NCBI RefSeq assembly: GCF_037975245.1
Contig: NC_092580.1
Span: forward strand, 16,380,001 to 16,444,000
From: Apostichopus japonicus
Taxonomy: Eukaryota > Echinodermata > Holothuroidea > Aspidochirotida > Stichopodidae
DNA: 64,000 bases
Direction: 5' to 3'
Shown: piece after piece, positions 1-64,000 of the stretch
How the letters are laid out: the number at the start of each line of letters is the position of its first letter
How positions within the stretch are numbered: the stretch's first letter is position 1
Position numbers and translations under genes: made by a program
Notes under the pieces: generated by a model
Told to the model about the DNA's origin: nothing
Databases searched by the model: none
The model's input: only the letters and a program-made list of their open reading frames with translations

Positions 1-560
1 GGAGATGTCTTTATGAGCTACTGTAGTCAGTCAGTGCATAACACAAGGGAAGATGTCCTTATGAGCTAGTCAGTCAGTGCATAACACAAGGGGAGAGGTC
101 CTTATGAGCTATTCAGTCAGTGCATAACACAAGAGGAGATGTCCTTATGAGCTAGGCAGTCAGTGCATAACACAAGAGGAGATTTCCTTATGAGCTAGTC
201 AGTCAGTGCATAACACAAGAGGAGATGTCCTTATGAGCTAGGCAGTCAGTGCATAAAACAAGGGAAGATGTCCTTATGAGTAAGTCAGTCAGTGCATAAC
301 ACAAGGGAAGATGTCTTTATTAGTTTAGGCCAGTCAGTGCATAACACAAGGGAAGATGTCCTTATTAGTTTAAGTCAGTCAGTGCATAACACAAGAGAAA
401 ATGTCCTTATGAGTTAGTCAGTCAGTGCATAGCACAAGGGAGGATGTCCTTATGAGTTAGTCAGTCAGTGCATAACACAAGGGAGATGTCTTTGTGAGCT
501 AGTCAGTAGTCAGTCAGTGCATAACACAAGGGAAGATGTCCTTATGAGTTAGTCAGTCAG
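1..560. repeat. Minisatellite, unit about 41-45 bp
   Basis: About a dozen head-to-tail copies share the core TCAGTCAGTGCATAACACAA followed by a purine stretch and GATGTCCTTATGAG. Unit length varies because of small indels (AGTCAGT stutters, TTAGTTTA variants). The array runs off the left edge, so its full length is unknown. No coding potential is seen. Confidence 0.93.
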
Positions 561-2045
561 TTACACTCACTCAGCCAGGGATTCAGTCAGAGAGTGAGTC
601 AGCCATAAAACTCATATCCTTCATGCTTCAAAAAGAAAAGAAAATAATACACAAACCTCACACAGCAATGACTTTGCAAGTATACAGCAAATACCCAATA
701 CCAGACAGACAACAATGGAAGGGGCCATGTGAGGGGCAGCTAGGTGATATGAAAATGCACTGAACCTGCATATAATAGCATATGAATATGCAGGTACTTA
801 TGATGTCCATAAATGGTACTCAAAGAATTATTATTTACATGCAAAGAGAAAAGAAAAACTCTCATTATTTTTAAGTATTTGAGAGGTTCTTCTTATCATG
901 CATGCATCTAACATGAAGAAGCCACTTTTAATAGCATCACAACATTAATATCCATCGTCTATTAAAGAAACTGGGTATGTCTTTTGTAAGTAAACCAGGA
1001 TATCTTGAAATCAGTTTACACAGATGTAAATATTGGACATATATGTCACATCTATTAACAAAGTAAACCCCCCCAAAAATGCTAAAATTTCATCTTTGAT
1101 AGCTTGAATATTCCATAATTATGTATACTCTAACATAATAGAGAAAGTATATAGATGTGCTTGAAACCAAAATCATGGTTCAATATGCTTAAAAATTTGT
1201 TTGTGTTCTATGGCTAAGTGTAATAGATAGGAAGGAAACTTCTGTCAATGGCTTGGATTCTATCAAAAGTTGTTAGGTGGATCTGCGATATACAGACCAA
1301 ACGCTTGAAACTGTCAACCCCTATCTGCGATATACAGACCAAACGCTTGAAACTGTCAAACCTGTGGGGGTGGGGGGGGGATGTCCAGTTTCAGCTGAAC
1401 AGATCAATTTGTTTGTAAAAGTCCAAACATGTCTTACAAATGACCTTAAGCTACAAGACCATGGCCGACAATTCTTGAAAACTCAAATCTGACCCACTTA
1501 CTAACCCGAACAAAAATAATTAGGGCAGCCTTTTAAGGACTTTTTCTGGTTGTGCCTCTGAATGTCAGGCCTTACTCTTGGCACATTCGGTTGCTTCCCC
1601 CAAAATGTAGCAATATAAGAATGACCAATATGTAAACTGTAGGAGAGATGTGCCACTTTGGTGACTAGACACCAGGCTTTGCATGATAACTATTTATTTC
1701 ATGTTACCTAGGGGTATTTACCCTGGAGGTATTTATTTAAAATGCTATTTGAATTTGATGTAAAACAAACTAGTGGCTTTTGGATGGTCCTCCAAAGCTG
1801 ATTATTGGCTGTCCCAACAGTAATTTGATCATCTTTGGACGATCATTAAAATTTTGCCCCTGATAATGATAACTCTCTATGCATTCCTGTAGGAGGAGGC
1901 GCATATTACAATTTTTAAATCAGGGTCTATAAATGACCTTTGGGTTAACCCTTAACTTCTAATTGATGAAAGCTCCAATTGACTTAAAGTAGTAACTTAA
2001 AAGAACAATCATAAGCAACTTGGGAGATGCGCTGCATTGTGTGAA
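561..2045. other. Intergenic, AT-rich, no gene seen
   Basis: I see no convincing exon here. The only notable item is a 45-bp-period direct duplication around 1279-1360 (core ATCTGCGATATACAGACC twice), which creates a 71-codon ORF that is a repeat by-product. A G-run follows at 1366-1380. Confidence 0.5.
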
Positions 2046-2049
2046 TTAG

Positions 2050-2985
2050 GCTATAACAATAGATCCATATAACCCCCCACCCCCCCTGATATATTTTGAC
2101 CTAACCCCTGTGTGATTTAAGGCTAAACAATACATCCGTATCACCCCAGATATATTTGACCTAACCTCTGTGTGATTTAAGGCTGTAACAATACATCCAT
2201 ATAACCCCCAGATATATTTGACCTAACCCCTGTGTGATTTAAGGCTATAACAATACATCCTTATAACCCCCAGATATATTTGACCTAACCTCTGTGTGAT
2301 TTAAGGCTTTAACAATACATCCATATTTCCCCCAGATATATTTTGACCTAACCCCTGTGTGATTTAAGGCTTTAACAATACATCCATATAACCCCCAGAT
2401 ATATTTGACCTAACCCCTGTGTGATTTAAGGCTATAACAATACATCCATATAACCCCCAGATATATTTGACCTAACCTCTGTGTGATTTAAGGCTTTAAC
2501 AATACATCCATATTTCCCCCAGATATATTTTGACCTAACCCCTGTGTGATTTAAGGCTTTAACAATACATCCATATCACCCCCAGATATATTTGACCTAA
2601 CCTCTGTGTGATTTAAGGCTTTAACAATACATCCATATTTCCCCCAGATATATTTTGACCTAACCTCTGTGTGATTTAAGGCTTTAACAATACATCCATA
2701 TTTCCCCCAGATATATTTTGACCTAACCCCTGTGTGATTTAAGGCTTTAACAATACATCCATATCACCCCCAGATATATTTGACCTAACCTCTGTGTGAT
2801 TTAAGGCTATAACAATACATCCATATAACCCCCAGATATATTTGACCTAACCTCTGTGTGATTTAATTTAAGGTTATAACAATACATCCATATAACCCCC
2901 AGATATATTTGACCTAACCTCTGTGTGATTTAATTTAAGGTTATAACAATACATCCATATAACCCCCACATGTATTTTGACCTAA
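2050..2985. repeat. Minisatellite, unit about 61-65 bp, 14-15 copies
   Basis: Each unit carries AACAATACATCCATAT, a C-run, AGATATATTTGACCTAACC and TGTGTGATTTAAGGCT. Copies alternate between a few variants (ATAACCCCC, ATTTCCCCC or ATCACCCCC; CCTCTG or CCCCTG), so there are higher-order subtypes. Every unit has a TGACCT hexamer, the complement of a nuclear-receptor half site; that this matters is speculation. The array ends about 460 bp before the Ig-protein start codon. Confidence 0.93.
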
Positions 2986-3449
2986 TATCTGAACAAGCAC
3001 TGTCACGCCGACTCCAAAGCAAATATTCTGTGCTACATTAGAAATTCAGAGCGACGTCATTTACAATATTATATCCACAAAATTTAGTCTCCAGATGAGA
3101 CCTAAATTCCTATGAAATCCTGTGAATGGTCCAGAGACTCTATGCCAAACAAATGCACAGACTAAAATCAATCATGCAGTCAGCACCTTTGTGAGCTTAC
3201 TACCAATTTGCTTTATTAAAATGCTATTAAATACTTGCAAATTACACCAGGGCCAACTTTTGGACCAGTGAGTCATACTAAAGACAATGGACCAGTAAAA
3301 TAAATGCCTTATTTAACAAGTTATTTCTCCCACAATGCATGCCTGTTCTGGAATTATTTCAGCAAAGACCAACAGGGAACCAAACTACGTAGTTGTGAAA
3401 CTGAACCTTCCTCCAGGAACATTGAGTAACTTTTAATATACTGGTTTCA

Positions 3450-4961
3450 ATGGCTTTCTTTCAGCTTTTGATGTGCATCTGGTGTTTGACAGCACCCTCT
3501 CTAGCACAGCTATCGTTTGTGGAAAATCCAATAGATCAAACTGTTGTGATTGGTTCAGCTGTGAATTTTTCCTGCGAGATCAATGTCCTAAATAACGGTA
3601 ACATAATTGCCTGGTATTTTGGAGATGACAACCAGATATCCTCAGGAACGATGATCGTCGGAACGGAGCCTAGGAACAGTCGAGTAGAGGTGAGCGGAAA
3701 CAGATTCACGCTGATACTAAATGGCGCTCAGATCATTGACAGCCGTCCGTACCGCTGTGCAGTCGTAGGCAGTACGGGAAGTGTGCTTTTGCAGTCGCAA
3801 TCTGCAAATCTGGTGGTGCAGTTTCTACCACTTGGTACTGACCCAGTTTGCAGCGGTGGTGGATCTTTCATGGAGGGTGAACCAACCAGTATTGGATGTG
3901 ACAGTGCTACCGGCAACCCCATTGTCCTACTAGGATGGACACGTTCTGATGGGGAGGACATCAACCATAGCCGTGATGTGAACTTTGCAATCAATGCTGC
4001 TGGAAGGACGGAGATCACATACACCTTTAACATTGACAGAAATGACCTCAACGTGACTTTCACGTGTACTTCAACGAGTCCTGTTGCTTTTCCAGACTAT
4101 CGAGCCTCTTGTGATATAACTTTCAACGTTCTCTACCTGCCGGAAGAGCCAACCATACAACCCATGCCCCGACCACCTGACCAACGTGAAGTGACATGTG
4201 ACTCTAGGGGAAACCCATCGCCAGAGATACGTTGGTCAGTACAAGGTGATGTAAACTATACAGTGTCCATTCAAGGAACCACATTAATGTGGAATACCAG
4301 TCAGTCCTGTAGCATTGTAGTATCAGCGGAGTGCTTGGTGAATAACAGCGTAGGCGTGGTAATAAAATCGATGGTTCTCTGTCAGCCAAGGAAAGAGGGG
4401 ACAACAACAATGAAATCTACAACAGAGATGGGAATTACTCGGACAAGTTTCACGACTGGATTAACGAGAAGTTCCGTGGATGAAGCTTCAGAGGAAGCGG
4501 CTGGAGGAGACCGTACAATCCTAGTCATAATTCTTACAGTATTATGCGGTGTGCTTGTAATTGGATTGCTTCTATTTGTTATTTTCGTGGTAATTTATAG
4601 GAAACACAGAAAAGAGGATAAATATAAGACCAGCAGAGGAGAGGCAGGTGAAGATAATGAAGGCTACACCACTCGCGTCACAGCAAGTACGACAGACACT
4701 CTACCAGAGACGGAAGGGTACGAGTACATGAAATCTAATGTCACACTAGGGGAGCCAGATGACGAAGATGATTATGAGGGTGTATCAGATGCAGTGACAG
4801 GACCGACTACTCAGGCAGGAGAGGAGGCTCAACTGAAACAAGATTATGCTCTGCCAGACATAATACAACAGAAAGAAACAAAGTTTGCATCAATCGTTAA
4901 GCAAGATGATGTGGATCGCGCTAACTTACAGGAAATAGAGCCAAACACATATGTAGGTTAA
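3450..4961 (+). CDS. Intronless type I membrane protein with three Ig-like domains
   Basis: A single 503-residue ORF. Residues 1-19 form a signal peptide (hydrophobic core, cleavage near SLAQ). Ig domain 1 spans roughly 20-125 (Cys42, Trp55, and a YRC motif at Cys103). Ig 2 spans 130-230 (Cys150, Trp163, Cys206). Ig 3 spans 235-312 (Cys250 in a CDSRGNPSP context, Trp262, Cys287 or Cys295). There are several N-glycosylation sequons (N39, N172, N201, N269, N282, N298). A Ser/Thr-rich stalk follows, then a transmembrane segment at 357-383 with a basic stop-transfer stretch (YRKHRK). The 120-residue acidic cytoplasmic tail holds tyrosines at 406, 424, 426, 442, 466 and 501, including a YEYM (YxxM) site. 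The architecture resembles nectin/KIRREL/CADM-type adhesion or immune receptors, but I cannot name an orthologue. The first Met of the ORF directly precedes the signal peptide. Lack of introns could reflect retroposition or a lineage-typical single-exon family. Confidence 0.85.
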   Translation: MAFFQLLMCIWCLTAPSLAQLSFVENPIDQTVVIGSAVNFSCEINVLNNGNIIAWYFGDDNQISSGTMIVGTEPRNSRVEVSGNRFTLILNGAQIIDSRPYRCAVVGSTGSVLLQSQSANLVVQFLPLGTDPVCSGGGSFMEGEPTSIGCDSATGNPIVLLGWTRSDGEDINHSRDVNFAINAAGRTEITYTFNIDRNDLNVTFTCTSTSPVAFPDYRASCDITFNVLYLPEEPTIQPMPRPPDQREVTCDSRGNPSPEIRWSVQGDVNYTVSIQGTTLMWNTSQSCSIVVSAECLVNNSVGVVIKSMVLCQPRKEGTTTMKSTTEMGITRTSFTTGLTRSSVDEASEEAAGGDRTILVIILTVLCGVLVIGLLLFVIFVVIYRKHRKEDKYKTSRGEAGEDNEGYTTRVTASTTDTLPETEGYEYMKSNVTLGEPDDEDDYEGVSDAVTGPTTQAGEEAQLKQDYALPDIIQQKETKFASIVKQDDVDRANLQEIEPNTYVG

Positions 4962-5600
4962 TTCTCAATTAGTAGCTTACTAGGTTGGACTCACGTAAAT
5001 TTAGTGTTTAAACCTTCTAATTTCTTGAGAAATTACATGTTGGCTTAATTAATTTTGCTTTGTGATCACTCAAAAGTTTACATTTACACATAGGCTGGAC
5101 CTATTGCTAGAGATGTTTATCTTTATGTTAATGATCATTGTAAATGACTTAGTCCTGTGTATGACAGGACAACAAGAACAGTACTTCACCCTATGTGCTT
5201 AGGGACTAAATACGTCTCGTTTCAATATTTGTATGCCAATATTTACATTGTCTTTTCACTGAATCATCGTTTGAAAGTTTGTTTGGTTGTGTGTAAAACA
5301 GGAAACACCAAGTATGTTGCTTAAATTTGGACCAGCCTTTATTAACTTATTGACCAAATATCCCATCTCTCAGCCTTTTTACTGTGGTTTGTTCTCTCTT
5401 TAAGATCATAGCCAATTTATTATTATCCTAGTTTTTCAGTATAGATGGCAAATTCCAGACACGATATTTGTATAAAGACAACCAGTTGAATTTTAAACTA
5501 TGCAACACAGTCACTTCAAAGCATATTTTATCATAATTTAGAATCGCTTATATTAAATCTTGGATCTTGGATGAAATATCAGCAGTTTGCCACTTTCTCT

Positions 5601-5868
5601 GATGTGAGGTGATTTCATAGTGCAATTGGTCATTTTCTAATTCTCCTTTTTCTGTTCAAACTTTCATGGTGAAAGTAACAACTCTGTTCAAATCTGTAGC
5701 AATTCCTTTGTTCAATATGTACACTAAAAGTCTTCCGATGTGAGGTGATTTAGAGCAACCATAACGTGAAATTTTTACTTCCATTTTGTTTTTCTGTTCA
5801 AACTTTCACGGTAAAATAAACACTTCTGTTTACATAAGTAGCAATTCCTTAGTCCAATATGTACAATA
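5601..5868. repeat. 136-bp tandem duplication
   Basis: Two diverged head-to-tail copies start at 5601 and 5737. Shared blocks include GATGTGAGGTGATTT, CTGTTCAAACTTTCA, AGCAATTCCTT and CAATATGTACA. Confidence 0.75.
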
Positions 5869-5877
5869 CAAATCTGG

Positions 5878-5887
5878 AATAAATAAA
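5878..5887 (+). terminator. Overlapping AATAAA polyadenylation signals
   Basis: Two overlapping AATAAA hexamers lie 917 and 921 bp after the Ig-gene stop codon, with a G/T-rich stretch after them (CCTGGTGACCTGGTGTATG). The placement fits the end of that transcript. Confidence 0.45.
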
Positions 5888-6082
5888 GCCTGGTGACCTG
5901 GTGTATGACTCACACAGAGCAGGAAAAATTCTTTTGTTGTAAATATTATTTTAGCAATGTCATTGTGTAAAGTTTTGCACAGATTTCATTGACCCCTATA
6001 AATGGAAATGGAACTGTCCTTGGCTTGGATGATTATGTCTGTAAAAAAGTTAAACCAGAGAACTAGGCCTGTAAGTCTGTAT

Positions 6083-6250
6083 GTATGGAGCGTTGCACAC
6101 ATGCATCCTAGGTCTGCACGTATGGAGTATTCCACACTTTGCAGACTAAGTATGTATGCATGGAGCTTTGCACACATGCATACTAGGTCTGCACGTATGG
6201 AGTATTCCACACTTTGCAGACTAAGTCTGTATGTATGGAGTAATACACAC
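6083..6250. repeat. 75-bp tandem duplication
   Basis: GGTCTGCACGTATGGAGTAT followed by TCCACACTTTGCAGACTAAG occurs at 6111 and again at 6186, with partial units on both sides. The 88- and 114-codon ORFs across it on both strands are repeat artefacts. Confidence 0.8.
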
Positions 6251-6478
6251 ACGCAGACTAAGTCTGTTGCCTATCGAAGAAAATTGGATGTTCATTCATA
6301 CTTAGTAAAGATTCCTAAATCCTATTGGTCCATTCAGGTCAGCTGACCGTGGTTAATCCTGTGAGTAACGCACGGTAAAATTACGGGGCATCACTTTAAT
6401 AAATCTTTGGTTATATGTAACCAAAAATGTTTTGTTTTATGATTTTTCCCCCACACAAATGGTAGTGTATGAATGAAC

Positions 6479-6644
6479 GGGGTTAATCAACGGTCTAGCG
6501 TGCGTTACTCACATGATTAATGCACTCCGGGTGTTAATGCTATCGCTGGATGCACTCGGGCTCCGCCCTCGTGCATCGCTTGCATTATCCCCCGATCGTG
6601 CATTAATCCTGTGAGTAACGCACGCTAGACCGTTGATTAACCCC
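6479..6644. mobile_element. Foldback element with 46-bp inverted arms
   Basis: The left arm at 6479-6524 and the right arm at 6599-6644 are inverse complements with one mismatch (TTAATCATGTGAG against TTAATCCTGTGAG). They enclose a 74-bp CpG-rich spacer that has its own smaller dyads (GATGCACTCGGG and CCCTCGTGCATC). A partial arm, GGTTAATCCTGTGAGTAACG, recurs at about 6351. No clear target-site duplication was found, so it may be a MITE remnant. Confidence 0.8.
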
Positions 6645-9470
6645 TTATTCTCCCAAGATGTTCAATTGGTTGATATAGCTTCCCATTGAAATACTAGCCA
6701 ATGAACATCAAGTTTATATCAATGGAAATGATCTAATATGCACTTTTGGATATACTACTTGACAAGAAGTGGTCACTACATTTTATTGGGAATTGCTATG
6801 CTTGATATGAGGGTCAATTCTAATTCCCTATAAAAACCATAATGCCAGAGTGAGAAGGGGCCTAGGGGCACATATACTCAATAATTCGTGTACTTGTAAA
6901 AAAAAATCGGTACCAGAATCACACAGCAACAGCTTCTGCATTTTCATACACAACTTTTGCAAAATAAATAAACACGCTAATAAGTTCTGTGAAGTCCAGC
7001 CCCACCTTAAACGTTAAAAGAACATCAACCAATTTCAATGTAATTCAAATATGTTCTAATAACGCAATCATATAATTGTGAACTATATATGACAGAAGCA
7101 GCTGATTGAAGCTGCGCAGTAACTTGACCTCATTTACCTCCAGAGTTCTTCCTCAAGTCCTAAGCGTCGAAAGCCTGGTCGGGCACCTGTGGTAGTTATT
7201 ATACATGCTTGTGTCTTCGCAGGTTCTCTTCACTATATAAGCAGTCTGCTTTAATATTAGTTCTATTGATCTTTTCCAGGTGTTTATAACCTGGAGAGTT
7301 TGATAAGTATACTATTCTTGAGGAATTAGCTTATAAATAAACCAATATTTGAGCAATGTCATCACATTTAACTGTTACATCATTTGCTTAAACAGTGACT
7401 ATGGAGAGCAGTTATAATCAAAAGGTCTTTTATATTTCATAAATGAAATGTAACTAGAAATGAACTCGGATGGAGAGTACAGGTACGCAGACTCCAAACT
7501 GATGTACTCAAAAACTGATACTTGGTACTCAGATCCTAACAATCAGTGCTAGAGCTAAGGTATTTGGTACTTGGATGCTCCAATACCGAAAGTAACTGAT
7601 TCTTGGATAAAAGTACTTGACTACAACATTGCCATATGTTATTTGTTAAGCGTATGCTAGGGCTTATGGTGGAGAACAGAGTTCAGAACATTGGGTTTTT
7701 TGTGTATGATCTACATACCGTTCACTTACAATTTCTACAGTGGAAATATGTCTTTACTTGAAATTTAGGGCAAATAGTAAGTTGCATTTATGTTTAAGGT
7801 TATTTTTTCCCCTTCCCACTAACCTTTAACTCTGGTAACTCCATTCGAGAGTATCATATAGTACCTTGACACCTCTTTGTCTTGTGTTATATTTTATCAA
7901 ACAGAATGTAGACAAATGTTCCGATGCTGGCATAACTATATTAAATATTTCATCACAACTCACCCTTGATTGCCCTTCTTTTACCCCCAAAAATAACATT
8001 TCTCAAGACTGGATGGTCGGCGTACTTGACAGTGATGACTTCAACAGATATGATACCTGGATCTGGCCAAAAGAGTGGTGCCTTAAAACCTGTACAGATG
8101 GTAAATAGGATAACTTTAACATGAACATTTTTGTACAACGTATAGGTTATCATGCAGAGTTAACCTAGCCTGGTAGGCCTACTGTTGAGTGAAACTACCA
8201 CTTTAAATTGTGATGTAAAAAAAACAGTACTACAAAGTAAAGTTGAGTGATGTTTGGTCATCATAACTTTAACAGCAAATTTGTTCAATAATTAGTGGTT
8301 ATATGGTTAATAGCTTTCAGTTACTATGCAAGTCAGAACAGCTGTTACAATGAATTCACCACTGATGATAACTAAGCAACGTCAAAGTTCATGCATACTT
8401 AGGTGGAAATCTGCTCATCATAGAGGCCAGGGATATGGTAATGCTATTGTAAATAGAGACAGGTAAGCTTACCTAGCCAAGGAATGCCAAGTAAGCCAAC
8501 TCAGACATATTTGCTTCTGTTGTTGTGATGCTTCTAATATTGATAATGAGACGGACAACCTCTCTCAATTTCTGTGAGACATACTGTCTCCTCTTCTGGC
8601 TGTCCAGGCCAGAGCACCGTCTTGCCATGTTATCTCAGAGTTGCAGGAGAAGATCATCATGTTTGATGAGCATGGTGACTTCATCCTAGCCTAGTACACA
8701 TTTATATATTATTTTGCTTACTTCTGTAGAGGAGGAATGCAGTGGTGTTCTTCAAGATGTCTGCCTGTATGCAGACATCACTGCTTCTCATTTCCAAAGC
8801 CTCTTGTGTTGCCCGACACACAAAAATAGGCTGCATGCCTTCTCAGATCATCCGACATGTTATAGATCAAACATGTTGGGCATGGAGAGTACCTTGTGTG
8901 AGACATTGTTCCCTCAGGACTCCTTACAGGGATAAGTTGCCCCATCTTCCCGTGGAAGACAAATTTTATGTGTGTTCAGGATGTTGAGGATGAGTTCCAT
9001 ATTTTCTCTTTGATTTTAGAATTCTTCTTTTATGGCAAAATATTGGTAACTTCCACATCTTATGCATGGCATCTAAGAAGGTGAAGGCTTATCTTAGTCT
9101 GTAGCTTGTCACAGTACTCACAAGCATTCATTTTTGGACCAGTTGATAAAGTCTTTGTATAAATATCTTGTTCACTTTCATCTGATGTATCTAAGGAGAG
9201 TGCAAAGTTAAAGTTTTCAAAATATTATGACAACTGCCCATTTTTTCTGAAATAAAAGTAACTATTAGGCAGTGCTGTATGTAGCTAAGTCCAGTAGATC
9301 TATGCCCTTCCTTTGGCGTCTGGTGTTTCAAATGTAGTGTATCTAAATCTGATTATGGATAAATTTAGGAACCACAAACATCATTGTTTTAGTTGAGTTA
9401 TTGATATTAACGTTTATTGCAGCATTTAGAAAGACATGACTTGTTTATAAAATCCACCTAGAAGTGTCTA
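6645..9470. other. Intergenic, no firm gene
   Basis: Mostly AT-rich sequence with many stops. A possible exon at 7905-8101 is listed separately. Around 7480-7620 there are repeated GGTACTTGGA-like and ACTGAT words suggesting an old short tandem array. No promoter or RNA gene was recognised. Confidence 0.4.
7905..8101 (+). other. Possible isolated exon, secreted or Ig-like sequence
   Basis: An open stretch is bounded by an acceptor-like ATCAAACAG and a donor-like GATG/GTAAAT. It encodes about 65 residues with several cysteines and a beta-strand-like LTLDCPSF, then DWMVGVLD and KEWCLKTC. The Cys/Trp pattern recalls one half of an Ig fold, but no neighbouring exon was found. It may be chance or a relic. 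Confidence 0.2.
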
Positions 9471-9471
9471 A

Positions 9472-9802
9472 TCCACCTCAACATCATGAGATATGACATA
9501 AGTTCGTTAAGTAGTATCCAGAAATACTCAGGGATACTCTCGTATCGGTGCAGTCATTGACCCTATTGTTCTGGTGTTATCCACCTCATCATCATGGGAT
9601 ATGACATTAGTTCTTTCAGTAGTATCCAGAAATACTCAGGGATACTCTCGTATCGGTGCAGTCATTGACCCTATTGTTCTGGTGTTATCCACCTCAACAT
9701 CATGGGTATGACATAAGTGCATTAGTTCTTTCAGTAGTATCCAGAAATACTCAGGGATACTCTCGTATCAGTGCAGTCAATGACCCTATTGTTCTGGTGT
9801 GT
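9472..9802. repeat. Triplicated unit of about 108 bp
   Basis: Three head-to-tail copies start at 9472, 9580 and 9688. Each carries TCCACCTCA, AGTATCCAGAAATACTCAGG, GATACTCTCGTAT and TGACCCTATTGTTCTGGTG. They are more than 90% alike by eye. The third has a 13-bp insertion (AAGTGCATTAGTT region). Confidence 0.92.
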
Positions 9803-11771
9803 TGTGAGATCTGATAATGCATCAAATTTTTGTCACACTTTAAAATGTATTTGTGAATTGTGGATTCAGTGTGCTTTAAGAATACATTTAGGAAATGTTC
9901 TTTCAGTAATACTTTGTTACTTTATACTCAGGGGCGTCAATCCGATTTGAAATGTGGGGGGGGGGGTTGAAATCGATTCAAGTATTCTGGCTGTAAGTAC
10001 TATCTAAGCGGAGTGCCACCATCGGTTGACAATATCCCCCATTTCTAATGTTCTCCTTATTTATCACCTGTCCTTCACTAAACTCCTTCTACCATATTAA
10101 CAGGGCAAAACTGTTCTGTTTTCTCCTTCCACAAGTGGTAATTATGTAGTCCCATCACTGGCCTTCTGACCTATACATGACACAATTGGCCACAGTATTG
10201 GAACTCCAGGAATGGGAAGTAAAAGTAATTTTACTTCAATTGCCATCAAACTAATCTTCATCAACTTCTGTCTCCCAATTGAAAATATTCGGGTGATGTG
10301 TCCATCATCCCTCCCCCCAACCCCCCTCATGGTCCTTCCTCAAACAGTAATCCAAGTGGATTCGCCCGAACTCAGTCTCTAAGTAATTGGATCTGAGACA
10401 AGTTTGAAAAAAGGCTGGTTCCAAGATATCCGGGGTCCAAGTCCGAGACTACATAAAATGGAGGTTGGTACTACTGCACTGCTAATTAACAGGTGACTAC
10501 TTGGGTAATTGTTTCATAAGAGAGCGTTCGTTACTAAATAACATCAACAATGAAACAGCAACTCGAAGGAATTATACTAATGCTCACCTCTAAGGTCACT
10601 ACTCTCAGCTGATTTGTCAGAGTCATCACCCATGGACAGATTTTACTGCGTCCTGAAAGAGAACAACAAGAGGTCAAAGAGGACTTGTAAAAAATTTGTA
10701 TTTTCAAACCAAACTTTCCAAACAATAGGTTTTTTAAATCAAATATCACCTGCATGTAGCACTTCTCAGGCATTAAGTGAATAGAGAGTGTTTTATGAGT
10801 AAGATGATTTCATTCCAAGTGTACATTGTTTGGGTGCAGAAAATGCACTCTACTTATTAAAATGGGAATAACTTGAGAAGGTAAAAAGATATTCAGAAGT
10901 AGCAGCTATGTATGTTCAGTTGACTTTACAAATGATCAGGTTATTTCTGACAACTTAATATCAAACTTAGCAATCTCATTTCAGCATTCATGAAATTGAA
11001 TGTTAGTACTAAAATAAAAGATTTTAACAGGTTACAAGGCCAAGTTTCACATATTAAACTTCCCATCTTTCATCCCTTTAACATATGTTTCTTAATTTCT
11101 TCCTTGGTGACCGTCTCATTTTGGCCTGTAGAAATAAGATGTATTAATATCAGTGGATCATTGAGAATTGCAAATCCAGTAACTACTCTCATCAGTGATG
11201 ATCAACTTGAGCTTTGTTTCCAGCATTCATTTATCCAATAGAAATATAGTACAAATGCATTTGAAAAAGGAATGACAGGGGGAGGGGGGTGGTGGGGATC
11301 GGGGGTTCTTGCCATTTCAGTAAAGTTAAGTAGTGTCAGTAAAATTCTTAGTGTGAAGTGCAAGTCAATAGACTTGCTATCAATTGATCCACTTTATTTG
11401 TCTATCAAGCTCTGAAATATAATCAATTTTACAGACAAAACAACCAAGTCATATATAATATGTTAATTGGCAAAATCAGGTCATTTCTAAAATGAAATTA
11501 ATGTGACTTAGATACGTAACAATAAAATAAAATTTGAAAGAGGCTCTCTAATTGCAGTCTAACATGAAAGTAGGAAATGGGGATTCTCTCTTATCGGTAG
11601 TCACATCACAGCCCAGATGAAAATAAGGCAAGAAAACCACAGAATTCCCTGAAATATACCGGGAAATCTGGGAAAATTTCTGGGTTTAAAAATGGTCATT
11701 TGGACAGGAAAAGCATGGTTTTTGTAACACATTTAGAGCCAGATAAAGGCCAGACAAGCCAGAAGTGTTAA
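9803..11771. other. Intergenic, fragments of interspersed repeats
   Basis: At 9930-9970 lies GGGGCGTCAATCCGATTTG followed by a G-run, a style that recurs at 19,690-19,750 and, inverted, at 57,620-57,730 and 58,500-58,620; this suggests dispersed copies of one repeat. At 10,592-10,660 on the minus strand an acceptor/donor-bounded stretch could encode a short acidic GDDSDKSAESSD-type linker, loosely like the SUR linker. That is too short to call. Confidence 0.35.
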
Positions 11772-11970
11772 CCCAGGATTAACCTGGAAAGGCCAGGTGT
11801 GTATATGTGTGAGTGAAGAGCCAGGAAAAGCAAGGAATAGCCAGGTATACATACCCAGGATTACTCTGGAAAAACCAGGTCCCTGTTTATGTCAGCGAGG
11901 AGCCATGAAAGGCAAGGAATAGCCAGGTATATATACCCAGGATTACCCCTGAAAAACCAGGTCCCTCTTT
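11772..11970. repeat. 82-bp tandem repeat, 2.5 copies
   Basis: Copies start at 11772, 11854 and 11936 (the last partial). Shared words are CCCAGGATTA, AAACCAGGT, CAAGGAATAGCCAGGTAT. The array lies just beyond the broken end of the minus-strand SUR relic. Confidence 0.85.
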
Positions 11971-12116
11971 ACATAATTCTTGGTTGTGTTGCTTTTCTGG
12001 AACAAAAAAAAAGAAGGGTGGATACAATAAAATGAAAAGAAAAACAATGATTTCAAACCCACTAAGTTGTCTTTAGTATCAGGAATGATAAGTTTTGTTG
12101 CTTTATGTTTTTTTGA

Positions 12117-15100
12117 ATGAATCCATTGGAAACCGTTGAGAATGTTTGTTGCATCCACTAACATGTGGTTTGTGATCTGACCTGTGGTCATTTGACCTCC
12201 GCTGATTTGTCCAGGTAGACAAACGAAGAGCCTTGTTATAAACAGCTGCCTGAGAAAGATGGGATTAACAATTCTTTATCCATTTTTTGTTTTTTTTTTA
12301 CATTTTTTTCTTTGGCAGTGCAAATTGTGCTGACAGAGACACTACACATTGACGGCATAAGAAAGAAAATATTCTATATATCAAAGCCTTCCACGAACAA
12401 GTTTACAATCTGAGAAAATAGCAACGTCTTACAGTGCTTAACTGTGATCCGTATATGGTTGGAAAGAAATACTTGTAAAACAATTAATCTGATTAACCCC
12501 CAGGTCCTCACAAGTAAGACTTGATGAAAAGAAATGTACACTACCTGAATAGCTGTTTTCACATGTGCTGACTCAATATTTGAAATGTGTATATGTATCT
12601 GCCGTGACAAGAGTTGAGAGTACTGCATCACAAAGAAGACTATACCACAAGCGCAAAACGATTTGAGAAGAAATCTTTAGCTTGGATGTACATAGTGGGC
12701 TGTTTGAAATAATAAACATGAAATAATTTGGTCAAGACAGGTACATTCCTTGAGATGCATAACTATATACATATATATCAAACATGTTTGTCACAGCTAG
12801 AGTACTATTCTGACCAGATGAAATTTTATTGCCTTAGGGTAGATTCACATGGGATACCCTTGAAATATTTTTTATATGCTCCATTGAAGGATTGCAAAAA
12901 TTTATCCTGTAACATGTCTGTATTTCATCTACTCCGTGGGGGCAACTTGCTGAATGTACAGGATCCCAGTGCAATCGCAAGAAACCTGTAGATGTTTAAT
13001 TTTTCTGATAAGAGAGCAAACAATTCAATATTAACTAACAAATTTGCACTTGAGATGACTTATCACTAAATACCTGGTTGGAATGTTTACTGATTTCTAC
13101 AGCATCAGCATTTCACATCTTCACTCTGCTCAATACATTGCAGACTTCTAAAATGTAAAAACTCTACATGCACATCAAACATGTGCACATCGAACATGTG
13201 CACACTAAACTTGTGCATCTATTTACAGTGTCACCTGTACCTTACAGTTAGAACCTACATGAAAACTATTACCTGTGGTCTATGATAATTTCATAAATTT
13301 CAATTGATAAAGACTCTAACAACATCGTTTACATGATTTTATTTGCACTGAAAGAATGGCTTGAGAATATATATCAGTGTGAAGAGGTGGATATTTGGTC
13401 TCTTGTTGTAAGTATTGAATCTGGCATTTACTGAGTCATCTTGGTGATAGTTCCAGACTGTTGGGAAACACAGGAGGAAGCATGGGAGGGAGGGAGGGAG
13501 GGAGGGAGGGAGGGGGGAGGCTTAGTGTGAAGGGGAAAAGTGGGGAGGGGGAGCTCAATTTTGTCATGAGTTGGTGGAATGAATGTAGTATGATTACTAA
13601 GTGTCTGTATTTTAATCTATTTTGTTTGTGGGTTGGGTGCAAGTAATAAAATACTAATGAAGCTGAAGTATTTCGGGAACTACTTCAGAATTCTCTCAAA
13701 TTCATGATTAGCACTTGGCTAACAAGCTATCTATCAGTGAAACAAACTTTCGTCAGATGCTAAAATGAGATGCTTAAGAAGATATATGAGTACTTTTGGT
13801 AAAAAATACTACATATATAGATCCATGAACCAACCACTGCAGCTTTTAAATGCCAACCGAGAATGAAGTGAATACAACTTCTGGTGTAACCAATGTGATG
13901 TTAAAACAAATATTTTCCTTCTTTTAAGGTATCTGACATGATCGTTGCAGCCATCATCCTAAGAAATGATACTACTACTTAGACATGCTATTTACCTGGC
14001 TAGAATCGGACAACTGGTGGTCGTGACCCACAGAGTTAATGGTTTGAGCAAGCACCAATGGAATCACAAATGAAGAACAAATGGATATGAGCATTGCAAG
14101 GCCAGCGGCTGACAACTGCCACCTGTAGACCTTAAGAAAGACTGGTAAGAGACTAAGTCTCTTCTTTGCGATGTCACATTTGACCTGAGGAGCAGAAATA
14201 AATTATTTTATATATTAAGGAATAGAAGTGATATCAAGCAAGCTGATAGGGCTATACCATTTGATGAAGGATGCAACAGAATGGCAAAATGCCAATCCAA
14301 ACATAATTACTACTACTGGAAGATACAGATTACATTCTGTGGTGTCAGCGATCATCAGACAAAATAAGTGCAAACACGGGTGTTGTTAACTTACATATTT
14401 GCACATGGTGTTGTGAGCTCTATGAACATACCCTGCCTAAGAAAGTTTGACCTTTACATCAACATTCATATCACCGGAAATTTTAAAGTTTTACCCTCTT
14501 CTCGTAGTTCATACAATGGAGAAGGTTTTGTCACCTATTAAACATTAAAAGTAAAAAGATTTTATACATATGAGGTCTCATTCACAATCGCTTGTGTAGT
14601 TGGTGTCTGTCAATAATTAATGTGTCTCATTATAATGTGTGTGGTGTCTTGAAGTCATGAACGAAAAGCTTCTGTACAACTGTGATCAATGTTACTATAC
14701 GTTGCACTATAACTATACGGCTTGATTTAATCAACATTAAAATCTAAACTCTTTCACCTTTTCCTTGCAAACTGGTGACAGTAAGGAAACTTTTCTCTCA
14801 GGCTGTACAGCACACCACCCTGTCATGTCTACAAGCAATGGCAAATAATTGGTAAAGGCCTATACCTGCTACTCTCCTAAAATTCTTTCAAATCTTGTTT
14901 TTTGGTGTTCTGTCATATGTGCTTGGGATAGTGACCCAAGGTCCTCCGGCTCAAGCGTTCTTCTATAGCCTGTCATAAAAAGCCATCTGAGCCAGACAAA
15001 GAGAGCAGAAGATATTAAATTGGTGTAGCCTTGGTAGAATCGCATGTTCTCTTAATCTCTTTACGTAAATCATCTACCAGTGGATGATGAGAGGAATTGC

Positions 15101-16631
15101 AAGTTTGGATCATCTGTTGAAAAAAAAAAAAAGCATTAATTTATTTTTTGTTTTTATAAATTTCATGCATTTTTTGCTATCCATATAACTTGCAGAAAAG
15201 TATGGACTAGGTTTTGACCATATACAGATCATCATCTGTATTGGCCCCAAGTTTTAGCATCCTAAAATATGCTAGAAGTTTACAAAAGGCTCTGGTTCTT
15301 GTACTCTCTCTCTTTGCACAGATATTCAAAGGTATTAAAATGGACAAATAAATATCCCAGTGTGGATATTAAACTACAGGTATGTATACAGTGGCAATAA
15401 ATGCCTTGAAATGTGATCATATCTGAGTTACTGGCATTTTTGGGTGCAATATTTACTGATGACCTTTTAATGAACACCATTATGAATAGTTATATAAGGG
15501 GCTTGTGGGGGTTGTAAGGCTTTGTTAATTCTTCCTAAATTGTCTAAACCTGCACCTCTCAAAATAAACTGTTAGTTGTAGTTCTACCATGTATAGCAAT
15601 AATGTGCCGTACGCAGAAGCCAACTAAATTTTACAACCCAGAATAACGACCTGACCTAACACATTATACAATATACCTAAAAGGAGCGATATCTTTGAGA
15701 GCAGATGGCACAACAAAGCACTAATTATACTCAAATGTTTTTTCATTCGGAAAATGTGACAATTTGACAATCCACATTAAGATTTTGTCTTTGGTGATTC
15801 TTTCACAGTTCCATCCAGTTTGAACAATTCTGCACAATCATTGTGAAAAAAAGAAAGGAAGGAAGGAAGGAAGTAATAGCAAATATTATTGATGGGTTGT
15901 TTTTGTTTTTTAAATAGCAGAATGCAGAATATACGTAACAGCTGTGGTTTAATGGGTTATACTTTTACGCTGTCAAAGAGCACACTCTGTAAGATAAATT
16001 GTTTATTTCATGGCAGTAGGTTTTCTTACCCGGTATCAAAAGATGTTTAGTTCTAAAGTTAAAGCAGGGTATAGAGGAACATCTTCACCACAGTCAAGTC
16101 CCACCTTATGACAGTAATGCTCATGTGATCGGTGTAATACAGATTGGCAATGACAAAGCTTTCACAGGCAAGAGCACCAGACCAATACAGAATAAGTAAG
16201 AGGCACAGGCTAGGTTTTTGCCAGCACTCTAAGTGGTGGTAGTAAACAAACACTAAGAACCCTGCTATGAGAGCCATGAGACATGGAATGTACAGATAAG
16301 GGTGGGTAGGTGTATGTCGATTGGCGACAGTATCGGACAGTAATCATTCCTCGACCAGGAAGACTAACGTTATGAACAGCACGAGAAGAGAATCCACCGG
16401 AGGTTGTGACCGGGCAAATGAATCAAGAGGCATTTACTTCTCTGGGCTGAGCAATACGACAGAACGATGGCAAAGGCACTGATGACGGTGAAGAGAAAAT
16501 GAGGAATCAAATGAATTTCCCAGACGGTACAGCTTTCTCGGAGAGAGAAGCCTTTATGTGGAACATCTTGTCCTGTTGAATTTCCACTGGTCACAGAAAA
16601 AGAGCAAAAACTTCTCTTCAAATGTAGACAT
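12117..16631 (-). pseudogene. Decayed SUR/ABCC9-like paralogue (TMD0 to start of TMD1)
   Basis: Five exons in minus-strand order match the first five coding exons of the live SUR-like gene. Exon 1 is 16631-16030 (TMD0; landmark PGHNLRWI), exon 2 is 15113-14866 (YQGYTNL, DLGSLS), exon 3 is 14184-13996 (LSAAG, IPLVL), exon 4 is 12699-12545 (ESAHVKTAIQ) and exon 5 is 12249-12117 (MTTGQITNHM, FQWIH). Splice sites are partly kept. Lesions seen: in exon 1, a frameshift near the start, a one-base loss after RWI, a Gly-to-stop (GGA to TGA) in the VEEGLL region and a further shift at the end; in exon 2, a frameshift and a terminal TAG; in exon 4, a frameshift; in exon 5, an extra A. Homology stops abruptly at FQWIH. 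Exon 3 is intact. No exons for the rest of TMD1, the NBDs or TMD2 were found. Protein similarity to the live gene is low (about a third in exon 3), so this is an old paralogue, not a recent copy. Confidence 0.88.
13484..13520. repeat. GGGA microsatellite
   Basis: A pure purine run of GGGAGGGA units lies inside the relic's intron between exons 3 and 4. The proline/leucine-rich ORF opposite it is an artefact. Confidence 0.9.
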
Positions 16632-17498
16632 TTTGAGAAACAGGCAGTCAGTCTAGAATGTTCATCTCAAAGAGTAAAACAACAGAATTGATCTTCACAA
16701 TTTATATACTTGTGAGCATTATGAACTGGTACAGTGTCCACACCACATCTAAATTTATTGTTTTTGCTAGCTTTGCCTACCCAAATGCTTAATTTCTGTT
16801 GAACTGATAGTGAAAGAGGGATCATTCTGGCTAGCATCATAACAAGATTTTAATGACGCCCACTAACACAAGTACTAAAGTATTAAATCCAGCGAGTCGC
16901 TAAGTATCGATCACAGGCATAGCTAATTTGGACATCTATTTTGGAACATGTTCAGTTACTGTAGGCTTTGGATAGCACAGGTAGAGGACATGGTGACTAA
17001 TTGATTACATTAGCTTTTTCAAAGCCACAATCACTAGTCTTTTTTATTATTTATTCATTGCAGTGTTACGCTGGGAGCGCCCAAAAAGTAAGGCAATGGA
17101 TTTCTTTAATTTTATTTGAACCATGATGACTAGGAGACCATTTCTTTTTAAAAGTAACTTTAGAATAATTATCACCCATATGAATCAAGTAATTAGCAAG
17201 CGCATAAAAAGACTAGTTAGATTTTAGAAGGTGCGATATATCATCAAATGCTAAATGTATGCATGGTCCCTTTTTGATAACAAAAATTGCAATGTTTTGA
17301 ACGACAAAATTAGTATTACTACAGTAAACCAAAACATAGGGTACGTACTGTATATGTATCCCTGTATTATTCCTGACAATGAAATTGACAAAGATACTGT
17401 ACATTAAACAAGTGTAAGAAAGGGTCAGACGACACAGAAATAAGTAGGACAGCAGCAGCTATAAAGTTCGTATGAATCTATTCTCTGGGGCCATTCTC
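16632..17498. other. Region upstream of the SUR relic, no gene seen
   Basis: AT-rich DNA without recognisable exons. It would have held the promoter of the minus-strand paralogue, but no TATA/Inr arrangement stands out. Confidence 0.35.
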
Positions 17499-18305
17499 GG
17501 TCACGTGTGTGACGGAAAAATGGGGAGATTTGCACTTTACCACTAAGTAACTACTTTTAGGTAAAGAAAGTTGGGTTGATTGTAGTACTTAAGTATGCAC
17601 TAGGGGACTCTTTTACAAAACCATATAGCATAGCCAAAATCAGAACATTCATGTGCTGGCAGAGGTCATATAAAGGTCGGTCACGTGTGTGACTTGAAAT
17701 GAAACTGGCTTTTTTGCACAAAAAACATTGGCAAATTCCTCAGTTTCTAACAGGGCTGGATAACCCTAATTTCTCATGTTTCTACCTTAATGTGTTTTCA
17801 TTCTAACAAGACATTTCACCTAAATATTTCACTTCTTAAAATTAGCATAATACTACTGTACATAAGCTAGAAAAATCCGGTCACGTGTGTGACATTGTTG
17901 GGTCACGTGTGTGACATTCTGAATTTTCAGTCCATAGTATGCAATTTTTGCAGTGCAAATGTTGACTCTAGTAATGACCACAGAACAGCACTGATGTTGA
18001 TATTCCATAGGAATTACTTTAAAACAGTTTTACTGCCATGATTTGGAGGGTCACGTGTGTGACATTGTTGGGTCACGTGTGTGACATTCTGCATTTTCAT
18101 GGATAAATGTCACACGTGACCATCGGTCACGTGTGTGACGACTAATTAGAAGCTATTAATTAATTGTAGGAATAATTATTTGACTGGATATTTTGCAGAA
18201 CTAACAGTCTGTACCAAGAACGGTTGCATATCAAGTGTGGACATCATAAGGCACATCAGTTACTTTTTATGAAAACTTTTGCGATATTTTGGTCACGTGT
18301 GTGAC
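17499..18305. promoter_or_regulatory. Cluster of eight 15-bp E-box motifs
   Basis: The exact 15-mer GGTCACGTGTGTGAC occurs at 17499, 17679, 17879, 17901, 18049, 18071, 18125 and 18291, all in the same orientation. One inverted shorter form, GTCACACGTGAC, lies at 18109. Each holds the palindromic E-box CACGTG inside a near-dyad (GTCAC...GTGAC). Two pairs are exactly 22 bp apart, and those pairs belong to a roughly 50-bp duplicated block. The other four have unrelated flanks, so simple duplication does not explain all copies. CACGTG within GTCACGTG is the known type of target for bHLH-ZIP factors (USF, MITF/TFE, Myc/Max). Enhancer or origin function is inference. Confidence 0.7.
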
Positions 18306-21300
18306 ATCAAAATTATGCTAATTAGCACCCATTATTAACGAAGAATTGAAGATCAGGAACCTCTGCTTTAGGAATGATATAAATGAACCCATGTATAACT
18401 GCCTCCATGTGATAGTTGATAACTGAAATATTATTTCTAGATACTCATGTAGAAAAAACAAATATACAGTTAAAAAGTAAAAACTTTGGCTAAAACTTAC
18501 AATAATGCAAATTTATGCAAATTAGTATGTTATGGTTGTAATTTTAATGAAAAAAATATGAAACAGAAAACTTGAGGAATCCCTCTAAAACAGAAAGTAT
18601 AACATTTGGTCCTGATGAACACTTAGGTTTTTTCATGCCAGTTTCATTTTCCAGAGAATGGCCCTCTGGTAGTCTCATTCGAATCACTTTGCCGGCGACT
18701 GCTGTCCCCATTTACAGGTTAGTGTTAGCCAGGTAAGCAGGAGTCAGTAAATATCATCCATGAAGCACTGGATGGTTCATCAGATGTTTCAGTTAAAATA
18801 CAGGTTAGCAGAACAGAGCGAAACTAAACAGATTTTCGCTTTACTTGGGCAAACGAACAGCAAGTTTTGTTAAGTCAGCGTTGCCATGTGAAGTGGTGGC
18901 GCACTTCGCAAATGAAGAAGATGGCTCTAATCTTACAACAAGTTTCAACCATTTCTTAATACACAATAAATTTTATTATTATTAGAACTACATAATTAGG
19001 GTATGCACAAACAGTGTATGTGTGAATGAATAAGTACAGTACATGTGCCCTGCATTATACTTCCCCTTGTGCAGCAGGATAATTGCCAAGCCTACTGCAC
19101 AAATCAGAAAAATTACACCCACCTACCTGTTTTTTTTCTGTTAGTAAATTAAAGAATTCCTCATTTGTCACTGTTTGTGTTGATTTTGCATGTTTGATAC
19201 ATATGAAATTATATTTTTAACAAAGTTTGAGACATGAAATTTAGACCTCAGCTTTAGCAAATCCGTACGAATTTTCCCAAAGAAGTTAATCCGTTATGGA
19301 ATGGTGACACGTACGTTAAATTTCCTTAATTGATCCACAGAAGAAATTATATTATACAAGGCCTAGGCCTATAGCAAAACATATTTCCAGATAATCCACA
19401 ATTTCAAGAAAATGATCCACATATAAATTTTCATGGAGTAATTAGGTACACTTAATTACTGTCAAGATCTTCCATTTCTTAAATAATTTAATCAATATGA
19501 AAATAGGGGCTTTTCCTTGCTCCATAAAAAAAACTATAGTATATCACCGCGGCTGGTTAATAACATTTCGCGAAATATTCCAGGCTTGGACTTTTCACGG
19601 TCAAGAAATTTCATATACAAAGAGTTTACTCCGTATGCAAATGGTGACTGTTTTCCTTTTTCCATAGCAATATTATTATAACAATGTTATATATATATAT
19701 GTTTCAGGGGTGTAGCAAGCTTTTTAGATTGTGGGGGGGTGGGGGTTGCGCCAAAGCCAAATTTTCATTCCCCCGATTTCATGCCCATTTTACGGACCAC
19801 AACAAGAGTCACCGCCCAGCACGAAAAAAATAGGCCCTATTTGACATTAACATCAATTATGTCTGATATTTTGTTTTCTCCATATTTTGGGGAAAGGTGG
19901 GTGGGGGGGGAGCCTATTGACCCATGAGCAGAATAGTCTTTGTCAGCTGATGTCTCTTTGATGCTTGGTTTTATAGACCTAATCAGGCTGTTGTACTGTA
20001 GATATTCCTGGAACAACTGAAAAGTCAAAATGTGTCAAAAAATTGCTGATATTGTTTATAGCCTAATCCTCATTTGAAGTGAGTTTGGGATTAGACGTCC
20101 CAGTTAGGGAGGAACTCTGGAAAGGAACGTCTAGCCTACAACTTTGAACTGGACCTATGATCAGTATGACAGCATGAGGCATGCACTGTTGAGGCTTGGC
20201 GATGTATAAAAACTTGGCCTCCGCGATCGCTAATAATACTAGCACTGAAGTTAGGGTAGACATACTCAAGTCATAGCCTAAGCCCTTGGCCGAAACTCAT
20301 TGACGATGTTTTTTAAACTTTAACGAGACTTCACACATAAGACATGATGCTAAGATCCTTACGTATGAAAGGAAATCCCACTTCCTTTCTTTCTCCGGTT
20401 GGCGCAACCGAATGCAATGCAGGATTCGGGCATTTTTCTGCGAACAGCTATCGACAGTTTGGTCAGTTTAAGTACATTGCTGTGTGTTGAACGTAAACAG
20501 TGAGCAGACGACGCGCACAACTTGCCCGGTTTGGTAATGGCGGGGTCTCCAATGGCACAGTTATTTTGGGCAGTCCGCCCTCTAGATCTTATATTATGCC
20601 CTATGGTCCAATCATAGTCCTACATGATATAGTCTGCTGATCATCAAATTGCACATACAGTGTTTGCAATGTAAGGAGAAAGACCTAATCGATCATGCAG
20701 AATCATGACATAAACATTGCAAGCTTGGCCCAGCACGTTTCAATCGTACTTGAAAGTTGAAAGACGTCAGTCAATGTGATCAGTATTAAAACCTACCAGA
20801 AATACGACTTCTGAGTACTTTTTACGCGATCCGCAAAGCGAAGCCAAACGTCACGGTCGAAACGGTACTAGTATCCTGGAACAAGTAAGTGGCAGCATCA
20901 CCGGTGATCTCTTACCAAACAAAATTACCGCGCTGCGTTTTTGATCAGGTACAGTGACTTGCAAAATTACAAACGTCCACACATGGAAAGGTCAATGCTG
21001 TGTGTAAGATCAAGTGCGGGCTAATGCCATACACTTCAATAGTATGGTCTACTGTACACAGTACAGTAATCATCTAGTGCTGTGACGAAAGCTCGCCTCC
21101 AAACATTAAACTAAAGGAGAAAAGAGCTAAGTCTCGATCCTTTATGCAGTACATCTGAGAGGAATTGGTGAAATTGCAATTACCCTACATGTTACCCAAC
21201 TCCCGGTATCTTGGTAAGAAAAAGTATGAATATTTTCCCCGATTCGGTGAGAATTGGGCCGCTAAAAGCTACCCAAATTTCGCATAACTAATCCTTGGTG

Positions 21301-21394
21301 AGAGTGACGATTGTAACTTTCTTGTAGGCAGTAGGACTTACTGTACAGTAGGCCTATGGCGGGCCATCAGTCTCAAATCGTGGGGAATCGACAT
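18306..21394. other. Intergenic; repeat remnants and a CpG-richer patch
   Basis: No exon with good junctions was seen. A G-run at 19,730-19,745 belongs to a TGTAGCAAGC...GGGG repeat type. At 20,370-20,950 CpG density rises (GACGACGCGCACAAC, TTTACGCGATCCGC, GTCACGGTCGAAACGG), unlike the surroundings. This could be a promoter-type patch for the plus-strand SUR gene 7.5 kb downstream, but no donor-bearing 5' exon was identified. Confidence 0.3.
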
Positions 21395-21592
21395 ATACCG
21401 ATTTAAATCGACATATTTATCAATTTTCTTCGACTTAAACCAGTTTCTAGCAGCTTAAATTGACTTCTATCGATTTAAATTGACATATCATCGATTTAAA
21501 CTGGTAGATGTCGATTTAAATTGACTTATACCACTTTAATTCGACATATCATCGATTTAAATGGTCATACCAATTTAAATCTATGATATGTA
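21395..21592. repeat. Degenerate array of a TCGATTTAAAT palindrome unit
   Basis: About nine imperfect copies of a roughly 20-24-bp unit close to ATCGATTTAAATTGACATAT lie in 200 bp. The TTTAAA dyad is in nearly all, in changing flanks (TCGATTTAAATCGAC is itself palindromic). Confidence 0.75.
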
Positions 21593-21791
21593 AAATATCG
21601 AGTCGCTAGGCACATTACTAGACTAGATGCTAAAGACAAGAGGACTTTCTTCAGATTAGGTAGGCTAGACCAGTTTTACCAGCAGTCTCCCGGACTCCTG
21701 GTTAATTATCTTACATTCTCCTATGCTGGTAAGATTTGATTCAAAAATATTCTTAAAGGCATTGAAGACTCGCCCTAAATCGCGTGCTGCC

Positions 21792-23237
21792 TAAGGGTGT
21801 GACCTAACAGATATTTCGCTAACCGTTTAACCGGATTGCCGCCGGTCGGTTAAACGTTTAAACACCGTTTCCTGATCGTGGCTTTTTTGACTCACCGTCA
21901 CTCGACTTTTAATGAAAATAGGACATTATGAGTACAATAATTAAGGGTTTTTCCAACAGGTAGCAATTCAGGCAACAAGAGGACTATCAATGTATGTTAA
22001 AATTAGGCCCAATAATATTGCGAACAATTCGTGTAATAATTGCTGAAAAGAATAACACACATGATCAGTATTCGTGGTCTTCAGAAGTTCAGATCACTGA
22101 ATTTATATAACTCGGCCTTCGGCAACATCATAACTTTTGAAAAAAACAATACATTTGGCTATCTATCACGAGATTTTAAACAAACACTCGCCTAACTTAG
22201 CAAACTTACCCACCTTTCCTGCTTACTCATTAAAAGTCATGTGTAGAAAAACAAATTACAGGTTGTGCGATGGGTTGTAAAAATCAAGTTGAAACTGGTT
22301 TGAGCAGCCTCCGATTTCATTTTCTTTCTCTTGTGTCACATACAGTACTTTACATTTGATACAAAAGTTACAAAAGTCGCAATAGGTTAAGATTTAACCG
22401 CGCAGCACAGTACCATTCATAATTTGCATATTACACCAAAATTTACACCCGGCGTCCAGATGGCGGAAAATGTAACATCATGTTCAATGTGTTGTGTCGT
22501 TCCCATGGTGCGATGAACTTGGGCAAGTTCGAATGTCGATGACCTACTTATGTTCTGTGACCAATGTCAGTGGGAATTGTTTGTGTAAAAACTCGGTTTT
22601 TCCACGTGTGATATATATATATAAAAGTTTTACGTAAGCGGAGCGAATTTTGGGGCGGCTCGTTGATTGTGAGGAAGCACTTATCTAAGCATCAATATTT
22701 GTGAAAAATATTGTAAGGTTTTTCATTTTCATTCATTTTCTTTTATGTTTGCCGCAATCCCGCCCGCAATGCATGCACAGTATAATACCATGTGTGAAAA
22801 AAATGGCTGTACACGTGCGGACCTGAGAGAGCAAACTTGCCTTGTGTTGTTAATGTTATTACGGTACTTTCTAGAATGACCATTTGCGTCTTTTGGGGTC
22901 AACATGCTTTCACACGGGATTTCACCATGCCATTGATCGATGTACACAGGTGATATATGTCGCAAATATAAACTGAGAAAACGAATTGACGACACTATCA
23001 TGAGCTTATGACCATTGGCCTACTACTATAATTATATTGAGCACATTATTCATGCCTAAAACATCGTTTTTCTGTTTTTTTATTGATAGTTTGCAGTACA
23101 TACTCAGTTCTTTACATATTTTAAAATAATTTTCATGTTTAAAATGTGTTTGAATTTTTTTAAATTTTCTGTTTATACGGTTTGTGATTTTCTAAACGGA
23201 TAGTGCATTTGCGGCCGGTTAAACGGTCACACCCTTA
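21792..23237. mobile_element. Non-autonomous hAT-like DNA transposon
   Basis: The ends are inverted: TAAGGGTGTGACC at the left and GGTCACACCCTTA at the right, with further subterminal inverse matches around GTTTAACCGG. Both ends abut the same 8-bp sequence GTGCTGCC (21784-21791 and 23238-23245), the target-duplication length of hAT elements. The 1446-bp interior has no transposase-like ORF, so it would need proteins from elsewhere. The right 1.23 kb of it was later copied by the 2357-bp tandem duplication. Confidence 0.82.
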
Positions 23238-26200
23238 GTGCTGCCATCTGAAAAAGTTAACTTTTTGTTGCTTGCATGTGACATTTTGTTCCTGTCACTA
23301 CAAAATGCAGACAGTACAGTAATGAAACGTGATACCTTGTTATCTTTAGCTGGACCTGAGATGTCCATCGCTGTATTGTTTGTACACTGTGCTGTGGGTA
23401 TTGACAGCAGCTGTATGTACTGACTGTACACTAGTGTCTAATTACCGACGGTAGCAAGCTGTGTGTGTGTATTTCTGGGATCGATGGTGGTGTCTTACAC
23501 TTTTGTTACACCTCATTCGAAACTAGGTCAGATTACGGGCATTAGACGTTTCTTTTTGCGCGAGTCTTCACACCCTTTAAGTGCTATTGGAAATGCACTG
23601 TTATTTATTTGTTTTTATCTGCGAGAGGAATTGGAGAAATTTTACTTCAATTTTTTCGGAAAATAATTGTGGAAATGCTTAGGAAGATGCCACTTTGTCT
23701 TCTAGTTACAGTAGCCCGAACATCACCACTACAATTTTGCTTACAAGGTCTTAGTATTTACACTTATACTACTGCAGACATTTGCAAGCATTGTTATTGT
23801 AATCTAAAAGTTCATTTGTAATAAGGCCTAAGAGTTGGGAAATATGTTTCTAACTATGTTTCCTTTTTATGTATCACTGACTTGTGTTTGTTGGATAATA
23901 CCAAATTCTCCCAATTTCACTCTAAATATCAATGTTTTGCAGATGAAAAGTTATAAATCTACCTTTTTTTGAAAGACAGTTTGGCTGGTATACCGAGGTC
24001 TAGGCTACTGTGTGTGAGTATGATAGCCCTGGTACAGTGCTAGCTCAGTGGTTTGAATTTCAAAATTTGAATAAAGACTAAAACAGTGAATGTATATAAA
24101 AACTAAGGTGGGAGTTACATTTACCTGAATATCTAATAGTGAAGCAACAAACAAATTTTGTGGAAATTCTTCTCGGACTGGATTGAGATTACATAAACAA
24201 CAATGTCTTGATAATATAAAGCTTCAATTAGGGGATTATAGCCACAATGCTCCATTGTTAGAGTAGAGTCCTGATATATTGATTCTCTAAACAATGCAAG
24301 TGTATGCCTCTTACAACAATTTGAATATTTTGTGCAGTAGTATTTTAAAAGGATTAACCCACATCCCAATAATATTGCGAACAATTCGTGTAATAATTGC
24401 TGAAAAGAATAACACACATGATCAGTATTCGTGGTCTTCAGAAGTTCAGATCACTGAATTTATATAACTCGGCCTTCGGCAACATCATAACTTTTGAAAA
24501 AAACAATACATTTGGCTATCTATCACGAGATTTTAAACAAACACTCGCCTAACTTAGCAAACTTACCCACCTTTCCTGCTTACTCATTAAAAGTCATGTG
24601 TAGAAAAACAAATTACAGGTTGTGCGATGGGTTGTAAAAATCAAGTTGAAACTGGTTTGAGCAGCCTCCGATTTCATTTTCTTTCTCTTGTGTCACATAC
24701 AGTACTTTACATTTGATACAAAAGTTACAAAAGTCGCAATAGGTTAAGATTTAACCGCGCAGCACAGTACCATTCATAATTTGCATATTACACCAAAATT
24801 TACACCCGGCGTCCAGATGGCGGAAAATGTAACATCATGTTCAATGTGTTGTGTCGTTCCCATGGTGCGATGAACTTGGGCAAGTTCGAATGTCGATGAC
24901 CTACTTATGTTCTGTGACCAATGTCAGTGGGAATTGTTTGTGTAAAAACTCGGTTTTTCCACGTGTGATATATATATATAAAAGTTTTACGTAAGCGGAG
25001 CGAATTTTGGGGCGGCTCGTTGATTGTGAGGAAGCACTTATCTAAGCATCAATATTTGTGAAAAATATTGTAAGGTTTTTCATTTTCATTCATTTTCTTT
25101 TATGTTTGCCGCAATCCCGCCCGCAATGCATGCACAGTATAATACCATGTGTGAAAAAAATGGCTGTACACGTGCGGACCTGAGAGAGCAAACTTGCCTT
25201 GTGTTGTTAATGTTATTACGGTACTTTCTAGAATGACCATTTGCGTCTTTTGGGGTCAACATGCTTTCACACGGGATTTCACCATGCCATTGATCGATGT
25301 ACACAGGTGATATATGTCGCAAATATAAACTGAGAAAACGAATTGACGACACTATCATGAGCTTATGACCATTGGCCTACTACTATAATTATATTGAGCA
25401 CATTATTCATGCCTAAAACATCGTTTTTCTGTTTTTTTATTGATAGTTTGCAGTACATACTCAGTTCTTTACATATTTTAAAATAATTTTCATGTTTAAA
25501 ATGTGTTTGAATTTTTTTAAATTTTCTGTTTATACGGTTTGTGATTTTCTAAACGGATAGTGCATTTGCGGCCGGTTAAACGGTCACACCCTTAGTGCTG
25601 CCATCTGAAAAAGTTAACTTTTTGTTGCTTGCATGTGACATTTTGTTCCTGTCACTACAAAATGCAGACAGTACAGTAATGAAACGTGATACCTTGTTAT
25701 CTTTAGCTGGACCTGAGATGTCCATCGCTGTATTGTTTGTACACTGTGCTGTGGGTATTGACAGCAGCTGTATGTACTGACTGTACACTAGTGTCTAATT
25801 ACCGACGGTAGCAAGCTGTGTGTGTGTATTTCTGGGATCGATGGTGGTGTCTTACACTTTTGTTACACCTCATTCGAAACTAGGTCAGATTACGGGCATT
25901 AGACGTTTCTTTTTGCGCGAGTCTTCACACCCTTTAAGTGCTATTGGAAATGCACTGTTATTTATTTGTTTTTATCTGCGAGAGGAATTGGAGAAATTTT
26001 ACTTCAATTTTTTCGGAAAATAATTGTGGAAATGCTTAGGAAGATGCCACTTTGTCTTCTAGTTACAGTAGCCCGAACATCACCACTACAATTTTGCTTA
26101 CAAGGTCTTAGTATTTACACTTATACTACTGCAGACATTTGCAAGCATTGTTATTGTAATCTAAAAGTTCATTTGTAATAAGGCCTAAGAGTTGGGAAAT

Positions 26201-26721
26201 ATGTTTCTAACTATGTTTCCTTTTTATGTATCACTGACTTGTGTTTGTTGGATAATACCAAATTCTCCCAATTTCACTCTAAATATCAATGTTTTGCAGA
26301 TGAAAAGTTATAAATCTACCTTTTTTTGAAAGACAGTTTGGCTGGTATACCGAGGTCTAGGCTACTGTGTGTGAGTATGATAGCCCTGGTACAGTGCTAG
26401 CTCAGTGGTTTGAATTTCAAAATTTGAATAAAGACTAAAACAGTGAATGTATATAAAAACTAAGGTGGGAGTTACATTTACCTGAATATCTAATAGTGAA
26501 GCAACAAACAAATTTTGTGGAAATTCTTCTCGGACTGGATTGAGATTACATAAACAACAATGTCTTGATAATATAAAGCTTCAATTAGGGGATTATAGCC
26601 ACAATGCTCCATTGTTAGAGTAGAGTCCTGATATATTGATTCTCTAAACAATGCAAGTGTATGCCTCTTACAACAATTTGAATATTTTGTGCAGTAGTAT
26701 TTTAAAAGGATTAACCCACAT
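22008..26721. repeat. 2357-bp direct tandem duplication, two copies
   Basis: Copy 1 spans 22008-24364 and copy 2 spans 24365-26721. All stretches I compared are identical, including every ORF translation and the microsatellite-like TATATATATA. The copy 2 junction has AATATT near the breakpoint (CATCCCAATAATATTG against CATCAATATTATGAT), a possible microhomology. Copy 1 starts inside the hAT-like element, so copy 2 carries a right transposon end (near 25594) with no left end. The ORFs inside (60-90 codons) show no recognisable protein. Confidence 0.95.
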
Positions 26722-27720
26722 CAATATTATGATAATTATCAAGAACTTTTGTTAATAGTATTTGGTGGTAGAGCTATAAGATTGCATTTTATGAGCTGTT
26801 TATTGTCTTTTTGATTTTCAGTAAGTGAAAAGGAAACATGTAGTAATTTATACAAAATTTAGCCTCAAATGGGAACAGAGAGATGAAATTGTACACCACA
26901 AAGTCAATATCTAAGTCTGATTGAGTTGCAAGTGAACTTTCCAAGTGATCAAAAAAGAAATGTTTGTGAATTGCAAACAGGTAAAAGTGCAACTGTTTAA
27001 AATTTAAGAATTTGCATTGAGTTTGTAAATGGCCTTCCTGTGATAGGATATTGCAACATATGGACTTTGAAATTTCAGGTTTAATCTACTTTTTGTACTT
27101 TTCTATAGTGCTACAGTACTTTACGACTCAACATTTGATATGAATCATATTACTTTGTTGACTACATGGTTACCATTTCTAAAACATTTTTGAGCTATTT
27201 ATTGTCTTAAAAGTGATACAAACCAAAATATTTTGAAGGGGATATCTAAACCTCTTTCCTACAGCTTTTAGACCTGTAAACCAGTTTAAAAAGTTTTCAC
27301 CAAGAGAATGGAATTTAAATCTCTGGGCACATTTAAATTGAATATTCCACACAAGTACATTATGGTCGATTCGAAAGTGAAACCCAACTGGTATGCTTTT
27401 CTGTGCAAAAGACTCCCATTGTATATAGGAATTCACTGTACATGCAAGTTTCTGAAACTGTTTACTTAGTGTCTTGTGGGCTGGCCTGCCATTGTTGACA
27501 TGCATATATTTGTAATGTGTGCAGCAATGCTTGAGAACCTAGCTCATTTTGATAGTATGTACACACTCACTAGATTCCACTGTAGTAGTAATACCAGTGT
27601 GCAATGGTCTGTGTAAAGTCTATACAGTTTACTTAATGCACTGGCAAGGTTTTAATCATGGAAAAGGTTGTGAAACATTTTCTCAATTTTGTTGAACCAA
27701 GTGTACAGTTCTTGTATACA
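26722..27720. other. Unique AT-rich DNA upstream of the SUR gene
   Basis: I see no exon or RNA gene. It lies between the tandem duplication and the TGGA array, and may be the 3' part of the SUR gene's first intron. Confidence 0.35.
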
Positions 27721-27739
27721 GAATGAGTACAGTATGTGG

Positions 27740-28275
27740 GATTGATGGATGTATGTATGGGATGTATGGATGGATGGGATGTATGGATGGATTGATGGAT
27801 ATGGATGGATATGTATGGATGGGATATGGATGGTTATGGATGGATCAATGGAAATGGATGGATCAATGGAAATGGATGGATGGATATGATGGATGGATAT
27901 GGATGGGATATGGATGGATGGATGGATATGATGGATGGATATGGATGGGATATGGATGGTTATGGATGGATCAATGGAAATGGATGGATGGATATGATGG
28001 ATGGATATGGATGGGATATGGATGGATGGATGGATATGATGGATGGATATGGATGGGATATGGATGGGATATGGATGGGATATGGATGGGATATGGATAG
28101 ATATGGATGGATGGATGTAGATGGATGGATATGGATGGGATATGGATGGGATATGGATGGATATGGATGGATGGATGTAGATGGATGGGATATGGATGGG
28201 ATATGGATGGGATATGGATGGATGGATAAAGATGGATGGATGGATATGGATGGACAGATATGAATGGATATGGAT
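27740..28275. repeat. TGGA-rich minisatellite (ATGGATATGGATGGG)
   Basis: Mixed 4- to 19-bp units of ATGGATGG, ATATGGATGGG and ATCAATGGAA form higher-order blocks; a roughly 125-bp block recurs near 27830 and 27955. The array ends about 70 bp before the acceptor of the first coding exon of the SUR gene. Several overlapping ORFs on both strands (Trp/Met/Asp-rich or His/Pro/Ser/Ile-rich) are by-products. Confidence 0.95.
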
Positions 28276-28359
28276 ATGCAGCAATAGAGACAAAATCTGC
28301 CACAGGCTTGCAATATATTATTCTTATCTTGTATTTGTCTCTTGCAGAATTTCAGAACC

Positions 28360-52935
<24,576 letters not shown>

Positions 52936-54180
52936 ATGGGAAACTTGAAAGTTGTAAGCACCCTCCTCTTCATTTGGTATCATACCGCTGTGCAGTATGT
53001 GGATGACTCGGTTTGAACAGCGAATCATCTGTCAAGATCCCTAAATACTATCATCATATTTTTGGCTATTAATACATTGAGATCATGTCTCTGGGACCAA
53101 ATTTTTTCATACATTTGTATAAATCATTTTTAGGCTGTTCAACGGGTGAAAGGATGTACAAACCTTTTTTTCTTTTCAGTTTATGACTGTTAATCCGACA
53201 GTGTAAAAGTTTCAATTCAAAGCATGATTTTAGCATGAAAATGCTTAACAGGTGTAAAAAACATCTTTCTCTTTTCAATTTATGTCTGTTACATTAATAG
53301 TGAAAAGTTTTGATTGAAAGTATGATTTGCGCAAGGAAACTTAGAGATTTGATATGAAAGTTTTTGAGGCTGCTCAACTTGAAATTAGAAAGGATTGATT
53401 TCCTTTCAGTTTATGTTCCTGTATTCATGAAAGACAGATTTCAAGTGAAAGTATGATGTGAACATGAAAGCTACGTTATGAAATATTAACCATTTATAGC
53501 CATCGCTTTATATTGCAAACCTTTGAAGTAATTAAGTGATCTGCCCTCTCAAACTAAATTCTTGTGTCCCACTGCCATTCAAATTTTGTGATTGCCCCCT
53601 CTGCCCAATCCCTGTTTCTGACCGCTGACAGAGGATAAAGACATCTTTTTACAAATTCCATGCCATTTAGAGCAACTCGATTTAATCGTTAAGAACAACT
53701 CAAGCAGTCAAAATTCGTGGTAGGTTATAGAAAATTTATATGTAGACATAAAGCCTTTTCGTCATACTTTTTCGCAGTGATAGTTTTATTTACAACATTA
53801 CCTATACGTTTCATATGTTCAGTGTCATGACATTATCGTAAACTGAAATAACTTTCTACTTGTGTCAAACATTTTGTGCTTAAAACAGAAATGGTCAAAG
53901 AACAGTACTTTAACAGCCATTTTCACTCCAATTGTGCATTTCATTACAAGAGGTTTTGTTTCTATCCATGGAATTAAGTCACCATTTTTTCTCTCAGCAC
54001 CGGTTTTCACCACAACCACCCCCACCCCAACCCCACCCCACCCCACCCCCACCCCACACAGAAGAAACATAGGAATGAGAACTGTAATGCTATCATGTAC
54101 TCTCTTTAATCTGTAGTATTCTGATCTCTATTCTGTTTGTCATTATACTAGCCTCTCAAGTTCATTCAGAAGAAAATAAA
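52936..54180 (+). other. ABCC9-like: Probable 3' UTR of the SUR-like gene
   Basis: AT-rich non-coding DNA runs from the TGA stop to the first AATAAA found (54175). Around 53,150-53,460 loosely repeated TTTCAGTTTATG and GAAAGTATGATTT words (three diverged units of about 110 bp) are seen. A CCCCACCCC tract lies at 54,015-54,057. Confidence 0.4.
54175..54180 (+). terminator. AATAAA poly(A) signal candidate
   Basis: This is the first AATAAA after the SUR-like stop codon, 1.24 kb downstream. A second lies at 54307-54312. Which is used cannot be told from sequence. Confidence 0.4.
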
Positions 54181-54312
54181 CTATATTACATTTTCTCGTT
54201 TTGTATATTTAGTGCAAATTTAACAAGGTTCATTACATAATATCATTATATCTGTTTTTCATTGTTTTTATTTTCTCTAAGAATGTTACTGACCAGTCAA
54301 CATACCAATAAA

Positions 54313-57300
54313 ACACAAATGTGGTGTACAGACCATTCTAACATCGGAAGTAGATTTAGTGCGCTAGTAATTAATCATCAGTCTCAAAGTAAAGGAGACA
54401 GGGTCCGAGAATTATGACTTTTCTAAAAAAAAATATCTGTGATTGGATTAACAATTGTATGGTTTTTCTTTTTCTTTTCTTGTTTATTTTTTTATTTTTT
54501 GTCATTTTGATAAAAAAGTATTTATTCAATATTTAGTTTGTTTACTTTCACAGTAGCTGTTCTTTTGTTGTAAGGATCTACCCCTCCTGCACCCTATCAT
54601 CCATCTATCTCATTGTCATTATGAGATACATGCAGTGGTTTCTCTATAAAGTAATACCTTTTACCAAAGGGGATTTTGATACTTGATTTTGCCAACCAGT
54701 TTTCATAACTTTTGCATAAATATTAATACATCAGTACCTCATGGTTGATGCTATTAGTTGTGTTTGTGTTTAGGGGAACTGATGTGCTTTTGTTGAAAAG
54801 GGTCACTGCATCCTGGGAGAGGGGTCTATGAGAGGTATTTTCTCTCCCTTTTGAAGGAAAATGTTATAATCTCAAGAATCTATGCAAACCAAGGGGTGGC
54901 ATATTGACGGCCCCGCATATACATAGCGTTGCTAAATTAATTTAGCAATCACAGTTAAAATAAACGTAGGCATTAGTACTTGTTGTAACTATGTAGCCTG
55001 CATTACACAACCTATCCCCACGAAACTTGTGAGACTAATATACAACTCTCAATCATATTTTTGAATTGCAAAATATTATGATGCATGCCTCTGAAATATG
55101 TAGTTCATTACATTCATGCTATGAAACAGTCATGTACAGTGTCGATGCGCACAACGAATGTACTCGGTTTAGTTTGCGTATCCTTAAAAACAGTCATGTT
55201 CTTGAACGTCACAGAGAACTGTAGGATATCAAGACAATATAATTTGCCTGCAGGGAACTTTATCAGAAAGTGTGGTAACTCTTCTTGTGTTTTATTTTCA
55301 AATAAGTGAAGACTAACAGATTCGTTTGTGACCGAAAAGCTATATTAAATGGCACAGATTGTTTGTATTGTTTTTAGTGAATCATTAAGTGGGAGACTTT
55401 CCAGTAGCAGCTTGTTACGGGAATTAAGATCTGAAATATTGTTTTATATAATGTCCTCTAGTGAACGTAGACTAGCTAGCAAGGACTATTCGAGTACTCT
55501 TTAATTATTTAACCTCTCATTGGGCACACTCCGTGAAAAAAATGATTCTGTAATTTTTGGTTTTGTTGGGAGAAAGTGACAGTGATTTGCAATTTTAATA
55601 GTTATGACTGAGGGACCTAGCTTTGACCTGCATCAATATCTAGTTGTCACATCAATGAAGAATACAAAAAAAAACCAAGTTATCGCCACAATTTGTGCAC
55701 TGTCATTGACTCATGGATATGTGGCTTTAAAAATGCTGGTATTCAGCACTTGAAATCATCAACAATGGCATTTATAACTAATTCTTATACTTGTTAATTA
55801 TGCATATGTAAATGCAATATATTTCACCCTATCACACATGATGCGATGTATTTATTGCACCAGAGTAATATCATATGGTACATCTCACTGTCAAGTTACA
55901 TGATATGATGTGATATGTATCACTAATGTTAAAGGGTACAATGTAAGTTATGTGATATCATACTTGGTATAACTGATATATTTCAATCACCTGTCATATG
56001 ATGTATCATGTATTCAGTGACCCTGGAACAAGTTTGAAATGGGGAAGGGGGGGGGGGAGGGAGGTTGGGGTAACTAGAATCAAACCAATATGCAGTTGTG
56101 TTGAAATTGTGGCAGCATGCTGTGAAAGTTATTGGGGACATTTCTTGCACCCTCCCCCCTCTCAGGGGTCCTGGTTTCAGAAGTCCTTCTGTAGCAAACA
56201 TGATACATTGTATTATTGTCAATGCCTAAATAATGTTATGTGACTTGGTTATTGACTCAGCAATGTTATATCCTGGAGTGTGATTGTGTCATGTTTCATC
56301 GTTATGAAATTACATCAGATGATTTCAAATTTCCTAATGGTGATGTACCAATTGTTGGATCATGTAACTAACAAACATGCATATTTTGCAATATGGATTA
56401 ACATTTATAACTATTTTTTGTTACATATCTCTCGGGCATTATGCAATCCGTTGAGCTTCATAAAAGAGGGTTTATATTTAAGATGGCATCGTTCCTACAT
56501 GGTTGAAGTAATTATCTTTGAAATATCTATATATATATATATTTTTCGGCTAGAACCATGTTACAGAAGAACTTTATTACTATATTTTTAGCGACTCATT
56601 CAGCATCCTCCTGGTATTCCCTAGAACCGCCTTTTTCTCTTTTCTTCTTAAACCTGATTTTTACATAATATTTGAGTATCAAAAATTGAAAAATCTTCAT
56701 ATGCAGAAGTAGGCTGAAAGAAGGAACCTACATGGTCTACACATCATTCATGTGTTGTTCAATAGGCACATGATGGTTTCACTGCCATCCCTTTTCCATT
56801 TTTGGTATTTAATGAGGGCAACTATCATTTAATGAAAACTACCAATCAATTGATCCCTTCCAAGCTCAACAGGTACAGAGCAGATTTGACTGACTAATGA
56901 CTGAAAATGGGCCATTAAAGGAAATAGGCTTCCGCCCTTTACCTCCCCTTCCACCTCCCCTTTACCTCCCCTTCCCCTCCCTCCACCTCCCCTTTGACAA
57001 ATTTTCAGTGATGTAGCTTACCATTTCTATTCAAAAGTGTTCAAAGATCATTGAGAGGTGAAGCCCTAACTCATTTTTTCGTTATCATATCAGGCAGTGT
57101 TTAGATTTCCTTTGGGTAAACTTAGGGTATTTAACTGTTATCACAAAAGGGTGTCGGTTTACCTTGGTAGTAAGTTTATTTTCACACATTAGTATATCAC
57201 AAACTTTTCTTATTTTCCTTACAAATTATTAAATATATATGAAAACAATTATCATATTCCTTTTTGGTATTCCAGATGTGCCAATTTTTGTCAAACGTCT

Positions 57301-59632
57301 GTCTTTCTTTGTATCACTCATCTTCTTTGGTGTCAAGTGGGATGAAAATGAAGATTTAACTTGGATAATAAAACAAGTTTTTGTGGTTAAATCTTAATAT
57401 TTTGAGTTGTTCCTATTTTCTATATTTCTTTAAGTTTGAATAGATTGAAGAAGGTTTCCTGACACTTATGTTTTATTTTAGTTGAAAAGATGATTTAGGC
57501 ACAAAATTAATTTTGATACTTTGTAGACTATTAAAGACACTGATATCAGTCAAAGCCTGGGAAGTATCATTTCTGGTGATATTTTTACCAAAAAAGTCCC
57601 TTGTACGCAATGCATCAACTGATGATGGCGCTCCGCTTAGATGATGTCCCAGACATATCTGCCCCCACCCTCTGAAAAAATTTCTTGCCCCCATCGATAC
57701 TTAATCTGGCTATGGACCTGATTGGACCCCCTCTTTCTTAAAAACCTGGATCCGCCTGTTATGCTTACAATGTATTAAAACAAAACAAGGACAAATGATA
57801 TTGAATGTCATCAAACGTTGAAGGGCACTTTGCTGTTTAAATGGAAAGGGTTGAGTTATCAGAATTTATAATACAAACTGAAGGATTACCCTTCACCTTT
57901 TAGACCTATACTGAGGAGCAGATGTCATCTTCATCAAGTTAGCCTTAAAGAAGCATTTTGGATTATTTTAATAACAAATGCGAGTTGTAGTGTTAAAATA
58001 AATACTTGAACAAAAACTTTTTTTAAAGGACAAAACCTATTATGTTCATCAGTTAAACTTCTTTCCACCGACCATCACAATAAATGGTTGTTTTCTCACT
58101 AACAAGGTCACAGAGGCCCTGGCGTGAACCGCTAGTGCTTAAACTTTACTACTACCCTCCATGAATATAAATTTTCAACACTCTTCTTCAAATTGTAAAC
58201 TTTCCCCAAACCCTCTTGAGATGGAGGGGCTGAAGTATTCCGCCCCAACTATTCAAGCGGAAAACATCTTTTGTTCTCTCATAATGAATCATCACCAGAT
58301 AGCACCAAATTGCATCTAATGACCCTTAATTTTTAAAAACATCAAAGCAAAAGGGAATATCCATGTTTTTGTATAACTCTTTGATCCGCCTCAATTAAAA
58401 CAGAAATATAGGACAGACTAACCCTGAAAATCCTTGAACATAAAGTTATGTCAAGTTGCCAAATATAGCACCAGATTGCATCTAAGGATCCTTAAGAAAT
58501 TAAAAATTTCTTGCCCCTCCCCTCCCCCAGGACGCCATTCACAAATAAACATTGTGCAGCCCTAAATAAGTGCTGTGCCCCCCCCCCCCCCCAAGATTGA
58601 AATGGCTGGCGATGCCACTGTTTATAAATAACAACGATGATGGGATCAGAAATGATATACAGACTGCAGGTATATGGCATGAGCTTGTATAATAATGCGA
58701 TGTATCGCTGCAAGCCATGGGTCTGAACCTCTGCTACCTGAGCAATTTGTTATATTCCTGTAAAAGAAGTAGGCTACACGTCCCGCTTTCCCGTTTGTAA
58801 ATTCTGTGGTCCAAAGATGGATGATTTGTGAATGAAACAAATTTACTTCGCCGAGAGTTGGGGAGAATGTCGGTTTGATGATAAAAGGTTCCAATAATTA
58901 AACTACTTGGCTGGGATAGAAAGGGTGTTTTGGATACTACCAACTCTTGCACTTACACCTTTGTGAGTAAATAACCCTTGATGGCAACACGAGAGGGTGG
59001 TCAAGATCAATTTCATGTACCGGATTCCCTGGAAAGGAATATGGTCACACAGCTGGTACTGTGTTGAAAACATAGCGCACTCTGTAATGAAGGGGAATTC
59101 CCAACAACAACCGCTAGCTGTGGTTACGTAATCTAACTACCATTCAGAATGCGCTATGTCGAGAGTGCTAGTAACATCGTTGCAATATTCCAAGCGATTT
59201 GCGTCGTTTTCATCTTACATTCCACTTGTGCAGCAAACATGGCGGGTTCGTAGTTATTGTTCTTCATATAAAAGTAAGCAAGAGATAAATATCCTTCAGT
59301 CAAACCCAACCTAAACGTGAATTACCCTTAAGTTAGTGAAGGTAGGCCTAAGTTAGTTCTACGAGGTCCTTTATTATTACATTTATAGTGTACGTAGGTT
59401 AGGCCTGTTCAAGTTCGTTTACCACACAACGCATAGTATCCAACGTTAGGATATATACCAGGTATTCTTTGACTAGGAACAGTAATATAGTAGGCCTAGT
59501 ACGTTTTCGACGACACTTTTCAAGATGGCCTTAATCCTGGACAGATATTCATACGGCCTAACTTTAGAATCCGTACCAAATGAATGGGAAAGCTTACTCG
59601 GCAGAATAACAAATGTATAATCCGGTTAGGAT
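54313..59632. other. Intergenic, no gene recognised
   Basis: The ORFs are short with no recognisable protein. Contents: a TCATATGATGTATCATG-type AT-rich dyad zone at 55,800-56,010; a G-run (56,048-56,060) in the TTTGAAATGGGG...GGTTGG repeat style; a C-rich ACCTCCCCTTCC tract at 56,938-56,995; repeat remnants with TTGCCCCC (57,640-57,735, 58,495-58,620) including a C-run at 58,578-58,592; and a 15-bp inverted pair ACATAGCGCACTCTG / CAGAATGCGCTATGT at 59,070 and 59,145. Confidence 0.4.
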
Positions 59633-60310
59633 GGGTACCGTTGTTTTCCGCACACGTTACTTTCCGCTGAAACAAAATGGTGTTTTCCGCACACAAATTT
59701 GTCAGCGGAAAACATTTTTTTTTCAGCGGAGAGTAACGTTTTTTTTTGAGAAACAGAATAACTTACTGAATTGATTAGGCACATGGAAGGATTTAGGAAG
59801 ATGGAGAAGATAGGATTTGACTGTAACAGGATAAAATGTAGCTTCGAGATTAGATTTAGGATACAGTAGCTAAGGTTGTACTTGTAGCTTAGGCTGTAAG
59901 GCTTACTTATACAGCCATTTTATTTCCAGCGAAAATCAAAGATACCGCCTTTTACACCTTTTTTTTAAACCATCATTACGCGGGCCGAATTTTTAATACT
60001 TAATTAGATACTCAATCCTTCATAACGCGGGCGTCCCTTTGCCCTAGTATATGCTTCTTTAATAATTCGTAATTACAAACACCCCAAGCCTCCTCTAAAT
60101 TATACGCAGCTTAACTTTTCTGACATGAACTCAGTCTAACCATCCTTGATCGACGTTCTTTGATACTTTCTCATGTTATTTTAATCATCCTGCCTGAATT
60201 TGGTATCTCAAAATTGCGGGAAAATATAGTGTACAGGTAAGTGAAAAATAGGTGTTTTCCGCAGAAGAATTTTTTCAGCGGAAAGTAACGTATGCGGAAA
60301 ATAACTGAAA
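59633..60310. mobile_element. Mutator-like MITE, 678 bp
   Basis: The element is flanked by identical 11-bp direct repeats CCGGTTAGGAT (59622-59632 and 60311-60321). The ends are inverted: GTTTTCCGCACACGTTACTT then TCCGCTGAA at the left, and the complement with two to three differences at the right. Near each end the motif TTTTCCGCA / AGCGGAAAA is repeated in both orientations, giving nested hairpins. A 9-11-bp target duplication points to the Mutator superfamily. There is no transposase ORF. Confidence 0.75.
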
Positions 60311-60321
60311 CCGGTTAGGAT

Positions 60322-60920
60322 TAGGAGATAGAAGAACGGGAGGTGGAGATAGGGAGTGATTACATGAATGGGAGAGAGAGATGGTAAGCGGGATATGAAT
60401 TAACAGAAATAGTCGAATGGTATGGATTCTAAATTAGTACCATTCATTCTGTTAGAGGGATGAGATCAAGTCTCTAATTTCCCAGGTTCGATTGTAAGAA
60501 ATTTTTACACCACTACAGTATTCAGGTGTTTGTCAAAGGACATACAACTTTGTTGCTATTAAATATCCCTAATAAGTAAATGGAATAATGCAACCAGGGA
60601 AAGAAGAGAATTGATCCGAAGAATGGACGAAACACAATGTACTGCAAATTTCAGACCCGTTCTAACTTTCTAGGCTAGCCTAGGCTAAACATTAAAGTCA
60701 ACTCAATGTTTTAACAATCTGATGATGCAAAAATATCCACAATTCCATATTAATTTTCAATACGTTGGTTGCCTAGTATAAGATTTTTCATGTGAGATTT
60801 GAAAATGACACTATGCAAGGATTCACAAAATGGTCTTTCATGGAAGTCGTGAAAATTTTAAGGCTTGAGGTAGGTATGAATTTTGATCAATAGTCAAGCA
60901 AGAGAAAAAATATAACATGG
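60322..60920. other. Intergenic, nothing recognised
   Basis: Non-repetitive AT-rich DNA. No exon, RNA gene or repeat was seen. Confidence 0.4.
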
Positions 60921-60928
60921 GTGTGTTA

Positions 60929-61168
60929 GCACAGTGGACTCTTAGTTCAGTGGTTAACGTCGGTGCCTTTCAATCATAAGGTCCCGAGTTTAAGTCACTC
61001 CAAGATTAATGTATGTCATCCAGTTACAGATTGATTACAACTGACAATTCATAATCATGGTAAAATATGAATTTAAGAGACTGACTTCGGTCAGCTTGCG
61101 GCTTTGATAAGCCAATGAAGCTTCTTCGCTAGTTCCTGCTTACAGGAGGATCTAAAATACATACATAA
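60929..61168 (+). mobile_element. tRNA-derived SINE, plus-strand copy
   Basis: The A-box TTAGTTCAGTGG is at 60942-60953, and the B-box-like AGTTTAAGTC is near 60988-60997, preceded by CAATCATAAGGTCCC. The body ends GCTTTGATAAGCCAATGAAG, then CTTCTTCGC, GTTCCTGCTT and GGATCTAAAATACATAC. GTGTGTTA sits at both edges (60921-60928 and 61169-61176) as a likely target duplication. The head departs from a real tRNA (no closed acceptor stem seen), so it is not called as a tRNA gene. Confidence 0.82.
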
Positions 61169-61176
61169 GTGTGTTA

Positions 61177-62540
61177 ATTTTGTAGTGTTAAGAGAACAAA
61201 TGCTCTTTTAAAGAAAAATCCATGCCGGTACAAGTTTTATTTAAATCTAGTGAGCCTTTTGCAATTCTGTATGTGTGGCAAAAGGCTCAGCACAACAATG
61301 GTGCACTCTGATGTTTTTAAATCTTGAACACTGTTACTTTAAATCCTTTATAGTACATGTGTCATTTTACAGTGCAGCACCATACTGTAACTTTACATGA
61401 GCTACATATTAACTCATAACATCCAATATGAACATGGATTTACATAGAACATTGCCATAGCTATCAATACGTCATCATATGTGTTTTATTAAACTTGATG
61501 ATGGACATTTATTATTATGTGGAAGTCAATGTTGTGGGTAAAACTGTGATTTATTAGAGATTAGAATACCCTTGTTTCAGTGCTGGCAGTGTGAGCTTTA
61601 TTCTTAATTAACCATATAGCCACCTTAGATAAATGCTCAGCGAAAGAAAAATGCGTATATACACTGCAAAGTCATGTTGAGGTAAAACATTTTCTTGACA
61701 ATTGTTTTAGTGCAATTAAAGACTACAAAAGCTGTAGACCATTGAAAATTGCTGCAGTTTTTAACTGAAAGGTACCGCATAGTAATGAAACAACCAAGAT
61801 GCCGAGATGTACAAGTTATTGCATGATGCAGGTGCTTGGAAAATAGGTTAACACGCAAGGACAGAACTACCCAAATTATATTTCTCTACATACCTTCTTA
61901 CTATTTTCAATGGATGTATCCAAAACTGGTACAGTATACATACTGTACTTGCAAAATATAAGTCAACATGGAAGCAGAAATTAGAAATAGGTAACCTCTC
62001 TAAAAAGATCCAACCCTCTCCCTCTTTTCCTACCCCCACCCACTCCCACTCCCTTCCCCCTGCCCCTGCCACTGGACAGCCGCAGTAAATTTGTTAACAT
62101 CATACAAGTTGTAATGATATGTTCATTTAAAGGCCGCATTTTAATTTCTAAGGTAACTTAAAATGTTGTTATACGTGCTGTATGCTTCTGTAGAAGGCAC
62201 TGTTACGTGTCGTTACATCCCAGCAGTACAGATCAAGCAGTAACAAACTGTTTCGAGGAACCATGAACAATAATATTTTAATAGAAACATGATAAAGATT
62301 CCGTTTCGTTATCCATTCTGCAAACAAATACAATTAGAAACGTAGATCATCAATTTGCCGCAAGTGATAAGCCGGAAGTGGCTTCTATGTATCAATTTCT
62401 ATGCTTGCAATAGTTTATCAAGTTTTGATCATAAATGTAATCTCATAAAATCTGAGTTTATGATCTAGGGCAAATTTTAAAAATGCTATCTATGATAAGC
62501 ACTGATGATTCTGAAGAGCTGTCTAGTGGTCTGAGACGAA
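61177..62540. other. Intergenic, nothing recognised
   Basis: AT-rich DNA with a C-rich CTCCCTCTTTTCC...CCCCTGCC tract at about 62,015-62,070. No gene signal. Confidence 0.4.
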
Positions 62541-62928
62541 GTTCTTGTCCAAAGTCCAACCGAAGCTAGCTGTGTCTGTGGAATGATTTAAGCATGCAGT
62601 TCTACTAAAATATACTTATGAAAAAATACTTAGTCATTACACAAACGTGTATATTAATTTGGTAGAAAAACAAGTTTATGTTGGGACATCTTTGAAGGCA
62701 ATTATACAGGTGATTTGTCTGATTCTTAAATATAGTTCTTGTCCAAAGTCCAACCGAAGCTAGCTGTGTCTGTGGAATGATTTAAGCATGCAGTTCTACT
62801 AAAATATACTTATGAAAAAATACTTAGTCATTACACAAACGTGTATATTAATTTGGTAGAAAAAACAAGTTTATGTTGGGACATCTTTGAAGGCAATTAT
62901 ACAACTGATTTGTCTGATTCTTAAATAT
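62541..62928. repeat. 194-bp tandem duplication, two copies
   Basis: GTTCTTGTCCAAAGTCCAAC starts at 62541 and at 62735. The copies are almost identical: one extra A in an A-run, and CAGGTG against CAACTG near the end. Confidence 0.95.
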
Positions 62929-64000
62929 ATTCTAAAATTTCTAGCCCAATATTTCTGAAATTTTTTAGACGAATAGATTCTAAAATATATATATAATAAT
63001 CTACGGCACTTACTATAAAATATGACTTAAAAGTAGCTAAATACTGTAGATGCGCAAGTTGACCTGCAAGCTGTCAGTTGTGGCTGTACTTTTGTCAACC
63101 CTACACCTTTTAATCACTATTACTGTAGCTGACTGATCTAGGCACTTTGGGTGGTCGACAGAATGAACTTATGAGTCTCACAGAAGTCACAGACTATCAA
63201 TTCAGCTGCTCAAAGCTACACCCATGCTTCCCAACCTTTTCTCTCAGATTCCCCACCTGGGTGAATTTCTCCCCTCCTAAATATTTCTACAAAATCAAAC
63301 AATATATTTTTTAAGTCACTTTCTTTCACATGTATACTGTAACAGCGAACGTTACGATTCAAACAATGTTCATGGTATCTCTTACGATTCACTCTACAAC
63401 ACACAACATAAGTTGTTCATCGTTATCTGTTATCATTGAATATGGGATATTAACGGAAGGCTACAACTGTTCAGTTCAATGATTAATGGGAACCTTGAAC
63501 TTGATGCTCTTGAACAAGGGTCGATACCAGGATTTAGCTTGGTTAATTTGAGACATAAATAGCAGTGATGTGTACTGTTATGTCCCAGGCTACCACGTTC
63601 CTTGATTACAATATTTGTTACAGCGCTGAATGTGCACTCAACTAGCTTGGAAGCAGGCCATTCCCCCTCCCCCCTCCACCCCATCCTGCTACCCCTTTCT
63701 TCTCAATTCACCCCAAGACTTTTCAATTCCCCTCTGGTGGTCCACATGGATCCATGTTGAGAAGTATTGAGCTACACTTAATTCAGAAAGACAAGGCTTC
63801 CATGGCCTCAAATTTTATGTGAATTACAGTGTTGTACAATGTTTGTTAAGGAAAAAATATCTGATATAAAAGCCATTGTTAATGTTTTAGTTTGTTGCTT
63901 GTTTGAAGGTAAAGGGACAATTTGTGGTTTTTAGTGCAATTTTTAGAACATTGGAAGTTATTTTGCACATTCCTAGCCTACTGTAGCTTGAGGAGCTGGC
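62929..64000. other. Intergenic to window end, nothing recognised
   Basis: AT-rich DNA with a C-rich patch at 63,661-63,710 (CCCCCTCCCCCCTCCACCCC). No exon with junctions was seen. Confidence 0.4.

Follow-up and report, generated by a model that had tools for sequence, protein, structure and literature searches.

The cluster of 15-bp motifs at positions 17499 to 18305 of the window, by which we mean the whole 64,000-nucleotide stretch of Apostichopus japonicus DNA that was analyzed, almost certainly lies inside a copy of a cut-and-paste DNA transposon that is non-autonomous and bounded by terminal inverted repeats (TIRs). The element occupies 17488 to 18664 on the plus strand (1,177 bp), and the combination of inverted ends, a 4-bp target site duplication (TSD), and recurrence at dozens of loci identifies it as such. 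The main explanation of the cluster is thus an ordinary one, an interspersed transposon. As a whole, the results are best explained by a transposon whose motifs were kept for movement, a reading that we consider probable.

The motif itself was initially located and counted within the window. Eight exact copies of GGTCACGTGTGTGAC were present, all on the plus strand, at 17499 to 17513 (copy 1, abutting the left TIR), 17679 to 17693 (copy 2), 17879 to 17893 (copy 3), 17901 to 17915 (copy 4), 18049 to 18063 (copy 5), 18071 to 18085 (copy 6), 18125 to 18139 (copy 8), and 18291 to 18305 (copy 9). Copy 7, at 18109 to 18121 on the minus strand, is an inverted form of the motif that lacks two bases. 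Dinucleotide shuffles of the window (n = 100) produced a mean of 0.07 matches to GGTCACGTGTGTGAC with up to two mismatches and never more than 1, and a scan of the window with the same tolerance yielded no match beyond the cluster copies. Copies 3 and 4 and copies 5 and 6 start 22 bp apart, at 17879/17901 and 18049/18071, and both pairs are parts of a 51-bp block that is present in two copies, 98% alike and 170 bp apart. The motif word is a near-palindrome, GTCAC-GTGT-GTGAC, and CACGTG is found in every exact copy, within GTCACGTG. The preliminary description was accurate in several respects: it had reported eight exact copies in one orientation, two pairs with a 22-bp spacing, a single inverted variant, and a CACGTG core, and it had argued, correctly, that tandem duplication alone is insufficient to explain the copies. 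No head-to-tail array of the type found in satellites was detected over the motifs by Tandem Repeats Finder, and an Rfam search over 16000 to 20000 gave no match.

That description had also placed the motifs in otherwise ordinary DNA, and here it was mistaken, as 17488 to 18664 is a dispersed repeat. When window positions 16300 to 19700 were used for a DNA search, at least 41 match rows were obtained, among them the window's own match and one copy split into two pieces; these rows come from 40 of 164 candidates, so the copy number is a lower bound. The matches were 90 to 98% identical over 17488 to 18664 or parts of it, most of them both started and ended at or very close to these positions, and none overran the ends by more than about 16 bases. 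Beyond the ends, the flanks of the dispersed copies were unrelated. The 11-bp left TIR, GGGCCATTCTC (17488 to 17498), was unchanged in all 297 cells of the 28 DNA-search rows, and the 11-bp right TIR, GAGAATGGCCC (18654 to 18664), was changed in 2 of 286 cells of the same rows. The exact 17-mers at the left and right ends were found 64 and 57 times in the genome, respectively, compared to 0 for the reversed controls.

In the window copy, the TIRs are flanked by TCTG on both sides (17484 to 17487 and 18665 to 18668), a match at four of four bases. Among 38 copies with both ends, a count that left out duplicate copies and loci L077 to L084, the 4-bp TSD was exact in 29, matched at three of the four bases in 6, and matched at two or fewer in 3; no copy was flanked by a 5-bp repeat. 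The duplicated sequence varied and was AT-rich. An empty target was recovered in one case: in L010 the element is flanked by AAAT left and right, and in an uninterrupted related stretch of L036 the two L010 flanks are adjacent, with AAAT present once. L010 sits inside another repeat, and the stretch in L036 is an uninterrupted relative of that repeat. At 1,177 bp, the element is longer than the limit of less than 800 bp that PMC5199201 gives for MITEs.

The signature of the element, GGGCCATTCTC ends plus the GTCACGTGTGTGAC motif, recurs throughout the genome. The 14-mer core of the motif was present 494 times (217 plus 277) in the 671.6-Mb assembly, compared to 9 times (4 plus 5) for the reversed-word control, and among the matches listed (100 places) it was mostly clustered, with similar internal spacings. 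The loci that were fetched contained 418 of the 494 14-mers (L070, which lies inside L035, was counted once), and the window contained 8. The preliminary description had proposed a genome-wide count of the 15-mer and had stated that it would be overturned if the word proved abundant because a satellite or transposon carries it. This is the outcome that we obtained, and its reading of the motifs as an E-box cluster fails. The same array occurs at dozens of loci with other flanks, so the cluster is not special to this locus or to the SUR genes next to it. Two other types of locus were noted. At element position 616, four diverged copies (L043, L045, L046, and L052) have a tandem array of 97 bp, variable and missing from the window copy, and the array of L045 contained no motif at up to two mismatches. 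Another locus, L076 (G000:C4:4734800-4735500), has a lone motif and resembles the element only faintly (best E value, 5.5e-05).

A majority sequence was derived column by column from 35 copies. It is 1,174 bp long, and all nine of its motifs are exact, with one in inverted orientation and the other eight direct. The window copy differs from it by 2.05% and keeps eight of the nine motifs, and L001 and L003 keep nine of nine. The inverted site holds an exact motif in 30 of the 35 aligned element copies, and the 13 bases at 18109 to 18121 are this ninth motif minus two bases. Judging from the aligned copies, the ancestral element evidently had nine identical near-palindromes, eight direct and one inverted. 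For copies 1 to 6, in order, the 14-mer was exact in 37/45, 33/46, 32/47, 33/48, 37/48, and 33/45 of the element copies scored; the inverted 14-mer of copy 7 was exact in 34/41, the window being an exception, and the values for copies 8 and 9 were 29/41 and 39/49. The motifs extend 800 bp inward from the left end, and none is present in the last 360 bp. In the flank columns, which were compared in an earlier 60-row set, only a preceding G was common to all nine sites, and the two positions that follow the motif were A in six and T in seven of the nine, respectively.

The motifs are also sites of deletion. The proportion of deleted cells in non-CpG columns was 141/4,829 within motifs versus 320/49,659 elsewhere. 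Exactly one 22-bp unit has been lost from several copies, including L036, L037, L039, L049, L057, and L065, and in L067 and L072, 789 and 623 bp, respectively, have been lost between two motif copies, with one motif left. Deletions without both ends in motifs were found in L033, L043, L044, L063, and L075. The repeats serve as short homologies for the loss of segments from copies.

We compared the rates of change within and outside the motifs between insertions. Seventy-five rows were aligned to the majority sequence (L059 and L076 did not align), and 57 were retained as independent. Of the 18 that were dropped, 13 duplicated or overlapped a row that was kept, four had fewer than 250 letters (L041, L054, L058, and L060), and the last was L072. 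Both L018 and L046 were kept, as they have 80 bp in common on one side only. In these 57 rows, non-CpG substitutions were found in 51 of 4,688 motif cells and 1,755 of 49,339 cells elsewhere, a ratio of 0.31, or 0.24 after trinucleotide correction. The ratio had been 0.35 in the earlier 60-row set, which flank comparison showed to hold copies of the same insertion (L049 with L019, L071 with L064, and L043 with L039), and it changed little, to 0.31, once these duplicates were removed. Non-CpG alleles carried by three or more copies were absent from the 105 motif columns, compared to 96 in the 1,027 other columns; private changes were less reduced, with 43 in the 105 motif columns versus 647 in the 1,027 others. 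When nine 14-mers were placed at random, 0 of 1,000 placements were as low in total rate, shared changes, or private changes. The CpG columns changed in the same direction (56/932 cells in motifs versus 134/964 elsewhere). Some rows had been found through end words that overlap the first motif or through the 14-mer, whereas the rows from the DNA search are free of this bias; in the latter, the nine motif windows ranked between the 1st and 30th percentiles of all 14-bp windows for substitution rate, and some spacer windows were as quiet as the motif windows.

A tree built without the motif columns was then used to divide these changes by branch type. On internal branches, motifs changed 0.31 times as much as spacers; the factor was 0.51 on terminal branches, which span time both before and after insertion. 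This contrast lacked statistical significance, with P values of 0.25 (52 rows), 0.33 (the 28 DNA-search rows), and 0.31 (the other 24), and the tree alone therefore cannot separate change before insertion from change after it. The P value had been 0.049 in the earlier set, with its hidden duplicates, and the loss of this borderline significance lowers the odds of the mechanism proposed below.

We investigated change after insertion with segmental duplicates of single insertions, which were recognized by their common flanks and whose differences should postdate the insertion. In the series on contig C7 (11 members), 10 of 93 motif columns and 56 of 1,012 spacer columns were variable outside CpG, and in the series on contig C17 (12 members), 12 of 65 motif columns and 107 of 690 spacer columns were variable. 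The motif-to-spacer ratios were 1.98 (0.91 to 3.42) for C7 and 1.20 (0.65 to 1.86) for C17, both with wide intervals, compared to 0.38 (0.19 to 0.58) for 11 independent insertions in 500 random draws. Six of the 10 variable motif columns in C7 form one block at one site and represent fewer events than columns. L094, a separate insertion, was left out of C17 and L102 was left out of C7; L064, later placed in C17, was absent from the analysis. The right flank was seen to be common in 9 of the 11 C7 members, and L099 and L101, which have a changed end word, were placed by the same truncated match start. Judging from the C7 and C17 series, the motif appears to have been kept during the spread of the element and not after insertion, a conclusion with moderate support. 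Conservation between insertions but not within duplicates points to mobility and away from the control of host genes.

The mechanism that we propose is that each palindrome would be bound by a protein dimer on which movement depends; the likeliest candidate is a transposase encoded by an autonomous partner that was not seen. Copies with most of their motifs intact would go on jumping, and after insertion the motifs would decay freely. We consider it slightly better than an even chance that the motif is a transposase-binding site, for which the known systems discussed below give precedent. Against this mechanism, the array is more spread out and more lopsided than the usual subterminal array.

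A host factor of the bHLH-zip class (USF, MITF, or TFEB-like) might instead have been borrowed, to drive transcription of the parent element, open chromatin, or aid transposition. The presence of CACGTG in every exact copy and the lower rate of change in the CpG columns of the motifs (56/932 versus 134/964 cells) agree with this, and a constraint limited to the mobile phase fits it equally well, since selection on mobility would keep such a motif too. We nonetheless regard a host factor as unlikely, as the constraint spans the whole 14-mer, including the distal GTGAC arm, which is dispensable for an E-box, with 0 shared alleles in the 105 columns, and as a noncoding element can move without transcription of its own.

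We consider it quite improbable that the motifs were kept alike without selection, through template switching or gene conversion between the nine copies, which lie within 800 bp of each other. The motif-to-motif deletions (in L067 and L072, and the 22-bp losses) do show that the copies recombine, the motif columns are richer in deleted cells (141/4,829 versus 320/49,659), and the lowered rate of change on terminal branches would fit as well. Conversion should, however, continue after insertion, yet motifs decay freely in the duplicates, and its tracts would need to end at the edges of the 15-bp word, beyond which no flank column other than the preceding G is common to all sites.

The proposal that the motifs are transposase-binding sites was weighed against transposons with known internal arrays and known target duplications. 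Duplications of 4 bp are made by the Sola, Ginger, and Chapaev superfamilies, and the likeness of the element to these is limited to the length of the duplication; no coding member of the element was found among the loci searched. Target duplications of hAT transposons are usually 8 bp long, versus 4 bp here, and we rejected hAT on this basis. In the hAT elements Herves, Ac, and Tol2, transposase binds a short motif that is repeated subterminally (PMC3143072), and these elements resemble the present element in having a short motif repeated near the ends; the motif described here differs in being a near-palindrome and in reaching 800 bp inward. The 19-bp palindromes at piggyBac ends are bound by a transposase dimer through its paired cysteine-rich domains; the activity of piggyBat is restrained by its subterminal sites (PMC11707139). 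These elements share with ours repeated internal palindromes that are uneven at the two ends, theirs being bound by a transposase dimer (PMC11707139). They differ in their TTAA duplications (PMC5199201), compared to a variable AT-rich 4 bp here, and in the sequences of motif and TIR; TTAA was found in only 1 of the 38 rows (L022), and piggyBac was rejected. Two other groups were rejected from target duplication lengths given in PMC5199201: the P element, with 7 to 8 bp versus 4 bp here, and Academ, with 3 bp versus 4 bp in 29 of 38 copies. The bivalve pearl-family MITEs DTC84 and CvA are also non-autonomous and contain an internal tandem array, as do the diverged members of our family with the 97-bp array. 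DTC84 has a palindrome near the repeat junction, as described in PMC5139131, versus nine palindromes outside the array here; this comparison is one of descriptions. A literature search for TIR rules of the superfamilies with 4-bp duplications returned no usable rule, and a search with the 14-mer in both orientations and the two TIR words returned, among the matches listed, matches to the TIR words only.

In search of the partner that this mechanism calls for, 8 left ends and 12 right ends that lacked a mate were followed downstream and upstream, respectively, and BLAST was used. No autonomous element or transposase was found among the 87 left-end and 85 right-end matches with up to one mismatch; a partner with diverged ends, or one in missing sequence, may have escaped this search. 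L035 (G000:C6:10863500-10871000) was the only copy with more than 1.6 kb between its own two ends. These ends are 5.3 kb apart, and L035 was rejected as an autonomous copy, as its interior is a LINE on the opposite strand. The LINE, at about 1.4 to 5.7 kb, was inserted into an element copy and has an endonuclease domain (E value, 6.4e-08) and a reverse transcriptase (E value, 3.2e-06) that falls just under the Pfam cutoff. The extra inner sequence of L036 contained no open reading frame (ORF) of over 120 amino acids. ORFs of at least 90 amino acids were collected from 13 loci; five of them, from four loci, were submitted to Pfam and the rest were judged by eye. L051 gave a weak nuclear-receptor match and L053 a match to PF09004 (E value, 1.7e-06), and neither the two ORFs of L054 nor that of L059 gave a Pfam match.

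Other possible bearers of the same TIR were also examined. The TIR word GGGCCATTCTCNNM was present at 79 sites, compared to 33 for the reversed control, and the eight sites with the extension AGA were inspected. At L077, L080, L081, L083, and L084, the similarity continues beyond the word into the flank, indicating another repeat; the other three sites had nothing in common with those five, and an inverted GGGCCATTCTCNNM word was found near none of the eight. Nine sites on contig C16 that resemble the right end (L103 to L111, 15.8 to 17.1 Mb) were rejected as well, having only 16 to 17 bp in common with it. Seven of the other eight C16 sites are similar to L103, and these sites too look like another repeat; the resemblance to the element may be due to chance or to a distant relative.

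The surroundings of the element in the window were searched for coding sequence. An ORF at 28288 to 29013 on the plus strand matched SUR1 (E value, 1.2e-16) and contained a TMD0 domain in Pfam, and an ORF at 16373 to 16666 on the minus strand matched SUR2B weakly (E value, 0.0019) and the plus-strand ORF at an E value of 4e-08. These matches support the head-to-head arrangement of SUR-like genes around the cluster that had been reported. Four minus-strand ORFs below 16.7 kb had no Pfam match. From its sequence context, the position of the element gives no sign of being more than that of an ordinary insertion. Several repeats were observed nearby: a 2,358-bp stretch present twice in tandem with 100% identity (22008 to 24365 and 24365 to 26722), which is a very recent duplication or an assembly artifact; a minisatellite-like array at 2038 to 2985, with self-matches of over 90% identity at several offsets; and, at 50971 to 52125 and at 27655 to 28406, long repetitive ORFs that overlap each other and occupy both strands, as is typical of minisatellites, the latter region directly preceding the SUR-like gene. 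A short minus-strand ORF at 20362 to 20619, the end of which we take to resemble the start of a THAP domain, had no Pfam match.

That the motifs form a bHLH-zip enhancer for the flanking SUR genes, at present or through co-option of the window copy, is very improbable: the element does lie about 0.8 kb upstream of the first recognizable exon of the minus-strand SUR-like gene and does keep eight of nine motifs, but the same array is found with other flanks at dozens of loci, some of which (such as L001 and L003) keep all nine, the rest of the window is free of matches with two or fewer mismatches, and no constraint after insertion was detected in the C7 and C17 series, neither of which is the window copy. 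What stands of the preliminary description is a repeat beyond chance expectation and a motif that is more conserved than its surroundings, with a rate ratio of 0.31 between independent insertions; what does not stand is a local E-box cluster tied to the SUR genes.

Taken together, these results dispose of a misleading candidate enhancer next to a SUR-like gene. The comparison of independent insertions with segmental duplicates separates sequence kept for a transposon's movement from sequence kept for the host and has wider use. In addition, the element copies form a natural series of motif losses for finding the sites that a transposase needs. More tentatively, and with a rather low probability in our estimation, the element may represent an undescribed transposon lineage, or an equally undescribed branch within one of the superfamilies that make 4-bp duplications. 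Its ends would be recognized over a long one-sided array of identical palindromes, and a host bHLH-zip factor that possibly reads the array as well would link movement to the state of the cell.
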